From: Methanoplanus limicola DSM 2279
GTDB taxonomy: Archaea > Halobacteriota > Methanomicrobia > Methanomicrobiales > Methanomicrobiaceae
DNA length: 64,000 bases
NCBI RefSeq assembly: GCF_000243255.1
Contig: NZ_CM001436.1
Coordinates: 842,077-906,076, forward strand
Reading direction: 5' to 3'
The notes under the pieces are model-generated. The model was not told the DNA's origin, made no database searches, and worked only from the letters and a program-made list of their open reading frames with translations. Every line of letters begins with the position of its first letter. The first letter of the stretch is position 1. A program made the position numbers and the translations under genes. This document shows, in pieces, positions 1 through 64,000 of the stretch.

Positions 1-1072
1 GAAGCTGCTCAGGAAGCCCCTTTATCCTGACATCAAGGAAACCGCGGACGATAGTTGCCGTTGCCTCCTCTTCATCAAGACCTCTTGCCATAAGGTACTC
101 AATCTCATCCTTTGCAATCTTTCCTACAGCCGCCTCGTGTGAAAGTTCGGTCTGCTTAAGCCGACCTTCAATTTCAGGAACAGCGTGGATAAGACCATCT
201 TTTAGTATCAGACCCTTACACTCGATATGGCCCTTTGTATCCTCCTCTGCACCGATTATATGAGACCTTGATATGACGTCCCCTCCGGTTGTGATAACCC
301 TTGAGATCAGTTCGGCACCTGAACCTTTACCGTCTAAAACAGCCCTCTGACCAAGGTCCAGTTTTGAGCCTTCAGGTGCAAGGATAACTGAATTAAACCT
401 TGCCACTGAGTTTTCACCCTTAAGGTATGCAACCGGATACATCTGCACTTCACCGACCGGTTTTAAACTGACATAATTGGAGAGAAATGTCCCGCCTTCA
501 CCAATCTCAGTGGCGCTTCTTGGGAATACATTGATATTCTCGCCCCAGGTGTGAATCATCGTATTGCTGACAAGGGCATCTTTACCCACATAAATCTCAG
601 TAATGCCATAATGTGTCCCTTTCTGACGGCCAAGGCTGCTCGTACATCCTGTAATTAAATGAAGCTCAGCACCTTCCTCGGCAATAATTATATTATGAAC
701 GGTCTGAATCTCAGATTTCTGCATAAAAAGACAGGACTGAAGAGGAAATATATTTCTGCTGCCTTTTTTGGCAATAACGGCAAAGCCCCTGACACCATCC
801 TCAGCTTCTTTTCCGGCGACAAATTCGGTATACTGATCCTTATCCTTCTTCACCAGGTTCCAGCAGTAATTCTTCAGCCAGTCATATTTTTTAAGGGCAA
901 TTTCAAGAGGGAGCATCTCTATCCCCTCTATCTTTGAAGAGGAATGATGAATGTGCTGATCTGTCTGGATGAATGTGCCGGATCTGTGTTCAGATGAGAA
1001 TTCAATCCCGGAAAGTTTGATTCTCTCCCGATCTTCCGCCGAAATATCCGGATTTATAATATCTTCTGGCAT
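1..1072 (-). CDS. sufB: SufB/SufD-family Fe-S scaffold protein (partial, C-terminus beyond window)
   Basis: Reading the minus strand from the ATG at 1072 gives an open frame that runs off the left edge of the window. It begins MPEDIINPDI and later shows the SufB/SufD beta-helix core, with stretches such as GENSVARFNSV, GQRAVLDGKGSGAELISR, GHIECKGLIL and HEAAVGKIAKDEIEYLMARG, the last being the conserved C-terminal helical region. SufB-type proteins form the scaffold on which SufC drives Fe-S cluster assembly in the cytoplasm. The start overlaps the end of sufC by 19 bp, so the two are translationally coupled. With only sufC upstream this looks like the minimal two-gene SufBC (SMS-type) system of methanogens. 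Whether it should be called SufB or SufD cannot be settled because the C-terminus is missing. Confidence 0.9.
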   Translation of the reverse strand, partial: MPEDIINPDISAEDRERIKLSGIEFSSEHRSGTFIQTDQHIHHSSSKIEGIEMLPLEIALKKYDWLKNYCWNLVKKDKDQYTEFVAGKEAEDGVRGFAVIAKKGSRNIFPLQSCLFMQKSEIQTVHNIIIAEEGAELHLITGCTSSLGRQKGTHYGITEIYVGKDALVSNTMIHTWGENINVFPRSATEIGEGGTFLSNYVSLKPVGEVQMYPVAYLKGENSVARFNSVILAPEGSKLDLGQRAVLDGKGSGAELISRVITTGGDVISRSHIIGAEEDTKGHIECKGLILKDGLIHAVPEIEGRLKQTELSHEAAVGKIAKDEIEYLMARGLDEEEATATIVRGFLDVRIKGLPEQL

Positions 1073-1788
1073 CTAATGCACTCCTGGTAGCCTTTTTCCT
1101 GAATAACCTTTAAAATCTCTCTCGGATTGCCGTCACACTTAATCTCACCGTCACAGAGCATATGCCCCGCATCAGCATCAATATAGTCCAGAATATACCC
1201 GGTATGTGTAATAATCAGTCCTGATTTATGCCGGTTAATTATGTGTCTGTCCTTCTCCACAAGCATTGCAATAGACTTCCCGATGAGTGAGATATTTTCC
1301 AGATCCACCCCACTTTCAGGCTCATCAAGCATTACAAAATCCGGCTGCTGAATCATTAACTGGAGAACTTCACTTCTTTTTATTTCACCACCGGAAAAAC
1401 CTGAATTTACATCCCGGTCAAGGAAGTCATCCATATGCATCTTTTTTGCATATTCTTCAATAACCTTCCTTTCTGCACCGGAAAGGGCCTGCAGAAGTTT
1501 TCCAAGTTTCAGGCCTGAAATAGTCGGAGGGCGCTGAAACATAATTCCCATCCCATATCTGGCCCTCTCATGCATAGGGAGTTCAGTCACATCACGGCCC
1601 TTAAAAAATATCCGGCCCTCAGTGACATCATATCCTGAAAAGCCCATTGCTGCCCTTAGAAGAGTTGTTTTTCCGGAACCGTTCGGCCCCATAAGAACAT
1701 GTGTCTCTCCTTCCTTTATATGAAGGTTTAAGTCATGCAGGACTTCCCTGCCCTCAACATTCACATGGAGATTCTCAATTTTAAGCAC
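1054..1788 (-). CDS. sufC: SufC, Fe-S assembly ABC ATPase
   Basis: This 244-residue protein is a soluble ABC ATPase of the SufC type. Walker A (GPNGSGKTT) lies at about residues 34-42, the signature motif appears as FSGGE at 131-135, and Walker B with the catalytic glutamate (VMLDEPESGVD) at about 152-162. An H-loop histidine follows in LIITHTG. The sequence HERARYGMGIMFQRPP before the signature is typical of SufC. The initiation codon is GTG at 1788; the ATG a few bases upstream is out of frame and closes after three codons. SufC supplies ATP hydrolysis to the SufB scaffold encoded directly downstream. Two palindromes upstream (1856-1874, 1932-1950) suggest regulation, perhaps by iron or redox state. 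Confidence 0.95.
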   Translation of the reverse strand: MLKIENLHVNVEGREVLHDLNLHIKEGETHVLMGPNGSGKTTLLRAAMGFSGYDVTEGRIFFKGRDVTELPMHERARYGMGIMFQRPPTISGLKLGKLLQALSGAERKVIEEYAKKMHMDDFLDRDVNSGFSGGEIKRSEVLQLMIQQPDFVMLDEPESGVDLENISLIGKSIAMLVEKDRHIINRHKSGLIITHTGYILDYIDADAGHMLCDGEIKCDGNPREILKVIQEKGYQECIRCQKIL

Positions 1789-1855
1789 TCATATCACATC
1801 CATTTCTCATCCGGAATATTTTTTCTTACTGCCCGTCCCTCATAAGCATATATTT

Positions 1856-1874
1856 TTTCAGACATTGTCTGAAA
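1856..1874. promoter_or_regulatory. Perfect 19-bp palindrome at the sufC promoter
   Basis: TTTCAGACA-T-TGTCTGAAA is a perfect 9+1+9 palindrome. Read on the minus strand it is followed immediately by AAATATATGC, a good TATA box about 60 bp before the sufC start codon. A symmetric site touching the BRE/TATA region is the usual layout of an archaeal repressor operator. The regulator is unknown. Confidence 0.55.
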
Positions 1875-1931
1875 TACTCTGCTTATTTGTGACTCTTATG
1901 AATAAAATTTCCGGCTGTAACATAAATCTCT

Positions 1932-1950
1932 TTAGTCTTTTTGAGACTAA
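1932..1950. promoter_or_regulatory. Inverted repeat upstream of sufC
   Basis: TTAGTC and GACTAA flank a 7-nt spacer. On the minus strand the sequence lies just downstream of a second TATA-like stretch (GGATATATTA, near 1951-1960). It could be a second operator in the suf control region. DtxR-like iron regulators use sites with TTAG/CTAA ends, so an iron-responsive role is possible but is only inference. Confidence 0.35.
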
Positions 1951-2302
1951 TAATATATCCATGTCGTCATTTAGTCATAATTTAAGGTTTTTTTACTTTC
2001 ACCCTGCGCACGGCCAAATGACTTATACCAGGCCTTAAATAAATGCAGATATGAGCCAGACATTCTATCTGCTTGCAGAAAGGGCAAAGAACTATTCATC
2101 ATCCGAAAGTAAAAGAGAATATTCAAAGCGAAAAGCAATGAAAGAAACGGAGAAAGACCACAGCAGTCCACACAGGAACTGCAGAAATTCCGGTGAAAAA
2201 AGAAGAGGCGACGGCATTATAATATGCGTATAACCGGCATATGAACCGTGCCGGAGATATGTTGTGAAGAATATAATACAGAAAAACCACTGAATTACTG
2301 TC

Positions 2303-2353
2303 TTAAGCGGCGTGAACTGACTTCAGCCTGCGCAGGAGGAATTCACGCCTTAA
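2303..2353 (-). terminator. Hairpin downstream of prk
   Basis: The arms TTAAGCGGCGTGAA (2303-2316) and TTCACGCCTTAA (2342-2353) pair over 12 bp with a two-base bulge, and the loop itself contains the palindrome CCTGCGCAGG. It lies 10 bp beyond the phosphoribulokinase stop codon and is plausibly its 3' end or terminator. Confidence 0.5.
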
Positions 2354-2363
2354 AAGTCAAAAA

Positions 2364-3407
2364 TCAGGACTCCATCTGAATTCTTCTGTTGATAATTCTC
2401 CATGACAGCAGAAGCTGAATCATTTCAGTTGCGGTTACATAATCCCGGCCTTCAAATAATGAAACAGGCGAAACTCCGGTCTGCTCCTCAATATTTAATT
2501 CCAGGCATCTGATAACATCGTACTGGAATTCACCGTCAAGCGAGAGTGCACCTATCTTTTCTCCACCCCTCTCAGTCACCCTGAAATCAAACCTGAAATT
2601 CCTGTCTGCCAGTGAATTAATAGCAAAAAGGTCAAAATTGAGGCAGATATTTTTAACAGTCTTATCAAGGCGTTTCTGATATAATGTAATCTTATAAACC
2701 CCTCTGTCCTTTAGTGAGGGACTGTCAAAGGATGAATCAGATATTTCAATTAAGGCATCAGCAGATTCTGACTGCGGGAGGACAAAGTTCTCATAATCTT
2801 TTCTTCTCGCCTCAAGTTCAGAGAGAACATCCTCTTTATCATAACCTCTGGCATTGACATCACGCTTTATCTTCCATTCATACTTCACATTCGTTTCAGG
2901 ATTAACATATATGGAAAAATCAGTCAGACTTTTCAGTTTTGGAGTTGCAAAGGCATGCAGACCCTCCATAATAAGTATCTTTGATGATGAAAAAGGAACA
3001 GGTTCATCAAATTTCCCAGTCTTATGGTTGTAAACCGGCTTTAATATCTCTTTTCCGGATTTCAGATCAGAGAGATGCTCTTCAAGGAGACTGAAATTGT
3101 TTGCATCCGGATGAAGAGGTGTGATATTCTTCTCTTTCCTCTCTTCCCTGTCAAGAATATGATAATCATCAAGCGTAATTGTAGAGACAAAGGAAGGCCC
3201 GAATATCTCCCTTATTGCATCAGTAAATGTAGTCTTGCCGGAACCTGAATCACCCGAAACTCCGATTACAAAAATTAAACCGGAATTTTCAATAATTTTC
3301 TTCAGATTAATCCCTTTTCCGGAAGAAGAGAAGCAATATTCATCATCACCGGAAAAACGGTTTCTACATTTCCCGGACTCGCTCAGATATTCATCAATGC
3401 AGGACAT
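2364..3407 (-). CDS. prk: Archaeal phosphoribulokinase (PRK)
   Basis: The 347-residue product belongs to the phosphoribulokinase/uridine kinase P-loop family. Walker A (GDSGSGKTT) is at 52-60, the substrate-binding LDDYH at 79-83, the downstream HPDANNFS at 99-106, and MEGLHA (catalytic acidic residue E148) at 147-152. The length and the C-terminal domain with RDYVTATEMIQLLLSWRI fit the archaeal PRK known from Methanospirillum, which phosphorylates ribulose 5-phosphate to RuBP for form III RubisCO in the reductive hexulose phosphate pathway. About 45 residues precede the P-loop strand, a longer N-terminus than the catalytic core requires. A later start is possible but the first in-frame ATG was kept. 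RubisCO is not in this window. A uridine-kinase role is less likely given the C-terminal domain. Confidence 0.8.
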   Translation of the reverse strand: MSCIDEYLSESGKCRNRFSGDDEYCFSSSGKGINLKKIIENSGLIFVIGVSGDSGSGKTTFTDAIREIFGPSFVSTITLDDYHILDREERKEKNITPLHPDANNFSLLEEHLSDLKSGKEILKPVYNHKTGKFDEPVPFSSSKILIMEGLHAFATPKLKSLTDFSIYVNPETNVKYEWKIKRDVNARGYDKEDVLSELEARRKDYENFVLPQSESADALIEISDSSFDSPSLKDRGVYKITLYQKRLDKTVKNICLNFDLFAINSLADRNFRFDFRVTERGGEKIGALSLDGEFQYDVIRCLELNIEEQTGVSPVSLFEGRDYVTATEMIQLLLSWRIINRRIQMES

Positions 3408-3835
3408 AACGAATTAGAATAGGATTTTCTGCATTATAAATAATAGCCAGACAGAATATAATACGTCAGGCCCTTGTGCACACAAAAAAATATATTCAAA
3501 TCAAAAAAACCTGATATTATCAATTCAGGGCATTAAGGCAGTTATAATCAGAATATTTTGAAAAATTTCAGCAGGATATCTCCTCCGGAAAGCATGAAGC
3601 GCCGTAAACCGGAAGATAATTATAACCAAAGACCCCATTATCACAAACCACATGCATATACGCATATCGTTAATAGGGTGCGAACCCAGATATCATATAG
3701 AAAAATTATCCTGCTGCAATAATCACAGGTACAGTTTTTATACATATAAAATACGGCAGCAGACAGATATTCAGACTGATATACGGAAGGATAAGAGAAG
3801 ATATTAAAAATAAATGTGATCTGAAAGGAGACAAT
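3408..3835. other. Divergent intergenic region prk / HTH-PAS regulator
   Basis: The 428 bp are AT-rich and contain no convincing gene. The two frames overlapping here on the minus strand (3641-3856, 3706-4167) are shadows of the regulator. A TATA-like stretch (TTTTATACATATAAAATA) near 3735-3752 and an AAAGGAG ribosome site just before 3836 serve the plus-strand gene. A short stretch near 3430-3441 (minus strand ATAATGCAGAA) resembles the left end of the dispersed repeat but is too short to call. Confidence 0.5.
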
Positions 3836-4480
3836 ATGTACATAAACAATGACCAATTACCGGAGATTATACGCAGAGAGATAACAGGGTTTGCAGAACC
3901 TGAAAACGCAGACAAACTTATCAGCATCATGGAAGTGATAAAAGATGATCCAAGGGGAGTTACAATAACACAGTTATCAGACACACTTGACATCAACAGA
4001 AATACAATAAGAAAGTATGCCATGGTGCTTGCAGCAGCGGGATATATAGAGGCAAGATCGTGCGGGCATACAAAAATATACAATATTTCAAAGAGAATTC
4101 CGGTAATTACAGTCATTGAAAATATATTTGAAGGACTATTCGTTCTCAACTTCAGGGATGAAGTCACATACTACAATAAATCAATGGAGACAATCATTGA
4201 TGAACTGATACCTGGCGGAAAAATGACAACTGAAGAGAAGATCTCCGCCTTCATATCACGAAATGAAATAGGGGCGGAAGTCATTGAATCAAGAAAAAAA
4301 GCATTTAATGAACCGGATTCAGACTGTATCTCAATAATAAAGATGCCTGCTGAAGGATACACAGCAAAAGTAATTCATTCTGTAAACCTTGAAGGAGAAT
4401 CAATCACACTGATTATGATGATAAAATCCCACAATGAGAATCTGAACCAGAAAATTCAGACAGAGTATCAGGCCCTATAA
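3836..4480 (+). CDS. HTH-PAS transcriptional regulator
   Basis: The 214-residue product starts at an ATG preceded by an AAAGGAG ribosome binding site. Residues 20-80 form a winged-helix: GVTITQLSDTLDINRNTIRKYAMVLAAAGYIEAR reads as helix-turn-helix plus recognition helix, and GHTKIYNI as the wing. From about residue 85 a PAS-like sensor follows (IENIFEGLFVLNFRDEVTYYNKSMETII) and runs to about 200. No signal peptide or membrane segment is seen. It is probably a cytoplasmic single-component regulator. The histidine kinase gene downstream runs in the same direction after a 345-bp gap. The ligand and targets are unknown. Confidence 0.7.
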   Translation: MYINNDQLPEIIRREITGFAEPENADKLISIMEVIKDDPRGVTITQLSDTLDINRNTIRKYAMVLAAAGYIEARSCGHTKIYNISKRIPVITVIENIFEGLFVLNFRDEVTYYNKSMETIIDELIPGGKMTTEEKISAFISRNEIGAEVIESRKKAFNEPDSDCISIIKMPAEGYTAKVIHSVNLEGESITLIMMIKSHNENLNQKIQTEYQAL

Positions 4481-4825
4481 ATTCAGGACTACAGATAAAG
4501 GGGACATATATTCAAAAAAACACATAGTAAATCAGAAAATATTATCCGGCAGCCACCATGACACTGACATTATTATCCGGCTTTCCGGGAATAAAATTTT
4601 CCGGATAATACCGGCACAATCAAATCAGGCATCCAAAACAGAAAAATAAACAATTATTGTCCTCTTTTTTAAGCAGACTCTGACGCTGCAATATATATAA
4701 AAGACCAAAAACCCGCATAGGGATCAGGTCAATATACCTTCAGATAAATAGCATAACAGAAAGAATAATAATGACAAAGGGATTAGACATGGCACAACAG
4801 AAAATGTAGCAGATAAATCAGATAA
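4481..4825. other. Intergenic region with hairpin and promoter
   Basis: A perfect 10-bp inverted repeat (TATTATCCGG at 4571-4580, CCGGATAATA at 4601-4610) probably ends the regulator transcript; a further copy of ATTATCCGG lies near 4539. A TATA box (AATATATATAAAAG) near 4689-4702 precedes the kinase gene by about 125 bp, so its mRNA should have a long leader. The leader contains a 12-codon frame (ATG at 4771, stop at 4807) that could be an upstream ORF. Confidence 0.5.
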
Positions 4826-6580
4826 ATGATTAAAAGCGATTTTTTACAGCGAAAAACCGGCATATACCAGTACAGAGCCTTAATAGTAACAGCACTTACA
4901 ATATCAGCACTAATACTGACAGGTATCTGCCTTTATCTTAAGATAGAGATACTTTTCCCGGAACTCTATCTGATACCAATCTCACTGACTGCACTCTGGT
5001 TTCCAAAAAAAGGATTTTATTTTGCAGCACTACTCTCCATTCTGCTGATATTCATATCTGCCATCGTTTCCGAAGATGCATATATAATCTCCATCACAAT
5101 CATAAAAAGCATAATATACATTGGCATATCTGCAATGATTGCCACAATTTCACTTGCAATCAGGGAAGACTCAGTCAAATATTCACACCTTTTTGAAAGT
5201 TCAGGTGCAGCTACAGCAATTACTGACAATTCAATGAATATTATTCACTGCAACTGGGATTTCTCAAAACTTACAGGTTACAGTTTAAAAGAACTGAGAA
5301 GAATCAGCTGGAATGACCTGCTTGATGATGAGTCAGTGAGAATCATAAATAAACTGATCAAAGAAAATGATGACGATGAAGAGAACATTTCGTCCGGATT
5401 TACTGAATTCACATCCGGAAAAGGAATAGAACTTAAGCTTAATGCAGCAAAAAGCAAAAAATACTACGTTATTGCAAAAGCCAGGTACATATCAGAACTA
5501 AATATTATACTCATATCATTCATCGATATAACAGATAAAAAAAGGACTGAAAAAATCCTTAAAAGAAGCAAGAACAGATTTCAGAAGTTATTCCAGCAGT
5601 CAACAGATGCAATAATAATCCACTCGGCACAAGGAAAAATATATGATGCCAATAAACAGGCTTTAATGCTGTTTAATGCTGGATATGACGAAATAAAAAA
5701 TACGAATTTTGCGGACCTGATAACATTTGAGGAAAAGATAATACCGGAAAGGATAATGGCCGATATGACCTTAAAAGGATATTATAACACTGAAATCACA
5801 ATTAAAAGAGAGAATGCACCAAGACTGGTCGCTGATTTAAGATCAAGTCTTGTCGATCCCGACACCAAAGTAATCCAGACGATATTAAGAGACATTACAT
5901 CCAGAAAAAAGAATGAAGAAGCCTTAAATGTAGCATCAAAAAAACTCAGCATACTTGCATCAATTACAAGGCACGACATTATAAACCAGATAATGGTCGC
6001 ACTTGCAAATCTTGAATTTGCAAAAGAAGACTGCAAAGAGAGAAACATCGAGAAATATCTGAATAATACTGAAAAAGCAGTCCAGATAATTCAGAAACAG
6101 ATAGAGTTCAGCAGAGACTACCAGGATATGGGTTGTAAACCACCTAAGTGGCAGGACCTGGGAGAAATCATTAAAAATTGCACCAGGACGGTCTCATTAA
6201 ATCCCGGAGTTAAAATAAATTCTGAAATTAATGGCGTGCATATATTCGCCGATCCCATGCTAGAGAAGATATTTGCAAATTTAATCGGCAACTCCATTAT
6301 GCATGCAGAAGGACTCTCAGAGATAAGCCTGAGTCTTACCGCAGATGAAGATTCATATATAATATTATACCGCGACAATGGCCCCGGAATTCCGGAAGAC
6401 AAAAAAGAATTAATATTTAAGGCAGGGTACGGCAGCAATCAGGGATATGGCCTGTACCTCATAAGGGAGATACTCTCTATAACCGGAATTGAGATAAGAG
6501 AGACAGGAACTTTTGGTGAGGGGGTAATATTTGAATTAAAAGTGCCCCTGGAAGATATAAGATTTGATACTAACCATTAA
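4826..6580 (+). CDS. Membrane-bound PAS-PAS sensor histidine kinase
   Basis: This 584-residue kinase opens with a hydrophobic sensor region (residues 18-115, about four to five membrane helices). PAS domain 1 covers about 125-240 (SSGAATAITDNSMNIIHCNWDFSKLTGYS) and PAS 2 about 250-365 (FQQSTDAIIIHSAQGKIYDANKQALMLF). The phospho-acceptor region carries RHDIINQ with His383, and the ATPase domain has the N-box NLIGNSIMHA, G1 YRDNGPGIP and a GYGLYL lid. The RHDxxNQ H-box is shared with the kinases at 9245 and 33311, which marks a methanogen kinase subfamily. No receiver domain or dedicated response regulator is adjacent. A 3' hairpin (6597-6621) follows. Confidence 0.9.
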   Translation: MIKSDFLQRKTGIYQYRALIVTALTISALILTGICLYLKIEILFPELYLIPISLTALWFPKKGFYFAALLSILLIFISAIVSEDAYIISITIIKSIIYIGISAMIATISLAIREDSVKYSHLFESSGAATAITDNSMNIIHCNWDFSKLTGYSLKELRRISWNDLLDDESVRIINKLIKENDDDEENISSGFTEFTSGKGIELKLNAAKSKKYYVIAKARYISELNIILISFIDITDKKRTEKILKRSKNRFQKLFQQSTDAIIIHSAQGKIYDANKQALMLFNAGYDEIKNTNFADLITFEEKIIPERIMADMTLKGYYNTEITIKRENAPRLVADLRSSLVDPDTKVIQTILRDITSRKKNEEALNVASKKLSILASITRHDIINQIMVALANLEFAKEDCKERNIEKYLNNTEKAVQIIQKQIEFSRDYQDMGCKPPKWQDLGEIIKNCTRTVSLNPGVKINSEINGVHIFADPMLEKIFANLIGNSIMHAEGLSEISLSLTADEDSYIILYRDNGPGIPEDKKELIFKAGYGSNQGYGLYLIREILSITGIEIRETGTFGEGVIFELKVPLEDIRFDTNH

Positions 6581-6596
6581 CTTCAATGCCGGAGAG

Positions 6597-6621
6597 GAAC
6601 TGCATTCACAATCAGCAGTTC
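6597..6621 (+). terminator. Hairpin downstream of the histidine kinase
   Basis: GAACTGC (6597-6603) and GCAGTTC (6615-6621) form a perfect 7-bp stem with an 11-nt loop, 16 bp after the kinase stop codon. No strong T-run follows, so this is a candidate 3' end structure only. Confidence 0.35.
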
Positions 6622-6635
6622 TGAAATATATTATA

Positions 6636-6684
6636 AATCTCCGTTAAACTCCGATTATCCCAAAACATTATGCAGTGCAATATA
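6636..6684 (+). repeat. Right-end fragment of the dispersed two-hairpin element (copy C)
   Basis: The sequence matches the right third of the copy at 63616-63747: AATCTCCG...ACTCCGATTATCCC...ACATTATGCAGTGCAATATA against AATCTCC...ACTCCGATCATCCC...ACATTATGCAGTGCACTATA. The left half is absent. It lies between the kinase and the zinc-ribbon gene. Confidence 0.7.
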
Positions 6685-6736
6685 ATATCAGAATAAAACA
6701 GTTCAATAAATAAGCATTCAAATACAAAATAACTGC

Positions 6737-7177
6737 ATGGAAGAATTACCAGAATATCAGATCTGCGACAACTGCGGAAAGCGGGGAACACCTTACACAA
6801 AGACATGCTGGAACTGCCACAAAACATATTTTCCGGAAGGAGAAACTCATTTTCTGAAAACAGAAAATGAAAGCCAGAAAGCCGGCAATATAACCACAGA
6901 ATCGAGTGAAAACAGTGATAATATCAAAACAGAAGCTGAAACCATAACCCCGTGCAGACTTGAAGAACTTGACCTACCGGGAAGGATATTTGCATACAAA
7001 CTGCTCTTTGACGGGGAAATGCTCCTTAATTTCTGCGAATGTGATACATGCAGGAGATCATACAGGGAATTTCTGGCATTTGTCAGTGAAAAAGATACAG
7101 AAGATCCTGAAATAATAAGGGAAGCAGAAGAAGCAGAGATAAAGAATATTGAGATTGATATCTCAGTATTCTCCTGA
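6737..7177 (+). CDS. Zinc-ribbon hypothetical protein
   Basis: I do not recognise the family. The 146-residue acidic product begins with a short zinc ribbon (CDNCGKRGTPYTKTCWNCH, two CX2C knuckles at about residues 10-28). A low-complexity Glu/Thr/Ser linker follows to about 70, then a folded segment with a second cysteine cluster (FCECDTCRRSYREFLAFV, around 97-113) and an acidic tail. There is no signal peptide or membrane segment, so the protein is presumably cytoplasmic. The gene stands alone between the kinase and a convergent permease gene. Function is unknown; a nucleic-acid or protein adaptor role would fit the zinc knuckles but nothing shows it. Confidence 0.6.
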   Translation: MEELPEYQICDNCGKRGTPYTKTCWNCHKTYFPEGETHFLKTENESQKAGNITTESSENSDNIKTEAETITPCRLEELDLPGRIFAYKLLFDGEMLLNFCECDTCRRSYREFLAFVSEKDTEDPEIIREAEEAEIKNIEIDISVFS

Positions 7178-7428
7178 AAACAAATATTAACTCAAAATAA
7201 AAAAACATATATCTATTTTTTTTACATTCAGACAATTCATCCGGAAAGCACGAAATCAAAATAACTGCCATTGCAATTGCCCCTGCCGGAAAATCATAAT
7301 TCAGCCATTGCAGATGATTTTCTGATCTCTTAAGAAAAAAAGTGCCGGGTGAATAACCGGCGACCATTTACACCATATCGGTTAAAAGAAGACCATTTTT
7401 CTGATGACCGTTTACATCGGGTATGGCA

Positions 7429-9210
7429 TCAGTAATAAAAGAGATAGATCAGGCCCACAGAGACCACCAGAAAGAGAACTGTCATCCCAAAACCGGCACG
7501 TATGAAATCAGAATTTTTGTAATTGCCCGGAGATTTAATAAGCGCATTCACCTGATGTGTCGGAAGAAGAAAGGAATTCGATGCACATATCCCGGCAAGC
7601 AGTGCCACAGGTGCAGGATTAATTCCGAGATCAGAAGACATCTGAATAAAAATTGGCACAAATACAACCGTGGATGCGATATTGGTCATAATAATCGTTG
7701 AAACGGTCATCACAATTCCGGTTGCGACAAGAAAAATCAGAAGATCACCGGCAAGATATGTACCTATAAAACCGGAGATCCATGAGGCAAAACCACTATC
7801 CGAGAGAGCGACAGAGATAGGAAATATACCGCCGATTAAGACGATAACTTCCCATTCAACCGACCTGTACGCCTCGTGAGAGGACAGCACCCCAAGAAGT
7901 ATCATGCCAATTGCACCGATAAGAAAAGAGACTGCAATCGAAAGACCTGTAAATGTCAGAAATATGGAACAGAGGAAACATGCAAGTGCACCTTTTTCCT
8001 TTGTTCTGCGGTATGTATCACCCTCAATATGTGTAGTGACAAAGAAATCAGGATCACTGGAAATTTTACGGATATTATCCCAGGGACCATGCGCAACGAT
8101 TGTATCACCTGCATTGAGGAGCCTGTCAGAAAACTCTGCACTCTCCTCACTCTGTCCGGAGAAAACAATGAGAGGCTCAAGACCGTAAATTTTCCGGAAA
8201 TTCAGATCATAGATACTTTTCCCGGCAACATGACTCTTAGGCCTGATTATTATCTCTGCAAACCCCACAAGATCGTTTGACATCGAATCTGCAAGTTTTC
8301 CCCCCGGAACAATGGTCACACCAAAGTCACTGCAGAATCTCCCGACATCCTCCTTAACCCCCATCAGTGCGAGAATCTGACCGTCTGAAAATTTGGTATG
8401 TACCCACGGGGCATACAGCACATCATTGTTCTGGAGCAGGGCAATCAGATGAAGATTATAATTCTTTGACAGTTCTGCCTCCTGCCGGGTTACACCCTTT
8501 AAACTGCCGGTACCCACAACCCGCACGTAATAGATGGAAGAGACAAGATTCCAGGATTTAACAATTTTTTCCTGCTCCGGATCGCTCTCCGGATTGTCCG
8601 ACTCAGGAAGTACATATTTTCCAAAGAAGAAGAAATATGCAACACCTGTTATAACAAGCGCTATACCCACAGGAGTTACATCAAAAAGACCGTAAGGACT
8701 GTATCCGGCCGAGGTAAGAAAATCGTTCACCAGTATCAGCGTGGCCGAACCAATCATTGTAACTGTGCCACCAATAATTGCCGCATACCCTATTGGCAGC
8801 AGAATTCTGCGTGAAGGAATACCTGTAATCCCTGAGATTCTCATAAGTGCAGGAATAAAAAGGGCAGCAGAACCTACATTCTGCAAAAAAGCAGATATAA
8901 ACCCCTCAAATATTGAAACAACACCAACAAGCCTCTTCTCATTCCGGCCTGCAATATCCAGAATATATCTGCTTGCCTTTATCATAAGCCCGGTCTTCTG
9001 AATCCCGGATGAGATGACCATAACTCCGGCGATAGCAATTACAGCCTCACTTGAAAAACCCTGAAATGCCTCCTGGGGTGATACAAGTCCAAGAATAACA
9101 AGTGTTGTAAGGACAATAAGTGCACTTACATCAGATCTCAGAATCTCGGTTACAAAGAGAAAAACTGTCAGTATAAGGACAAAGAGAGTAAGGATAATCT
9201 GAATATCCAT
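7429..9210 (-). CDS. SLC13/DASS-type permease with RCK-C domains
   Basis: The 593-residue membrane protein has two hydrophobic halves (about residues 1-200 and 395-593) around a soluble middle region. The permease halves carry DASS/ArsB-like features such as GFSSEAVIAIAGVMVISSGIQKTG, SAFLQNVGSAALFIPALM and, in the second half, TNIASTVVFVPIFIQMSSDLG and LPTHQVNALI. The middle contains two TrkA-C/RCK-C-like units (SLKGVTRQEAEL..., KSHVAGKSIYDLNFRKIYGLEPLIVF). This architecture is the SLC13-family permease with TrkA-C domains, predicted to import anions such as sulfate or dicarboxylates with Na+. Substrate cannot be read from sequence. The gene is preceded by the PAS kinase on the same strand, 34 bp away, so they may be co-transcribed. 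Confidence 0.85.
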   Translation of the reverse strand: MDIQIILTLFVLILTVFLFVTEILRSDVSALIVLTTLVILGLVSPQEAFQGFSSEAVIAIAGVMVISSGIQKTGLMIKASRYILDIAGRNEKRLVGVVSIFEGFISAFLQNVGSAALFIPALMRISGITGIPSRRILLPIGYAAIIGGTVTMIGSATLILVNDFLTSAGYSPYGLFDVTPVGIALVITGVAYFFFFGKYVLPESDNPESDPEQEKIVKSWNLVSSIYYVRVVGTGSLKGVTRQEAELSKNYNLHLIALLQNNDVLYAPWVHTKFSDGQILALMGVKEDVGRFCSDFGVTIVPGGKLADSMSNDLVGFAEIIIRPKSHVAGKSIYDLNFRKIYGLEPLIVFSGQSEESAEFSDRLLNAGDTIVAHGPWDNIRKISSDPDFFVTTHIEGDTYRRTKEKGALACFLCSIFLTFTGLSIAVSFLIGAIGMILLGVLSSHEAYRSVEWEVIVLIGGIFPISVALSDSGFASWISGFIGTYLAGDLLIFLVATGIVMTVSTIIMTNIASTVVFVPIFIQMSSDLGINPAPVALLAGICASNSFLLPTHQVNALIKSPGNYKNSDFIRAGFGMTVLFLVVSVGLIYLFYY

Positions 9211-9244
9211 CAGATTAACCTATAAAGCAGATACATTATTAATA

Positions 9245-10318
9245 TTATCTGACAGCCGGACCAAGTCTATATGTCCCCTTCGGCATCAGTATCTCAAAAA
9301 TACAGCCACTACCATAAACTCCACATTCACGAATCTGCATATTGTGCATCAGAAGGAGTTCTTTTACAAGAAACAGCCCAAGCCCGGTCCCCTCACCAAA
9401 ACCTTTCTCAAATATGAGGTCCTTTTTTTCATCCGGAACTCCGCATCCGTCATCAGATACGCACATAACAGCATAATCACCATCTTCCCTGAAGCCGATG
9501 GTTATACTGACATCAGGATTTTCTGAATGCCGGAGTGCATTTTCAAACAGCACAGAATATATCCGGTAAAAAAGATTATCTCCAAGGATATTAAGATTCT
9601 TAGCATAATCATCTACTGTTAAATTTGTAAACCTCGTCTCCTCAACCGATCTTTCAATGAGCCGGCAGAATGGCTGCCAGGCAGGATCTTCAGAACCAAG
9701 CATGCTGACCAGTTTTGTAAATGTAATCTGCTCATAGATATTATCTAAGGCCTTTTCAAGGGAGTTCAGATACAAAGCAGCATCAGAATCGGAGGCAATC
9801 TCACCACGGAGAAGATCAGCGTAGCCAAAGGCGGCAGTAAGCTGATTCATTGCATCATGACGGATAACTCCTGAGAAGAGGTTAAGTTTCCGGTTGGCCT
9901 CACGGACAGTATTTATTACGGAAACTCTGTCATTTATGTCGAGGTGCACACCGGAAATTCGGGTAGGTTTTCCGCTCTCATCACATTCTGAAACTTTTCC
10001 ACTGCTGAATATCCATTTCCACGTGCCATCACGGCACAGCATACGGAACTCAGCCTCATAATAAGGGCTGTCACCTGACACATGAGAATTAACAGCATCA
10101 ATCACTTTATCGTAGTCGTCCGGATGAATAATTCTAAGCCAGTAAGCAGGATCATCAGGTAAATCTTCCGAACCGTAACCGAGCATCTCAGCCCAACGCC
10201 GGTTTACAACCTGTGCATAGTCACTAAGATCAGTGTCCCATACACCAAGATCGCTCTCCCAGATAGCTTTAGAAACCCTTTCTTCAGTTTTTTCCGGAGA
10301 TAAATCATTCTGAGGCAT
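9245..10318 (-). CDS. Soluble PAS sensor histidine kinase
   Basis: A single PAS domain (about residues 18-140 from the chosen start, with HPDDYDKVIDAV and PAC motif WKWIFSSGKV...RISGVHLDIND) is followed by a histidine-kinase core: RHDAMNQLTAAFGYADLL as H-box, NALRHSENPDVSI as N-box, SDDGCGVPDEKK as G1 and GTGLGLFLVKELL as the lid. No membrane segment is present, so it is cytoplasmic. The frame stays open to a TTG at 10369, preceded by AGGT; I prefer the ATG at 10318 because the intervening 17 residues are low-complexity. The adjoining permease gene downstream could be functionally linked. Confidence 0.85.
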   Translation of the reverse strand: MPQNDLSPEKTEERVSKAIWESDLGVWDTDLSDYAQVVNRRWAEMLGYGSEDLPDDPAYWLRIIHPDDYDKVIDAVNSHVSGDSPYYEAEFRMLCRDGTWKWIFSSGKVSECDESGKPTRISGVHLDINDRVSVINTVREANRKLNLFSGVIRHDAMNQLTAAFGYADLLRGEIASDSDAALYLNSLEKALDNIYEQITFTKLVSMLGSEDPAWQPFCRLIERSVEETRFTNLTVDDYAKNLNILGDNLFYRIYSVLFENALRHSENPDVSITIGFREDGDYAVMCVSDDGCGVPDEKKDLIFEKGFGEGTGLGLFLVKELLLMHNMQIRECGVYGSGCIFEILMPKGTYRLGPAVR

Positions 10319-10698
10319 ATTATTCCCGTTATTATCTCTTTTATCCTTCAATTCCCGGCACCCCAACAATTACCTGTTATTTATTTCAGAGAATTACTAC
10401 AGAATATTACTATCATCAGCAAAAATCCCACAAATTATATCTGAATTATATATTGATGAGAAACGCAGTTCACGAGTGACTGTCCGGCACACAAAATATA
10501 ATGAAATATTCACAGTTAATGGTATTGTGCACCCGACAATATAAAGTACTGACATATGAAAAAATATGCAGTAACCCGTATATTCCCTCAAAAAACGATT
10601 AAATAAAAAAATAGATTTTTAAAAAGATTAATCACGCAGATCAGATGAGATTACTGATTTGCGCATATCGCAATGCAATATCATTGGTTCAATCTTTA
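10319..10698. other. Intergenic region between kinase and aquaporin genes
   Basis: This AT-rich stretch holds the kinase promoter and the 3' flank of the aquaporin operon. A 64-codon minus-strand frame (10397-10591) shows no domain and is rejected. A run ATTTTTAAAAAGATT near 10613-10629 may act as a transcript end. Nothing else is evident. Confidence 0.5.
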
Positions 10699-11445
10699 TT
10701 ATGAATCCTCTTTATTAATCCACTCATACAGGAATACAGCAGCAACTGCACCTAATATCGGGCCAACCAGATAGATTATAAAACTGCCCGTAACATTTGG
10801 TCCGCCAAGCAGCAGGTCGCCAATCATAGGGCCAAAAGAACGTGCCGGATTGATCGATGCTCCTGAAATATTCCCTATAGTTGTGATGACTCCGGCAACA
10901 GTAAGTCCGATAATAAGGCCTGCAAAACCACTTGGTGCCCTCTCATCAACTGCCACACCCATAATCACCGACATCAGGACAAAAGTCCCTATAAATTCAG
11001 CAAGTATTGCCTCACCCATAGATATTCCGGGGAAAGGTGCAGTAGCACCAAGACCGCCGATAAGTACAGCCTGATCTCCGACAGAGAACGCAAAGAGAAG
11101 ACTTCCAACAACTCCACCAATAAGCTGTGCAATGATATATGCACCCGTATCACCGGCAGGGAACTTCCCTTTAGCCCACAGAGCAATAGTCACAGCCGGA
11201 TTTATATGCGCTCCGGAAACTCTGCCGAATGCGTAAATTACAGCTGCAATTACAATACCAAATGCCATACCTATAGCAAGCCACGTCGAGAGGCCACCGG
11301 CATCACCAATGCCTATGGAATACTCAGATCCACGAACACTGCCCTGTGTGAGCAGCAGTGCAATGACAGCAGAACCTGCACCGAAATAGACCAGAAGTGC
11401 AGTTCCAATCAGTTCAGCAACTGATCTTTTTACAAGGGAAACCAT
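10699..11445 (-). CDS. aqpM: MIP-family aquaporin/aquaglyceroporin (AqpM-like)
   Basis: The product has six membrane helices and both NPA boxes of the MIP family: SGAHINPAVTIALW in the first half and SGASINPARSFGP in the second. The conserved Glu in the first helix (SVAELIGTALLVYFGAGSA) and in the fourth (AILAEFIGTFVLM) are present. About 248 residues is the normal length. I place the start at the ATG at 11445, eight bases after a GAGGT ribosome site, rather than at the upstream TTG (11457). It is the last gene of an operon with DUF2193 and DUF2180. AqpM from methanogens passes water, glycerol and dissolved gases such as CO2 or H2S; the small molecule handled here may relate to the DUF2193 enzyme. 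Confidence 0.92.
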   Translation of the reverse strand: MVSLVKRSVAELIGTALLVYFGAGSAVIALLLTQGSVRGSEYSIGIGDAGGLSTWLAIGMAFGIVIAAVIYAFGRVSGAHINPAVTIALWAKGKFPAGDTGAYIIAQLIGGVVGSLLFAFSVGDQAVLIGGLGATAPFPGISMGEAILAEFIGTFVLMSVIMGVAVDERAPSGFAGLIIGLTVAGVITTIGNISGASINPARSFGPMIGDLLLGGPNVTGSFIIYLVGPILGAVAAVFLYEWINKEDS

Positions 11446-11453
11446 GTTAAACC

Positions 11454-11663
11454 TCAATTCTTCTTCATTGCATTGTGGCAGTCAGGACATAATATTCTTG
11501 GCAGAGATTTTGAAATACGGGATGCAGGGAAGGGATAACCTCCCTCCCACACATCATTATCCTCACGGATTGCATGCTCCATGCAAAGACCCATACCGCA
11601 GACTATGCACACCGCTACAGCATCAGAGTCAACGCCGTTTTTAGCGCATATGTAGCATTTCAT
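11454..11663 (-). CDS. DUF2180 family zinc-binding protein
   Basis: The 69-residue protein has paired cysteines (CYIC at 3-6, CIVC at 19-22, a third cysteine near 27 with His30) and a C-terminal CPDCH. The pattern suggests a B-box or LIM-like double zinc site. It matches my memory of DUF2180, a small protein family of methanogens without assigned function. The ATG at 11663 is preceded by GGTGATG and lies 16 bp after the DUF2193 stop codon; the aquaporin start follows 8 bp after its own stop. The tight spacing makes one transcript likely. It may be a metallochaperone or regulator for the operon, but that is speculation. Confidence 0.75.
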   Translation of the reverse strand: MKCYICAKNGVDSDAVAVCIVCGMGLCMEHAIREDNDVWEGGYPFPASRISKSLPRILCPDCHNAMKKN

Positions 11664-11679
11664 TCACATCACCATTATT

Positions 11680-13176
11680 TCAGACTGCATCACGATACTG
11701 GCAGTACTGGTGCCGGAAGTCAACACAGGAGGCAGAAGCACAGTTCTTGCATGCACGAACCGGAGCAGCTGCGGTATTCTTATCAAGAGCAATGACATTT
11801 GTCATCATCGTTGCTGTAATCGGCTCTGATGTGAGCAGGCACGGATAGTCCGCAAGACTCATCATGGCAGCGAACCTGACAGTAATTGCACATGCCGGAT
11901 AGACATACCTCTGCGGATTCTGAATCACGTCATGATTATCAACAGGAGATAGATCAATATTTAAACCACTGACATTGGGTTTAAGTCCTGCCGGAGTTCC
12001 GGCTTTGATCTTTCTCGCCCTGTCCATAATGCCCCATCCGCGGTACACCATATCCATAAAGTCGCAGTTGTGAAGTTCCGCAGCGGCGCCCCTTGTTGGA
12101 TACAGCTGAACAAAGTTGTGGAACCTCTTTGTCAGTAGTTCAACAACAGAAAGGCCGTTAAAACCATCAAGCTCAAGGATATACTCAGCAGCAGCGGCAC
12201 TCGAGCCGGTTGCGACACTCAGCACCTGATAGGGACTTTTAAACTTATCTATATTCTGGCGCAGAGAGTTATCAATAACTTCTGTTACCGCTTCAATGAT
12301 TCCCATTACCATATCATCCTTACACATATTGTATGTGGACTGGGCGATGTGGTGGGCAATATCACCTACACAGTATGCAGGGATAGTGACAATATTTGCA
12401 TAATGAACCCCGTCATCAAGTGCCGCCATCACGGCAGGCTTAATAGCCTTTTTATAACCGTCCATGTATTTCCGGGGATCAAATGAATTCATACCAAGTG
12501 AATCCATAAGATCTGCCTGTGCACTTACAGGCTGTTCATAGATGTACTTCAACTCAGCAATCTCCTTTTCAACAGCAGATGCGAGTGTTGATCCTCCCTC
12601 AATTTCATGGGCAAATACATCGCCTGCACCATAGGATGTATTCATACCCCATGACTTTGCGGCAAGGATAGCTTTTTTGTGGTCCTCAGGAATATCGGTC
12701 TTCCTCAGGATCTGGTTTACAATATTACTTGTGCTGCCCGGAATCATAGCAAAGTCAACGACACAGGTCGGCCCATAAAATCCGGCATATCTTCGTGCAG
12801 ATTCAAGACCAATGAGAGCCTCCTCTTTACCAATCTGCTCAATAAACTTATCAACGCTCTTCTTAAATGCGTCATCCTCGGCATACAGCAGTTCAAGCAC
12901 TGCCGGAGTCTGATAATGCTCAACAAAAGGATCATCCTCAGGCCTGACATAATTGGTAAGTGCCTTTAAATTGTCAAAATGGGCATTGACTGAAATCTTA
13001 TGCAGCCCAAAAACTGCCTCTGACTGACCATCGGCAACAGTCATCTTATTTACGGCATCAACATATGGCTTACCATCAGCAACTTTGAAATCTTTCCCTC
13101 TCTTCTCTTTGAGGATGGAAACATCAGCATACTGTGCCCCCATTGCCTCATTTATCATTTTTTCATATATGGTCAT
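11680..13176 (-). CDS. DUF2193 family protein
   Basis: This 498-residue protein matches the conserved methanogen family DUF2193, whose biochemical role is not known to me. It starts at an ATG eight bases after a strong GGAGGT site. It appears cytoplasmic and mostly helical. Notable features are GPTCVVDFAMIPGSTSNIVNQIL (about 134-156), the histidine-rich CVGDIAHHIAQSTYNM, and a C-terminal cysteine cluster C476-X2-C479-X4-C484-X7-C492 that could hold a metal or Fe-S cluster. It leads an operon with the zinc protein DUF2180 and an aquaporin. A TATA box (AAATATTAT on the minus strand, near 13220) precedes it. A role in small-molecule metabolism coupled to membrane passage is inferred from context only. 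Confidence 0.8.
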   Translation of the reverse strand: MTIYEKMINEAMGAQYADVSILKEKRGKDFKVADGKPYVDAVNKMTVADGQSEAVFGLHKISVNAHFDNLKALTNYVRPEDDPFVEHYQTPAVLELLYAEDDAFKKSVDKFIEQIGKEEALIGLESARRYAGFYGPTCVVDFAMIPGSTSNIVNQILRKTDIPEDHKKAILAAKSWGMNTSYGAGDVFAHEIEGGSTLASAVEKEIAELKYIYEQPVSAQADLMDSLGMNSFDPRKYMDGYKKAIKPAVMAALDDGVHYANIVTIPAYCVGDIAHHIAQSTYNMCKDDMVMGIIEAVTEVIDNSLRQNIDKFKSPYQVLSVATGSSAAAAEYILELDGFNGLSVVELLTKRFHNFVQLYPTRGAAAELHNCDFMDMVYRGWGIMDRARKIKAGTPAGLKPNVSGLNIDLSPVDNHDVIQNPQRYVYPACAITVRFAAMMSLADYPCLLTSEPITATMMTNVIALDKNTAAAPVRACKNCASASCVDFRHQYCQYRDAV

Positions 13177-13561
13177 TTCATTATACCTCCATTCAGGTCA
13201 GTTTTACTAATGACGGGATAATATTTATTCCTTTTTCAGCCTGAGAAATTTATGATAAATATTACAGGAATGCAGTTAAAAAAAGGAAAAAAATAAACTC
13301 ATTTAACAGAAGGAAAAATTAACCTGAGATAGATTTAAGTGTATAGAAACCACAAATTTTGGTCTTGGATATCTGCCGGAACAAAACCTCAGAATCAGGC
13401 ACCATTATGATAAGGACATACGATATATAAAACAACAAATGAATGCCCCGGAATATATGGGACAACAGAGGTCAATAATGCAGCATAACTTTTTTTCAGG
13501 ATAAAGATCATACTTATCCGGTTTGAAACTATAAGCCATATTAAAAAAGGGGGTACCAAAA
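13177..13561. other. Divergent promoter region DUF2193 / DJ-1
   Basis: The 385 bp contain the DUF2193 promoter on the minus strand (TATA near 13220-13230, GGAGGT at about 13185-13190) and, on the plus strand, an AACTATAAGCC stretch near 13527 and a GGGGGT ribosome site before 13562. An 84-codon minus-strand frame (13405-13659) overlaps the DJ-1 gene and is not credible. Confidence 0.5.
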
Positions 13562-14125
13562 ATGATAAAGAAGAGAAAAATTCTGGTAGTCATTGCTCCG
13601 GAAAACTTCCGTGATGAAGAACTGAACGAACCTGTTGCAGTATTTGAAGAAAACGGCATAGAGTATGAGATAGTATCAACAGAGAAGGGACAGGCAAGGG
13701 GAATGCTTGGTGCTTATGCTTATGCAGAAACGGATTTAAAGGATATTCTGGAGACAATCAGAAGCGGAAAAGGAGATGCTGAATACAGTGCACTCATGAT
13801 AGTCGGAGGGTCAGGGGCACCCGAATACCTGTGGAACAATGAAGAACTCCATGAAATTGTCAGAAGATTTGACATTGAAAAACAGCCGGTGGGGGCTATC
13901 TGTCTCTCACCGGCAGTCCTTGCAAATGCAGGAATATTAAAGTCACGTGAAGTTACGGTATTTAAAGACAGTGCGGCACTCAGGATATTAAAAAAAGCAG
14001 ATGCCAGAATCAGCAGCGATCAGGTGGTAACAGACAGCAATATCATTACAGCAGATGGCCCGGAAGCAGCAGGGGAATTTGGCAGAAGAATGGCAGAGGC
14101 ATTTCTGAAGACTCCTGAAGTATAA
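13562..14125 (+). CDS. DJ-1/PfpI family protein
   Basis: The 187-residue product is a DJ-1/PfpI/ThiJ fold protein. It opens with the strand KRKILVVIAPENFRDEEL, including the conserved acidic residues of the active site (E in FRDEEL), and has the nucleophile elbow VGAICLSPAVLANAGIL containing the expected cysteine. ALMIVGGSGAPEYLWNN precedes it as the usual glycine-rich loop. Members act as cysteine hydrolases, glyoxalases or deglycases, or stress-induced chaperones in the cytoplasm; the exact activity cannot be inferred. The start is supported by GGGGGT ten bases upstream. It is a monocistronic gene, convergent with DUF1848. Confidence 0.88.
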   Translation: MIKKRKILVVIAPENFRDEELNEPVAVFEENGIEYEIVSTEKGQARGMLGAYAYAETDLKDILETIRSGKGDAEYSALMIVGGSGAPEYLWNNEELHEIVRRFDIEKQPVGAICLSPAVLANAGILKSREVTVFKDSAALRILKKADARISSDQVVTDSNIITADGPEAAGEFGRRMAEAFLKTPEV

Positions 14126-14266
14126 AATATCCGGACAATCCGGAAAACGAACATAATTGGGGGAATTACACCAAAAAAAAAAAGTGCTACCACCATGATA
14201 AATCCGTAACCACAAATTCCGGATATAGACCTGGATAATTCAGGAGAAAGAAGAAAAATTAAGGGA

Positions 14267-15256
14267 TTAAAGGCAGAGAGTTTCTGAATCGGGATTTTTC
14301 CGGAAGGCACGATAATTCACCTTCACCTTCTCAGGAAAACGGTTGGCATAACAGTAAGCACAGAGATGCGGGCATGTATTATAGCATCCTACATCAGCAC
14401 TTTCGATACAGCCACAGGCAGGGCGCTGCCCTTTGTCCTTCTTAGCATGCCGGGCAAGATAACGGACCATATCCGGATCATCAGCACAAATGCGGGATAT
14501 TAAATCAGGATCAACACACCGGTTTTTATCAATACCAAAATCCCGGAGCTCATAATCCTCACCGCATGTGGCGCATTTTATGCCCCACTTCCCGGCAAAC
14601 CTGCCAATCTCCTCTGAAATCTCAATCACTTCATCATATGAAAACTCCCGGACCGGCTTCGCAGCTTTTATCCCGGAATTTTTGATATTCCGCTCTACAG
14701 TTTTATAAAGGTCGATAAAACTGAAGACCAGTTTTTCTGTGTATGGATGTATCTCTTCCCCGATGCTCTCAATCCTTCCGGTAAGTGTCTCAACAGAGAT
14801 AGTATCAGAGAGAATGAGAGGATCAAAACGCCAGATCACTTTTTCCGGTCCGCAAACTTCCGAAAGCATCTTAAATGTCTCAATTCTCTCAGAAAGCGGG
14901 GGCACATTTCTCTCAAAACCCTCACGGTCATAGTCGTTTAAAGTGAACTGAAAGTAGTATCTTAGCCCTTTCCTGTCAATTTCCCGGAGATAAGGAATAA
15001 GAGGAGACGGATTTTTTGACCAGAATACAATCAATCCTGCATCATCATAGACTATCCTGCGCCTCCTTCTGTTATAGGGGTTTACTTTAACAGAATAACC
15101 TGCATTGAGTCGGGATATAAACCATTCCGGATAAAAAGCCGGAATATCTGTAGTTCTGCTGACAGAAAGGATTTTGGGGCGTAAAGGCGGATATTCACCC
15201 CCACCACCAGCTAAAGATTTTACCGCAGCAGAACCGGAAAAATCAGAGAGATTCAT
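14267..15256 (-). CDS. DUF1848 family protein (radical-SAM-like cysteine motif)
   Basis: The 329-residue protein matches DUF1848: it begins with the conserved ILSVSRTTDIPAFYPEWFISRLNAGYSVKVNPYN and IVFWSKNP, and has RFDPLILSD in the centre. The C-terminal part carries CATCGEDYEL and the cluster CGCIESADVGCYNTCPHLCAYCYAN, where CX3CX2C spacing (CPHLCAYC) resembles a radical-SAM or Fe-S site placed at the C-terminus instead of the N-terminus. The family is thought to be related to SPL-type radical SAM enzymes, but no reaction has been assigned that I know of. It is a single gene convergent with DJ-1. Confidence 0.8.
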   Translation of the reverse strand: MNLSDFSGSAAVKSLAGGGGEYPPLRPKILSVSRTTDIPAFYPEWFISRLNAGYSVKVNPYNRRRRRIVYDDAGLIVFWSKNPSPLIPYLREIDRKGLRYYFQFTLNDYDREGFERNVPPLSERIETFKMLSEVCGPEKVIWRFDPLILSDTISVETLTGRIESIGEEIHPYTEKLVFSFIDLYKTVERNIKNSGIKAAKPVREFSYDEVIEISEEIGRFAGKWGIKCATCGEDYELRDFGIDKNRCVDPDLISRICADDPDMVRYLARHAKKDKGQRPACGCIESADVGCYNTCPHLCAYCYANRFPEKVKVNYRAFRKNPDSETLCL

Positions 15257-15360
15257 AAAAACCAGGACACTGAATTTATTTACTATATTTTTTTATCAGA
15301 TAAACAGGTCAGATAATTAGAGAGATCACGATTATAATCATAAAAATAAGAATAACTGAA

Positions 15361-16944
15361 TTATTCAAATTTCCATCTGACAGCAGTGAATACAGGACCC
15401 CTGAGGTCCACTTTCAGTCCCCGGTCTGTAATATATCTCATTCCCCAGGGTTCTATTTTAATATTGAGATCTGATGGAAGTTTGGCCATCTTAACCTGAA
15501 TCTCCCCTGATTCTCCGGTAAGGGCAGACTCCTCAATTCTTGCAGCAGCAAGGTTTGAAATCGCAGAGATATATGAGATATATGAATTAACTCCCTTATC
15601 CCTCACCTTTTTAAAACTCTTTGTGTCAGGAACACCGAGAACCTTTCCGTCTGATATGAAGATCTCATTTCCCGCCGCAGGGCCAAGAAGTTTTGAGTTC
15701 TCCTCACGCTCTTCGACATAAACTTTCAGTTTCATACCACAGAAATCATCAGATTCATATGCCAGAAATTCACAGGGGCTTTCCGCATCACCATTTGATA
15801 CGGCCGTCTTTTCAATGACATATGCAATCGTGATACCTTCCGGAGTTGCAGGCTCCTCCTTAAGCCCGACTGCACCTGCAAGTTCAAAATCGGAATATTC
15901 ACGCGGATACATCTGTGGATAGGTTAAAACCCTCACATCGTCTGACTCATATTCAATCATTGCAAGGCGCTCAACACCCATTCCAAGGTTCATAACCGGA
16001 ACTTCAACCCCGTAAGCTGAAAGGGCATATGGGCTGTACATACCAAATGTCGCAACCTCAACCCACCCGTGAACAGGATGCTTTGCGTAGACCTCAGTCT
16101 GAGTATCCGGTACATAATACTTTGACCTCTTCTCATCAGGCCTGAACTCAAAATCAGTAAAGCCAAATGCGGATAAAAGTCCGGCAGTGACAGCCTTTCC
16201 ATCCTCAAGAGTGACATTTTCACCGGCAATTATACATGAAGCAGAATGATATGTCATAAGCCTTGTAGGGCCTTCCTCCTGCTCCCTTCTGAAACACCTG
16301 TCAATTGAGAACTGCTTTATGGGCAGGGGTGATTTATCCCACATCTCTCCGAGTGAGAGGAACCATCCGGAGGTCATATGTGACCGGAGAGTTGTCCTTG
16401 ACGACTCAGGAGCGAGCTCCTTAAATTCCGGAAATACCTCGTCCATCATGCCGGCAACGATACCGTCATCAGCACCAAGCACAGAGGCGATCTCATGTGT
16501 AAGGTCATCACCGTCAATCTCGGACTTCTTGTAGGCATGAAGGGTTCTTCTGAGTTTCTCCTCAGTCTCTTCAGTTACAGTTACCCCTGTAAGCTCGGAT
16601 ATCCGCCCGATCTGTTTTCTGCCGATCCCGACATTGGGTCTTGGAAGGCCGCCGAGATAAAAAACACGGTCAAGAACAGCATTTGCTTCAGGGCCAAATT
16701 GTCTGAATACATCCTTTTCATCTATAAACAGGGGAACTCTGGCCTCGTCAAAGCCCATCGATAGATAAACCTCCCTTAAACGCTGGATGGTCTCTGCAAC
16801 CGGATGTGCCTTTGCCCTTACAAATTTACCCCTGGGGTAGCTCTTTGATACAGGAGCCTTTGGAATAAACTCCGCTCCCTTATGCCATGCGCCATCGAAA
16901 TCCTCTCTGGCCAGTGCCCTGAATTCTTCAGAATCAAATCTCAT
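15361..16944 (-). CDS. sepS: O-phosphoserine--tRNA(Cys) ligase (SepRS)
   Basis: The 527-residue class II aminoacyl-tRNA synthetase charges tRNA-Cys with O-phosphoserine, the first step of the indirect Cys-tRNA route of methanogens. Class II motif 2 is visible as [26 protein letters not shown] (about 226-251) and motif 3 as [14 protein letters not shown] (about 321-334). The substrate-binding [11 protein letters not shown] precedes motif 2, and the length is that of SepRS rather than PheRS alpha. It is the last gene of an argS-taw1-sepS run, starting 1 bp after the taw1 stop. The partner SepCysS is not in the window. Confidence 0.95.
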
Positions 16945-16945
16945 A

Positions 16946-17845
16946 TTACTCCCTCGTCATGCATACAACCCTGGATACAGGGCTTTCATCATGTATATTA
17001 TAATCACAGTACTTTGCAATCTCCTCTGCAAAAGCCCTTACCTGTGAATGTTCAGGCATTGCATCCCGGACAAGCCTTTTCATTGAAAAACCGAGGTGCA
17101 TATACCCCTTCACCTCTATAAAGTCTGCACCGGAATCCTGGTACATCTTCGCATAACCTTCAGGCGTATGGTCATTAATACCCAGAACAACGGTAGTTCT
17201 CACAGCCGACCTTCTTCCGCCAAGAAGGGAGAGGCTTTCATTAATGTTGTCCCAGTAGTCCTCAACCGGACGGCAGATCTTAAGATATGTCTCCCTCTCA
17301 GGTGCATCCAGTGAAATATATGTCTGGTAAGGGCTGCACTTCTCAATCATCCACGGTCTTGTTCCGTTTGAGACCAGAAATGTGGTATTACCTCCGGCGT
17401 TTAAAATATCGATCAGTTCAGGAAGCCGGGAATAGCAGGTAGGCTCACCGGAGAGTGAGATCGCAACCATATTTGGATTAAGTGCCTCCTCCCACATCCT
17501 GGGAGTGGCAGTGCTCGACTCAACTATTGGGTTATATCCGGCAAGCGACTTCTTCTGAAGCTTCTTAATCCCGCCCACTATAACTTCCGGAGGGCACTCC
17601 TCCTCTTCCACAATCTCATGCTCCATTGACCTCCAGCAGAAGAGGCACCTCTGGTTGCATTTCAGCGTAGGAGTCATCTGGACGCACCGGTGGCTGTCTA
17701 TGCCATAAAACTGGTGTTTATAGCACATATCGCCGCCGGAAAGTGCTCTCCTGTTCCACATGCACGGCTTAAGAGCTGCGGATGATTTTTTAGAGAAGAA
17801 CTGATAGCCCTGTTTTATCAGTGACCTACATGCTTCGGACTGCAT
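16946..17845 (-). CDS. taw1: 4-demethylwyosine synthase Taw1/TYW1
   Basis: This radical SAM enzyme builds the tricyclic base of wyosine at position 37 of tRNA-Phe from N1-methylguanosine and pyruvate. The SAM-cluster motif is [13 protein letters not shown] (CX3CX2C at about residues 62-69 of the chosen start), preceded by [19 protein letters not shown], a TYW1 hallmark. Further cysteines upstream (C6, C14-type in SEACRSL and the ACMWNRRAL stretch) may bind the second cluster. An upstream TTG (17854) is in frame, but the ATG at 17845 is the likelier start. It overlaps the end of argS by 20 bp. Trm5 (54183), which makes the m1G substrate, is also in the window. Confidence 0.93.
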
Positions 17846-19499
17846 CAATACCAAGAGTCTCCAGTGCCTCTTTGAGAGTATTCTGTGCTGCCTTTACGAG
17901 TGTTAATCTTGAATTCCGGAGTTCCCCTTCAGCTTTGAGAACCGGATTAAACCTGTAGAATGTATTGAACTGGTCAGCAAGTTCCCGCGCATAAATTGCA
18001 AGGATATGAGGCCGAAGCTCTTTTGAAATCTCGTCAATAACTTTCGGGAAGAGTGCAATATGTTTCGCAAGTGCTATTTCCTGCTCAGACTCTGCTTTTG
18101 CAATAATCTCAAAATCGCCGGCCTTATCCAGAATAGAGCATGCCCTCGCATGTGCATACTGGATATACGGTGCACTCTGCTTCTCAAAGTCAAGCGCCTC
18201 AGTCCAGTTAAATACCGTGCTCTTCTCCTGTGAAACCCGGATAATGTCATATCTTATTGCTCCGGCGGCGACAGAACGGGCAATATCCCATCTCTCACCC
18301 TCAGGAAGTTCAGGTCTTCGGACTGTTACCTCCTCAAATGCCTGCTCCCTCACCTTGTCAATTAATTCATCTGCCGAGATGAATTTTCCCGCTCTTGTGC
18401 TCATCGAACCTTCAGGAAGAGATACAAACTCAAAGAAGACAATGTCAGGCACACGGTCGCCGAGAAGCTTCATGGTTGCCTGAAGCTGGGTTCCGATAAG
18501 CTTGTGGTCAGCACCGAGGACATCAATAACCCTGTCAAAGTTATCCCCTTTCCATTCGTGAAATGCAAGATCCCTTGCCGCATAAACAGATGTACCATCA
18601 GAGCGGCGGAGGAAATACTCCTTCTCAAAGCCGAATTCACTTAAGTCAAGTGAGAGCGAACCGTCAGACTTCGCTTCCGGAAGAGCCTCAAGCCTGTGAA
18701 GGACATTGAGCATGAGGCCGTTTTTAACAAAATCGGATTCAAAGATGAAGCGGTCGTGCTTTGCATTCATCTTAAGGAGAGTCTCTTTCATGCCGTCAAG
18801 GCAGAGCAGCACGGCCTCCCTGAACTTTCGGACAGTCTCAGGATCACCCTGTTCAATTAAGGCCATCCTGTGGTTGATCTCACCCTTGATCTCCGGTTTT
18901 GCCTCAATCGAACGGTTTGCAGCAACATAGACCCTTGCCACATAGTGATCGCCCTTCTCACCTTCTTCCCTCTCAATACCAAGAGTTTCAAATCCCCATG
19001 AGACTATGGCAATCTGCCGGCCCATATCATTGACGTAATATTCTGCCTCAACTCTGTAACCGGCTTTTTTCAGGACTCTTGTAAGTGTATCACCGATAAC
19101 GGTATTTCTTATATGCCCTACATGAAGCGGACCGTTTGGGTTGGCGCTGGTATGCTCAATACTGATACGTTTGTTCTTTACCGGAAGACTGCCGTAACCG
19201 TCCAGAACAGCCCTGGCAATCACGCTTTCTGTATATTCCGGACCAAATATGAAATTGATATAAGGTCCGGTTGTCTTTACCTCAATACCGGCTTTAGAGA
19301 GGGAACCTGATATTTCAGAAGTTATATCGCCTGCAATCTTTGCAGGATTTTCCCTTCTCTTCTTTGCAAGTGCAAATGCCACGGTGGAGGCGAGATCAGC
19401 ATGATCCCCGCCATATGTAAGCATTACATCCTCTTCGCCTGTTGCCTCTATAAGAGCAGACTCTATCCTTTCGTAAGTCTCGAAAAACATATCTTTCAT
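17826..19499 (-). CDS. argS: Arginyl-tRNA synthetase
   Basis: The 557-residue class I synthetase has the HIGH box as SANPNGPLHVGHIRNTVIGD (about 120-139), the KMSKS position as SMSTRAGKFISADELID, and the C-terminal DALR anticodon domain with QYAHARACSILDKA. The N-terminal Add-1 domain covers residues 1-110. It attaches arginine to tRNA-Arg in the cytoplasm. The start is the ATG at 19499 after a GGGG-containing site, although an in-frame ATG three codons later would serve as well. It heads the argS-taw1-sepS transcript. Confidence 0.96.
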   Translation of the reverse strand: MKDMFFETYERIESALIEATGEEDVMLTYGGDHADLASTVAFALAKKRRENPAKIAGDITSEISGSLSKAGIEVKTTGPYINFIFGPEYTESVIARAVLDGYGSLPVKNKRISIEHTSANPNGPLHVGHIRNTVIGDTLTRVLKKAGYRVEAEYYVNDMGRQIAIVSWGFETLGIEREEGEKGDHYVARVYVAANRSIEAKPEIKGEINHRMALIEQGDPETVRKFREAVLLCLDGMKETLLKMNAKHDRFIFESDFVKNGLMLNVLHRLEALPEAKSDGSLSLDLSEFGFEKEYFLRRSDGTSVYAARDLAFHEWKGDNFDRVIDVLGADHKLIGTQLQATMKLLGDRVPDIVFFEFVSLPEGSMSTRAGKFISADELIDKVREQAFEEVTVRRPELPEGERWDIARSVAAGAIRYDIIRVSQEKSTVFNWTEALDFEKQSAPYIQYAHARACSILDKAGDFEIIAKAESEQEIALAKHIALFPKVIDEISKELRPHILAIYARELADQFNTFYRFNPVLKAEGELRNSRLTLVKAAQNTLKEALETLGIDAVRSM

Positions 19500-19751
19500 T
19501 CCCCGGATAAATCAATTAATTATTTTTATAGAATATTCAGATTTAAATTTGATACTCAAAGAGAAATTCGTTCAGAATCACCACATCCATATCAGATCAT
19601 TAAATTTAACGGACAACATCAGTCATCTCCGGATATAAACAGAATGTGCCGGTTATATACCCGGCAAACATCCCCGGATTTCCGGATATCCATATCCGGA
19701 ATATATCTGCACAGTTATCATCAGACCTGTAAAAAGAATAAAATTCCGGAA

Positions 19752-21026
19752 TCAGTACCCGGTTCTGTACCTGAGTATAGCCGCAATTCCGCCAAAAGCA
19801 TTGTAAAGCATTGCACCTTCCTCAAAGTCATCCGAGATAATCATAACATCAGTTGAGCTTGAATCTGCAAATTCCGTAAGTTCATCAATAATATCAGTCT
19901 CATCTTCCATATACAGTGGCGCAGAACATTTCGGGCAGGTGCCAAAGTCAATATCTGACATCTTTTTACCGGGTTCCACCTGCACAGTCTCCTCTTTTTC
20001 GTAGTCACAATTCTGACATTTAATTGTCAGGCGTGATTTTCTCAGGACTGAGGAGAGAAGAAGGATATCAACAGCACCTATTTCAAGGTTCTTTCTGACG
20101 CTCTCCTCACCATATGATGAAAGCCCGTCATCCTTGACAAGTTCCTTAAAGAAGCGTTCCATTACAACCTTCTCTTTCATAACCTCAACGCCGCGGAGTG
20201 CCTCGCTTGCATTGTCAACAAGTTCCGAAAGGCCGCTCTCGTTTGTGTATGAGCAGTCAAAGAGACCGATTACCCTCTTCTGGAGTTCATGGTGAATGAA
20301 TTCTCCGGCATAAAACTCATCCTTTGTAGGTGTAGGGCCACCGATAAGTACGCCCTTAAACCTCTCAAAGAAATCAGGTTCAGCCATAAAAATATCCGTG
20401 GCCCGATCTCCGACCTTTTTATAATATTCATTTATGGCAATAAGGCGCAGGCGCTGAAAACGCATTGCAGACTGACCACCCTTCCTCTGTTTTCCCGGAA
20501 CTGTTGAGGTCACACCAGACACAGGTTCAATCCTGTTGCCCCTCAGAAAGCCGATATAGGACTCCCTTCTGTCAATTACAATCAGCCCGTAGACCTCCTT
20601 CTCAACAAGCATCTGCTGAAGGGGTTCAAGCTCAAATTTAGAAGAGCACCTGTACATATACAGGTTCAGAGGTTCAGGCGGTTCGATGATAACGCAGTCG
20701 AGATCTGTCCTGTCCCCGCCAAGTTTCACAGTACCGCAAAAGACAGCCAGGCCATTCTCCGGAGGTCTGTTATACTGCTTAAGCCTTGAGAGGATTGAAG
20801 AAATAGCGCTTTGTACATTGGTCTTTGTCTGCTTGCTCTTAATATTCGAACACTGACCATACTCGTCCTTTAACTGGTTTGTGACATCATATATCTGCTT
20901 GTCAGGAGGGATATATATTGTAATAAGCTCAGTTCCGCTTCCTTCCTTCTCATTGAGCTTCTCAAGAGTCTTTTTAAATTCATAGCGCTTCCTTGCGCTG
21001 TCAATCTCAGTTACCGTTTCTGCCAT
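19752..21026 (-). CDS. prf1: Peptide chain release factor aRF1
   Basis: The 424-residue archaeal class I release factor recognises all three stop codons and triggers peptide release. The NIKS decoding motif is seen in CSNIKSKQTKTNVQSAIS (about residues 59-63), the YxCxxxF element as YMYRCSSKF, and the catalytic GGQ as KQRKGGQSAMRFQRLR (about 184-186). The C-terminal domain carries a zinc-ribbon-like CQNCDYEK and CPKCSAPL. The ATG at 21026 is preceded by CAGGTGA. It is separated from argS by about 250 bp with no gene, so probably has its own terminator. Confidence 0.96.
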   Translation of the reverse strand: MAETVTEIDSARKRYEFKKTLEKLNEKEGSGTELITIYIPPDKQIYDVTNQLKDEYGQCSNIKSKQTKTNVQSAISSILSRLKQYNRPPENGLAVFCGTVKLGGDRTDLDCVIIEPPEPLNLYMYRCSSKFELEPLQQMLVEKEVYGLIVIDRRESYIGFLRGNRIEPVSGVTSTVPGKQRKGGQSAMRFQRLRLIAINEYYKKVGDRATDIFMAEPDFFERFKGVLIGGPTPTKDEFYAGEFIHHELQKRVIGLFDCSYTNESGLSELVDNASEALRGVEVMKEKVVMERFFKELVKDDGLSSYGEESVRKNLEIGAVDILLLSSVLRKSRLTIKCQNCDYEKEETVQVEPGKKMSDIDFGTCPKCSAPLYMEDETDIIDELTEFADSSSTDVMIISDDFEEGAMLYNAFGGIAAILRYRTGY

Positions 21027-21402
21027 CTGCTATAATTCACCTGCTGATAAACTTTATTATTATTCAACGTATGTAGCATTAAGTTTTAGTAACAGGATAA
21101 TCATCAGAGAAGATCTGCATTAACAAAGTCACTCATGAACCAGCCGGTTCACAGATGATGAATAAAACTGTGCACTGTTTCATAGGAGAACAGTCATAAA
21201 AATCCGGATAATATAGTATAATCCAGAACTTTCCGGAATGGTCCGGAAAATTTGCTTATTACTATGAAGTGCGGCATAAGTGCATAAGTGCATGATTTGG
21301 AATAATCTCCGCCACACCCCGGTTATTCCAAAACATTATGCAGAATCTATAAAAAATACAGAGGAGAAATTCGGATGAAATTCCGGAACAAAAATATTAA
21401 CC
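21027..21402. other. Intergenic region carrying repeat copy A
   Basis: Between the prf1 start and the hydrolase stop, 376 bp contain the prf1 promoter and the full copy of the dispersed element at 21212-21351. No coding frame is credible here. Confidence 0.6.
21212..21351 (+). repeat. Dispersed two-hairpin element, full copy A
   Basis: This 140-bp element runs from TATAGTATAATC to AGAATCTATA and matches the copy at 63616-63747 over its whole length apart from an 8-bp internal duplication (CATAAGTG twice). Hairpin 1 is TTTCCGGA (21230-21237) with TCCGGAAA (21242-21249). Hairpin 2 is TTTGGAATAA (21296-21305) with TTATTCCAAA (21323-21332). The ends form imperfect terminal inverted repeats. No open frame is present. 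Confidence 0.85.
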
Positions 21403-22335
21403 TTAAGATCCGGCATCAGGTGTTAAACTCAAATATTCATTTCTCAAAAGGATATTGATGATGCCCTCATCAACCTCTCCATTCAGGCCGTGATTACCGT
21501 TAAACGCAATAAACTCCTTAGGCTCCTCTGCAAGGCCATAGAATGCCTGCCCGTACTCAAAATCAATGATGGTGTCATCCGGAGAATGGAATATGTAAAC
21601 CGGAGACGGGCTGATCATTCCTATGTAGTTATCCGGATTTATACTTCTGATAAAGCGGAGTGTTGCTGCACTGTAATCACCTTCCGGGAATAAAAAGCCG
21701 GATGTTGAAACGCCAAAATATCCGGAGAAATTTCCGTCAGCCGCAGCAGCAATAGCCGCATAACGCCCACCATTAGATGAACCAACGGCATAAACAGGCA
21801 CGCCGAACCTTTCAGAGAGATACCTTTCACCATAAGTCAGGTCACCGACAATCCGGAAATACTGGGGCACCTCACCATTGAGATAGTAACCGAGATCTTT
21901 TGATATATCCAGCGGATAACCCTCACTTTTCCCGCCATTACCGCGGATATCGACTGCCAGAAATGCTATGCCGGACTCTGCATAACTCACAGCCCTTGAA
22001 TTATGATCGGCGGCAGATACACCTGCACCGGGTGCAAATACAACCGCACAGGACGGGTTCTGCGGATAGGTGAGTACCGAATAAAAGGGCGTGGCCCCTT
22101 CAGCTGAGATGACCACCTCTTCTGAAGTAATCCCGTCTTTCTGAGAGATTACGGTTGAGGAAGCGGAGTAAGCAGAGTTATCAACCGACAGAATACCATA
22201 TTCAGAGACAGAATAACCTGATTCAGGCACATTTTCGGAGCAACCGCATGAAAATAATATAAGGGCAATTAAGACTGAAGATAAAAAGAGAGAATAATTT
22301 ATATTGATTTTATTTCTAAAAGGCCGCATAGCCAT
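21403..22335 (-). CDS. Alpha/beta-hydrolase lipoprotein
   Basis: The N-terminus has a hydrophobic stretch (INYSLFLSSVLIALILF) followed by a lipobox-like SCGCSE, so the protein is probably exported and membrane-anchored by lipid. The mature part is an alpha/beta-hydrolase: CAVVFAPGAGVSAADHNSRA as the oxyanion region, AVGSSNGGRYAAIAAA as the nucleophile elbow (GSSNG, serine), PDDTIIDFEYG as the acid region and GNHGLNGE as the histidine. The frame is open to 22386, but the ATG at 22335 lies just after the Nudix stop and gives a normal signal peptide of 310 residues in total. Substrate is unknown; a dienelactone-hydrolase-like esterase is plausible. Confidence 0.78.
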   Translation of the reverse strand: MAMRPFRNKININYSLFLSSVLIALILFSCGCSENVPESGYSVSEYGILSVDNSAYSASSTVISQKDGITSEEVVISAEGATPFYSVLTYPQNPSCAVVFAPGAGVSAADHNSRAVSYAESGIAFLAVDIRGNGGKSEGYPLDISKDLGYYLNGEVPQYFRIVGDLTYGERYLSERFGVPVYAVGSSNGGRYAAIAAAADGNFSGYFGVSTSGFLFPEGDYSAATLRFIRSINPDNYIGMISPSPVYIFHSPDDTIIDFEYGQAFYGLAEEPKEFIAFNGNHGLNGEVDEGIINILLRNEYLSLTPDAGS

Positions 22336-22339
22336 TATT

Positions 22340-22861
22340 TTATGCCCCCAGACATTTATAGACGAGACATATGGTCTTTGCGTCAACTATTCTTTCAGCC
22401 TCAATCATACCGCGAAGTTCACTTATTCTGACTTTTACAACTGTAATGTCCTCATCCGCATCTTTTTCAAACTCATCCGATGGGGCAAGACCCCTTGCCT
22501 CATAGAGATATATAATCTCATTTGTGTATCCCGGAGATGTAAAGATATATCCTTTTGGAATCATCTCAGATGCCGAGAGCCCAGTTTCCTCAATAATTTC
22601 CCTCTTTGCGGTATCTGCCGGAGATTCACCATCTTCGATTGTGCCCGCAGGCGCTTCATAGATGTAATCGTCCACAGCATACCTGTACTGTTTAATGAGG
22701 TAGCAGTATTCGTCATCCACAGGAAGCATCGCAACCGCTCCTCCGGGTTTAACAACAATTCTCTCAAGTTTGACTCCGCCGGGAAGGTCAATCAGCACTT
22801 TCTCGACTTTGAGCCTCTTACCATTGTATATTTCACTAACAGGTTCTTTTATATCAGCCAT
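22340..22861 (-). CDS. Nudix hydrolase (ADP-ribose pyrophosphatase type)
   Basis: The 173-residue protein contains a canonical Nudix box, G-X5-E-X7-REUXEEXGU, at GTIEDGESPADTAKREIIEETG and onward (about residues 79-101). The flanking VKPGGAVAMLPVDDEYCYLIKQYRYAVDDYIYEAPAG is typical of ADP-ribose pyrophosphatases. These enzymes hydrolyse nucleoside diphosphate derivatives in the cytoplasm. The gene follows queC by 38 bp on the same strand, so it may ride on the same transcript without sharing the pathway. ADP-ribose is the likely but unproved substrate. Confidence 0.88.
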   Translation of the reverse strand: MADIKEPVSEIYNGKRLKVEKVLIDLPGGVKLERIVVKPGGAVAMLPVDDEYCYLIKQYRYAVDDYIYEAPAGTIEDGESPADTAKREIIEETGLSASEMIPKGYIFTSPGYTNEIIYLYEARGLAPSDEFEKDADEDITVVKVRISELRGMIEAERIVDAKTICLVYKCLGA

Positions 22862-22899
22862 TTAAATCAGACTCCGTTCAGTATTATAACCATACAGAA

Positions 22900-23640
22900 T
22901 TACTCACAGGGGTTTGTCCTGTATTCTATCGGATCACTTCTGCCGGCCTCTTCAAATGCCTTCAGCCTGAAATAGCAGGAGTCACAGCACCCGCATGCAG
23001 GATGGTCGTCCCGGTAGCATGACCATGTGTACTCATATGGCACACCAAGTTCAAATCCCTTCTTTAAAATCTCTGTTTTATTAAGCTTTACAAATGGAGT
23101 CATCAGTTCAATAGAAGTATCATCCGAAGTGCCGAGATCTATAACCCTCTGAAAAGCATCAATAAATTCCGGGCGGCAGTCCGGATAACCGCTGTAATCT
23201 GACGCCTGAACACCTATGAATATGGCATCTGCACCCTTGCTCTCGGCATAACTTGTTGCAAGAGAGAGAAGGTTTGCATTCCTGAACGGGACATAGGTAT
23301 TCGGAACGCTCTTAACAGACAGATTGTTATCACCGGTTAAATCAACAGCACCAACGCAGGATTCCGCAGAATCCTCATGATCATGGACAGTAAGCCCCCT
23401 GTCAGTCAGTGAACTCCCGCCAAAGCAGGAGAAGTAATCCAGCGGGACAACAACAAGTTCCTTTGCTCCAAGCAGCCTGGATATTTTCTCAGCACATTCT
23501 CTCTCCTTCTTCTCAGTCCTCTGCCCGTATGTCGTATGGAGGGCATAGATATCATACCCCATATCCTTTGCAAGATATGCAAGGGTTGATGAGTCCATAC
23601 CACCGGAGAGAAGGCATACAGCTTTTTTATTACCACTCAT
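22900..23640 (-). CDS. queC: 7-cyano-7-deazaguanine synthase QueC
   Basis: The 246-residue protein is an ATP pyrophosphatase that turns 7-carboxy-7-deazaguanine into preQ0, the precursor of archaeosine in archaeal tRNA. The PP-loop motif SGGMDSST is at 12-19 and is followed by [14 protein letters not shown]. The four-cysteine zinc site (C-X8-C-X2-C-X2-C) is seen in [15 protein letters not shown] near the C-terminus, and the usual PNTYVPFRN and [10 protein letters not shown] sequences are present. Its ATG overlaps the queE stop by one base. Order queD-queE-queC matches pathway order. Confidence 0.95.
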
Positions 23641-24254
23641 TATTTCACACCAATTATCTTATGCAGCTGAATCTGCATCCTACATGGGAGTTTTTTATCA
23701 AGTATATAATCCGAGACAGCTCTGTAGTCAGATCCGGATACAGGAGAAATAAATGTTTCCGGGAGGCAACCACCGGAGATTATCACATCCTCAGCATATT
23801 CGAGATCTTCTCTCCCAAAAACTACGAATTTAACAGAGTCCCTGTTTCGAAGTCTCTTAAGAAGAGAGAGATTACTGACCTCACCTGAAGAGGGGCATTT
23901 TACATCCATACATATCGATGCAAAATCCATCAGAGGTGCCGGGTCAATCGTTCCGTTCGTCTCTATATCAATAATATACCCTTCAGAATCAAGGGCACCC
24001 AACAGAGGGACAAGTTCATCCATCCAGAGCAGAGGTTCTCCCCCAGTGATGCAGATGTGCCCAAAACCCCTCTTTTTAATCTCACCGATGACCTCATCGT
24101 GAGTCATCTCTTCTCCCGATTTTCCATCCTGCGATTCAGGAGTATCACACCAGGCGCACCTGAGGTTGCATCCCGAAAATCTGACAAAGGTTGTTGGCCG
24201 GCCCTGATTTTTTCCTTCACCCTGAAGGCTGCCAAAGATCTCCACTATTTTCAT
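23640..24254 (-). CDS. queE: 7-carboxy-7-deazaguanine synthase QueE
   Basis: The 204-residue radical SAM enzyme converts 6-carboxytetrahydropterin to 7-carboxy-7-deazaguanine. The cluster motif is in [13 protein letters not shown] (CX3CX2C, about residues 29-36), preceded by [28 protein letters not shown] (about 70-79) is the SAM-binding GGEP, and VKCPSSGE follows in the barrel. The length is that of archaeal QueE. The ATG at 24254 is preceded by GAGAGGCAGGA. Cytoplasmic, coupled to queC by a one-base overlap. Confidence 0.95.
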
Positions 24255-24364
24255 ATCCTGCCTCTCCGATTATAACTCAATTTCAGGAAACCTGGTTTTC
24301 CAGACAATACAATATCACCAAAAAGCCTTTTTCCGGCAGACATAACCGGTCAGATCTCAAAGCT

Positions 24365-24769
24365 TTATCTCTCCCAGTCCGCATAGCAGGAGGTTGACTC
24401 CCAAACCCGGCAGCGTGTGACTGTTGCCCGGATTCCGGCATTATCACACTCTGCCTGAATTTCAGCAGCTAATCTTTCGGAGAGAAGTTCACTTGTGGGA
24501 TCTCCGTCAGTCTTTACAACATCCTGGTACCTGCCGATACATTCTGCCATAGGGTCGTTTTTATTCAGGATAACTTCATGATCGTAGCGGTTCACAGTCT
24601 CCTTTATCAGGTTATAGTCGATAAGAATCATGCTGTCACCGGCAGTCTCGCCCTCAGCCCAGACCTCCACTCTCCACTGGTGCCCGTGAAGCCTGTTGCA
24701 CTTTCCTTTATAGTGCATAAGCCTGTGGCTTGCCTCAATATAGACTTCCTTGTAAATGCGTATTGTCAT
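24365..24769 (-). CDS. queD: 6-carboxytetrahydropterin synthase QueD
   Basis: The product (134 residues from the ATG at 24769; an upstream TTG at 24778 is in frame but unlikely) is a PTPS-fold enzyme. It has the zinc histidines in EASHRL and in CNRLHGHQW, with the catalytic Cys in GKCNRLHGH, and the second acidic/His pair in NRYDHEVIL. It converts dihydroneopterin triphosphate to 6-carboxytetrahydropterin at the start of the 7-deazaguanine route. It is the first gene of queD-queE-queC, separated from queE by 110 bp that hold no gene. Confidence 0.93.
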   Translation of the reverse strand: MTIRIYKEVYIEASHRLMHYKGKCNRLHGHQWRVEVWAEGETAGDSMILIDYNLIKETVNRYDHEVILNKNDPMAECIGRYQDVVKTDGDPTSELLSERLAAEIQAECDNAGIRATVTRCRVWESTSCYADWER

Positions 24770-25473
24770 ATTAATCAAAAATCTCCTTAACAGTATTTAC
24801 ACCGCAGAAGTAATGGAATATACTATCAGTGCAGGTTGTAATGCAGCAGAAGAACTGTCCGGAATCTGCTGTAATTTCAGACCGGAGAAATATAAAAGAT
24901 TGCGCGCACAGGGAGATTCTGTAAATAAAGTCCTTATACGGGATTTTACTGACAGATGCAAATTTCGCCAGTCCGACAGAATAAAGGCAAAATAATACCA
25001 ATCAGGGACCTGTACTGGAATCAGAAGAAATAATTCAGGAATTTACAGAGAAATAATACCCACTATCACAATAAATATACCGGACAATAAAACGCGCAGA
25101 AAAGGTACAGGAGTAATAGATATTAATAACCTGTAAGTCAAGATTTTAGGGAGAAATCTGGTACCGGTGGCAGCGGCGGTGAGGACAGCGGCGCTCGTGT
25201 ATCTGCCCGTTTCCTGACAATTCGAAGAGATTAGCCTCGATCTTTTTCAGAGTTCTCATGGATCACTCAATAGCCACAAATTATCAATTTCAGGCGCCCA
25301 GCGCAAGATTAAGAGGCAAAAATCAGTAATTACAGCTGTGGGCAGCTTTGCCGCAGAGGTGATTACAGCCACATCAGAAAGATATTCATCTCTGATGGGG
25401 CACATCCGGAAAAGACCAGCATCCTGAAAAGGAAAAAGGTTTTTCCAGCAAAAATATGCATTGAGGTTATTCA
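24770..25473. other. Divergent intergenic region queD / rps12
   Basis: This 704-bp gap is the longest in the window. The half near queD is AT-rich. A GC-rich block lies at 25157-25216, unlike the rest, and a hairpin follows at 25224-25248. A second small stem (ATCAGA ... TCTGAT, about 25364-25395) lies nearer rps12. Several short frames cross the region (for example 25256-25498 minus), but none has recognisable composition. The rps12 ribosome site GAGGT precedes 25474. Confidence 0.55.
25145..25250 (+). ncRNA. Candidate structured RNA (GC-rich island upstream of rps12)
   Basis: A sharp GC-rich island in an AT-rich gap is a common mark of an archaeal structured RNA. GGCAG (25169-25173) can pair with CTGCC (25203-25207) to enclose an inner stem. 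An outer AGG...AAA / TTTCCT pairing is possible, and it is followed by TGACA, so an ACA box would sit at 25217-25219 as in H/ACA guide RNAs. A second stem (GAAGAGAT 25224-25231 with ATCTTTTTC 25240-25248) ends in a T-rich tract. Strand and identity are uncertain; a ribosomal-operon leader structure is an alternative. Confidence 0.25.
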
Positions 25474-25902
25474 ATGGGAAACGGTAAATTCGCAGCAAGA
25501 AAGTGTAAAAGCGATGCCAAGAAGAACAGATGGCGCGACCCGAATTACGCGAGGCGCCAGCTCGGTCTTGACATCAAGTCTGATCCTCTGGAAGGAGCAC
25601 CACAGGGACGCGGTATTGTACTCGAAAAGGTAGGAGTAGAGGCAAAACAGCCAAACTCAGCTATCCGTAAGTGTGTCCGTGTTCAGCTTATCAAAAACGG
25701 CCGCCAGGTCACTGCATTTGCAGTCGGCGACGGTGCTATCAACTTCATTGATGAGCACGACGAAGTCACCATCGAAGGTATCGGCGGTCGTCTGGGCCGT
25801 TCAAAGGGAGATATTCCGGGAGTTCGTTTCCAGGTAACAGAAGTAAACAATGTCTGTCTCCGTGAAATGGTTCTTGGAAGGAAAGAGAAACCACGCAGGT
25901 GA
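25474..25902 (+). CDS. rps12: 30S ribosomal protein uS12
   Basis: The 142-residue protein is ribosomal protein S12 of the archaeal type, placed at the decoding centre. It carries the conserved [18 protein letters not shown] loop (about 60-77) and [25 protein letters not shown]. Arg/Lys-rich ends fit rRNA binding. The ATG is preceded by GAGGT at a normal distance. It starts the rps12-rps7-fusA transcript; rps7 begins five bases after its stop. Confidence 0.97.
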
Positions 25903-25907
25903 TCCCT

Positions 25908-26543
25908 ATGACAGCAGAAGAAATAATCGAAAATACAGAAGTTCCTGTTGTAGAGGAAGCGGAAGCACCAAAGGCAAGACCTGCCTACCTCCTCTTCAAC
26001 AAATGGGACCTCACAGAGGTCCAGATCAACGATCCTGGCCTTGTACGCTATGTAAGTGTTGATTCACTTATTGTCCCGCACTCAGGCGGAAGGTACCAGC
26101 ACCAGCAGTTTGCAAAATCAAATATGCTCATTGTCGAGCGCCTTATCAACAGGCTTATGCAGACTGAGACAAATACCGGCAAAAAAGAACTTACAACAAG
26201 AATTGTAAAGGATGCCTTTGACATAGTCAACAAGAAGACAAACAGGAACCCTGTTGAGGTCCTAATTGACGCTATTGCAAACTCAGGGCCACGTGAAGAG
26301 ACCGTACGCCTGAAGTACGGTGGTATCAATGTACCAAAGTCAGTCGATACAGCACCACAGCGCCGTATTGATACTGCACTTATCTTCCTTGCACGTGCTG
26401 TCCGCCAGGCAAGCCACAAAAAGAAGAAACCTGTCGCTGCATGTCTTGCAGATGAGCTTATCGCCGCTGCCGCAGGTGAATCACGCAGTTTTGCTGTTTC
26501 AAAGAAAGAAGAACGCGAACGTGTTGCAAAGTCTGCACGTTAA
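25908..26543 (+). CDS. rps7: 30S ribosomal protein uS7
   Basis: The product (211 residues from the ATG at 25908) is archaeal S7, which organises the head of the small subunit. The start is chosen because AGGTGA lies immediately upstream; the GTG at 25899 overlaps the rps12 stop and is less likely. Typical sequences are [45 protein letters not shown] and [35 protein letters not shown] Glu/Val-rich N-terminal extension is present as in other archaea. A run of eight T residues (26559-26566) follows the stop and might attenuate fusA. Confidence 0.96.
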
Positions 26544-26578
26544 TATAATAAATATTACTTTTTTTTGGTGAATCTTAC

Positions 26579-28774
26579 ATGACCAGACGAAAAAAGATGG
26601 TGGAGAGAGTTACAGGACTGATGTCAAATCCGGAGAACATCAGAAACATCGGTATTGTAGCTCACATTGATCACGGAAAGACAACACTCTCAGACAACCT
26701 CCTTGCAGGTGCAGGCATGATCAGCGATGAGATTGCCGGTAAAGCATGCTGGATGGACTCTGATGAAGAAGAGCAGGCACGTGGAATTACAATTGATTCC
26801 TCAAACGTCTCGATGGTTCACGAGTACAAAGGAAAAGAGTACCTCATCAACATGATTGATACACCGGGTCACGTTGACTTTGGTGGTGACGTCACACGTG
26901 CAATGCGTGCTGTTGACGGTGCAGTCGTTCTCGTTGATGCAGTTGAGGGAACAATGCCACAGACAGAGACTGTTCTTCGCCAGGCACTCAAAGAGGGAGT
27001 TATGCCCGTTCTCTTCGTGAACAAGGTAGACCGTCTCATCAACGAACTTAAAGTTGACGAGATGGAGATGCAGATCCGCCTTGGTAAGGTAATTGACAAG
27101 GTCAACAAACTCATCAAAGGTATGAACGAAGAAGCCTTCAAGAACGGATGGAAACTCGATGCAGCAGACGGCAGAGTTGCATTCGGATCAGCTCTCTACA
27201 ACTGGGCAATTTCAGTACCATATATGAAGCAGAGCGGCATCTCATTCAAGGATGTATACGACCTCTGTAAAGCGGAAGACATGAAGACACTCGCAAAGAA
27301 AAGTCCCCTCTGTGAAGTTGTCCTTGACATGGTTGTCCGCCACCTTCCAAACCCGGATCAGGCTCAGAAACGCCGTGTACCTATCATCTGGCAGCACGGA
27401 GATCCAAACACACCTGAAGGCAAATCAATGCTCAACTGTGATCCAAACGGAGCTGCATGCCTGATGGTAACTGATATCTCATTTGATCAGCACGCAGGAG
27501 AAGTTGCAACAGGACGTCTCTTCTCAGGTACACTCAGACGCGGCACTGAACTTTATGTCATGGGCACTGCTATGAAGGTCAACCGCTTAACACAGGTAGG
27601 TATCTTCATGGGTGCGGAGAGGATCGAAGTGGAGGCACTTCCGGCAGGAAACATTGCAGCTGTAACAGGTCTTAAAGATGCAATAGTCGGATCAACGGTC
27701 AGCACCCTTATGGATATGACTCCGTTTGAATCACTCAAGCACTACTCAGAGCCTGTCATGACAGTCGCTGTCGAGGCAAAGAACATGAAGGATCTTCCAA
27801 AGCTCGTCACTGTCTTAAGGCAGGTTGCAAAGGAAGACCCGACAGTCCGTGTTACAATAGATGAAGAAACCGGAGAGCACCTTATCTCAGGTATGGGAGA
27901 ACTTCACCTTGAGATCATCACAGGCCGTATTGCACGTGACAAGGGTGTCGAGATCGTAACCTCACCGCCGATTGTTGTTTACCGTGAAACCGTCACAGGA
28001 ACAGCAGGCCCGGTTGAAGGAAAGTCACCCAACCGCCACAACAGGTTCTATATTAATATCGAACCAATGCCCGAAAATATTGTCAAACTCATCAAAGACG
28101 GTGAGGTTTCAATGGACATGCCACAGCTTGAACGCCGTGACGTTCTTGTCGAAGCAGGATTTGGCAAGGATGAGGCAAAGAGTGTCAAGGCAATCGAAGG
28201 AACAAATATGTTCATCGATATGACAAAGGGTATCCAGTACCTCAATGAGACAATGGAACTCGTCCTTGACGGATGGCGTGAGGCACTTGAGGGCGGACCT
28301 CTTGCAGACGAACTTGTCCAGAATGTCAAGATCAGCCTTATGGATGTTAAGCTTCACGAGGATGCAATCCACCGTGGCCCTGCACAGGTAATTCCGGCAG
28401 TCCGTTCAGCTGTAAAGGCAGGACTTCTCATGGCAGGAGATTCACTCCTTGAGCCTATGCAGAAGATTCAGATCACAGTACCACAGGACCACATGGGCAG
28501 TGCAACAGGACTTCTCCAGGGGCGCCGTGGACAGGTATACGATATGCAGTCAGAAGGTGACACCATGATCGTAACCGGAAAAGCACCGGTTGCAGAACTC
28601 TTTGGTTTTGCAGGCGATGTCCGTTCAGCAACTGAAGGCCGTGCAATGTGGTCTACAGAATTTGCAGGATTTGAGACCGTTCCGCAGGGAATGCTCAAAG
28701 AGATTGTCAAAGCAATCAGACAGCGCAAGGGTCTTAAGGAACAGATACCTGAGCCTGCTGATTACCTGGCATAA
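26579..28774 (+). CDS. fusA: Translation elongation factor aEF-2
   Basis: The 731-residue GTPase catalyses ribosomal translocation. G1 is AHIDHGKTT (about 29-37), G3 is DTPGHVDFG and G4 NKVDR. Switch I contains the [13 protein letters not shown] stretch. Near the C-terminus, [18 protein letters not shown] carries the histidine that is modified to diphthamide in archaea. The ATG at 26579 follows GGTGAATCTTAC. The usual neighbour tuf (aEF-1A) does not follow; instead a palindromic hairpin and convergent archaellin genes do. Confidence 0.97.
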
Positions 28775-28826
28775 TACTAATTTTAATTTTTTAAGACCCT
28801 GAAACTTACCCGCATGGTACAGTCAT

Positions 28827-28847
28827 AATCCGGGATTATCCCGGATT
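28827..28847. terminator. Palindromic hairpin between convergent fusA and archaellin gene
   Basis: AATCCGGGAT-T-ATCCCGGATT is a perfect 10-bp inverted repeat with a single-base centre. Plus-strand poly-T tracts (TTTTAATTTTTT, about 28781-28793) precede it after the fusA stop. The placement between convergent genes suggests a bidirectional transcript end. Confidence 0.5.
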
Positions 28848-28880
28848 TCAGACTATTAAGCCCCGGATAATAGCTGAATT

Positions 28881-29480
28881 CTAAAGAATGACAAAGCTCT
28901 TTGATTCAAGTCCCGGCGGAATTTCCTTTCTAAGAGTCATAACAGAACATTCAGAAGGCTGAATTTCAACGGTAAAATCTTCGTACACCCGCAGTGAATT
29001 AAGCAATTTCAGATTCAGGACAAATATCTCGCCGGGTTCAAGAAAGTTATTGCCGTTTCCATTGCGGACCGATTTTATGCCCCAGTGATTAACTGCCGGA
29101 TTTTCATTCATTATGGGATCACAGGGTATTAATTCATCATAGTGATCTCTGGTCATGCAAATGACATTGACTTTGGTGAAATCAACCGGATCTCCGGTTG
29201 GATTTATTGAAACCGGAATAAATATCGAGTCTGCCCTTACCGGAGAAAAAAGACTGTTTACCCCGGCATACATATCTCCGTTAAGGTTCAGAAAAGTCGA
29301 TGACATGCCAATACCGTCATGAACAGACTTTACATCCTGTGCAGCTGCATTGAAACCGGCGCCAAGAACCATATACGAAAATACTGCCGCTACAACCACA
29401 AATGCAATGAGGACTATCGCAGCTTCAAGCCCTGTAAATGCCTCATCATCCCCGGTTGCAGGATAAACCCTCCATGACAT
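28881..29480 (-). CDS. Archaellin (flagellin B family)
   Basis: The 199-residue protein has the class III signal peptide and hydrophobic N-terminal helix of archaellins: a short charged leader ending DDEA, then FTGLEAAIVLIAFVVVAAVF. After cleavage by the prepilin peptidase the helix packs in the core of the archaellum filament, while the remaining domain (about residues 50-199, with FIPVSINPTGDPVDFTKVNVICM) is outside. It has a near-identical N-terminus to the neighbour upstream, so both arose by duplication. No arl motor genes are in the window. It could also be a minor archaellin. Confidence 0.88.
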   Translation of the reverse strand: MSWRVYPATGDDEAFTGLEAAIVLIAFVVVAAVFSYMVLGAGFNAAAQDVKSVHDGIGMSSTFLNLNGDMYAGVNSLFSPVRADSIFIPVSINPTGDPVDFTKVNVICMTRDHYDELIPCDPIMNENPAVNHWGIKSVRNGNGNNFLEPGEIFVLNLKLLNSLRVYEDFTVEIQPSECSVMTLRKEIPPGLESKSFVIL

Positions 29481-29529
29481 ATTTATTCACATTATAAATT
29501 AACTGAAATCAAAGAGAGAACATCATATC

Positions 29530-30099
29530 TCATACAAGTTCATAATAATCATTCTTAACCAGATAATCAGGAATATCACGGCTAAAAGAGATGCCATGCC
29601 CTTCAGACGGAGTGACAGTTACCTTAAAAGAATCTCCTCCGGAAAGCAGGACTGAATCCAGATTGATCCTGACCTTCAGGATTTCACCATCCTCAAGAAT
29701 GCTGTCATCATCCGGACTTATCTTCCATTCATATTCAACAGATGAATCCCCGGGTAAATAATCCTCAATAAATTCATCTGTTGAGATATGATAAGAAATT
29801 TTACTGATGTCAATACCGGTTCCGCCTCCACAGTGCTCAAGATAAAACATAATATATCTCAGTTCAGAACCGGACAATTTTACTCTGCCAACAACGGTTC
29901 CGGCTAAATTCAGAGAGTTTGAAGTCTCCTTAAGGCCTGAATTTATGACATCCTCACTTTTGTCTGTCACAAAAAAACCTGCTCCAAGTACAACAAAGGC
30001 AAATACTGCTGCAACTACAACAAAAGCGGTTAAAACTATTGCAGCCTCAAGACCTGTAAAGGCCTCTGAACTTCCAGGTCCGGATGGCACAATAGTCAA
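29530..30099 (-). CDS. Archaellin (flagellin B family), second copy
   Basis: The 189-residue product begins with a leader ending SSEA followed by FTGLEAAIVLTAFVVVAAVF and FVVLGAGFFVTDKSE, the archaellin N-terminal helix. The outer domain (about 55-189) differs from that of the downstream copy but keeps the same ending pattern (DSFKVTVTPSEG...ISFSRDIP against EDFTVEIQPSE...LRKEIPPG). It is separated from the other archaellin gene by 49 bp on the same strand, so the pair is probably one transcript. It should be secreted and assembled into the archaellum. Confidence 0.88.
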   Translation of the reverse strand: MTIVPSGPGSSEAFTGLEAAIVLTAFVVVAAVFAFVVLGAGFFVTDKSEDVINSGLKETSNSLNLAGTVVGRVKLSGSELRYIMFYLEHCGGGTGIDISKISYHISTDEFIEDYLPGDSSVEYEWKISPDDDSILEDGEILKVRINLDSVLLSGGDSFKVTVTPSEGHGISFSRDIPDYLVKNDYYELV

Positions 30100-30287
30100 T
30101 ATATTATTTATGAAATTAAAGATTCCGGTTTACAGCCACACATATGATTATATGCAGACAACATAAGATAGTAACATAAAGTAGATCATTCCGGCTATAA
30201 CAAAAGAATCTGCCAGGAACAGGACAGTTCACCCGCAGACAGAGTCAGATAACCCACCTGACAGCCAGGAGTGCACTATAACCAAAC

Positions 30288-30313
30288 TATTTATGCACAT
30301 ATGGGCATAAATA
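30288..30313. promoter_or_regulatory. Inverted-repeat operator of the NifX/MinD/DUF134 operon
   Basis: TATTTATGC (30288-30296) and GCATAAATA (30305-30313) are perfect 9-bp arms with an 8-nt spacer (ACATATGG). The repeat overlaps the likely TATA/initiation zone 14 bp before the first ATG, with AGGTGA in between. The operon encodes an HTH protein (DUF134) that may bind here. Confidence 0.55.
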
Positions 30314-30326
30314 ACATAGGTGAATT

Positions 30327-30641
30327 ATGAAAGTAGCAGTAACATCAAAAGGAGAAGATAAAGATTCGGTTTTTGAAGGAAGATTTGGAAGAACACCTTA
30401 TTTCCTAATATTTGATACTGAATCCGATGAATGTAAGGCAGTTAAAAATCCGTACTCTGAAGAGGCTTCAGGTGTCGGTCCAAGGGCTGCACAGCTTCTT
30501 GTTGATAACAGTATTAACAAAGTAATAACCGGAAATGTAGGTGGAAACGCAGCATCAGCCCTTCAGATGGCAGGAATTGAAGTTGTTCTCGACCGTGACG
30601 GCGGAAGTGCCGGAGAGGTATACAACAGAAATAAGGCCTGA
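30327..30641 (+). CDS. NifX/NifB-like iron-molybdenum cofactor domain protein
   Basis: The 104-residue protein is a single NifX-type domain: MKVAVTSKGEDKDSVFEGRFGRTPYFLIFDTE at the start, GPRAAQLLVDNSINKVITGNVGGNAASAL in the centre and AGIEVVLDRDGGSAGE at the end. Proteins of this kind carry metal clusters or precursors. In operons with MinD-like ATPases and no nitrogenase genes the cargo is not established. The ATG is preceded by AGGTGA and by the inverted repeat at 30288-30313. First gene of a five-gene run. Confidence 0.85.
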   Translation: MKVAVTSKGEDKDSVFEGRFGRTPYFLIFDTESDECKAVKNPYSEEASGVGPRAAQLLVDNSINKVITGNVGGNAASALQMAGIEVVLDRDGGSAGEVYNRNKA

Positions 30642-30655
30642 TTCAGGAGAACCTG

Positions 30656-31516
30656 ATGAAGATAGCGGTTGCAAGCGGCAAAGGCGGAACAGGAAAATCC
30701 ACAGTATCTGTAAACCTTGCATACACACTTGCATTAAAAGAAAAAGTAGTACTTGCAGACTGTGATGTTGAGGAACCAAACCTTCATCTCTTCTTTAATG
30801 CAGAGGAGACTGAAAAAGAAGTCAGAGTGCCCCTGCCGGCCTTTGATATGGAAAAGTGTACACTCTGTGGGGACTGTGCAAGGTTCTGCAATTACGGTGC
30901 TTTAATTGTCGGAAAGGAAAAACTTTTATTCTTAAAAGAGATGTGCCATTCCTGCGGAGGATGCAGAATACTCTGCCCTGCCAGTGCAGTAAGCGAAACA
31001 GAAGTGACTATAGGCAGAATTCTCACATCAAAACCAACTGAAAATCTGACCCTTATTACAGGCATACTTAATATTGGTGAGATAAAAGCGCCTGAAGTAA
31101 TAAAGGATGTCAAAATAACAGCAGAAAAAATACCTGATTCGCAGATAACCATCCTTGATTCCCCGCCGGGTACAGCATGCTCAATGGTTGAAACGGTTGA
31201 CAGCATCGACTTCAGTATCCTGGTTGCAGAATCAACCCCGTTCGGTATGCATGACATAAAACTCGCCGCAGAGGTTGTAAAGGAGAGAAACATCCCGGCA
31301 TGTATAGTTATCAACCGGAGTGACGGTCAGGACGGGGCAATTGAAAAACTCTCTGAAGAGATGGGCATACCAATCCTTATGAGAATTCCGTTTGAAAAGG
31401 AGATTGCCAGAATACAGGGTAACGGAGAGATACTTTCTGCACATTCTGAGAAATACCGAAGAGAATTTCTGGACCTCTTTGAGAGAATTAAAGAGAACAC
31501 CGGAGGTACTGCATGA
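30656..31516 (+). CDS. MinD/ParA-like ATPase with ferredoxin insert (first)
   Basis: The 286-residue P-loop ATPase has the deviant Walker A SGKGGTGKST (residues 7-16), followed by CDVEEPNLH. A ferredoxin-type insertion carries two four-cysteine motifs: CTLCGDCARFC (about 64-74) and CHSCGGCRILCP (about 94-105), enough for two 4Fe-4S clusters. The Walker B region is ILDSPPGTAC. This architecture is widespread in anaerobes beside NifX proteins and suggests ATP-driven assembly or insertion of metal clusters. The second copy overlaps it by 4 bp. Confidence 0.9.
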   Translation: MKIAVASGKGGTGKSTVSVNLAYTLALKEKVVLADCDVEEPNLHLFFNAEETEKEVRVPLPAFDMEKCTLCGDCARFCNYGALIVGKEKLLFLKEMCHSCGGCRILCPASAVSETEVTIGRILTSKPTENLTLITGILNIGEIKAPEVIKDVKITAEKIPDSQITILDSPPGTACSMVETVDSIDFSILVAESTPFGMHDIKLAAEVVKERNIPACIVINRSDGQDGAIEKLSEEMGIPILMRIPFEKEIARIQGNGEILSAHSEKYRREFLDLFERIKENTGGTA

Positions 31517-32379
31517 AAAAAATTGCGGTCATAAGCGGCAAGGGCGGAACAGGCAAAACGATCGTAACCGGTGCACTTGCTGATCAGCTCAATGCAAAAA
31601 TGATAATCTGTGATGCAGATGCAGATGCCTCCAACCTTGACCTGATCCTAAAACCGGAAATTCTCAGGAGAATTCCACATGCCGGTCTGAAAATTGCAGA
31701 GATTGACCAGGACAAGTGCATAGGATGTGGAGAATGCTACGAATTCTGCCGCTTTGACTCTGTAATTGACAGAAAAGACGGAACTTACCTTATAGACAGC
31801 CTGAAATGTGAGGGATGCGGAGTCTGCGGACTTGTATGCCCGGCAGAATGCATTGAATTAAAGGAGAATATCTGCGGCGAGGTGTTCATATCCAGATCTC
31901 CATACGGAACAGTTGTTCATTCAGAACTGAAAGCAGGTTCCGGCGCAACAGGACTCCTGGTTCATGAGATTAAGAAATATGCCCTTGAAGAGGTCACAGA
32001 TGAAGAATTAATGCTCATAGACGGCCCTCCCGGTATAGGATGCCCTCTTCAGTCCACAATGAGCGGTACTGATTACGCACTTATTGTAACTGAGCCAAGC
32101 CAGTCCGGACTGCATGACTTAAAGAGGCTTGTGAAAGTTCTGGAAAAACTTCCGGTTGAGATATTCGCCTGTATAAACAAGGCCGATCTTAATCCTGAAA
32201 TAACAGAAGAGATTACATCTTATCTCACTGATTCAGAGGTTCCTATGCTTGGAACAATTCCATTCGACAAAAATGTAATTGAATCGGTAAGAAACGGAAT
32301 TCCGGTTACAAAAACAGATTCACCGGCATCAGATGCAGTAAAAGATATCTGCAATAATTTATCGGAGAAGATACTCTGA
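31513..32379 (+). CDS. MinD/ParA-like ATPase with ferredoxin insert (second)
   Basis: The 288-residue paralogue has the same order of parts: deviant Walker A SGKGGTGKT (residues 8-16), CDADADASNLDL, ferredoxin motifs CIGCGECYEFC and CEGCGVCGLVCP, and LIDGPPGIGCPL. It differs enough from the first copy to suggest a heterodimeric pair, as such tandem genes are common. The start overlaps the previous stop (ATGA), so translation is coupled. It probably works with its neighbour on delivery of an Fe-S or metal cofactor held by the NifX proteins; the target enzyme is unknown. Confidence 0.9.
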   Translation: MKKIAVISGKGGTGKTIVTGALADQLNAKMIICDADADASNLDLILKPEILRRIPHAGLKIAEIDQDKCIGCGECYEFCRFDSVIDRKDGTYLIDSLKCEGCGVCGLVCPAECIELKENICGEVFISRSPYGTVVHSELKAGSGATGLLVHEIKKYALEEVTDEELMLIDGPPGIGCPLQSTMSGTDYALIVTEPSQSGLHDLKRLVKVLEKLPVEIFACINKADLNPEITEEITSYLTDSEVPMLGTIPFDKNVIESVRNGIPVTKTDSPASDAVKDICNNLSEKIL

Positions 32380-32789
32380 TGGGAGATGAAAACGAATTCA
32401 GGGGAAGGGGCAGAGGCAGACCCAGAAAAATGCGATATATGGATAATACAGGTTCCAGTGAGTATTTTGAACCCACATCCCCCGGCAGAGGGGAGAATGA
32501 ATTCGTGCGGATCCTTCCCGAAGAGCTTGAATCAATAAGGCTCGTTGATCTTGAAGGAGATAACCAGGAAACAGCAGCATCCAGGATGGGAGTTTCAAGG
32601 AGAACACTCTGGAGAGATCTTCATGAGGGCAGACAAAAAGTTGCAGATGCACTCGTAAACAGAAAACTGATAATAATCAGTAATGAAAATATCCATAAGG
32701 ACAATTATCCCGGCAGGGGCAGATGCAGAAGAAGATTTGATGAATGCCCCTACTATGATGAAGATAATAAACCTGAGAGTGATAAATAA
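32379..32789 (+). CDS. DUF134 family DNA-binding protein
   Basis: The 136-residue protein matches DUF134: an N-terminal basic/glycine-rich RGRGRGRPRKMRYM, then a sigma-70 region 4-like helix-turn-helix (ELESIRLVDLEGDNQETAASRMGVSRRTLWRDLHEGRQKVADAL, about 50-93). The C-terminus is rich in Arg/Cys/Tyr (GRCRRRFDECPYY) and may bind a metal. Start and upstream stop share one base. As the only DNA-binding protein in the operon it is a candidate regulator of the inverted repeat in front of 30327. Confidence 0.82.
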   Translation: MGDENEFRGRGRGRPRKMRYMDNTGSSEYFEPTSPGRGENEFVRILPEELESIRLVDLEGDNQETAASRMGVSRRTLWRDLHEGRQKVADALVNRKLIIISNENIHKDNYPGRGRCRRRFDECPYYDEDNKPESDK

Positions 32790-33130
32790 TGAAACTTGCT
32801 ATAGCAAAACAGGGAGAAACTGTATCCGAACATTTCGGACAGTGCGAAGGCTTTATGCTCTTTGTGATCGAAGGCGGAGAGATTAAATCAGAGGAATTTG
32901 TGGAGAGTCCGGAGCACAAACCAGGAGTGATTCCTGAATTCCTTGCATCAGTCGGTGTAACGGATGTCATTGCCGGAGGCATGGGCGGAGGCGCTGTAAA
33001 TATCTTTAACAGCAAAGGAATTAATGTATTCACCGGGATTTCAGGTCCAATCCGGGCAGTTGCTGAAGAGTTTGCAAAAGGCAATATTGAAAGTTCGGGC
33101 AGCATATGCAGCCACACCCACAGCCACTAA
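32789..33130 (+). CDS. NifX/NifB-like iron-molybdenum cofactor domain protein (second)
   Basis: The 113-residue NifX-type domain starts MKLAIAKQGETVSEHFGQCEGFMLFVIEGGE and contains VTDVIAGGMGGGAVNIFNSKGINVFTG. The end is histidine-rich (CSHTHSH), which may help bind metal. It differs from the first NifX protein (30327), so the two bracket the ATPase genes. It begins at the last base of the DUF134 stop codon. A run of seven T residues near 33152-33158 follows and probably ends the transcript. Confidence 0.86.
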   Translation: MKLAIAKQGETVSEHFGQCEGFMLFVIEGGEIKSEEFVESPEHKPGVIPEFLASVGVTDVIAGGMGGGAVNIFNSKGINVFTGISGPIRAVAEEFAKGNIESSGSICSHTHSH

Positions 33131-33310
33131 ATCCCAGATTATAACCATAATTAACACTTTTTTTAAGAAAGCGGCCGGAAAGAATAACTGCCGTTCATAA
33201 ATGCCTGAAAGCTGCTCATAAACCCAAAAAACCCCATAAAAACACCGGCAGCAAAAAATAGCTGAGACAGTTCCAAATCCATAACTAAAGGGATCAGGAC
33301 TGTCAGAATC

Positions 33311-36265
33311 TTAGGTACCGGAGGATTTAACCCTGTAATTCCCGGCAGGCACAGTAATCTCAAACCTGACACCTTCACCGGGAACACCGCACTCCCTAAG
33401 CGACATACCTGTCATGGATAAAACATTGTGGCTGAGGAATAGTCCATAGCCGGTATTTTTACCAAATCCCTTCAGCATAATCTTATCCTTATCAGCATAT
33501 AAGATACCACCACCATTATCCTCATAGATAATCTTTAAGAAACCATTCTCTTCTTCAGTGGTGAAACGGATTTCTGTCAGTTTTCCTCCGCCATGGCGCA
33601 GAGAGTTTTCAGCAAAATTGTAAAATACCTTTTTTAAGAGATTGTCAGCCAGAATTTCATAGCTCCCAACATCCACAAAGACCTCAGAATCATTTAAATC
33701 AAGCAGATATGAGACATCCCAGATGCATGAATCGAGATCCTGCCAGACAGGGGTTGTAATTCCAATCTCCTGATAATCTTTTGTAAATAAAAGCTGATGC
33801 TGAATTGTGTTCATCAGAATCTCAATCTTGCTCACCATCTCACTGACATCATCATCTCTTCCTGAAAACTCCCTTATAAGTTCAAGATAACCAAGAACAG
33901 CCGTTACCTGATTGAGCACATCATGTCTTGTTACATTGCTCAGGAGATTAAGCTTTGAATTTGCAATGGACAACTGCTCTTCAGCAAGTTTCCTCTGAGT
34001 AATATCTCTCTTCGTCTCACGCCGCCCAGCCCAGGTGCCGTCTTCATGATATACCGGCTGACAGTAATGTGATATCCATTTAAGCCCTCCGTCAGGGAGG
34101 ATAATCCTGAAATCAAAATGAGCCACATCCGTATTGTTCTCGTCAATGCCGGAATAATGATCAATCAGCATCTCAAGATCATCCGGATGGACAATATCAT
34201 TCATAATCGCCATAGGGTCAGCCATGAATTCTTCCGGTTTATACCCGGTAATTCTCTCACATGAAGGGGAGATATAGATGTAGCTGCTGTCAGGCCCAAC
34301 CCATGACTCCCAGTCATAGGTGTAATCTGCAAGCGTTCTCATCATCTCCTCATTCCCCCTGAGTGCCTCCTCCATTCTTGTACGTCTGCTTATATCCAGA
34401 ATTACACCAACAATCCCGGCTACAGAACCGTCAGGATTATGAAGTGCAGTCTTTGAGAACATCACATCAATGATCTCCCCCTCTGAATTATTGATCTTAT
34501 GCTCATACTGCTGAAGATGAGGGTTGTCAATGATCTCTTTATCTCTGACCGAATATAGGTCTGCAAGGTCATCATTGAAGAAATCATGGATATTCCTGCC
34601 TAAGATCTCCTCTTTTGAAAGACCTACAAGTTCTTCAAAGGCCTTATTGCAGTCATGATAAATGCCATTAATATCACGGTAAAATACAGGGGCCGGAATG
34701 GTATCCTTCAGGGCCTGAATGAAGTTGATTTCACGCTTAAGGTCCCTCTCAACATTTTTTCTCTGGCTTATATCAAGAATAACCCCTACGATTCCGTCAA
34801 CAGTGCCGTCTGCCCTTAACTTGGCAGTCTTGGAGAACATTACATCAAAAATCTCACCGTCTGAGTTATTTATCCTGTACTCATACTGCTGAAGATGAGG
34901 ATTATTTAAGATCTCACGGTCCCTTTCTGCATAGAAATCAGCAAAATCCTTATTGAAGAAATGGTGAATATCCTTTCCGATGATCTCATCACGCGAAAGT
35001 CCTACAAGTTCTTCAAAAGCCTTATTGCAGTCATGATAGATGCCGTATTCATCACGGAAGAAGAAAGGAGCCGGAATGGTATCTTTCAGGGCCTGAATGA
35101 AATTAATCTCTTCATTGATACTTTTTTCCATCTTCTTCCGGTCACTGATGTCAACTATAACGCCCACAATACCATCAACTGTCCCGTCAGCCCTGTAACG
35201 GGCAGTTTTTGAGAAGAGAACATCTAAAATTTCACCCATGGAGTTGTTTATCTGGTATTCATACTGCTGAAGATGCGGGCTGTCAATAATCTCCCGATCC
35301 ATCTTTGCATACCATTCAGCCAGGTCTTTATTGAAGAAATCATGAATATTTTTACCAACTATTTCACTGCGTGGAAGACCTACAAGTTCTTCAAAAGCCT
35401 TATTACAGTCATGGTAGACGCCATTCACATCACGGTAAAATACAGGTGCAGGAATTGTGTACATCAGTGCCTGGACATAATTGACCTTCTCCTGAAGCCA
35501 CTCCTCCATGAGTTTCTGATCAGTCATATCCCTTCCGACAGACTGGTATTCAGATATATTGCCTCTTTCATCAAATATCGCGGTGTCATTCCACTGCTGC
35601 CACCGTACCGAGCCGTCAGGAAGTATAATTCTGTGCTCTATGCTGTCAAAAGGATTTTCGGGCGTAAGGGATTTCAGGTGACTTCTGATTGCATTCTGCT
35701 CAGAATCAGGTATATTTGGAACAAATATTTCACCGACAATCTTTTGGCTGTCAAGCCCGTAATACCGGCAGAAAGCATCATTTACAAAGCCAATTGTCCC
35801 GTCCGGCAAAAACCTGCATATCAGTTCGGTCTGACTTTCAACAACAGCACGATATCTCTCTTCACTTTTTTTAAGTTCTATTTCAGCCTTTTTTCTCGAA
35901 TAAGCCTGAAAAATCATATTTTTCAGTTCTGCAAACTGTGCTGTAGGTTTGCCCCCTTTCTGAAGATAAAAATCAGCACCGTTATTTATTGCTTCAATGA
36001 GGACATCTTCACGCCCCCTTCCCGAAAATATGATAAACGGTGTAGGATCACCTCCGGCTTTCAGGGTTTTTAAAAATTCAATCCCGTCTATATGTGGCAT
36101 CTCATAATCAGAAAGAATTACATCAAAGCAGTCAGATTCAAGAATTTTTAAAGCCTCACTCACAGACGAAGCAGAAGTTACCCGGAATTCACCCTTCTTT
36201 TCCAGATATATTTTTGTTAGGTCAATGAGAGACTTTTCATCATCGACATGAAGTATTCGTATCAA
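33311..36265 (-). CDS. Receiver-PAS(x5)-histidine kinase hybrid with tandem PAS triplication
   Basis: The 984-residue protein starts with a receiver domain (about 1-120; acidic pocket D8/D9, phospho-acceptor D53 in LSDYEMPH). PAS 1 spans about 128-250. Three consecutive PAS-PAC units of 126 residues follow (about 255-632), all with the sequence PAPVFYRD or PAPFFFRD, then YHDCNKAFEELVGL and HHLQQYE-like PHLQQYE. A fifth PAS covers 640-760. The kinase core has RHDVLNQVTAV, N-box NFAENSLRHGG, G1 YEDNGGGI and GYGLFLSHNV. It is cytoplasmic. The start codon is TTG at 36265, five bases after GGTGATC; no ATG is available before the receiver fold. Confidence 0.92.
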   Translation of the reverse strand: MIRILHVDDEKSLIDLTKIYLEKKGEFRVTSASSVSEALKILESDCFDVILSDYEMPHIDGIEFLKTLKAGGDPTPFIIFSGRGREDVLIEAINNGADFYLQKGGKPTAQFAELKNMIFQAYSRKKAEIELKKSEERYRAVVESQTELICRFLPDGTIGFVNDAFCRYYGLDSQKIVGEIFVPNIPDSEQNAIRSHLKSLTPENPFDSIEHRIILPDGSVRWQQWNDTAIFDERGNISEYQSVGRDMTDQKLMEEWLQEKVNYVQALMYTIPAPVFYRDVNGVYHDCNKAFEELVGLPRSEIVGKNIHDFFNKDLAEWYAKMDREIIDSPHLQQYEYQINNSMGEILDVLFSKTARYRADGTVDGIVGVIVDISDRKKMEKSINEEINFIQALKDTIPAPFFFRDEYGIYHDCNKAFEELVGLSRDEIIGKDIHHFFNKDFADFYAERDREILNNPHLQQYEYRINNSDGEIFDVMFSKTAKLRADGTVDGIVGVILDISQRKNVERDLKREINFIQALKDTIPAPVFYRDINGIYHDCNKAFEELVGLSKEEILGRNIHDFFNDDLADLYSVRDKEIIDNPHLQQYEHKINNSEGEIIDVMFSKTALHNPDGSVAGIVGVILDISRRTRMEEALRGNEEMMRTLADYTYDWESWVGPDSSYIYISPSCERITGYKPEEFMADPMAIMNDIVHPDDLEMLIDHYSGIDENNTDVAHFDFRIILPDGGLKWISHYCQPVYHEDGTWAGRRETKRDITQRKLAEEQLSIANSKLNLLSNVTRHDVLNQVTAVLGYLELIREFSGRDDDVSEMVSKIEILMNTIQHQLLFTKDYQEIGITTPVWQDLDSCIWDVSYLLDLNDSEVFVDVGSYEILADNLLKKVFYNFAENSLRHGGGKLTEIRFTTEEENGFLKIIYEDNGGGILYADKDKIMLKGFGKNTGYGLFLSHNVLSMTGMSLRECGVPGEGVRFEITVPAGNYRVKSSGT

Positions 36266-36470
36266 CAGAGATCACCGGAAATATTTGCCGGAAATGATAA
36301 AAATTCAGTCTTAAATTACCTTCCCCGACAGGATAATTAATATTAAATTTTGCAACTATTTCAGTATTCTCTATTGCATTTCAACAGAAAAAATGCCAAT
36401 CAGATATATCCTGAATAAGGTTTCACAGTAAGCAAAGCAATGCCTGCACAGCAAAAAGAAGTAAAAATAA

Positions 36471-36650
36471 TTAATTCTGTTTAACAATCATATATCCGCC
36501 GGAGAGCAGAATAACTCCGAATATTATAGCTATAACTCCAAGGAATTTCTCAACAATAACTGTGATAACATCAATTGAAAAAGTCATACCAACACCAAGA
36601 ATAACAAGCATTATTCCAAGCAAAACCGAAATTGCACCTAACCAGTCCAT
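36471..36650 (-). CDS. Small two-helix membrane protein
   Basis: This 59-residue frame begins ATGGACTGG six bases after GAGGTG, a good ribosome site. It encodes MDWLGAISVLLGIMLVILGV, a short turn with TFSIDVITVIVEKF, then a second hydrophobic helix (LGVIAIIFGVILLSGGYMIV) and KQN. Two transmembrane segments with glycine-rich packing faces are clear. It resembles the many small hydrophobic proteins of methanogens, but I do not know the family. It lies alone between the receiver-kinase and the AI-2E transporter genes. Composition and site favour a real gene. Confidence 0.65.
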   Translation of the reverse strand: MDWLGAISVLLGIMLVILGVGMTFSIDVITVIVEKFLGVIAIIFGVILLSGGYMIVKQN

Positions 36651-36822
36651 TTTAACACCTCATAATACAGCATAGCAAAAAACGGGAAAGTAAAATTATC
36701 AACCTTTAATCCCGGAAATTCTGCTATACTCAGTTATATACAATAGAGACAACAATCAGATATTAACTTTGTCAATTAATTATCCTAAATAACTTTTCAT
36801 AGAAATAAATCACATCCTGTAA

Positions 36823-37860
36823 TCATAGAGCAGAACTCACATCCTGTTTATCCCCGAATTTATGGAGAAGAATCCTGTAGCACCCAATCAGGAGTGCAAT
36901 AAATATAGGCCCCATTATAAAACCCAGAATGCCCATTGCGGCAATACCTCCAAAAAATGCAATAAACATAATTACAGAATTTATACTCGTCCTTTTTCCC
37001 ATAAGAACCGGTCTCATCCACCAGTCGGGAATAGCACATAAAAGGGGCCAGGCAACTACAATAATAATTGCCAGACCATACCAGTCAGATACCGAAACTG
37101 CGTACAGAACAAGGAAGGCAATGAGTATAACAGGGCCAAAAATCGGAATTAAAGCCAGAATTCCGGATATTACCGCATAAAACATAATATGCTCATACCC
37201 CAGAATATAAAATACCGGAAATGCGATGAAAAATACCGCCAGTCCAACTGCAATATGGACATTGAAGAGTGCATAGAGCATGTCCACAACCGAATCACGC
37301 ATGATTGAAATCGTGCTGAGGCTCTCTTCCGGTAAAATGCCCTCAATCTCGGCATAAATCTTCTCACCGAATAAAAGGAAGAGAAATATCGAGAGAAACA
37401 GTATCATTACCTTTATCAGAACCATTGGCGCCATTACAAGGAGACTTATCAGATAATTTCTCATATCATCAAGCGAAGACCGGAAGAAATCCGAGATCCA
37501 TGGGAGCGGATTGACCTTTTCACCAAAACCCGAAACCCCTGAGAACAGCTCATTATTGAGCCACCAGAGAATGGAATTTATAAGGTACATCAGATAGTCT
37601 ATATTATCATATAGTACGATGGCTGCGACATACACCGCAACAACAATCCCCACAGCGACAGCAGTAGTCAGAATTGCAGACGAAAACCCGCCTCTCATAT
37701 ACCGGCAGAGATACCTGTGTGCCGGAAGGAGAAATACCGAAAATGAACCGGCTATGATGATTACACCGGCAAAATCCCAGAATGCCAGGATTGCAGCAAT
37801 TATGATAATCCCGATTATCACATATGTCAATCTGTCCCCACTGCTAATATCTCCGGGCAT
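36823..37860 (-). CDS. AI-2E/PerM family membrane transporter
   Basis: The 345-residue protein has seven to eight membrane helices in the AI-2E exporter pattern: an N-terminal pair (IIAAILAFWDFAGVIIIAGSFSVFLLPAHRYL), a soluble stretch around residues 95-140, and a C-terminal group with GILALIPIFGPVILIAFLVLYA and GKRTSINSVIMFIAFFGGIAAMGILGFIMGPI. Those GP-rich loops are family markers. Members export small signals or act as Na+/H+ antiporters; the substrate here is unknown. Single gene on its strand. Confidence 0.85.
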   Translation of the reverse strand: MPGDISSGDRLTYVIIGIIIIAAILAFWDFAGVIIIAGSFSVFLLPAHRYLCRYMRGGFSSAILTTAVAVGIVVAVYVAAIVLYDNIDYLMYLINSILWWLNNELFSGVSGFGEKVNPLPWISDFFRSSLDDMRNYLISLLVMAPMVLIKVMILFLSIFLFLLFGEKIYAEIEGILPEESLSTISIMRDSVVDMLYALFNVHIAVGLAVFFIAFPVFYILGYEHIMFYAVISGILALIPIFGPVILIAFLVLYAVSVSDWYGLAIIIVVAWPLLCAIPDWWMRPVLMGKRTSINSVIMFIAFFGGIAAMGILGFIMGPIFIALLIGCYRILLHKFGDKQDVSSAL

Positions 37861-37946
37861 AACAGAGATAATGGTTTTACTTTGATAAATATCTTTTTTG
37901 CCGAGAAGTTATCCGCGAATAAAAACTACAAAATCTATATTATTTG

Positions 37947-38013
37947 TCATTATCATCATCATTATTTAAAAAAATCAATATTATCATCATTATCATCATT
38001 ATTTAAAAAATAT
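37947..38013. repeat. Short imperfect ATCATC/ATTATC repeat
   Basis: Two units of about 27-35 bp, each made of TCATTATCATCATCATTATTTAAAAAA-like sequence, lie in tandem upstream of the AI-2E gene and beyond the 3' end of the aminotransferase gene. The repeat consists of simple trinucleotide runs with a TTTAAAAAA tail, and may be unstable in length. Confidence 0.7.
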
Positions 38014-38035
38014 TCATACAAAATAATTGTGAAGC

Positions 38036-39217
38036 TCAGACACCAAGGGACCTCAGTGCAGCATCAAGTCTCTCCATCCCTGTCTTTATCATCTCCTCAT
38101 CTGCATTTGAGAAGTTGAACCTGATATTATCAAGCCCTCCGGAACCGGCATAAAAAGGCACTCCCGGAAGAACGGCCACATTTTCTGCAAGTGCCCTCTC
38201 AAAAAGAGTGAGTGATGAAATCCCTGCCGGAAGTCCGGCGAGCATAAACATCCCGCCTTCAGGATTTGTATGAGTCAGGCGATCCATGAAGAGATCGTCC
38301 ATAATGTCCAGCATTACCCGGCATCTTGCAGAATAGACAGATGTAATTTTTCTGATATGGGAGTCAAGGTCATTGTCCCAAAGATACCTTGCCATAATCT
38401 TCTGGCAGAGGAAGTTGGAATGGAGATCTGCTGCCTGCTTCGCACTGTCAAACTGACTAATTATCTCTGCCGGAGCATATATCCAGCCAATTCTCATCCC
38501 CGGAGCTATGATCTTTGAGAATGAACCGCTCATGATTCCGTTTTCACCGGCAAATGCCTTTACAGGAATTCTTGGCTTTCTGTCAAAGGCAAGTTCGCCA
38601 AAGGCATCGTCCTCATAAAATACGGTTGAAGAACCTTCAAGAATCTCACCGATTTTCTTTCTGGTTTCCTGTGAATATGTTCTCCCTGAAGGGTTCTGAA
38701 AGTTTGGAATACCATAGAAGAATGCAGGATTTTTCTTACAGACAAGATCTTCAAACTCCACTGTATCAATTCCGTCATCAGACAATCCGACCGTTGCAAA
38801 TTCAGGCTCGTACAATGAGAAAGCCTCAATCGCCCCAAGATATCCGGGCCTTTCCATACCAATGCAGTCGCCGGGATCGGTGAATATCTTGGCAACAAGA
38901 TCAAGGCACTGCTGTGAACCATTGACAATTCTTATCTCATCAGAACCTGCATTCAGGCCAAGCCTTTTGTTGTACCGGTCTGCAATATACTCACGGAGGG
39001 GCAGGTATCCGTCAGTGGTTGTGTACTGGAGTGCCTCAGAACCTTCATCTTCAAATACAGAAACTGCTGCTGATTTTAAGCCCTCAACATCCAAAAGATC
39101 TGCCGACGGAAGACCGCCGGCAAAAGAGATCACACCCGGTTTTGAGGAGAGTGAGAATAGTCTTTCAATAAAAGATTCGGGCATATTTGACATTCTTGCG
39201 GCAAACTGGTAATTCAT
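38036..39217 (-). CDS. PLP-dependent aminotransferase (class I, LysN/2-aminoadipate type)
   Basis: The 393-residue fold-type I enzyme shows ISFAGGLPSADLLDVE at its start, YGIPNFQNPSGRTYSQETRKKI for the substrate loop, and SGSFSKIIAPGMRIGWI with the PLP-binding lysine (SFSK). The C-terminal RFNFSN arginine region binds the carboxylate. The sequence is closest in style to 2-aminoadipate and valine-pyruvate transaminases (MocR-like catalytic domain without the HTH). Cytoplasmic. It is divergent from a second aminotransferase gene (39343), with about 125 bp between them. Substrate is not determined. Confidence 0.88.
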   Translation of the reverse strand: MNYQFAARMSNMPESFIERLFSLSSKPGVISFAGGLPSADLLDVEGLKSAAVSVFEDEGSEALQYTTTDGYLPLREYIADRYNKRLGLNAGSDEIRIVNGSQQCLDLVAKIFTDPGDCIGMERPGYLGAIEAFSLYEPEFATVGLSDDGIDTVEFEDLVCKKNPAFFYGIPNFQNPSGRTYSQETRKKIGEILEGSSTVFYEDDAFGELAFDRKPRIPVKAFAGENGIMSGSFSKIIAPGMRIGWIYAPAEIISQFDSAKQAADLHSNFLCQKIMARYLWDNDLDSHIRKITSVYSARCRVMLDIMDDLFMDRLTHTNPEGGMFMLAGLPAGISSLTLFERALAENVAVLPGVPFYAGSGGLDNIRFNFSNADEEMIKTGMERLDAALRSLGV

Positions 39218-39342
39218 CAGGGTAATATTTGCGGTTCAGGACAATATATTTTACACCCGAAAATTTATTAGGATTGCAAAATAATCAATCCGGAAGTACT
39301 TCCGGCAGACTATATGAAAGATAAAACAGATATTCATAACAG

Positions 39343-40482
39343 ATGAAAATTGATGAATTCAGACTTGAGAGATTTCTCGCGGAATATGAATTCAGTGCAC
39401 CGCATCTTCTGTGCACCTCAGACTGTCAGTCGGTTTCAGTCAGTGATCTTCTCGGCATGACAGAATATTCGCTCTCAGACCTTGGAAAACTTCACCTCGG
39501 ATATACGGAATCAAAAGGGTCACCCCTGCTGCGTGAAAAGATCTCAGAATTATACACAGATATCAGTCCGGACGAAATCGTAGTATTTGCAGGCGCTGAA
39601 GAGGCGATATTTGTCTTTATGAATGTATTTCTCAGCACCGGCGATCATGTCATTGTCCAGTATCCGGCATACCAGTCATTATATCAGATAGCAGAGGCAG
39701 CCGGGTGCAGTGTCAGCAGATGGATGATGAAGGAAGAAGACGGCTGGAAACCTGATATTGAAGAACTAAAGAATATGATTCAGGGCAATACAGGAGCTAT
39801 TGTCATAAACACACCGCACAACCCGACCGGTTATCATTTTACAGAGGCAGAATTTAAAGAGATCAGGGAAATTGCAGCAGAAAAAGGGATAACCATTCTC
39901 TCAGATGAGGTCTACAGGGGGCTTGAATACGACAGAAGTGACAGACTTCCGGCTATGGCAGAGATATACGGGAAAGGTGTCTCCATTGGAGTCATGTCAA
40001 AGGCTTTCGGCCTTGCCGGTCTCAGAATCGGGTGGCTAATATCAAAAGACAGAGAACTCTTAAAGAAGATAATGGGCTTTAAGGACTATACAACAATATG
40101 CTCATCAGCACCCAGTGAATTCCTCTCCACCGCAGCCCTGACTGTATCGGAGGAAATCTTCCGGAAAAATGTTGCCATAATACAGGAAAACCTCCCATAT
40201 CTGGACCGTTTTTTTGAAAAACAGAGGGATACCTTCTCGTGGGTAAAGCCGGGAGCAGGGCCGATTGCATTTCCCTGCATCCTTACCGGAGAAGACAGCA
40301 TGGAATTTGCAGTGAGAACCATAGATAATTCAGGAGTCCTGCTTCTGCCTTCTGAGATCTACGATTTTGGCACCCGGAATATCAGGATCGGATTCGGACG
40401 GGAGGATATGAAAATTTCGCTTGAAAAATTTGAGGATTTTCTGGAGGGCAGATATACTCACTCATTTCAAAACGGGAATTAA
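39343..40482 (+). CDS. PLP-dependent aminotransferase class I/II
   Basis: The 379-residue enzyme has the aspartate-aminotransferase fold: LHLGYTESKGSPLLREKISELY near the N-terminus, VINTPHNPTGYHFTEAEFKEI for the NPxG loop, ILSDEVYRGLEY for the cofactor aspartate, and GVMSKAFGLAGLRIGWLIS with the Schiff-base lysine. The conserved arginine is in NIRIGFGRE. Catalyses amino-group transfer in the cytoplasm; substrate unknown. It faces the aminotransferase at 38036-39217 across a divergent promoter region and ends at a strong hairpin shared with the convergent membrane-protein gene. Confidence 0.87.
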   Translation: MKIDEFRLERFLAEYEFSAPHLLCTSDCQSVSVSDLLGMTEYSLSDLGKLHLGYTESKGSPLLREKISELYTDISPDEIVVFAGAEEAIFVFMNVFLSTGDHVIVQYPAYQSLYQIAEAAGCSVSRWMMKEEDGWKPDIEELKNMIQGNTGAIVINTPHNPTGYHFTEAEFKEIREIAAEKGITILSDEVYRGLEYDRSDRLPAMAEIYGKGVSIGVMSKAFGLAGLRIGWLISKDRELLKKIMGFKDYTTICSSAPSEFLSTAALTVSEEIFRKNVAIIQENLPYLDRFFEKQRDTFSWVKPGAGPIAFPCILTGEDSMEFAVRTIDNSGVLLLPSEIYDFGTRNIRIGFGREDMKISLEKFEDFLEGRYTHSFQNGN

Positions 40483-40561
40483 GGTAGAGGGCTATTGTAA
40501 AGTAAAGGCATTTATATAATAATGGGAAGACCTCCGTCTTTAACAGACAGAAAAAACCCCT

Positions 40562-40579
40562 GCCGGAAAAATTTCCGGC
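40562..40579. terminator. Hairpin between convergent genes
   Basis: GCCGGAAA (40562-40569) and TTTCCGGC (40572-40579) form a perfect 8-bp stem around AA. Its last base is the end of the stop codon of the TRIC-like gene (minus) and it lies 80 bp after the aminotransferase stop (plus). A T-run follows on the plus strand (ATTTTTC). Confidence 0.5.
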
Positions 40580-41223
40580 TATTTTTCACACTCTTCTGAT
40601 GCAACACGAAGAAATCCGGGATAGCAGAGATTCCACCGTATTGCAGCAAATCTGATGACAATTACAGTCAGGGTTCCGATAATTGTATTTAATGCAAATG
40701 TCTCAGGGGTATATGTCATAAGCAGTACATAGATGATACCTCCTGCAAAAATCGGTGTTGCGTACAATTCAGGCCTTAAAATCAGATTTTTCCGGTCAGT
40801 AAGGATATCTCTGACAATACCACCCGTAATTCCGGTCAGGATACCCATAATGACAGCGATAGTAGGGCCGTACCCGAGAAGAAGGGTTTTATCTATCGCC
40901 TGGATATTGAATACCGCAATTCCGACTGCATCAAGATGAAGAAGCGGTTTATGCGTCCTCCATAAGAGATCTTTCAGGAAGAAGGCCACAACTGCTGCAA
41001 AAACTGCAATCCAGACATAAATTACATTATCAAGCCAGAAAACCGGTGCATCAATAATAATATCCCTGAGTGTTCCGCCGCCAAGTGCTGTAATCACGCC
41101 GACTACAACAACCCCAAAAATATCCATTCCCCTTTTCGAACCGGCTAATACGCCGGTAATTGCAAAAACAGCAATCCCTGCGACATTCAGAATAATATTG
41201 GATGTTATGTAATCAAATGCCAT
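40579..41223 (-). CDS. UPF0126/TRIC-family membrane protein
   Basis: The 214-residue protein has six to seven membrane helices arranged as two repeats of the UPF0126 (glycine transporter/TRIC) domain. Each repeat has a glycine-rich motif: VVVGVITALGGGTLRDIIID in the first and IMGILTGITGGIVRDILTDR in the second. These GGGxxRD motifs are the family hallmark. Members are trimeric cation channels or glycine-related carriers in the cytoplasmic membrane. The gene stands alone and ends at the hairpin at 40562-40579. Confidence 0.88.
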   Translation of the reverse strand: MAFDYITSNIILNVAGIAVFAITGVLAGSKRGMDIFGVVVVGVITALGGGTLRDIIIDAPVFWLDNVIYVWIAVFAAVVAFFLKDLLWRTHKPLLHLDAVGIAVFNIQAIDKTLLLGYGPTIAVIMGILTGITGGIVRDILTDRKNLILRPELYATPIFAGGIIYVLLMTYTPETFALNTIIGTLTVIVIRFAAIRWNLCYPGFLRVASEECEK

Positions 41224-41326
41224 TTGTTAATGCACCATATATGATATTTCAGAAACCGCCGGAAGTTCCCACCAATATATAAAATCGGAATATATCCCTC
41301 ATTTATCATTAAGACATATAACTGCA

Positions 41327-42271
41327 TCACAGAAAATTTTTCCTCCACATGAATATTACAAGAAGAGAAGATAAAAGGAAAGAGAGGAGGAGGAGTATGG
41401 GAAAAGCAGCAGGATAATCTGACATCGGCAGAGGAACATTCATTCCGAAGAGACTTGCAATGATATTTGGAATTGCGATAACAATTGTAACTGATGCCAG
41501 CAGCTTCATCACCTGGTTCATATTATTGTTAATTACAGACGCAAACGCATCCATCATCCCGGAGAGAATGCTGGAGTAGATATTTGCCATCTCAATAGCC
41601 TGCGTGTTCTCTATGATAACATCCTCCAAAAGATCTGTATCCTCCTCATACATTCTAAGCGGCCTGAATTTCAGTATTTTCTCGAGGACGCCCTCATTTC
41701 CCTTCAGCGATGTGGAGAAGAATACAAGACTCTTCTCAATATTTAAGAGCTGAATAAGCTCCCTGTTTTTCATAGACTTCTGTAGATTAATCTCAATTGC
41801 CCCGGATTTCCGGTCAAGAATTCTCAGGTAACGTAAGTACATAAGGGAGTTTTTATACAGAACTAAAAAGAGCAGCCTTGTCCTTTTAAATGTGCTGAAT
41901 TTCAGGAATTCATCATTTAAGTACCCGGAGATAAGAGGATTTTCCCTCAGACAGACAGTAACAAGGTACTTTTCGGTGATCATTATACCAAGCGGCAGAG
42001 TGCTGTATTCATATGGTGTAGTCTCCGAAGTCTCCTCAGGGATATCCACCACGATCAGCGTAACTTCTCCCTCAAATTCAAGGCGGCTTCTCTCCTCCTC
42101 ATCAAGTGCCGCGTAGAGATATTCTTCAGGAATACCTGTAATTTCTGAGACAGAGGAAATCTCATCTGAGGATGGTCCGGTGAGATGAATCCAGCAGTCT
42201 TCCTCAATATCCGTTATCCTCTCCTGTATAACAGACTCTCCCGATTTTCTGGTTTTAATAATTTCAATCAT
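41327..42271 (-). CDS. CorA-family divalent cation transporter
   Basis: The 314-residue protein has a large cytoplasmic N-terminal domain and two C-terminal membrane helices joined by the selectivity loop GMN: IIASLFGMNVPLPMSDYPAAF (GMN at about 274-276). The preceding long helix includes NQVMKLLASVTIVIAIPNIIAS, and the protein ends with a basic tail. This is the CorA type that forms pentameric Mg2+ or Co2+ channels. The ion cannot be fixed from sequence. It is a single gene with a normal ATG. Confidence 0.93.
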   Translation of the reverse strand: MIEIIKTRKSGESVIQERITDIEEDCWIHLTGPSSDEISSVSEITGIPEEYLYAALDEEERSRLEFEGEVTLIVVDIPEETSETTPYEYSTLPLGIMITEKYLVTVCLRENPLISGYLNDEFLKFSTFKRTRLLFLVLYKNSLMYLRYLRILDRKSGAIEINLQKSMKNRELIQLLNIEKSLVFFSTSLKGNEGVLEKILKFRPLRMYEEDTDLLEDVIIENTQAIEMANIYSSILSGMMDAFASVINNNMNQVMKLLASVTIVIAIPNIIASLFGMNVPLPMSDYPAAFPILLLLSFLLSSLLVIFMWRKNFL

Positions 42272-42624
42272 ACTTCTCTTCCGGAAACATTACAGCATTC
42301 AGCCAGAACATAAAGGCATCCCAGGTTCAGATATAAGGGATCAGATTTTGCAGATTCCATAACAAAGGCAGCACAAATCCCTTTCATTCCTAATATCTGA
42401 TATACCAGGTATATAAATAACTAATCTGTACTGATTATGGATTAAATATCGAAGATATTAAAACCTGTAAAACATATACTGAAAATACAGTAACATTACC
42501 AGTGACAGCACACCCGGAAAAATAAGCAGCCGGAAGAGTGAAGAGATCAATAATACAGTAAGGCATAGAGTTATAATAACAAGAACAGATATAACCGATT
42601 AAAACAATATTATAATAACTGGAG
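42272..42624. other. Divergent intergenic region corA / aIF-1A
   Basis: The 353 bp are AT-rich. A TATA box (GTATATAAATAAC, about 42409-42421) lies far upstream of the aIF-1A start and would give either a long leader or a separate short RNA. A nearer TATA-like GATATAACC (about 42588-42596) lies 30 bp before 42625 and would give an almost leaderless mRNA. I see no coding frame. Confidence 0.45.
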
Positions 42625-42942
42625 TTGGAATTTCTGGCAAGTTATAAAGGGAACAGTGATCCGGGCGAAGCAATAATCAGAGTTAAGCTGCCTAATAAGA
42701 AGAAAGACGAGATTTTTGCTACCGCAGATCTGATGCTCGGTGCAAATCACATAAGAGTAAGATGCTATGACGGCATAACAAGGACAGGCAGAATTAAAGG
42801 AAAAATCAAGAAGAGAGTCTGGATCAGAGAGGGTGATGTTCTGATTGTAGTTCCGTGGTCATTCCAGGACGAAAAGTGCGACATCATCTACAGGTACACC
42901 AGACCACAGGTGGAATGGTTAAGGAAGAATAAATATATTTAA
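42625..42942 (+). CDS. Translation initiation factor aIF-1A
   Basis: The 105-residue OB-fold protein is archaeal IF-1A, which binds the A site of the small subunit during initiation. The family sequences are IIRVKLPNKKKDEIFATADLMLGANHIRVRCYDGITRTGRIKGKIKKRVWIREGDVLIVVPWSFQDEKCDIIYRY with a C-terminal QVEWLRKNKYI. There is no ATG or GTG in the frame before the fold; an upstream in-frame stop lies at 42616. TTG at 42625 is the only suitable start, directly after GGAG, so the mRNA may be leaderless. Confidence 0.9.
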   Translation: MEFLASYKGNSDPGEAIIRVKLPNKKKDEIFATADLMLGANHIRVRCYDGITRTGRIKGKIKKRVWIREGDVLIVVPWSFQDEKCDIIYRYTRPQVEWLRKNKYI

Positions 42943-42950
42943 TATTTATA

Positions 42951-43781
42951 TCACATATTTTCAATTTTAATTATATATTCCTTAATTACTATTTTACTGA
43001 CGTCCTGAAGAGTATACTCGGCAGGAGTTCCCGAAGGAGTCAATCCTCCGGATATAATTGAATCTCCGCTGAAATAATTGTCCCAGGCAACAGAATAATC
43101 ATTGCCGGAGTCAGGAACATATTTTATCGTAACATCTGCTGTTGGGTCACAGTCATCTATTGTAGTATCAGGCGGATTTAACATACTCATCTGGAGAGCA
43201 CCTATACCACTCAGATACTGTTTAACCGGAGATTCTACAGAGAGCAGACTTATCACCAGAGTGCCGGTATCATCATCCATAAACCACCGGGGATCCGCAG
43301 CCATAACCGAACCGGCATTAAACTTCTGCCTTCTGACAAATGCGCCGTTCTCAATTGACATCACTGCCTCACCTTCAGAAGAGGTGTATCTCAGCTCCCC
43401 CGGGTAAAATATCTTACTTCCGGGTGAACCGTCAGAGAGAGTATATTCAATTTCAAAATACTGCACACTCTCAGATACGTTGATAGTCTCAAGATTACCC
43501 CCGGATACCATAACAGAGAGATCGCGATACGGAACATTGCTGAATGTCAGAATTTTCATATCATTCTGAATGGTTATCATCGTCTGCTCCATACTCTTCT
43601 CATCAGAACCAACCTGAGTTTCAATCAAAACCGGATAACCATAAAATGTAACCATCGCAATTCCGGTTATGACAATGGAGAACATTATTATAAACCCTAT
43701 AGATTCTGAAACTGCATTATCATCCCTTAAAGCCCTCAGACTATGTATAAATCCACATATGGTCTTAGAGCTTATAGTCAT
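42951..43781 (-). CDS. Pilin-like single-TM secreted protein (DUF7289-like)
   Basis: The 276-residue protein begins with a basic leader and the segment DDNAVSESIGFIIMFSIVITGIAMVTFYGYPVL, a single N-terminal membrane helix of the class III/pilin-like type. The ectodomain (about 50-276) includes EQTMITIQNDMKILTFSNVPYRDLSVMVSGGNL and FYPGELRYTSSEGEAVMSIENGAFV. This closely resembles the haloarchaeal DUF7289 pilin-like proteins in my memory. It is the last gene of a six-gene run; its ATG overlaps the previous stop by 4 bp. No pilus ATPase is near. Confidence 0.7.
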   Translation of the reverse strand: MTISSKTICGFIHSLRALRDDNAVSESIGFIIMFSIVITGIAMVTFYGYPVLIETQVGSDEKSMEQTMITIQNDMKILTFSNVPYRDLSVMVSGGNLETINVSESVQYFEIEYTLSDGSPGSKIFYPGELRYTSSEGEAVMSIENGAFVRRQKFNAGSVMAADPRWFMDDDTGTLVISLLSVESPVKQYLSGIGALQMSMLNPPDTTIDDCDPTADVTIKYVPDSGNDYSVAWDNYFSGDSIISGGLTPSGTPAEYTLQDVSKIVIKEYIIKIENM

Positions 43782-44311
43782 CTGAAACCTCCGGAGTCAT
43801 ATGTTATCACATTTTCACCTGTACCTGTGGTATTTCCTGTAACACCCCTTGTTGCACCTATACCTGAGAGGGAGATTCTTGTTGTAATATAACCGTCAGT
43901 GACAATTATAGTCTGTCCGGCCCCGGTCGCCAGTGGATCAAGCCTCAGATAATACTCTTTCCCGGCAACATCATCAGGAATATTAAAAGATGTCACAACC
44001 CTGCCGGTCTCAGGTGCAACCGCATAAAGATCCACAACCCTTACACTCATACCATTGCCAATATCCACAAAAGAGTTGTATTTTATAGTATTCGAGGGTT
44101 TTTCGATGAATATTGTGTTCGCCGCAAAAAAGACAACTACAAGCATCACAACCATGACTGTTGTAATGTTTAAATACTCAACCATAGTGCTCACTGCTGA
44201 GTCATCAGGCCTTCTGAGCATCCTTTTGCAGTTATTTATCACCCTGTCGGAGATATCCACCCCGTAACAAGGTAATTTTGACCAGAATAATAACTCAGAT
44301 GACAATATCAT
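43778..44311 (-). CDS. Pilin-like single-TM secreted protein (DUF7266-like)
   Basis: The 177-residue product has an N-terminal stretch with two Asp residues before the helix (RPDDSAVSTMVEYLNITTVMVVMLVVVFFAANTIFI), again the layout of archaeal pilin-like proteins. The remainder (SFVDIGNGMSVRVVDLYAVAPETGRVVTSFNIPDDVAGKEYYLRLDP) is an ectodomain of beta character, and the C-terminal part is Thr/Gly-rich. The chosen ATG at 44311 precedes about 35 residues before the helix; a later start near the DDSAV sequence is possible. It overlaps the downstream gene by 4 bp. Confidence 0.6.
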   Translation of the reverse strand: MILSSELLFWSKLPCYGVDISDRVINNCKRMLRRPDDSAVSTMVEYLNITTVMVVMLVVVFFAANTIFIEKPSNTIKYNSFVDIGNGMSVRVVDLYAVAPETGRVVTSFNIPDDVAGKEYYLRLDPLATGAGQTIIVTDGYITTRISLSGIGATRGVTGNTTGTGENVITYDSGGFR

Positions 44312-44346
44312 CCCCCGTATAGTATTTATTTTTCATTCAGAATACC

Positions 44347-44733
44347 TCATTTTTTTGTGAATAAATTATAGGATTCATCATATGTCGTAATTCCATTATT
44401 GAAATGGATTAAAACCTCAGTGTAATCATAAAGTGCATTGCTGCCGGGAGTGCCCTCTGATAGTTCAGATACGGAATTGCTCCTTGTAAGAGAGAGAAGA
44501 GACAGTTCATCAATAAGATCATTCTTTGTGCCGTTATCCTCAATTCTGAAAATTCCGGCTGAGAGATCCCTTACATCCTGAATTTCAGTCTTGGGAAATT
44601 CAAGCACAGCTTCTGAAGTGGTCTGCCCGACAAGGATCGACTGATTAATCAGAAAAGCCAGGAAAAATATTGAAACACTTACTACAAATCCCATAAGGAC
44701 AATCCACTGCCCTTCATCATTTATTCTCTCCAT
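44347..44733 (-). CDS. Pilin-like small single-TM protein
   Basis: The 128-residue protein opens MERINDEGQWIVLMGFVVSVSIFFLAFLINQSILVGQ: a charged leader, then one membrane helix. The glycine-glutamine at DEGQ is typical of the DUF7261-like group of archaeal pilin-like proteins. The ectodomain has EFPKTEIQDVRDLSAGIFRIEDNGTKNDLIDEL. It overlaps the gene upstream by 13 bp and is followed by the DUF7266-like gene after 35 bp. I cannot assign a function beyond assembly in an external structure or the cell surface. Confidence 0.55.
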   Translation of the reverse strand: MERINDEGQWIVLMGFVVSVSIFFLAFLINQSILVGQTTSEAVLEFPKTEIQDVRDLSAGIFRIEDNGTKNDLIDELSLLSLTRSNSVSELSEGTPGSNALYDYTEVLIHFNNGITTYDESYNLFTKK

Positions 44734-45236
44734 AATATCACCTCAAAGCGGACAATACTCTCACTTCCGTCCCATTCAGTCAAAAGATACCTCCCTGTAC
44801 TTACAGAAGGTCTTTTTGCGTAATTTTCCGGATTGTCAGGCAGGGACTGATTCTCAACCGCCCCGGCATCCACATAATATATAGCAGAACTGAAACTGAG
44901 TGAATCTACTATAGTGGTAGCACCGGTTCCGGATGAGATGAGTTCGCTAAAACTCTCTCTGAACTGCAGGGCAGCAGCAGACTCAGATACTCCTCCGGCG
45001 TCAATTCCGGAGACTATATCCTCAAGCTCACTCTCATCACCGTAAATATAAGGTGTTGACATAACCCTTAAGGCATCAAAGCCAAGCTGCTCAGTCTGCA
45101 TATCGCTGATATGGACATCTGCCGGGGTGTAAACCGAAGCAGTGCCCACTATAAAAAAAGCGGTTGTAAGCATGATGAGTCCGGCAACAAGGCCTTCAAT
45201 GGTAAAAAGCTGCGCTTCATCACCGGGAATCACCAT
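44721..45236 (-). CDS. Pilin-like single-TM secreted protein (DUF7288-like)
   Basis: The 171-residue product starts MVIPGDEAQLFTIEGLVAGLIMLTTAFFIVGTASV. The Gly-Asp-Glu-Ala leader followed by a hydrophobic helix with a Glu at position 14 resembles class III (type IV pilin) signal peptides, in which Glu at +5 is needed for assembly. The ectodomain starts YTPADVHISDMQTEQLGFDALRVMSTPYIYG. It is similar in pattern to the haloarchaeal DUF7288 proteins. It overlaps the upstream gene by 7 bp and the downstream gene by 13 bp. Confidence 0.6.
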   Translation of the reverse strand: MVIPGDEAQLFTIEGLVAGLIMLTTAFFIVGTASVYTPADVHISDMQTEQLGFDALRVMSTPYIYGDESELEDIVSGIDAGGVSESAAALQFRESFSELISSGTGATTIVDSLSFSSAIYYVDAGAVENQSLPDNPENYAKRPSVSTGRYLLTEWDGSESIVRFEVILWRE

Positions 45237-46315
45237 ACTGCAACCTCCATCACAACCGGAACCAGATAAGGTTCGGCCATATAATCCCGGCCGTAACCAT
45301 AATCGAAATCTCCGGATGTGTAGTTATGATCATATAAATTATTATCAAATTCATATGTCAGATTCATGACAACCTGAAATACCGCATCTGCCTGGGAGGA
45401 GAACATAGTCGGAGGGAGCAGCATAAATCTGACAGTATCAGAATCTGTCACATTAATGTCATCTGCTGAAGCATCACTTCCCATAGTATAATAAACCCCG
45501 TCAACATCGAACCTGTATGTGGTATTCTCAAAACGGTCATAATTCCTCGGAACATATGCCCCGGACTTGTAGTAACGTATCTTTGTAATCTTTACTGATG
45601 AGATATAGCTCTTATTCAGGGATGCTGAGAAATTTGAGATCTCAAATAATACAGAATCAGATAGTGGATTTATTCTGTACTCCACCGGAATTTCAGCATT
45701 GATGAGTTCACTGTAATTTAAACTGAGTGTAATATCTGTATCAACAGAGGTGAGATTTCTTTCAGCAATATTTGTATTGTATTCTTCGCAGTTAATCTCA
45801 GCCACAGGATCAATTCTGATAAGACCGAGTCTTCTCATATATCCATAACCCATATCCGGAACAGGAGAGCCTGCATAATAGGCAGGACCGTCCTTAATCT
45901 TCAGGGAGATGTTATAGTTGTACTCAATCTCACCGAATACCGCAAGGTCACGGTAATCATCATCCGTAAACTCAAAATTACCCTGATTAAAGAATTCAAT
46001 GACCTTTTTTTCAGATAAAACTGCCGGAGATTCAGAGGATAATGAAAGCCCGAATCTCTCGATCTCATCCTTATCCGGTACAGCCAGGTATTCCCAGCCA
46101 GGGTCTGAAGGAGAACCCGGGTCTTCCATCAGTATCACAGATGTCCGGTACGCAACAGCATCATAATCAATTCCTGCTCCATTTATACCGACAAAGAGTC
46201 CCGGAACGATACTGACCACCATTATAAAAGCCACAATAAAGATCCCAAAACCGACCAGAAAATCAATGGTAAGAAATCCGTCATCGCTACAGTAATCTCT
46301 CAGTTCAGACCACAT
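45230..46315 (-). CDS. Large pilin-like surface protein
   Basis: The 361-residue product is the largest in the cluster. The N-terminus MWSELRDYCSDDGFLTIDFLVGFGIFIVAFIMVVSIVPGLF has an acidic leader followed by a single helix with Asp at the helix start, as in pseudopilins. The ectodomain contains YDAVAYRTSVILMEDPGSPSDPGWEYLAVPD (about 50-80), later a beta-rich part with several Asn-X-Ser/Thr sequons that might be N-glycosylated, and ends YLVPVVMEVAVW. It overlaps both neighbours by a few bases. Probably located outside the membrane as an anchor or adhesion subunit. Confidence 0.65.
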   Translation of the reverse strand: MWSELRDYCSDDGFLTIDFLVGFGIFIVAFIMVVSIVPGLFVGINGAGIDYDAVAYRTSVILMEDPGSPSDPGWEYLAVPDKDEIERFGLSLSSESPAVLSEKKVIEFFNQGNFEFTDDDYRDLAVFGEIEYNYNISLKIKDGPAYYAGSPVPDMGYGYMRRLGLIRIDPVAEINCEEYNTNIAERNLTSVDTDITLSLNYSELINAEIPVEYRINPLSDSVLFEISNFSASLNKSYISSVKITKIRYYKSGAYVPRNYDRFENTTYRFDVDGVYYTMGSDASADDINVTDSDTVRFMLLPPTMFSSQADAVFQVVMNLTYEFDNNLYDHNYTSGDFDYGYGRDYMAEPYLVPVVMEVAVW

Positions 46316-46940
46316 CCCCGGTCATGGAATCAAACTTTAAGGCCGTCAGATTTCCTCTGTCATTGATAAAAATCCTGTAATAACCGGAAGTAATCTCAAT
46401 ATCCATATGAGAACTCTCAGAATTATCAGTTATTCCTGTTATAAGATCATAATTCTTCTCAAATAACTCAGCAGACGGGATAATCTCATCAGTATTAATC
46501 TCCCCGCCATACAGGACTCCGGGCCATTCCTCCTCCTGCCATCCCGGCAAAGTGTATTTTAATAAAACATTTTTACCATCACTGACAGCACCAACAATCC
46601 AGGAGTCACAATTTCCATATATATCTGCGTTGGTCCCGCGGATTATCCGCACAGAATAATTGTCCCCGGTGAGATAACCGTCAGAGACAGAGAGGTTTAA
46701 CTGCATAAACGCATACCTGAGATCCATTCTGTCATTATCAGAAAGAGAATCTCCGGAAGTATCATTAAATATTCCGGGGGGCTCTGAATCACCAGCAGAA
46801 TATGTATTTTCTCCGGACACCTGGCCGGCAGGCACTTCACCCAGACATCCGGATAAAAAAACAAGTGATGTAATGATGAGCAGAACTGAAAAAGAGAGAT
46901 ATTTCACAACAGCAACACCGGTCATATTTACAGATTCCAT
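46305..46940 (-). CDS. Lipoprotein, first gene of the pilin-like operon
   Basis: The 211-residue protein has a signal peptide with a lipobox (YLSFSVLLIITSLVFLSGCLG, cleavage before C32), so it is expected to be lipid-anchored on the outer face. The mature part includes a Ser/Thr/Gly-rich linker, then MDLRYAFMQLNLSVSDGYLTGDNYSVRIIRGT and a C-terminal YYRIFINDRGNLTALKFDS. It starts the six-gene operon and ends 11 bp inside the next gene. I do not recognise the family. An in-frame ATG five codons later is an alternative start. Confidence 0.65.
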   Translation of the reverse strand: MESVNMTGVAVVKYLSFSVLLIITSLVFLSGCLGEVPAGQVSGENTYSAGDSEPPGIFNDTSGDSLSDNDRMDLRYAFMQLNLSVSDGYLTGDNYSVRIIRGTNADIYGNCDSWIVGAVSDGKNVLLKYTLPGWQEEEWPGVLYGGEINTDEIIPSAELFEKNYDLITGITDNSESSHMDIEITSGYYRIFINDRGNLTALKFDSMTGDVV

Positions 46941-47087
46941 ATTTAAGATGAAACATTAATTAATCTTTGCCGGATAATCCGCCAGGAAATAATATTCACT
47001 GATGACAGATAACTGTCAGTAATGATACAGAACAGCAACAGAGGCATGAATATATTTCCGGAAAATAAAAAAGAATCGCTGAAAAAA

Positions 47088-47121
47088 CACCTTAAAAAAC
47101 GCCATAGAGGCAATTAAGGTG
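47088..47121 (-). terminator. Hairpin downstream of the DUF1015 gene
   Basis: CACCTTAA (47088-47095) and TTAAGGTG (47114-47121) are perfect 8-bp arms, 22 bp after the stop codon of the DUF1015 gene. On the minus strand the stem is followed by a TTTTTTC tract, which fits a terminator. Confidence 0.5.
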
Positions 47122-47142
47122 CAATTCAGGCAAAAAATACCC

Positions 47143-48402
47143 TTATTCAAGGGTGTGAATAACCAGACCAGACAGAAGTTTCGGTTCAAACCATGTGGAC
47201 TTAGGAGGCATTACATTACCCTCATCGGCAACAGAGAGAACAGTCTCCACTTTTACCGGCTGAAGTGAGAATGCAACTTTAAAGGCACCGCTGTCAACCC
47301 TTCCTTTAAGATCAGCAAGCGGTCTTGCGCCGCCGAGATACTGAAGCCTTGGATCTTTTCTGGGATCGGTTATACCAAGCATATCTTCCATAACTTCCTT
47401 CTGAAGCACAGATACATCAAGTGATCCAATCACATCTTCCGGATTTCTGACAGGTGCGGACAACTCATACCACTTTCCTGCCAGGTACATATGAATTGTA
47501 TGAATGGGTGTCTTTGAATCCTTTAGTGGCGGAATTCTGAATACCCGGTCATTAATCTCCCCGTATACCCTGACATCAAAACGGGATTTAATCTCAGCCA
47601 TAAATGTTTCAGGACTGTAACTTCCAAGATCGGTTACAAGTCTTGAATAACCGTGGATCTTAACCCTGTTCTCCGCAAATATGACCGCCATAAAGCGATC
47701 AGACTCAGGAGTCATCCTTCCTTCTGATTCCCTCTTCTCTGCCACATTTACGGATGACTTAGCACGGTGATGCCCGTCGGCGATATAGAAGGAATCAACT
47801 CCGGCAAACATATCTTCAAGATCTGTTAAAATTCGCGGGTCAGATATTCTGAATACTTCATGCACCACACCGCTGCCTTCTCTGGCAACTGCATCAGGAT
47901 TACCCTCAGGCACAAGGGAATCTATATATGAATAAATATCTCCGGAATCACGGTACAGAAGCACAACAAGGCCGGTGTTTGCATTTGTGGTATCGATGTG
48001 CTTTGTCCTGTCCTCTTCCTTGTCATAGCGGGTATGCTCATGCTTCTTAATCCGGTCTGCCCTGTAGTCATCAACTGATACATTGGATACAAATCCAAGG
48101 TAAATACTCTCACCCTGCTTAATTCTGTACAGGTATATACCAGGCTCCTCATCCTGCACTAAAAGACCTTTTTCCATCAGAATTTTGAGATTTCTGTCCG
48201 CAGCCTCATAGACCTCAGGCGATGCGGGATCCACCCCCGGAAGGGTTGCTTCAGACCTGATAACACGCATAAAACTCCGGGGCTGATTTTCAATAATCTC
48301 CTTTGCCTCCTCTGTGCTCACAACGTCATACGGAACTGAAGCTATATTTCCTGCTTCTTCTTTAACAGGCCTTACTGCTTTGAAAGGATATATTTTTACC
48401 AT
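47143..48402 (-). CDS. DUF1015 family protein
   Basis: The 419-residue protein matches DUF1015, a conserved family with MVKIYPFKAVRPVKEEAGNIASVPYDVVSTEEAKEI at the N-terminus, RADRIKKHEHTRYDKEEDRTKHIDTTNANTG in the centre and SFYIADGHHRAKSSV (ADGHHR, a conserved and possibly catalytic motif). The C-terminus includes DPRLQYLGG. Some DUF1015 members have been linked to serine metabolism and phosphotransfer (SerC/SerK neighbourhood), but no activity is proven here. It is cytoplasmic and single. Confidence 0.85.
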   Translation of the reverse strand: MVKIYPFKAVRPVKEEAGNIASVPYDVVSTEEAKEIIENQPRSFMRVIRSEATLPGVDPASPEVYEAADRNLKILMEKGLLVQDEEPGIYLYRIKQGESIYLGFVSNVSVDDYRADRIKKHEHTRYDKEEDRTKHIDTTNANTGLVVLLYRDSGDIYSYIDSLVPEGNPDAVAREGSGVVHEVFRISDPRILTDLEDMFAGVDSFYIADGHHRAKSSVNVAEKRESEGRMTPESDRFMAVIFAENRVKIHGYSRLVTDLGSYSPETFMAEIKSRFDVRVYGEINDRVFRIPPLKDSKTPIHTIHMYLAGKWYELSAPVRNPEDVIGSLDVSVLQKEVMEDMLGITDPRKDPRLQYLGGARPLADLKGRVDSGAFKVAFSLQPVKVETVLSVADEGNVMPPKSTWFEPKLLSGLVIHTLE

Positions 48403-48599
48403 TTTATTAGTGCCTCTTTCAGATGCCTATTATTTGGTATTTCACAATGTTTATAATTGTCCGAATTATCATGCAGAAATTACTGATGAAATGATTAAAG
48501 AAAATTCCGGATATGAAAAAAGCTGTAAATGGCTGTAACTCCAATTGATATATAGCCGGCAGTCAGAGAAATTCACAATAATAGCGGAGATATTACAAA

Positions 48600-49061
48600 A
48601 TGGATGATGACAAAATAATTATCAGAAGGGCAAAAACTGAGGACATACCCGGAATAATCGAAATAGAGAAGGAAATATTTGATGACCCCTGGCATAAAGA
48701 CTCCTTTTATGAAGCAATATTCCTCTTCCCCGGACTTTTCTTTGTTGCCACAGATGACTCGGAAATTACAGGCTTTCTGACCGGAGGAATAGAAGATACC
48801 GGCGAGGAGAAATATGGCCATATAATGAATATAGGCACTAAAAAAAGCCGTCAGGGAGAGGGCATTGGCAGCCTCCTGATAAAAAGACTTGAATATGAAC
48901 TGATTCTCCTTGGAGTTTCAGGCATTCAGCTTGAAGTAAGGGTCTCAAATACCGGCGCACAGGACTTTTACAGAAAACTTGGATTTAGTGATGTCTTTGT
49001 AATATCCGAATATTACAGTGACGGGGAAGATGCCCTGCTCATGGGATTCTGGTTCGACTGA
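48600..49061 (+). CDS. GNAT N-acetyltransferase (RimI-like)
   Basis: The 153-residue protein is a GNAT-fold acetyltransferase. It opens DKIIIRRAKTEDIPGIIEIEKEIFDDPWHKDSFYEAI as in ribosomal-protein N-acetyltransferases, has the acetyl-CoA loop SRQGEGIGSLLIKRL (QxxGxG), and ends VSNTGAQDFYRKLGFSDVFVISEYYSDGEDALLMG, a RimI/Naa10-like C-terminus. The archaeal RimI/Ard1 protein acetylates N-termini in the cytoplasm. A plus-strand gene followed after 38 bp by a repeat element and then phr. Confidence 0.88.
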   Translation: MDDDKIIIRRAKTEDIPGIIEIEKEIFDDPWHKDSFYEAIFLFPGLFFVATDDSEITGFLTGGIEDTGEEKYGHIMNIGTKKSRQGEGIGSLLIKRLEYELILLGVSGIQLEVRVSNTGAQDFYRKLGFSDVFVISEYYSDGEDALLMGFWFD

Positions 49062-49099
49062 GAAGAAGCACATAGAAGAAGCACATCCGGATTGTAAAT

Positions 49100-49233
49100 T
49101 ATAGATTATAAACATATATTCAGGAATAACCGGAACGAAATGGAGATTATTTCTAAGCGTGCATTCTAATCTCACTACATAGTCTTTAAGCAAACTTTCC
49201 GGATAATTTCTGAAAGTCTTGTATTAGACCATA
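49100..49233 (-). repeat. Dispersed two-hairpin element, full copy E (diverged)
   Basis: Read on the minus strand from 49233 the copy runs TATGGTCTAATACAAGACTTTC ... to ATAATCTATA and aligns throughout with the copy at 21212-21351, with more substitutions. Hairpin 1 is ACTTTC with GAAAGT (arms broken by one mismatch), and hairpin 2 keeps AATAATCTCC...CGGTTATTCC. It lies between rimI and phr. Confidence 0.75.
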
Positions 49234-49279
49234 CTTTTCTGAAAAAAACTATATCCCTTACAAAAACTCTCATAGAATA

Positions 49280-50710
49280 ATGGGGAGTAAAGAATACGGA
49301 ATCTCGGTTCACATCTTCAGGCGTGATCTCCGCCTTGATGACAATACTGCGCTGCTGAATGCACTTGAAAGATCAGAAAGGGTAATTCCGGTTTATATCG
49401 CCGAACCGGAATTCAGTATAAATAACCAAAATATTCCGGAGGTCAGGCATTCCTTCATCATCAGATCTCTGAATGAACTTGACCTGGAACTGAAAGAGAA
49501 AGAAAGCCGGCTTTATTATTTCAGTGACGGAACAGAAAAAGCACTGGAATACCTGATAAAAGAGACCGGTGCTGAAGCATTTTTTGCAAACCGCGATTAT
49601 TCACCATATGCACAAAAAAGAGATATAAAAGCAGCTGAAATTCTGAACTCTGCAGGAATTACTGATTACTGCCTGACACCCGATCTTATGCTGAATGAAC
49701 CCGGCAGGGTACTCAGAAAAGACGGTGGTACATACAGCGTATTCACCCCATACTTCAGACGTGCAGAGGAGCATAAGGTAAGAGTGCCCCTGAAATGCAG
49801 ATATGACAATTTTTACAGGAGTTATGATATAAATCCAGACAAAAATATTATTCCGGGCGGCAGCAATACCAAAATAGAAGTTAAATACGGCACAGAGGGA
49901 CTCAAAACCGGTTCTGAAAGAAATCACCTGAAGGGAGGAAGGGCTGAGGCACTTAATCTCCTCGGTAAACTTGCAGAACTGAAAGACTATAGCAATACAA
50001 GAAACATTCCGTCTGTAAAAGGCACAACATATCTCTCAGCCCATTTAAAATTCGGCACAGTCTCTGTCCGTGAGGTTTACAATGCAATAGCCGGCACATT
50101 GGGCTATGACTCTGAACTGTTGAGGCAGCTTTACTGGCGGGATTTTTATATATATACAGCTTTTCACAACCCACATATATTCACCGGACCATTCCACAGG
50201 AAATATGAGAAACTCCCATGGAATAACGATGAGAAACTCTTTGAAAAATGGTGCACAGGAAATACCGGATTTCCGATTGTTGACGCAGGCATGCGCGAAC
50301 TGAACTCAACCGGATATATGCACAACAGGGTCAGAATGATAACTGCATCATTTCTGGTTAAGGACCTGCACATAAACTGGATGCGGGGTGAGAGATATTT
50401 CGCATCAAAACTTCTCGACTATGACCCCTGCATCAACAACGGGAACTGGCAGTGGTCAGCATCAACAGGATCTGACTCGCAGCCGTGGTTTCGGATATTC
50501 AACCCATGGCTTCAGCAGAAAAAATATGATCCTGACTGCATATACATTAAAAGATGGGTTACGGAACTGTCAGATATACCACCGTCCCGGATCCATAATC
50601 CTGACCTCATGAATAAACATGAAATTAAAGGATACCCTCATCCGGTTGCTGACCACAGGGAAGAATCACAGCTCAGCAGAAAAATATTTTCGGAGACCAA
50701 CAGAAAATAG
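49280..50710 (+). CDS. phr: Class I DNA photolyase (deoxyribodipyrimidine photolyase)
   Basis: The 476-residue flavoprotein repairs UV-induced pyrimidine dimers using light. The N-terminal antenna domain starts SVHIFRRDLRLDDNTALLNAL; the FAD-binding C-terminal domain includes LRQLYWRDFYIYTAFHNPH, FPIVDAGMRELNSTGYMHNRVRMITASFLVKDLHINW, and the family-specific DYDPCINNGNWQWSASTGSDSQPWFRIFNPW. These match class I CPD photolyases. The gene is bracketed by two copies of the dispersed element in the same orientation (49100-49233 and 50737-50814), which raises the idea of transfer as a unit. Confidence 0.95.
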   Translation: MGSKEYGISVHIFRRDLRLDDNTALLNALERSERVIPVYIAEPEFSINNQNIPEVRHSFIIRSLNELDLELKEKESRLYYFSDGTEKALEYLIKETGAEAFFANRDYSPYAQKRDIKAAEILNSAGITDYCLTPDLMLNEPGRVLRKDGGTYSVFTPYFRRAEEHKVRVPLKCRYDNFYRSYDINPDKNIIPGGSNTKIEVKYGTEGLKTGSERNHLKGGRAEALNLLGKLAELKDYSNTRNIPSVKGTTYLSAHLKFGTVSVREVYNAIAGTLGYDSELLRQLYWRDFYIYTAFHNPHIFTGPFHRKYEKLPWNNDEKLFEKWCTGNTGFPIVDAGMRELNSTGYMHNRVRMITASFLVKDLHINWMRGERYFASKLLDYDPCINNGNWQWSASTGSDSQPWFRIFNPWLQQKKYDPDCIYIKRWVTELSDIPPSRIHNPDLMNKHEIKGYPHPVADHREESQLSRKIFSETNRK

Positions 50711-50736
50711 ACTGTCTGAATGACAAAAATACAATA

Positions 50737-50814
50737 TATGCCCGTATTATGATGCAATTCATAGTAATAAGCAAACTTCCCGGACCATTACGGGAAGTTC
50801 TGCATTATACCATA
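50737..50814 (-). repeat. Dispersed two-hairpin element, left-half copy D
   Basis: Read on the minus strand from 50814: TATGGTATAATGCAGAACTTCCCG...CTTATTACTATGAATTGCATC, matching the left half of the copy at 63616-63747. Hairpin 1 is perfect here as ACTTCCCG/CGGGAAGT, a compensatory variant of ACTTTCCG/CGGAAAGT. The right half and hairpin 2 are missing. It begins 27 bp after the phr stop codon. Confidence 0.8.
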
Positions 50815-50933
50815 TTGCTGTAAAAGGCAGATCAATATTATCACCGGAACTAATCAGCTTCATTTGAAATCCGGCACACCACATAATAAAGATATATATA
50901 TAGTCAGGACATAATCAGACATTAGTGATAATT

Positions 50934-51326
50934 ATGAGCACCGAAAACAGGACTCAGCTTAAGGGAAAGGTACTGAATTTGAAGGACCTTGTGGAATACC
51001 AGACCGGAAGTGTTGCAAGCAGGATGGTAATAAAAAACTCCTGCGGGAGCATTACAGTATTTTCATTTGATGAGGACGAGGGTCTTTCAGAGCATACAGC
51101 ACCTTTTGATGCAGTGGTCACTATTCTTGACGGTGAATGTGAAGTCTGGGTCGCCGGAGAGACAAACATTATGAAAGAGGGAGATACAATCATATTTCCG
51201 GCAGATGTCCCTCATGCTCTCTCGGCGATAACAAAATTTAAGATGGCCCTTACAATGATACGTGGTAATGAATCAGAAAAAGAGAGTGATTCAAAAGATC
51301 CAAAAGACGATATGAAATTTGAATGA
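50934..51326 (+). CDS. Cupin domain protein
   Basis: The 130-residue cytoplasmic protein has a single cupin barrel: MSTENRTQLKGKVLNLKDLVEYQTGSVASRMVI, then APFDAVVTILDGECEVWVAGETNIMKEGDTIIFPADVPHALSAI, with a metal-site histidine in VPHAL. Short cupins like this often sense or bind small molecules and metals. The ATG at 50934 is preferred to the GTG at 50925; a TATA box at about 50891-50903 predicts initiation next to the start. The next gene begins 14 bp after the stop, so the two are likely co-transcribed. Confidence 0.85.
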   Translation: MSTENRTQLKGKVLNLKDLVEYQTGSVASRMVIKNSCGSITVFSFDEDEGLSEHTAPFDAVVTILDGECEVWVAGETNIMKEGDTIIFPADVPHALSAITKFKMALTMIRGNESEKESDSKDPKDDMKFE

Positions 51327-51340
51327 ATTGAGGTGAGACA

Positions 51341-51616
51341 TTGAATGATGATAAAGACGGTGTGTACTGCACCATATGCGGCGGAATGGTGCCCGAAGGA
51401 GATAATATCAAAAAGATCGAGATTGACGGCATAATTACCGGAATAAACATGCTCAGCCATATTATTCAGGATGTCAGAAAAGAATCACCGGCAACCGATG
51501 TAGCAGTTACGGAAGAACTGCTTAAAAGAACTGAAAAATACAATTATATTCCCTCAAAAAAGAGAGAGTCATACGGCAGGGCACTGCTTAACGAGTATAA
51601 AAACTTCAGCGACTGA
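51341..51616 (+). CDS. Small CxxC protein with TTG start
   Basis: The 91-residue frame starts at TTG (51341), three bases after GAGGTGAG, a very strong ribosome site; the ATG four bases later is in another frame. It encodes VYCTICGGMVPEGDNIKKIEIDGIITGINMLSHIIQDVRK (CXXC at about 10-13), and a C-terminal NYIPSKKRESYGRALLNEYKNF. The helical region suggests a small redox or metal-binding partner. It follows the cupin gene and was not recognised as a known family. A MazF-like gene follows 63 bp later. Confidence 0.6.
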   Translation: MNDDKDGVYCTICGGMVPEGDNIKKIEIDGIITGINMLSHIIQDVRKESPATDVAVTEELLKRTEKYNYIPSKKRESYGRALLNEYKNFSD

Positions 51617-51679
51617 CCTGGATATTCACAGTGTATTATTCGTATAATTTAACCTTTACAAAAACCAAAATTTTTTCAG

Positions 51680-52006
51680 ATGCCGGCATACAGGAAAGGA
51701 GACGTAGTGCTTGCTACAGTCGGGATGAATGGAAGATGGCCGGACAAAGTTCGCCCCGCAGTAATTATCAGGGATTCCGGCGGAAAAGATGTGGAACTAT
51801 GCCCGGTAACAAGCAGAATACCAAATAGTGGAAATTTCATCCCGGTTGAACTGTATGACTTTGAATCCGGCGGGCTTGATATGTTCAGCGAGAGCTACAT
51901 TCTGCTCTCGGAGAAGAGAACCATCAAAAAAAGAGAGATAGTATGCAGAAAAGGCAGACTCTCGAAAGAATTTATATTGGAGATTACAGCAGCATTCAGC
52001 TCCTGA
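51680..52006 (+). CDS. MazF/PemK-like endoribonuclease toxin
   Basis: The 108-residue protein has the PemK/MazF fold signature: MPAYRKGDVVLATVGMNGRWPDKVRPAVIIRDSGG (RPAVII), ELCPVTSRIPNSGNFIPVEL and the C-terminal KREIVCRKGRLS. MazF-type toxins cut mRNA in the cytoplasm and are neutralised by an antitoxin. No obvious antitoxin gene is adjacent; the small protein upstream (51341) is not a known AbrB or MetJ type. It may be an orphan toxin or have another role. A TATA box about 30 bp before the ATG fits a near-leaderless mRNA. Confidence 0.78.
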   Translation: MPAYRKGDVVLATVGMNGRWPDKVRPAVIIRDSGGKDVELCPVTSRIPNSGNFIPVELYDFESGGLDMFSESYILLSEKRTIKKREIVCRKGRLSKEFILEITAAFSS

Positions 52007-52115
52007 AAATTGGAGAAGAGTCATAATTATAATGTCTCTAAAATCAGCTAAAGATATTTAAACACTGCCGGATTAAAGAGATATCTACAGAACATTAACA
52101 GTTCAGGATGACATC

Positions 52116-52898
52116 ATGCCGGCGAACATCTTACCAAAAGAAATAGGATTTGCATATGCATTTATTGTAATATTTCTTCTTGCATATCTCTGGAATAAGA
52201 AAATAATAACCAGAAAAAAAGCAATTCCGATATTAATCATCTCAACAGCACTTGGATTCCTTATCTTTGCACCCATTGCACCGCATAATTTTCAGAGCCT
52301 TATACTGAAGGATACCACAAGGCTTGGCGGCCCGCTGCTTGTCGCAACGATAGGAATGTCTGTGATGCTTGCTGTGACACTTATTTTCGGCAGGATCTTC
52401 TGTGGACATATCTGTCCGGTTGGAACAGTACAGGAACTTGCATCCCTGATACCCGCACCTAAATTCGGACGTAAACTGAAGAGAGAGACGATATCATTCC
52501 GGGCGATAATCTTCATAGTCATAATCACAGCGGCATACTTTTACTCCTACGCTGTAGTTGACCTGTTCGGGATATATGAGTTCTTCCACCTTACACTGGG
52601 GGTTCTCTTCATAGTATTCCTTCTGATAATTATTGCATCAGTATTCTTCTACAGACCGTTCTGCCGCCTCATATGTCCTTACGGAACACTTCTTGCCATA
52701 CTCTCAGCTTACAGCGTACTTGGAATACAGAGGGGCAGTGAGTGTATAAACTGTGGAAAATGTGAAAAGGTATGTCCGGTTGACGAAGCCAAATTCGGTG
52801 ATATGAGGGCAGAATGCTATATGTGCGGCAGATGTCTGGAAGTCTGCCCGAAATCCGGAGCAATCTGGTACGGCCGCCCGGAGGAGAAGGAGAAATAG
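52116..52898 (+). CDS. NapH/YccM-like ferredoxin-type membrane protein
   Basis: The 260-residue protein has four to five membrane helices and, between and after them, cysteine motifs FCGHICPVGTVQE and FCRLICPYGTL (CX3CP pairs of NapH type), followed by two 4Fe-4S motifs CINCGKCEKVCP and CYMCGRCLEVCP at the C-terminal end. Proteins of this form pass electrons between the membrane pool and periplasmic or cytoplasmic partners. Partner genes are not adjacent, so its electron acceptor is unknown. The ATG follows GGATGA. Confidence 0.85.
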   Translation: MPANILPKEIGFAYAFIVIFLLAYLWNKKIITRKKAIPILIISTALGFLIFAPIAPHNFQSLILKDTTRLGGPLLVATIGMSVMLAVTLIFGRIFCGHICPVGTVQELASLIPAPKFGRKLKRETISFRAIIFIVIITAAYFYSYAVVDLFGIYEFFHLTLGVLFIVFLLIIIASVFFYRPFCRLICPYGTLLAILSAYSVLGIQRGSECINCGKCEKVCPVDEAKFGDMRAECYMCGRCLEVCPKSGAIWYGRPEEKEK

Positions 52899-52946
52899 TC
52901 ACAAAAGCTGCATAAAAAATAAAATAAATGCTATTTTAAAAGAGTT

Positions 52947-54164
52947 TTATCTGCCAAGCTGCTTATGTGCCCGTGCAAGATGACCTGCACCAAGGGCACC
53001 AAGCAGTGACAGTTCACCGGCTAAAACCGCTGAGGCTACAATCTCTGCAAACTTAGAACTGTTTGAACCTGAGGATTCCCCTCCGCCGGCACAGCCAAGC
53101 ATACTGAGGCATTCACGCTGAGTGTCAAGTCCGGTTCCGCCACCGACAGTTCCAACCTGAAGTGACGGGAGTGTGACAGAGACATAAACGCCCCCCTCTG
53201 CCGGATCGACAGTAGTTATCGCGTTTGCACCCTCAACAACATGTGCAGGGTCCTGACCACATGCGAGAAATACTGCTGCAATCACATTTGCCGCATGTGC
53301 ATTGAAACCTATTGCGCCAGCCTTTGCAGAACCGACAAGATTTTTCCTTGTATTGACCTCCATCAGGGTTGGAGCATCGGTCCTGAAAATCTCCTTTATC
53401 ATATCATCAGAGAGGAAAATTCCGGCCGATACAGTCTTGCCCCGGCCAAGTATCGCATTTATCGCCGCAGGTTTTTTATCCGAGCACATATTACCCGAAA
53501 GTGCGATCAAAACAGCGCCAGTCTCCTTTACGACCTCACCGGCAATTTTTTCGCTTGCAATGGTCACCATATTCATGCCCATTGCATCTCCGGTGGAGAA
53601 CTCAATTCTGGCATAGACGCTTGTTCCGACAACAAAACAGACAATATCCTTCATTTTGCCGTGATTCGTGGTAGCCTCCGCAATTTCCCTCAGCCTGCCG
53701 GTATTATCATCAATCCACCCGACAATTTCATTTGCATGGGGCACAGACTTTGCTGCAAAGACCGGTGCACGCGTCATCCCGTCCCTGAAAATCCTTACTT
53801 CGGCACCCCCTGCCTTCGTAATAGCCTTGCAGCCCCTGTTAATCGATGCAATAAGGGCGCCTTCGGTTGTTGCAAGCGGAAGATAATATTCACCTTCTGC
53901 ATACTCACCCTTAACCTTCAGTTTCCCCGCCACACCAAGAGGGATCTGAACTGCACCGATCATATTTTCACAGTTCTTGCTGCATGCACGGCTGACGTCC
54001 ATTGTATAGCTGCCCGCTTTTTCAAGCGAAACACCCGTCTCTTCGCTTATGAAACTTCTCCTCACATAAAGTGCATCATCAGGAGAAAGAAGCGACTCAA
54101 GTGCGTGCAGTTTTGTGGTTCCCTCTTTTAACCCGGAAATATACTGCCTGAAATTTTCATCCAT
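52947..54164 (-). CDS. hmgA: HMG-CoA reductase (class I)
   Basis: The 405-residue enzyme reduces HMG-CoA to mevalonate for archaeal isoprenoid lipids. Class I features are ENMIGAVQIPLGVAGK, the catalytic Glu region (EGALIASINRGCKAITKAGG), GDAMGMNMVTIASE for NAD(P)H binding, ALSGNMCSDKKPAAINAILGRGK with the catalytic lysine, and a C-terminal GHLARAHKQLG with the histidine. It is a single gene convergent with the NapH-like gene and 18 bp from the divergent trm5. The HMG-CoA synthase complex is also in the window (58688-61299). Confidence 0.96.
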   Translation of the reverse strand: MDENFRQYISGLKEGTTKLHALESLLSPDDALYVRRSFISEETGVSLEKAGSYTMDVSRACSKNCENMIGAVQIPLGVAGKLKVKGEYAEGEYYLPLATTEGALIASINRGCKAITKAGGAEVRIFRDGMTRAPVFAAKSVPHANEIVGWIDDNTGRLREIAEATTNHGKMKDIVCFVVGTSVYARIEFSTGDAMGMNMVTIASEKIAGEVVKETGAVLIALSGNMCSDKKPAAINAILGRGKTVSAGIFLSDDMIKEIFRTDAPTLMEVNTRKNLVGSAKAGAIGFNAHAANVIAAVFLACGQDPAHVVEGANAITTVDPAEGGVYVSVTLPSLQVGTVGGGTGLDTQRECLSMLGCAGGGESSGSNSSKFAEIVASAVLAGELSLLGALGAGHLARAHKQLGR

Positions 54165-54182
54165 ATTGATCAGTTATTGGTA

Positions 54183-55124
54183 ATGAAGATACAATATTAT
54201 AGTGTTCTTATGCCGGAAAAATGCTGGGGAATAAAGGTAAAAAAAATAATTGGCGAGGAGACAAGGCAGAGGCTTATCGCAGACGGAAATCTCCACCCGG
54301 ACTTCAAACCAAAAAAAGACAGCGAGCATCTCTATTTTCCGGTAAAGGAGAAAATACCGGATTCAGAGACCTTTGAATTTGAGGCGAGAAGCGTAAAGCA
54401 GGAACTCCCGAGGCACGAACTTATAGGCGGAATTGCGGTCATTCATGAGAAAAGTAATAAAGACGCAGAGATGCTTCTTAGATCAAGGCCGGTCATCCAT
54501 ACTGTACTCTATTCAGAATCTGCCGTAACAGGAGAATACAGGACGAAAGACTACCAGGTTCTCGCAGGCGGGAATACAACGGAGACAGACTATACTGAAT
54601 ACGGTCTGAGATTTAAAATTGACCTCTCAAAGGCGTACTTCTCAGCAAGGCTTGCCAATGAAAGGCAGAGAATCCTGAACAGCATGAAAGAAGGTGAGAG
54701 ATTACTTGATCTCTTCGCAGGCGTCGGACCATTTGCAGTTGCACTCAGCAGGAAAGCGTCAGTTGTAATTGCCAATGATATAAACCCCGATGCAGTCAGG
54801 TTGATGGATGAGAACATCCGGCTGAACAGGATAAAAAATATAACACCAATGCTTGGCGATGCCCTCCATATGCCGGGTATATTTCCGGACGGCTCATTTG
54901 ACAGAATAATAATGAACCTCCCGATGAACTCTGTCCCATTCCTGAAAACGGCATTTCAGCTCTGCAGAAAAGGGGGTGTCATCCACTTCTACTCAATACA
55001 GGAGGAGGAAGGCGGGATGATGGAGGAATTAAGAAAATTCACCACCGGAAAAATCACCGAAAGAAAGGTGAGATCATATGCGCCAAAACTTCACCATGCG
55101 GTATATGATGTAATCTGCGAGTGA
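54183..55124 (+). CDS. trm5: tRNA (guanine37-N1)-methyltransferase Trm5
   Basis: The 313-residue SAM-dependent enzyme methylates G37 of tRNA, which precedes wyosine formation by Taw1 (16946-17845). The N-terminal part lacks a D1 domain-like extension; the middle has HELIGGIAVIHEK and the Rossmann fold begins LLDLFAGVGPFAVALSRK with ANDINPDAVRLMDEN. The NPP-like motif is NLPMNSVPF. The ATG at 54183 is preferred over the TTG at 54177. It lies 18 bp from the hmgA start on the opposite strand. Confidence 0.93.
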   Translation: MKIQYYSVLMPEKCWGIKVKKIIGEETRQRLIADGNLHPDFKPKKDSEHLYFPVKEKIPDSETFEFEARSVKQELPRHELIGGIAVIHEKSNKDAEMLLRSRPVIHTVLYSESAVTGEYRTKDYQVLAGGNTTETDYTEYGLRFKIDLSKAYFSARLANERQRILNSMKEGERLLDLFAGVGPFAVALSRKASVVIANDINPDAVRLMDENIRLNRIKNITPMLGDALHMPGIFPDGSFDRIIMNLPMNSVPFLKTAFQLCRKGGVIHFYSIQEEEGGMMEELRKFTTGKITERKVRSYAPKLHHAVYDVICE

Positions 55125-55308
55125 AAATCCGGGCACAAAATACTGAATTTAACGTGAACAGATACGGTTCTATCTTAAAAGAGATCTGATTTTCCGGAAA
55201 TTACAACGGTTTTAAAAGGAACAGAGCTACCAAAATCGCATTAATCACCGCAGGAAACAGTAATAAACCAGATATAACATAATCATTAAACAGAAGGGAT
55301 TTCAAATT

Positions 55309-56151
55309 ATGGCATCAATAAGCGATTTAAAACTTGACGAGGCAGTGAACATAGGAAATCTCATCCTGACCCCTGAAAATGTTATTGCCTGTCTAATATC
55401 AATATTAATTGGATATATAATTGTAAGAATACTAACCTGCAGGATGGAGGAGATCATTGGCAAAAACACAAAAATGCCAAAGATAATGACAATTCACCTC
55501 ATAAAAGCAGTGAAATTATTCCTATATCTGATTGTAATTCTCATCGCACTTGGATTTATCGGTGTCCAGTCGGCAACGATTATCCTAAGTGTAATGGCAT
55601 TTATAAGTATAATTTTAGGTTTTGGTCTTCAGGACACTGTCAACAATATCGCTTCCGGTGTCTGGATTGCATCATCAAAGGCATATGATATTGATGACGA
55701 AGTTGTACTCGCCGGTGAATCCGGAGTTGTCAAGGATATGAACATTATGGCAACCGAGATTAAAAGGCTTGACAATACAAGGGTATTTATCCCAAACGGA
55801 AAGATCTGGAACGGCAGCATCGTAAATGTTACAAGAATGCCTACAAGGTTAATAGCAGCCGAATACGGGGTTGCATATGATACAGATATAAAAGATGCGA
55901 TGGATGCAGCGCTTACAGTCTGCGAGAGGCATCCAAAACTTCACAGGGATCCAAAACCAATTGTAAGATTCAGGGAGATGGCAGATTCAGCAGTAATCCT
56001 GCAGTTAAGAGTCTGGGTCGATACTGACGACTACTATCAGGTGAAATCAGATGTATTGAATATGCTTTATGATGAACTCAATGCAAGGGACATCTCAATA
56101 CCATTCCCGCAGAGGGATGTACACTTATACGGGCATAATGAAACTGCCTGA
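55309..56151 (+). CDS. MscS-family mechanosensitive channel
   Basis: The 280-residue protein has three membrane helices, the third being the pore helix with SVMAFISIILGFGLQDTVNNIASGVWI, the conserved Gly/Ala-rich TM3 region of MscS. The soluble beta domain begins DIDDEVVLAGESGVVKDMNIMATEIKRLDNTRVFIPNGKIW. It opens under membrane tension to release osmolytes. The ATG follows AAGGGA. A stand-alone gene upstream of the phosphate transporter operon. Confidence 0.92.
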   Translation: MASISDLKLDEAVNIGNLILTPENVIACLISILIGYIIVRILTCRMEEIIGKNTKMPKIMTIHLIKAVKLFLYLIVILIALGFIGVQSATIILSVMAFISIILGFGLQDTVNNIASGVWIASSKAYDIDDEVVLAGESGVVKDMNIMATEIKRLDNTRVFIPNGKIWNGSIVNVTRMPTRLIAAEYGVAYDTDIKDAMDAALTVCERHPKLHRDPKPIVRFREMADSAVILQLRVWVDTDDYYQVKSDVLNMLYDELNARDISIPFPQRDVHLYGHNETA

Positions 56152-56213
56152 AAAATTATTTTTTATTATTCATCCCAAAATTAATCAGGTATAAGTGATT
56201 ATCTGAATTAAAT

Positions 56214-57248
56214 ATGCTCATAACTGCCTGGCTGACAATTATTCTTGCATTTACCTTCACATTCACAAACGGATTTCAGGATGCAAGCTCGATAGCCGCC
56301 ACATTTATAGCATCACGGTCAGGAACGCCAAGAAAGGGAATATTGTTTGTAGCCCTGATGTCATTTTCAGGTGCACTGCTTGGTGGCAGTGCGGTTGCAT
56401 TCACCCTTTCAGGACTGCTCACCATAGATTCCGGTGCAGAAACCCTCAATGTCCTTTTTATTACATTAATCAGTGCAATATTCTGGAATTTCCTCACATG
56501 GAAGTATGCCCTTCCTTCATCCTCAACCCACGCACTGATAGGAGGGCTTCTCGGTGCAGGCATTGCTGCGGCAGGCACAGGCAGCGTATTCTGGGGTTTA
56601 AATGAACTCCTGACTCCGCCACATGAGATTACAGGTATGGTAAAAGTCATATTATTCTTTGTAATATCAATACTCATCGGACTGACTGCAAGCTATATCA
56701 TGCGCAAAACAACTTCCCTAATTCTCCAGAATGCCAAACGAAGCGTCAATAAAAGTATCATAAAAGCAAACTGGCTTGCAGTGGGCCTGATGGCATTCTC
56801 AAACGGGTCAAATGACAGCCAGAAACAGCTTGGAATAATTGCACTTGTCCTCCTCTCAGCCGGAATTACAACTGAAATTGAGATGCCGCTGTGGGCAAGA
56901 GGATTGTGTGCAGTGCTTCTTGCACTCGGTACAGTTGGAGGAGGCTGGAGAATAATGAACACTCTTGGCCACAGGATATTTAAGGTAAAACCGATCCATT
57001 CCTTTGATTCACAGGTATCATCCGGACTTTCAATAGCCCTGTCAACGATTGCCGGAGCACCGATATCGTCAACGCACATCATCACATCATCAGTGATTGG
57101 TGTCGGTGCCGCAGAGAACAGAAAAAAAGTGAACTGGGGTGTTGGGAAGGATATTATTATTGCTATGGCAGTCACAATTCCGATAACAATGATAATATCA
57201 GGAATTCTTTATTACGCAATATTCACTCCCGGAGGTCTGATACTATAA
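56214..57248 (+). CDS. PiT-family inorganic phosphate transporter
   Basis: The 344-residue membrane protein has about ten helices in two homologous halves. The PiT signature is in the first half as TNGFQDASSIAATFIASRSGTP and in the second as NWLAVGLMAFSNGSNDSQKQLGIIALVL. The loops SSSTHALIGGLLGAG and SSTHIITSSVIGVG repeat the same THA/THI motif. It symports phosphate with Na+ or H+. Its stop codon shares a base with the following PhoU-like gene, as in many archaea. Confidence 0.94.
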   Translation: MLITAWLTIILAFTFTFTNGFQDASSIAATFIASRSGTPRKGILFVALMSFSGALLGGSAVAFTLSGLLTIDSGAETLNVLFITLISAIFWNFLTWKYALPSSSTHALIGGLLGAGIAAAGTGSVFWGLNELLTPPHEITGMVKVILFFVISILIGLTASYIMRKTTSLILQNAKRSVNKSIIKANWLAVGLMAFSNGSNDSQKQLGIIALVLLSAGITTEIEMPLWARGLCAVLLALGTVGGGWRIMNTLGHRIFKVKPIHSFDSQVSSGLSIALSTIAGAPISSTHIITSSVIGVGAAENRKKVNWGVGKDIIIAMAVTIPITMIISGILYYAIFTPGGLIL

Positions 57249-57901
57249 TGACCGGAAAAAGCAGGGAAGAGAGGTACAAAAAAAATAAAGGCCTGTTTGG
57301 ATCATTATTCCCAAAGGAGCATGATTTCAGATTCATGCTTGCAGATCAGGCAGACAAGACTCTTGAAGGGGTACAGATTTTTGTAAACTGGCTTAACGAA
57401 AAGCCCTTAAGAGATCCAATTGAGCTTGAAATTATAGCGGGAGATGTTGACAAAATGCGCTACAATATGGAAGAAATATTAATTGAGGCTTTTTCAACAC
57501 CTTTTGACAGGCAGGACATCTACAGCCTTTCAAGGAATATGGACTATATCCTCAACTACTCAAAAGAGACTGCAAGGGAAATATATGCCTATAAGGTGGA
57601 CCCTGACCCTACAATACTCGATATGTCAAACGCACTCCTTTTTGGTACAAAATGTATATATGAAGGGGTAAATTCGATCAATAATGATGGAGACAAGATC
57701 AGAGAGATGATCCGGAGATCAAGAAGTGCCATACACGAACTTGAAGACATATATGTCACAGGAACAGCAGAACTTTTTAAATCAGACGATCCTATGAACG
57801 CACTCAGGAAACGTGAAGTTTACCATCACCTCAGAGATGCAGGGCGTGCACTGAGAAGCACTGTCGACACTTTACATACCGTTGTTGTGGGTCTGAATTG
57901 A
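57248..57901 (+). CDS. PhoU-like DUF47 family protein
   Basis: The 217-residue all-helical protein belongs to the DUF47 PhoU-like family: LFGSLFPKEHDFRFMLADQADKTLEGVQIFVNWLNEKPL at the N-terminus, EIIAGDVDKMRYNMEEILIEAFSTPFDRQDIYSLSRNMDYILNYSKET in the middle, and a helical C-terminal end. These proteins accompany PiT transporters and modulate their activity or bind metals, in the cytoplasm. Start and stop of the two genes overlap by one base, so they are co-translated. Confidence 0.92.
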   Translation: MTGKSREERYKKNKGLFGSLFPKEHDFRFMLADQADKTLEGVQIFVNWLNEKPLRDPIELEIIAGDVDKMRYNMEEILIEAFSTPFDRQDIYSLSRNMDYILNYSKETAREIYAYKVDPDPTILDMSNALLFGTKCIYEGVNSINNDGDKIREMIRRSRSAIHELEDIYVTGTAELFKSDDPMNALRKREVYHHLRDAGRALRSTVDTLHTVVVGLN

Positions 57902-57985
57902 AAATATACAGCAGATAAAAGTGGATATCGGAATATCCCTACAAATCCAACTTATTAAAAAGTAATAATCAGGCAATTATCCGGA

Positions 57986-58498
57986 TTATAACAATCCCGG
58001 ATTCAGTATCACCACAGCGGCATTTATTGCAGTTGCAATTGTCACCCACACAATATACGGAATGAGAAGATACGAGACTTTCCGGTTAAAATTCCATGAA
58101 TAAACAATCAGGTACAGTATTGCAGACCAGAGGATAATAATACATATCAGCCCGGATACGGGACTTTTAAGTCCAAAGAAGAGAATACTCCAGAGTGCAT
58201 TCAGAACAAGCTGAATACCAAAGACGCCGGTAAGAATGCGTACCCTTCTGTCAGCCAGATTTCCGCTTAAGAGGAGATATAACGAGATTCCCATAAGCAG
58301 GTATAAAATATTCCAGACAACCGGAAATACAATTCCGGGCGGAGTGAACCATGGTTTTACAAGAACAGTCTGATACCAGGATCCGGTCCCGGTCTCAGTG
58401 AATAATGAACCGATAAAGCCTGCAAGATAAGAGAGAATGACAGAACCTGCAAGGAGCGGAATATTTACGGATGAAATACTAAAATTACCCTTAGCCAT
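57986..58498 (-). CDS. TspO/MBR family protein
   Basis: The 170-residue membrane protein has five helices in the TspO pattern: VILSYLAGFIGSLF in helix 1, then WYQTVLVKPWFTPPGIVFPVVWNILYLLMGISLYLLL (the KPWFTPPG / VWxxLYxxMG signature), then QLVLNALWSILFFGLKS and LLIPYIVWVTIATAINAAVVIL. TspO proteins bind porphyrins and other hydrophobic ligands and are linked to stress. The role in a methanogen is unknown. Convergent with PhoU and divergent in transcription from the mevalonate operon end. Confidence 0.9.
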   Translation of the reverse strand: MAKGNFSISSVNIPLLAGSVILSYLAGFIGSLFTETGTGSWYQTVLVKPWFTPPGIVFPVVWNILYLLMGISLYLLLSGNLADRRVRILTGVFGIQLVLNALWSILFFGLKSPVSGLICIIILWSAILYLIVYSWNFNRKVSYLLIPYIVWVTIATAINAAVVILNPGLL

Positions 58499-58592
58499 AA
58501 CATCAGAGTATAATCTACACCAATATATAGACTTAACCCCGGCAGAGAGTTAATTATTACCAGGAAAAATAGAAATTAAATAAATATTGAGG

Positions 58593-58617
58593 TTTTCCGG
58601 AGAACTTATCCGGAAAA
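58593..58617 (-). terminator. Hairpin downstream of the mevalonate operon
   Basis: TTTTCCGGA (58593-58601) and TCCGGAAAA (58609-58617) are perfect 9-bp arms with a 7-nt loop, 71 bp after the stop codon of the DUF35 gene and upstream of tspO. Confidence 0.45.
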
Positions 58618-58687
58618 TCAGGGATTTATTCTTTCGGAGTTGGAGTTAATCCTTACTTTTTTTATTGTTATTCAGAAATCTTTACAG

Positions 58688-59080
58688 TTATTTATCAGGC
58701 ACAAACTTTGTACCATAAACAATTGTTCCGCTCTCGCCGTCTGCAACAATCTTTCTGAAGGTCTGCTTGACAGGCATGCCGATGTAGATCTCGTCAAGTC
58801 CACATACAACAGGTGCAGTCATCCTTGTGCCTTCATCAAGCTCAATGATTGCAACGGGGAAAGGTGCCTCAAGATCATAGGGTGAACTTGCGGTCCTCAC
58901 AATAGAGAATGTGACAACTTTTCCTGTGCCTTTGAATTTATAATCTACAATTTTGCCGTTTCTTCTGCATGACGGGCAGAGTGTCCTTGGCGGGAAGAAA
59001 TAAGACCCGCAGGTCTCGCATTTTGTTCCGAGCAGATTATATCTGTGTGGCTGTTTACGCCAGAATCGCGGTACTGACAT
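58688..59080 (-). CDS. DUF35 OB-fold zinc protein of the thiolase/HMGS complex
   Basis: The 130-residue protein has an N-terminal zinc ribbon (CETCGSYFFPPRTLCPSCRR, about 19-38) and an OB-fold (KVVTFSIVRTASSPYDLEAPFPVAIIELDEG). In methanogens this DUF35 protein binds between thiolase and HMG-CoA synthase and shares the CoA tunnel that channels acetoacetyl-CoA. GGAGGG precedes the ATG at 59080. Its gene is 3 bp after the thiolase stop, so the complex is made from one transcript. Confidence 0.9.
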   Translation of the reverse strand: MSVPRFWRKQPHRYNLLGTKCETCGSYFFPPRTLCPSCRRNGKIVDYKFKGTGKVVTFSIVRTASSPYDLEAPFPVAIIELDEGTRMTAPVVCGLDEIYIGMPVKQTFRKIVADGESGTIVYGTKFVPDK

Positions 59081-59083
59081 ACT

Positions 59084-60253
59084 TCAGGCCCTCCTTAAAA
59101 TATTACATACAACAGTAGCACCGGTTCCGCCGACATTGTGCGACATTCCAATCTCAGCATTGGCAACCTGTCTTCCGCTTGCCTCGCCTCTCAGCTGCTC
59201 AACAATCTCACATATCTGTTTCACACCGGTAGCACCGACAGGATGACCGCAGGCCTTAAGACCGCCGCTTGGGTTTATCGGGAGATCTCCGTCAAGTGCA
59301 GTGTAACCTTCTTCAGTAAGTTTTCCGGCCTCACCCTTCTTACAGAATCCAAGGTCCTCTATTGCACAGAGTTCAGCAATTGTGAAGCAGTCGTGAACCT
59401 CAACAAAGTCTATATCCTTCCTCTCAAGCTTTGCCATATCAAAGGCACGGTTTCCGGCAGCGACAGTTGCATCAAGTGTGCTGATATCACGCCTGTCATG
59501 CAGTGAAAGTGTATCTGTCGCCTGTGTGGATGCAAGAACCTGAATAGGGGTGTCAGTAAATTCCTTTGCTCTCTCAAGAGGACATACGATTACTGCTGCT
59601 GCACCATCAGTTACAGGTGAACAGTCAAGGAGCCTAAGCGGATCTGCAACAAGTGTTGATCTCATCACAGCTTCAATTGAGATCTCCTTTCTGAACTGTG
59701 CGATAGGGTTTCTTGCACCATTGTAATGGTTCTTGACTGCAACCTGTGCAAGCTGCTCGCGTGTAAGGCCATAGCGGTGCATATAATCCTGTGCAATCAT
59801 AGCATAAAGTGCAGGGAAAGTCACCCCATAGATGCCTTCCCACTCACGGTCAGCAGCACCTGCAAGTGTGTCAGTCGTCTCGCCGCCGCCGACATCAGTC
59901 ATCTTTTCAACACCTGCTGCAATGACAATATCCTGCATACCTGATGCAACTGTGGTTACTGCCTGCCTGAAAGCAAGTCCTCCGGATGCACATGCGGCTT
60001 CAGTCCTCGTTGAAGGGATGTGATTTGTCGATGCAAGGCCGGAGTAGTCGGATATAAGTGCACCGATATGCTCCTGAAGAACAAAACGGCCCCCACTCAT
60101 ATTTCCGACAAACATCTCATCTATCTGATCGCCGTCAAGGTTCGCATCCTCAAGTGCCTTTGCCCCCGCCTCAACGCAGAGTGACCTGAATGATGTATCC
60201 CACTTTTCACCGAATTCGGTGAGGCCAATTCCAATAACTGCTACATCTCTCAT
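59084..60253 (-). CDS. Acetyl-CoA C-acetyltransferase (thiolase) of the HMGS complex
   Basis: The 389-residue thiolase condenses two acetyl-CoA into acetoacetyl-CoA. Catalytic Cys is in [16 protein letters not shown] (about residue 86), the histidine region is [18 protein letters not shown], and the second active-site region has [20 protein letters not shown] and a C-terminal [14 protein letters not shown]. The archaeal thiolase forms a complex with the HMG-CoA synthase encoded directly upstream; their stop and start overlap by 4 bp. Cytoplasmic; first step of the mevalonate pathway. Confidence 0.95.
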
Positions 60254-61299
60254 TTTTGCATCACAATTTTTCCTTTATGTTTGGCATACTGTGCATAGTC
60301 CAGATAGACCTTGTCATTTAGCATATCTGCAACAGACGGTGAGGCCTTTCGGTCTATTTCTGTCTCAATTGCATCGGTTACTGTTATGTCAAAAGCATCA
60401 CTGCCGGCACCGGAACCGTATGAAGTAACAAATATTTTGTCACCCGGTTTTGCAACATCAAGTGTCGCTGATAGTCCGACAGGGACAGCACCGGAGTAGG
60501 TATTTCCAAGCGTAGGAACTGCAAGACCCGGTTTGATCTGTTCAGAGGTGAAACCAAGCATAGCTGCTACGCTTCTTGGGAATTTGGCATTGGGCTGGTG
60601 AAAGACTGCATAATCATAATCTGAAGGTTTTGTGCCCATATGTTCAAGCATCATCTTTGCAGCGCCCTGAATGTGCTTAAAGTATGCAGGTTCACCTGAG
60701 AACCTTCCGCCGTGTCTGGGGTATGCCTGTCCCTCTCTTCTCCAGAAGTCCGGAGTATCGGTTGTAAATGAACAGGTGTGATTGATCTCGGCGATTACAT
60801 CATCATTACCGATGAAAAATGCAGCGCCGCCGGCAGCGGCGGTGTATTCAAGAGCATCTCCGGGTGCTCCCTGGGCGATGTCAGTTCCTATGGCAAGGCC
60901 GCACTTTATCATACCGCTTTTTACAAGACCCATACAGGTCTGAATTCCGGCAGTTCCTGCCTTGCATGCAAATTCATAATCTGCAGCTGTCATAACAGGG
61001 GTTGCACCTATTGCTTCACCGACTGTTACTGCCGTTGGTTTGACTGCATAAGGATGAGATTCACTGCCGACATAGACGGCGCCGATATCATCCGGATTAA
61101 CATCCCTTTTTAAAAGGGCATTTCTTGCAGCACTGACCGATATAGTAATAGTATCCTCATCAAGATCAGGAACGGATTTCTCCATCACACCGAGTCCGGC
61201 GGCAATCTCTTTGCCGTTTGCACCCCAGACACGTGCGATCTCCTCCGTTTTTATCCTGAATCTTGGGATATATGCACCGTATGTAATAATTCCTACCAT
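60250..61299 (-). CDS. HMG-CoA synthase
   Basis: The 349-residue enzyme condenses acetoacetyl-CoA with acetyl-CoA to HMG-CoA, the substrate of HMG-CoA reductase (52947-54164). The nucleophilic Cys is in [19 protein letters not shown] (about residue 111). Other family sequences are [40 protein letters not shown] (catalytic histidine) and [14 protein letters not shown]. The start lies 2 bp after the regulator stop codon. It is the second gene of regulator-HMGS-thiolase-DUF35. Confidence 0.95.
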
Positions 61300-61301
61300 G
61301 T

Positions 61302-62003
61302 TTATTCCCTCAGAATTTCTATGATCCTGTCAACTTCCATTTCAGTGCTCAGCAGGGTGATCTTATCCTTTGCTGCAAGTTCAAAGACAAGCGGATGGAT
61401 TTTATCAGTAGTGATACCCTGAAGGATCACTGCCCTTGGCTTAAAAGGAGTGACGCGGATCGCTATCATAGGCGATTTGCCTGTTGAAATGTTTGTGAAA
61501 ATCAACGCTCTCTCAGTGCTCCAGCCGTAAATTTTGTTAAATTCGCCGGAAGATAACTGGGTAATTGCGTTGAGACTGTTGACAATAGTATATCCGTAAA
61601 TCCTGGACGAAGTATTTCCGGTAAGAAGCTGACACCCGATTGCGTCACTGAGAGTCCGCAGTGAGATCGAGGCATCGTAGTCATGCATATCATAAATTAC
61701 TTCATCGTCAAAATCACTGTAGAGAATCTTGGCATACTTCTTCATGTACCTGCCGCCATTCTCTTCATCAATTTTTAAAATTGAATCAACAATCTTTCCG
61801 ACAACAGCAGTACCGGGACTTTTTCGCCGTCCACCTTCATAATCGGAGATGACTGACGGAGAAACCTCAAGTTTATCTGCCAGCACACCCGGAGGGATAT
61901 TAAAGTTAAGCCTCCATTTTCGGAGTGCATCTCCGGGAGAATCGGACATGGTGATCTCTCCGGCCATCTTTTCGGCAAGTCGGTTCCGCAGTGCGGATTT
62001 CAT
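61302..62003 (-). CDS. XRE/Cro-type regulator leading the HMGS operon
   Basis: The product (233 residues from the ATG at 62003) has a Cro/CI-like helix-turn-helix: [53 protein letters not shown] (about 25-76). The remainder ([38 protein letters not shown]...) matches the archaeal regulator family found next to HMG-CoA synthase. The frame is open to 62258, but an ATG at 62003 lies about 25 bp after a TATA-like TAATTATATTA on the minus strand, which fits a leaderless transcript. It likely regulates the mevalonate operon or itself; effector unknown. Confidence 0.8.
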
Positions 62004-62052
62004 ACATAAGTATGAGTTAGTCATGATTAATATAATTAGCGAAAGGCCCTTC

Positions 62053-62079
62053 GGCATTCCGCGAAATGATGCGAATGCC
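62053..62079. promoter_or_regulatory. Inverted repeat in the rbkR / regulator divergent promoter
   Basis: GGCATTC (62053-62059) and GAATGCC (62073-62079) are perfect 7-bp arms with a 13-nt spacer. The sequence GCGAA occurs three times around it. It is immediately upstream of the rbkR TATA box and could bind RbkR or the divergent XRE regulator. Confidence 0.45.
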
Positions 62080-62082
62080 AAT

Positions 62083-62092
62083 CCATATATGG
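62083..62092 (+). promoter_or_regulatory. TATA box of rbkR
   Basis: CCATATATGG is centred about 26 bp upstream of the rbkR ATG at 62114, the distance expected for initiation at or next to the start codon (leaderless mRNA). Confidence 0.55.
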
Positions 62093-62113
62093 GATGAACG
62101 CCAGATCTGATAT

Positions 62114-62791
62114 TTGATGTCCCAGGCAGATGATCTTGTACCATTAAAAAAAATCGGACTTTTGGGAGGAATAAACAGTTCTGTAGCCATATCATCTCTG
62201 AAACTTGCAGAGGAACTTGGAACAAGCAAACAGACTGCCTCAAGAAGACTGATCTCACTTGAAAATGAAGGATTAATTACCAGATCCAGCAGGACAGACG
62301 GCCAGTATATAATGATAACAGAGAGCGGGGAGAACCTTCTCAGAAAAGAATATGCCGACTATAAAAGTATTTTTGAGAGAGAAAAAGGCTATTTCAGATT
62401 TGAAGGAAAAGTTGTCAGCGGACTTGGCGAAGGAAGATATTACGTCAGTATTCCTGAATACCTGGTTCAGTTTAAGGAAAAACTTGGTTTTGAGCCATAT
62501 CCCGGCACGCTCAACCTTAAGCTCGACCCCGCAGGTATTGAAGCCAGAAGAAAACTGGATAACCTGAGATGGACAGAGATAACCGGATTTACATCCAATG
62601 ACAGAACCTTCGGAAGTGCAGGATGTCTGAAATGCAGCATAGGCGGCTACATGTGCGCAATAATCGTGCCAGGAAGGTCACATTATCCCGAAGATACCGT
62701 GGAGATAATATCGGAAGTCAGGCTCAGGGATAAAGAAGGGCTAAAAGACGGAGACATAATTACAGTAGAGGTTGAATACAATGATAGATAA
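62114..62791 (+). CDS. rbkR: RbkR: HTH regulator fused to CTP-dependent riboflavin kinase
   Basis: The 225-residue product has a MarR-like winged helix at residues 1-85 (SLKLAEELGTSKQTASRRLISLENEGLITRSSRTDGQYIMITESGENLL) and a CTP-dependent riboflavin kinase domain at 90-225 (FEGKVVSGLGEGRYYVSIPEYLVQFKEKLGFEPYPGTLNLKLD, later GGYMCAIIVPGRSHYPEDTVEIISEVRLRDKEGLKDGDIITVEVE). Such fusions are known as RbkR, which controls riboflavin genes in archaea. It makes FMN from riboflavin in the cytoplasm. It overlaps the ribB start by 11 bp; ribB makes the four-carbon unit of riboflavin. Confidence 0.9.
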   Translation: MMSQADDLVPLKKIGLLGGINSSVAISSLKLAEELGTSKQTASRRLISLENEGLITRSSRTDGQYIMITESGENLLRKEYADYKSIFEREKGYFRFEGKVVSGLGEGRYYVSIPEYLVQFKEKLGFEPYPGTLNLKLDPAGIEARRKLDNLRWTEITGFTSNDRTFGSAGCLKCSIGGYMCAIIVPGRSHYPEDTVEIISEVRLRDKEGLKDGDIITVEVEYNDR

Positions 62792-63455
62792 AGCAGTAAA
62801 AGCACTAAAAGACGGCGATATAGTCCTTATTTTTGATTTTGATGATCGTGAGGGCGAAACAGATTTCGCAGTAAGAGCAGACGCAGTAACACCTGAAATT
62901 ATCGCAAGGATGAGAAATGACGCAGGTGGTCTCATCTGCACAGCCATCGAAGGCAGAATTGCAGAAAAACTGGGACTTCCCTTTGCAGGTGATGCACTCT
63001 CCGGCACAAACCTTGTTGAAAAGATTGGAGATATACCATATGACTCTGCAAACCACTCATCCTTCTCCCTCTTTCTGAACCACCGCGATACATTTACCGG
63101 AATTACCGACAATGACAGAACCCTGACTGCAAATAAGCTTGCAGAGCATGTGAAAAAAGCTGCAAACGGCGGGAGTCCGACTTTTGCTGAAGAGTTCAGG
63201 ACACCGGGCCATATGGCTACACTGAGGGCAAACGAAAGACTTCTTGACCAGAGAAGAGGTCAGACCGAACTGTCAATTGCTCTTGCAAACATTGCAGGAA
63301 TCACACCGTGCATCACAATATGCGAGATGCTCGATGACAAATCCGGAAGGGCGCTCACAAAAGAGGATGCAAAAAAATATGCAGAAGAGCATAATCTCAT
63401 ATTTATTGAAGGATCAGAGATTGTAGAATACTGGAACAGAACCAAAAACAACTAA
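62781..63455 (+). CDS. ribB: 3,4-dihydroxy-2-butanone 4-phosphate synthase RibB
   Basis: The 224-residue product converts ribulose 5-phosphate to 3,4-dihydroxy-2-butanone 4-phosphate for riboflavin. The metal site EGETDFAVRAD (acidic DDREGE preceding, about residues 21-31) and the conserved NHSSFSLFLNHRDTFTGITDNDRTLT and GHMATLRANERLLDQRRGQTELSIALANIAG are present. The TTG at 62772 is in frame, but the ATG at 62781 fits RibB length and overlaps the rbkR stop by 11 bp. Confidence 0.95.
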   Translation: MIDKAVKALKDGDIVLIFDFDDREGETDFAVRADAVTPEIIARMRNDAGGLICTAIEGRIAEKLGLPFAGDALSGTNLVEKIGDIPYDSANHSSFSLFLNHRDTFTGITDNDRTLTANKLAEHVKKAANGGSPTFAEEFRTPGHMATLRANERLLDQRRGQTELSIALANIAGITPCITICEMLDDKSGRALTKEDAKKYAEEHNLIFIEGSEIVEYWNRTKNN

Positions 63456-64000
63456 TAACTATAAAAACTCTATTTTTCCCTCAGATTAACTAAATATAAA
63501 CAGCAGACAGAGTAATAATCCCGGATCAGACCAACCGGAGAGATAATGCTTAGAATTTCTTAAAATATCCGGAAAAACGGTTTTTCAGTGCAATATGAAG
63601 ATTGAACGCTGACAGTATAGTATATTGCAGAACTTTCCGGAATGGTCAGGAAAGTATGCTTATTACTATGAAGTGCGGTATAAGGGCATGATCTGGAATA
63701 ATCTCCTTTACACTCCGATCATCCCAGACATTATGCAGTGCACTATAAATCTTTCCGGTTTAAGAAAATGATAACAGATGTAAAAAAAATCGTCGTAACT
63801 GATCCACTTTCCGTCAGAAAGAGAAACTAAAATATATTATAATTAAAAACAGTTAATTAGAGTATTAGTAAGGTTAAGAAAACAAAAATATATTCTCGCA
63901 GAAAAATAAGGAACAATAAGAAAATAACCCACAGCCAAAAATACCAGTACATATGTCAGAATTTCATGCATGATAATAATAATTCCGGGGAGAATAGCAA
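63456..64000. other. Intergenic region at the right end, with repeat copy B
   Basis: The 545 bp after ribB are AT-rich and contain the full copy of the dispersed element at 63616-63747. The rest shows A/T tracts and a TATA-like AAAATATATTATAATTAAA near 63831-63849. No coding frame of note was found; a following gene may begin beyond the window. Confidence 0.6.
63616..63747 (+). repeat. Dispersed two-hairpin element, full copy B
   Basis: The 132-bp copy runs TATAGTATATTGCAG ... GCAGTGCACTATA. It differs from copy A (21212-21351) by an 8-bp deletion of the internal duplication and scattered substitutions. Hairpin 1 is ACTTTCC/GGAAAGT and hairpin 2 is TCTGGAATAAT (63692-63702) with ATCATCCCAGA (63718-63728). 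Left end and reverse-complemented right end agree over about 31 positions (roughly 22 matches). Confidence 0.85.

Follow-up and report, generated by a model that had tools for sequence, protein, structure and literature searches.

An IS630-Type MITE Family with a Covarying Two-Hairpin Fold in Methanoplanus limicola and Other Methanomicrobiales

A repeat of about 134 nt without coding capacity, dispersed in multiple copies through the genome of Methanoplanus limicola DSM 2279, is very probably an IS630-type (Tc1/mariner-like) MITE family that was mobilised in trans by an IS630 transposase. Its insertions duplicate a TA dinucleotide and have empty counterparts in a collinear sister genome; its ends match those of IS630 transposons from related genomes, with which it has a common target preference; and the family is present in several genera, while the host genome carries no IS630 transposase. 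Mobilisation would have taken place in trans, by a partner presumably lost from this lineage. What is claimed here is not a new kind of element but a firmly supported IS630-type MITE family whose two-arm fold is unusual and covaries.

Copies in the Window and in the Genome

The window, the 64-kb stretch of the M. limicola chromosome that was analysed, holds five copies (Table 1). All five are present where an initial annotation had placed them, and none overlaps a plausible gene, as it had also claimed. Some of its boundaries have shifted. The copy given as 21212-21351 is full but ends one base later, and is 141 nt long because of an 8-nt internal duplication; the full copy given as 63616-63747 extends to the final A of CTATAA; and the full minus-strand copy given as 49100-49233 starts one base earlier. 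The presumed left-half copy at 50737-50814 does have an intact left hairpin, but the covariance model reaches weakly across the right half, and it is thus a decayed full copy and not a clean half. The presumed right-end copy at 6636-6684 does contain the right end, but starts with a left-end remnant, TATATTATAA, at 6627.

Table 1. Copies of the element and parts of the 63616 copy in the 64-kb window.
Feature	Window position	Strand	Basis
Full copy, subfamily A, 133 nt	63616..63748	+	BLAST query; covariance model match G000:905692-905824; alignment A2
TA duplications of the 63616 copy	63616-63617 and 63746-63747	+	
Left hairpin (arm 1) of the 63616 copy	63617..63669	+	Fold of near-consensus copy L002 mapped on A2; covariation
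Right hairpin (arm 2) of the 63616 copy, ends GCAC before TATAA	63672..63744	+	L002 fold mapped on A2; covariation
Full copy, subfamily A, with 8-nt internal duplication; right terminal repeat partly decayed	21212..21352	+	BLAST, alignment
Full copy, subfamily B (AAGACTATGTAGTG type)	49099..49233	-	Alignment; covariance model, 94 bits
Copy retaining the left hairpin intact (50737-50815), right half decayed	50685..50815	-	BLAST; covariance model, 63 bits over 50685-50814
Internally deleted copy, about 59 nt, left-end remnant and right end	6627..6685	+	BLAST; not in sister genome G001

The 6627 copy adjoins a segment of about 2.1 kb (window 4564-6690) that is missing in the sister genome (G001). 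The 584-aa gene in this segment was considered as a transposase and ruled out, since it encodes a PAS histidine kinase. At the site of the 50737 copy (window 50706-50848), G001 has about 7.2 kb of extra sequence (1328727-1335944), which suggests an insertion hotspot.

A search for further copies outside the window, proposed as a check in the initial annotation, was successful. A BLAST search of the 3.20-Mb host genome (G000) with the 63616 copy gave 13 near-full-length copies (E <1e-26) and many partial ones; for full copies the E-values lie between about 1e-28 and 1e-52, a level at which chance matches are not expected. A covariance model built from 17 copies identified about 33 copies in G000; in G001 it found at least 7. 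The copies are intergenic, and their orientation relative to the flanking genes is mixed. A separate stretch of about 47 nt (ATTATTTGGCCTGGGTTTTGGCCCGGATCTTTT) recurs within 8 kb of G000:C1 (1097505, 1101060, 1103384 and 1105402) and at 1562891 in G001; it is possibly a terminator-like or other repeat.

The family is not confined to these two genomes. Genus g36 (family f5) has 12 genomes in which the covariance model matched, and weaker matches came from G132 and G021; as scoring was limited to 14 candidates per genome, the copy numbers there are lower bounds. Of 40 loci examined, 39 hold copies, and those from g36 are 123-136 nt long.

Anatomy and Subfamilies

The typical copy in M. limicola is 133-136 nt long, with the left end TATAGTATAATGCAGAACTTTCC and the right end ...AACATTATGCAGTGCACTATAA. 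The terminal inverted repeat, described initially as extending over about 31 positions, is real though imperfect, with 20 of the 31 positions matching in the consensus and a core of TATAGTnnnnTGCA. Subfamily A predominates in G000, and subfamily B, with its AAGACTATGTAGTG centre and the right end ...GGTTCTGCACTATAA, occurs in both G000 and G001. A truncated subfamily B copy is found at G000 2344390 and at G001 781304 with flanks common to both, and from the sequence this looks like the same site in the two species.

Shorter forms also exist. Four copies (L015, L016, L018 and L020) have a single hairpin and are exactly 68 nt long; their junctions fall, one base apart, in an imperfect repeat on either side of hairpin 2 (TATGAAGTGC / TATGCAGTGC), which is consistent with repeated deletion across that hairpin. 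A copy with only the right hairpin, at G001:C1:1796709 (L032), apparently has TA on both sides (the orthologous site in G000 is L216).

How did a two-hairpin unit arise? A direct tandem origin from a 67-nt unit was rejected, as the two halves are only weakly alike (9 of 500 shuffles scored as high). At its centre, subfamily B has ACTA-TG-TAGT, a single base different from ACTA-TA-TAGT, and this sequence suggests that the unit may have arisen by fusion of two one-hairpin TA elements.

Target Duplication and Empty Sites

Genome G001 is collinear with the window and mostly 83-88% identical to it, and empty sites were sought by joining the flanks of a copy without the element and looking for the product in the other genome. 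Two base-exact sites and one near-exact site were found. The copy at G000 459408 corresponds in G001 to GGGACAAA[TA]ATTCTTAC, the filled site being ...[TA]TAGT...ACTA[TA]ATTC, and the copy at G001 2856426 corresponds in G000 to GTTGCAG[TA]AACC; the near-exact site, for the copy at G000 1044274, fits GGAAATAA[TA]AAT. The 6636 copy is likewise missing from G001, at a less exact site, and at most other sites intergenic divergence precluded a base-exact match. Comparison of empty with filled sites shows that the element duplicates the 2-bp TA, as [TA]TAGT...ACTA[TA]. The proposal that ends in TA would fit insertion of the Tc1/mariner-IS630 kind is borne out by this duplication. A search for longer target duplications, over lengths of 2-9 bp and different offsets between the left and right junctions, singled out none of them (the best of many had a z of 2.4). 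An A follows the right TA in 30 of 30 copies and an A stands at position -2 in 24 of 30, giving aAT-TA-A as the preferred insertion context.

Some copies are inserted in only one of the species, and in one case a gene is disrupted. The G001 copy at 2856426-2856559 (L031) interrupts a 73-aa hicB-like antitoxin gene that is intact in G000 (248328-248508, L159), where it is followed by a hicA-like gene; both names are putative, read from the sequence. This hicB-hicA-like pair is 96% identical between the two genomes over the insertion site, compared with the usual 83-88%.

Relationship to IS630 Transposons

Which transposase could have moved the element? In G000 there is no match to PF13358 (DDE_3, IS630) and no IS630 protein match, so the partner is either absent or lost. 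The sister genome has an IS630 with the ends TATAGTCCCTCACC / TATAGTCCAGTACC and part of another, and IS630s were found in 25 of the 232 genomes of the class. Where they could be located, the ends of these transposons start with TATAGT; this was itself the search criterion, and the comparisons count only positions beyond it. One subgroup (L137, L138, L140, L141 and L143, from genomes G132, G131, G203, G128 and G208, respectively) has left ends like TATAGTATGTTGCAATACTTTC, TATAGT(A/G)TGTTGCAATACTTTC, and right ends like TATAGTTAGTTGCATAACATTTT. Compared left to left and right to right, the ends of the element match those of this subgroup at 21-24 of 36 positions, against 16-19 when the ends are swapped; other IS630 subgroups score 12-17. 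For the best IS630s the figures are 23-24 of 36 in the same orientation and 17-19 swapped, and for three elements none of 50,000 shuffles scored as high. The right end of subfamily B resembles a second type of IS630 end (TATAGTTAAGAACC). Most of these IS630s also lie in AT-TA-A, the same flanks as those of the element.

Three of the genomes with the element, G203, G208 and G132, also carry IS630s of the matching type. In neither genus member (G000 or G001) was a sequence closely resembling the subgroup's right end found. The search for a transposase with the same terminal repeats, suggested in the initial annotation, gave IS630s with matching ends in related Methanomicrobiales but none in the host genome. 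In G208, a copy at C6:146529-146651 (L221) has a left end similar to the local IS630's right end (GGCATAACATTTTGAAT), which suggests an end exchange between MITE and IS.

Transposons of other kinds also lie close to copies. A DDE_5 transposase is located between two copies in G001 (L045). A DDE_Tnp_1 IS between close copies (L101:5190-6128) was rejected as the partner, being inserted into a copy and having ends of its own, AGTACTTTAAAC. This IS as a whole (G000:C1:2542887-2544761, L101:4888-6762), with the ends AGTACTTTAAAC / GTTTAAAGTACT, lies inside a subfamily B copy, where GATTA may have been duplicated. An IS200/IS605 element with tnpA and tnpB (G000:C1:610946-612640, L065:9447-11140) and the end hairpins CCCACGACTAAAG...CGTGGG is situated some 60-80 bp away from a 68-nt copy; four full-length Y1 matches in G000 score equally, and its tnpA is among them.

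The initial reading of the repeat as a MITE is supported by the copy number, the empty sites, the TA duplication and the IS630 end match. In the mechanism that we propose, a non-coding unit of about 134 nt, TAGT...ACTA, inserts into TA, preferably in aAT-TA-A, and duplicates it, an IS630 transposase that recognises the unequal left and right ends having mobilised it in trans. Hairpins, one at each end, would be kept in replicating lineages by compensated changes, and individual inserted copies would mostly decay. Against this explanation stand the absence of an IS630 transposase, and hence of a partner, from the host genome; the match to the best IS630 ends, which covers only about two thirds of positions; and the strong covariation of internal hairpins, which a DDE transposase does not need.

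The Two-Hairpin Fold and Its Alternative Explanations

The element folds into two side-by-side hairpins, at approximately nt 2-54 and 57-130, with a z of about -6.9 as DNA and of -6 to -6.4 as RNA on either strand. The two hairpins that had been noticed initially are therefore borne out, and they also covary across genera, beyond what the first reading could see. In alignment A4, which was not fitted to the structure, 81.8% of cells pair, compared with 34-42% when the partners are slid. Both sides have changed in 28 of the 46 pairs, with 113 such cells against 43 expected, and none of 500 shuffles, which ignore relatedness, was as high by any measure. A model-fitted alignment gave compensated changes in 38 of 46 pairs, although that alignment is biased towards the structure and contains four antisense matches as well as a short copy. 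The slid controls and the varied pair types within the same stem (such as GCA/TGC, GCC/GGC and GCG/CGC) argue that the signal is real. In subfamily A alone, the youngest, stems change about half as fast as loops (0.057 against 0.104), and 50 of the 65 changed pairs are broken while 3 are compensated. Since most stem changes in the youngest subfamily break a pair, the constraint appears to bear chiefly on the mobile lineage; most simply read, the fold is kept up in the lineages that replicate, and inserted copies decay.

Such covariation, together with the stable fold and the slower change of stems in subfamily A, would speak for a structured RNA or regulatory family (a terminator, a riboswitch-like element or an sRNA) that served the host at each site and was duplicated by chance or recombination. 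That explanation is very improbable in view of the exact, TA-duplicating insertions with their empty sites, the mixed orientation relative to flanking genes, the partly species-specific insertions with one disrupted gene, and the prevalence of broken over compensated pairs in subfamily A. Moreover, when the window and five distant copies were compared with Rfam, the sole match above the gathering score was a neighbouring tRNA, and none fell within a copy. Two terminal hairpins are also reminiscent of REP/BIME-like or PATE-like elements moved by the single-strand (Y1) transposase of IS200/IS605, and Y1 transposases are present in both G000 and G001. An origin of this kind was rejected as highly improbable: the end hairpins of the Y1 elements in G000 are different (CCCACGACTAAAGCACGTGGG), the ends of the repeat form an inverted repeat that matches IS630 in orientation, and its insertions show the TA duplication. 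IS200/IS605 insertions are not known to make a target duplication.

Within the preferred reading, that of an IS630-type MITE, what keeps the hairpins? Fold maintenance in replicating lineages and decay of inserted copies together make it most likely that the fold serves the production or movement of new copies, or is upheld by palindrome repair, and does not provide a host function at each insertion. Template switching, or quasi-palindrome correction, is a known mutational process in DNA palindromes and might produce covariation without structural selection, which is compatible with the MITE reading. This has a real chance of being correct, though one short of probable; in its favour, most compensated changes separate subfamilies from one another, and the single copies mostly decay, but the process must recur in master copies while preserving the total length (123-136 nt in the g36 copies examined) and must also preserve several unpaired positions in arm 2. 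Alternatively, propagation may depend on the two-hairpin fold itself, in the form of single-stranded DNA or of an RNA that a transposition or host factor reads, a possibility that we hold tentatively and consider rather unlikely.

Known Repeat Families and Significance

The Correia/NEMIS elements of Neisseria have the ends TATAG.../...CTATA, as does the element described here. They are also similar in their TA termini, in having full and internally shorter forms, and in inserting occasionally into genes (PMC2229807). They differ in that they have a 24-bp terminal repeat and a stem formed by end-to-end pairing, in contrast to two side-by-side hairpins. RUP of Streptococcus pneumoniae, a 107-bp repeat for which mobilisation by IS630-Spn1 has been proposed (PMC2229807), is likewise non-coding, within the range of about 100-140 bp, targeted to TA, provided with terminal repeats that match an IS630, and dispersed between genes. 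However, RUP has its IS630 partner in the same species, whereas the partner is missing from the host genome here, and PMC2229807 reports no separate covarying arms for RUP, of which this element has two. The CIR repeats of Caulobacter and Brucella consist of two long hairpin arms and a linker, a form called unlike other bacterial repeat elements (PMC2229807). CIR lacks shown target duplications or IS partners, unlike the present element with its TA duplications and IS630 ends. By these comparisons, RUP is the nearest parallel in function, whereas in two-arm shape it is CIR.

A relative may already have been listed. Table 4 of Kamoun et al. 2013 (PMC3852290) includes a 136-bp MITE from M. hungatei in 6 copies. 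Compared by description only, it is similar in size and low copy number and comes from a methanogen of the same order, but it differs in its listed 15-bp repeats, 4-bp duplication and unknown family. It may be a representative in g36 of the family described here.

The present data document an IS630-type MITE family in the Methanomicrobiales, with its target duplication, a cross-genus match to IS630 ends and a host without the partner. The element can also serve as a marker for recent changes between the genomes of close species. Why mini-transposons keep hairpins is a question that is hard to approach when copies are too similar, and the many diverged subfamilies make this family a good case for it. 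If the fold is indeed required for propagation, there would be a class of IS630-type mini-elements with a selected nucleic-acid structure besides their ends.

Follow-up and report, generated by a model that had tools for sequence, protein, structure and literature searches.

A six-gene operon of Methanoplanus limicola probably encodes the minor pilins of a clade-2-kind euryarchaeal type IV pilus and a lipoprotein

The locus at positions 42951-46940 of the window (the whole 64,000-nt stretch of Methanoplanus limicola DNA that was analysed) raises the question whether its six adjoining genes encode a surface structure of a new kind or belong to a known type of pilus. All six ORFs lie on the minus strand, their coordinates were confirmed in the ORF list, and each product has a single predicted membrane helix. 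The first gene of the operon is p6 (46305..46940), an ORF coding for an exported lipoprotein of 211 aa with a lipobox-like LSGC motif. It is followed by the pilin genes p5 (45230..46315, 361 aa), p4 (44721..45236, 171 aa), p3 (44347..44733, 128 aa), p2 (43778..44311, 177 aa as listed) and p1 (42951..43781, 276 aa). With the listed starts, consecutive ORFs overlap by 11 bp (p6-p5), 7 bp (p5-p4), 13 bp (p4-p3) and 4 bp (p2-p1), and the 35-bp gap between p3 and p2 is the sole gap among the five junctions. This agrees with the preliminary description, in which a lipoprotein gene led a series of minus-strand genes overlapping mostly by 4-13 bp. Its title, a six-gene operon of pilin-like proteins, holds for five of the genes, the sixth being the lipoprotein gene. 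The intergenic stretch upstream of the operon (46941..47142, minus strand) contains T-rich runs that follow DUF1015, together with an AT-rich segment resembling a promoter, which, as read from the sequence, suggests that the operon is a separate transcription unit.

The preliminary description had likened the operon to the haloarchaeal DUF7288/DUF7289/DUF7261/DUF7266 clusters, and this kinship was borne out by Pfam searches and, for p3, by profile comparison. Scores above the cut-off of 27 bits were obtained for p5 with DUF7287 (E 4.2e-9, 37.6 bits), p4 with DUF7288 (E 1.3e-7, 32.6 bits) and p1 with DUF7289 (E 3.6e-12, 46.8 bits). The match of p2 to DUF7266 (E 1.8e-5, 24.9 bits) was below the cut-off of 27.6, and p2 is termed DUF7266-like here. 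p3 alone had no Pfam match; it was classed as DUF7261-like by hhalign against haloarchaeal DUF7261-like p3 proteins (92% probability, E 5e-7, 58 columns) and by its place in the gene order, p3 homologs occupying the matching slot. An NCBIfam search of the operon proteins gave nothing beyond one match of p3 to MotA, which was dismissed as chance. No significant likeness between the p4 and p5 profiles was detected by hhalign, and comparison of p1 with the sequences of solved structures yielded nothing credible. DUF7287, DUF7288, DUF7289, DUF7266 and DUF7261 were named in none of the open-licence PMC papers searched. The true start of p2 is uncertain; translation from an internal Met that precedes LRRPDDSA would agree better with homolog lengths of ~150 aa. 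Genes for p2, p4 and p5 were called mechanically, and among the relatives some long overlapping ORFs (e.g. at loci L158 and L160) are artefacts.

Class III signal peptides had been claimed for the pilins. All five pilins of the window have a short charged leader, Gly or Ala at position -1 and a hydrophobic N-terminal helix (two of them by a relaxed pattern). A strict prepilin-peptidase site, defined as [KRDE][GA] followed by a hydrophobic stretch, was found in p5 (CSDDG/FLTIDF, the slash marking the site), p4 (GDEA/QLFTIE) and p3 (NDEG/QWIVLM). In p2 (DSA/VSTMVE) and p1 (DDNA/VSESIG) position -2 is Ser or Asn, and these two fit the relaxed pattern only. When applied to the 62 non-overlapping ORFs of >=100 aa in the window, the relaxed pattern selected eight: p1-p5, two archaellin-like genes and ORF 55309-56151, the last probably a false match. 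The signals are widely kept in homologs: a simple rule recognized the site in 71/138 homologs of p5, 110/131 of p4, 114/116 of p3, 80/126 of p2 and 125/147 of p1, counts in which ORFs with a wrong start or of spurious length are scored as misses. Some of the inspected misses were wrong ORF starts and others carried a site outside the rule. An acidic residue follows the site at +5 in p5, both in the homologs and in the window protein, and at +6 in the homologs of p4 and p2. Almost none is found in the p3 homologs, and window p3 has no acidic residue near +5/+6.

Beta-rich ectodomains, also part of the preliminary description, are supported for p5 only, by its predicted structure. The p5 model (mean pLDDT 88.8) has N-terminal helices at residues 12-36 and 48-64, followed mainly by beta strands. 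Foldseek found no match to it at E <=0.001, and no convincing structural match to solved pilins was seen. The best VIA hit (Z 5.2, 111 residues, rmsd 3.8) was discarded, being within the range that common beta sandwiches give. p6 belongs to no Pfam family, and a search against the sequences of solved structures returned nothing credible. Its AlphaFold2 model (mean pLDDT 84.5, ~95 across the domain) matched 4exr with Z 10.3 over 124 residues, and the predicted fold resembles that of a C. difficile lipoprotein. The C-terminal half matched the small chains 3nqz, 4hbr, 3u1w, 2gu3 and 4k61, which we take to be PepSY-type, with Z 5.8-4.3 over 51-59 residues; this is a likeness of fold only, and the PepSY sequence family was absent from the matches of 56 p6 members. 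Among the loci compared, p6 homologs were found only in those of Methanomicrobiales type.

Loss of the gene order in relatives had been named as an observation that would speak against the preliminary description, but the order DUF1015-p6-p5-p4-p3-p2-p1-eIF1A was found conserved in Methanomicrobiales loci. All five pilins were present in 21/21 loci of the first Methanomicrobiales set, and no cassette locus in the Methanomicrobiales set lacked a p1 homolog. With p4 as the marker, the cassette was detected in 39/40 relatives of the order and in 89/119 genomes of the order. Since the other 30 genomes had no p4 match, the cassette is dispensable, although some absences are assembly gaps, because one genome (G221) without p4 has a cut p5. 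The cassette also recurs across the phylum, beyond the Methanomicrobiales. In 16 of 35 such outside loci, which were hand-picked for variety from phylum-level DUF7287 matches (two genomes contributing two loci each) and are therefore not a random sample, the retrieved stretch also contained genes for a PilB ATPase and TadC, and in 14 of the 16 these lay no more than 600 bp from the cassette. One locus (L115) contains PilB, TadC, DUF7287, DUF7288, DUF7266 and DUF7289 consecutively. In other lineages VWA, PKD or Ig-like modules are grafted onto p2 or p3.

The linkage to PilB and TadC outside the order suggested that the operon is the pilin set of a clade-2 type IV pilus, detached from its motor. 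We consider it probable that the operon encodes the minor pilins of a euryarchaeal pilus of the clade-2 kind (PMC4858521) together with a lineage-specific lipoprotein. It is not a new kind of structure, and the earlier phrase "not yet described in methanogens" was overstated, as the cassette fits a kind already catalogued for euryarchaea. This kind is typified by the PilB4 locus of Haloferax volcanii, which has its own pilin set (Makarova 2016, PMC4858521, Figure 4B per its text). Several diverse pilins, and homologous cassettes adjoining PilB/TadC in relatives, are common to both, whereas the Methanomicrobiales set is unlinked from a motor and begins with a lipoprotein gene that was not detected in the other lineages. 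Judged from its description, the shared minor pilin arCOG02911 (PMC4858521) may correspond to p1, which agrees with it in the range of its lengths and in tending to be duplicated. With the haloarchaeal DUF7287/DUF7288/DUF7261/DUF7266/DUF7289 clusters the operon shares families and order; however, haloarchaeal p5 proteins are short (two were examined, of 148 and 155 aa) and that of the window, with 361 aa, has an enlarged beta domain in the model, and some clusters of the haloarchaeal type directly adjoin pilB-pilC.

As the preliminary description had stated, no ATPase or membrane platform gene is close: PF00437 (ATPase) and PF00482 (TadC) had no match in the window, the nearest being ~211-213 kb away. 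The absence of a local motor characterizes the loci in Methanomicrobiales and not the pilus system as such. A distant PilB/PilC-type pair, which had been suggested as a check, was found three times, as non-archaellum PilB/TadC loci A, B and C elsewhere in the genome. Motor A has a single TadC of 647 aa. Motor B (C1:1765.7-1768.5 kb) has two TadC genes and an adjoining prepilin peptidase; a prepilin peptidase (Peptidase_A24) gene lies at C1:1771316-1771660. Motor C was set aside as a partner because its own pilin genes adjoin it and because several cassette-positive genomes (e.g. G001, G002 and G138) had no C-type locus among the matches. Motor B was present in 18/18 cassette-positive vs 3/8 cassette-negative genomes, a difference whose Fisher p = 0.0009 overstates the association because the cassette-negative genomes are not independent (four of the eight belong to one genus). 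Three draft genomes (G027, G150, G194) had motor B with the cassette undetected. In the cassette-positive G138, motor B was the only motor found apart from the ATPase of the archaellum and one ATPase match of low score, and the motors near the cassettes of loci L097 and L131 have two TadC genes, like B. Motor B is thus most likely the best partner of the cassette.

That the cassette serves motor A, or all motors alike, and not B in particular, is rather doubtful. Motor A occurred in 17/18 cassette-positive genomes; it was, however, equally common without the cassette (7/8), and G138 has the cassette and no A. In the ATPase tree, five cassette-linked sequences (L126, L133, L103, L129, L135) are placed near A, and a further six, all long-branched, next to C. 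Since the linked ATPases do not all group with B, A could equally serve, and the tree alone does not separate A from B. The tree was built without references from the published clades; motor matches were listed down to E 1e-8, and low-scoring ATPase frames of ~630-710 aa near B were left off. Exchange between motors has a precedent in Haloferax, where PilB3-C3 can rescue the loss of another motor pair (PMC6491452).

With motor B as the preferred partner, the five prepilins would enter the membrane and be cut by the prepilin peptidase of the genome. They would then join as one membrane complex that starts the pilus and ends as its tip, and the PilB ATPase and TadC platform encoded elsewhere, most likely those of motor B, would push out a shaft of PilA-type pilins, likewise encoded elsewhere. 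The pilus may function in adhesion or DNA capture. The proposed tip role rests on analogy, namely the acidic residues of p5, p4 and p2 vs p3 and the grafted modules. The cassette resembles minor-pilin tip complexes, including the T4aP and T2SS equivalents (PMC12153270), in being a fixed-order operon of small pilins, in having one pilin (here p3) nearly devoid of an acidic residue near +5, and in the modules grafted onto its pilins in some lineages; it differs in having five genes, not four, and the likeness is one of organization, not of sequence. We tentatively propose, as a possibility short of even chances, that the cassette corresponds in archaea to the bacterial tip complex, a conserved priming cap shared by various PilB/TadC motors and bearing grafted VWA, PKD or Ig-like modules in different lineages, and that the motor-free Methanomicrobiales form with its lipoprotein is an interchangeable tip of an adhesion or DNA-capture pilus.

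A reading in which the DNA-capture pilus of the Methanomicrobiales is built from this cassette appears unlikely. A type IV-like pilus is reported to be needed for transformation of Methanoculleus thermophilus (PMC10133366 and PMC11267900, citing Fonseca 2020), and two of the four tip-complex minor pilins of Com pili capture DNA (PMC12153270). The cassette is also widespread in the order, as the p4 counts indicate; no sequence feature, however, speaks for DNA binding.

Still less likely, the five pilins might form a short secretion pseudopilus without a long shaft or PilA partner. A fixed order of five diverse pilins is reminiscent of the GspG-K set, a lipoprotein is present, and by Pfam the operon has no PilA gene. 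Relatives, however, hold the set beside PilB/TadC loci, and the genome does contain PilA-type (Pilin_N) genes (9 matches, 8 above the cut-off). Such sets are, moreover, counted as pilus components by Makarova 2016 (PMC4858521). A functionless relic, which the missing local motor and the genomes without p4 might suggest, is very improbable in view of the intact overlapping ORFs and a gene order kept across dozens of loci.

No new class of surface structure was revealed. By the reading as minor pilins of a clade-2-kind pilus, five Pfam families of unknown function gain a likely shared role, and one of three candidate motors is pointed to in a methanogen order. The cassette also offers a defined, deletable gene set for Methanoculleus thermophilus, in which a pilus is reportedly needed for DNA uptake.

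Six minus-strand ORFs, mostly overlapping, were confirmed between positions 42951 and 46940. From the 5' end of the operon these are p6 (46305-46940), p5 (45230-46315), p4 (44721-45236), p3 (44347-44733), p2 (43778-44311) and p1 (42951-43781), each with one predicted membrane helix. Counted from p6 to p1, four junctions are overlaps of 11, 7, 13 and 4 bp, and one is a 35-bp gap. Class III-like prepilin sites were found in all five proteins p1-p5, in three by a strict and in two by a relaxed rule. The relaxed pattern was detected in 8 of the 62 ORFs of at least 100 aa in the window, and since five of these 8 are p1-p5, it occurs here more often than expected by chance. Archaellin-like N-termini (EA|FTGLEAAIVL) were seen in two tandem minus-strand genes of the window (28881-29480 and 29530-30099). 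Elsewhere in the genome, locus L114 (C1:722000-741900) encodes a protein of 1121 aa that carries a class III site and may be a modular pilin of large size; a gene for a 296-aa pilin-like protein lies nearby.

The kinship with haloarchaeal DUF clusters noted in the preliminary description proved right. Pfam matches above cut-off were obtained for p1 (DUF7289), p4 (DUF7288) and p5 (DUF7287); p2 fell slightly below the cut-off for DUF7266, and p3 and p6 matched no Pfam family. The haloarchaeal-type counterparts matched the same families strongly. Aligned with DUF7261-like proteins occupying the same position in haloarchaeal-type clusters, p3 scored 92% in hhalign (E 5e-7), and DUF7261 itself was found by Pfam in counterparts of p3.

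The pilin genes p5-p1 (the cassette) are widely conserved. p4 was present in 39/40 near relatives (Pfam) and in 89/119 Methanomicrobiales genomes (own profile), and DUF7287 in 141 of 196 genomes sampled from the phylum. All five pilins were present in 21/21 loci (20 relatives and the window). Pilin order was compared in 79 loci from named genomes, 75 titled within Methanomicrobiales, one Methanococcoides and three Euryarchaeota only; artefact ORFs aside, it was identical wherever the genes were complete. p6 was undetected in some of these loci, and in one (L198), the sole such arrangement, p6 and the adjacent DUF1015 gene are inverted together behind p1, so a coupling of p6 to the pilins is not obligatory. 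In the nearest relative an extra ORF, transposase-like in appearance, lies between CorA and eIF1A (L029:4139-5275).

No ATPase or TadC match was found in the flanks of the 79 loci (0/79; up to 10 kb, contig permitting). Outside the order, 35 cassette loci from 33 genomes were sampled. In 16/35 the fetched stretch contained a PilB ATPase and TadC, in 14 of the 16 no more than 600 bp from the cassette; the order in L115 is PilB, TadC, DUF7287, DUF7288, DUF7266, DUF7289. By this linkage the cassette is identified as the pilin component of a type IV pilus, and it fits the euryarchaeal clade-2 systems described by Makarova et al. 2016 (PMC4858521). Thus the operon is a real, conserved pilin operon, and what it encodes is not a structure of a new kind. 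The same paper argues that ATPase/TadC modules can act with pilin sets encoded elsewhere, and motors are partly exchangeable in Haloferax according to PMC6491452.

The search for a distant PilB/PilC-type pair was successful: four ATPases with TadC are encoded in the genome, motor A (1116.8-1119.6 kb, one TadC), motor B (1765.7-1768.5 kb, two TadC, with a prepilin peptidase at 1771.3 kb), motor C (2449-2451.6 kb, four pilin genes behind) and the archaellum, D. In a tree, two of the 16 cassette-linked ATPases fell near B, five near A and six beside C on long branches, while three formed a separate group. For co-occurrence, 26 Methanomicrobiales genomes were sorted by p4 into 18 cassette-positive and 8 cassette-negative ones; the eight negatives were also negative for p5. 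Motor B was present in 18/18 cassette-positive versus 3/8 cassette-negative genomes, motor A in 17/18 versus 7/8. Thirteen further ATPases, initially assigned to the archaellum by length, all clustered with it and had a FlaH-like neighbour. Cassette-positive G138 therefore has no motor other than B, apart from that of the archaellum and one match of low score. Motor B therefore likely serves the cassette, a grade kept at likely because the cassette-negative genomes are phylogenetically clustered (4/8 from one genus). In G027, G150 and G194, which have motor B and no detected p4 or p5, cassette loss, strong divergence or assembly gaps are possible. Beside motor A lie a further archaellin-like gene (L110:7864-8475; two more are in archaellum locus L113) and, on the opposite strand, two ORFs with the look of KaiC-type ATPases by their start sequences (L110:13657-15182).

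p6 is lipoprotein-like, with LSGC after a hydrophobic stretch. Among the fetched loci its homologues occurred in Methanomicrobiales-type loci only. The lipobox Cys is missing in at least two (L031 and L042), so the anchor can vary. The model, confident over residues ~70-211, matched 4exr, a putative lipoprotein of C. difficile, over 124 residues (Z 10.3, rmsd 3.2); its C-terminal half matched small chains (Z 5.8-4.3), which we take to be PepSY-type. As a guess, p6 might be an accessory or chaperone part.

Among members with a site, an acidic residue was found at +5 in p5 (67/71), at +6 in p4 (96/110) and p2 (57/80) and at +3 in p1 (109/125); in p3 it is nearly absent (2/114, at +1). The outermost pilin at the tip of bacterial type IV filaments, for example GspK, has no acidic residue at +5. 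In other lineages modules are grafted onto p2 (PKD, VWA) and p3 (VWA or Ig-like); outside the order p2 reaches 790-969 aa in 6/35 members and p3 400-907 aa in 4/24. p5 is enlarged within the order (median 359 aa, 21 members, versus 208 aa outside, 37 members), and in the model of the window's p5 the N-terminal helix is split and the head is rich in beta strands. Four-minor-pilin tip complexes are known for Com pili, T4aP and T2SS (PMC12153270). By analogy, the cassette pilins would form a complex at the pilus tip whose functional heads can be exchanged; the sites, acidic residues, grafted modules and enlarged p5 are such as this complex would show.

Judged by a literature search limited to main texts, the additions made here are the five-family cassette, explicit across the phylum and detached from its motor in Methanomicrobiales, the lineage-specific lipoprotein p6 and the candidate motor. 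Adhesion is the default role of archaeal pili. DNA capture by the cassette pilus is also possible, since a type IV-like pilus was reported, according to PMC10133366 and PMC11267900, to be essential for transformation in Methanoculleus thermophilus. Adhesion and DNA capture are both compatible with the present data, neither being favoured, and either may be the role of this pilus.
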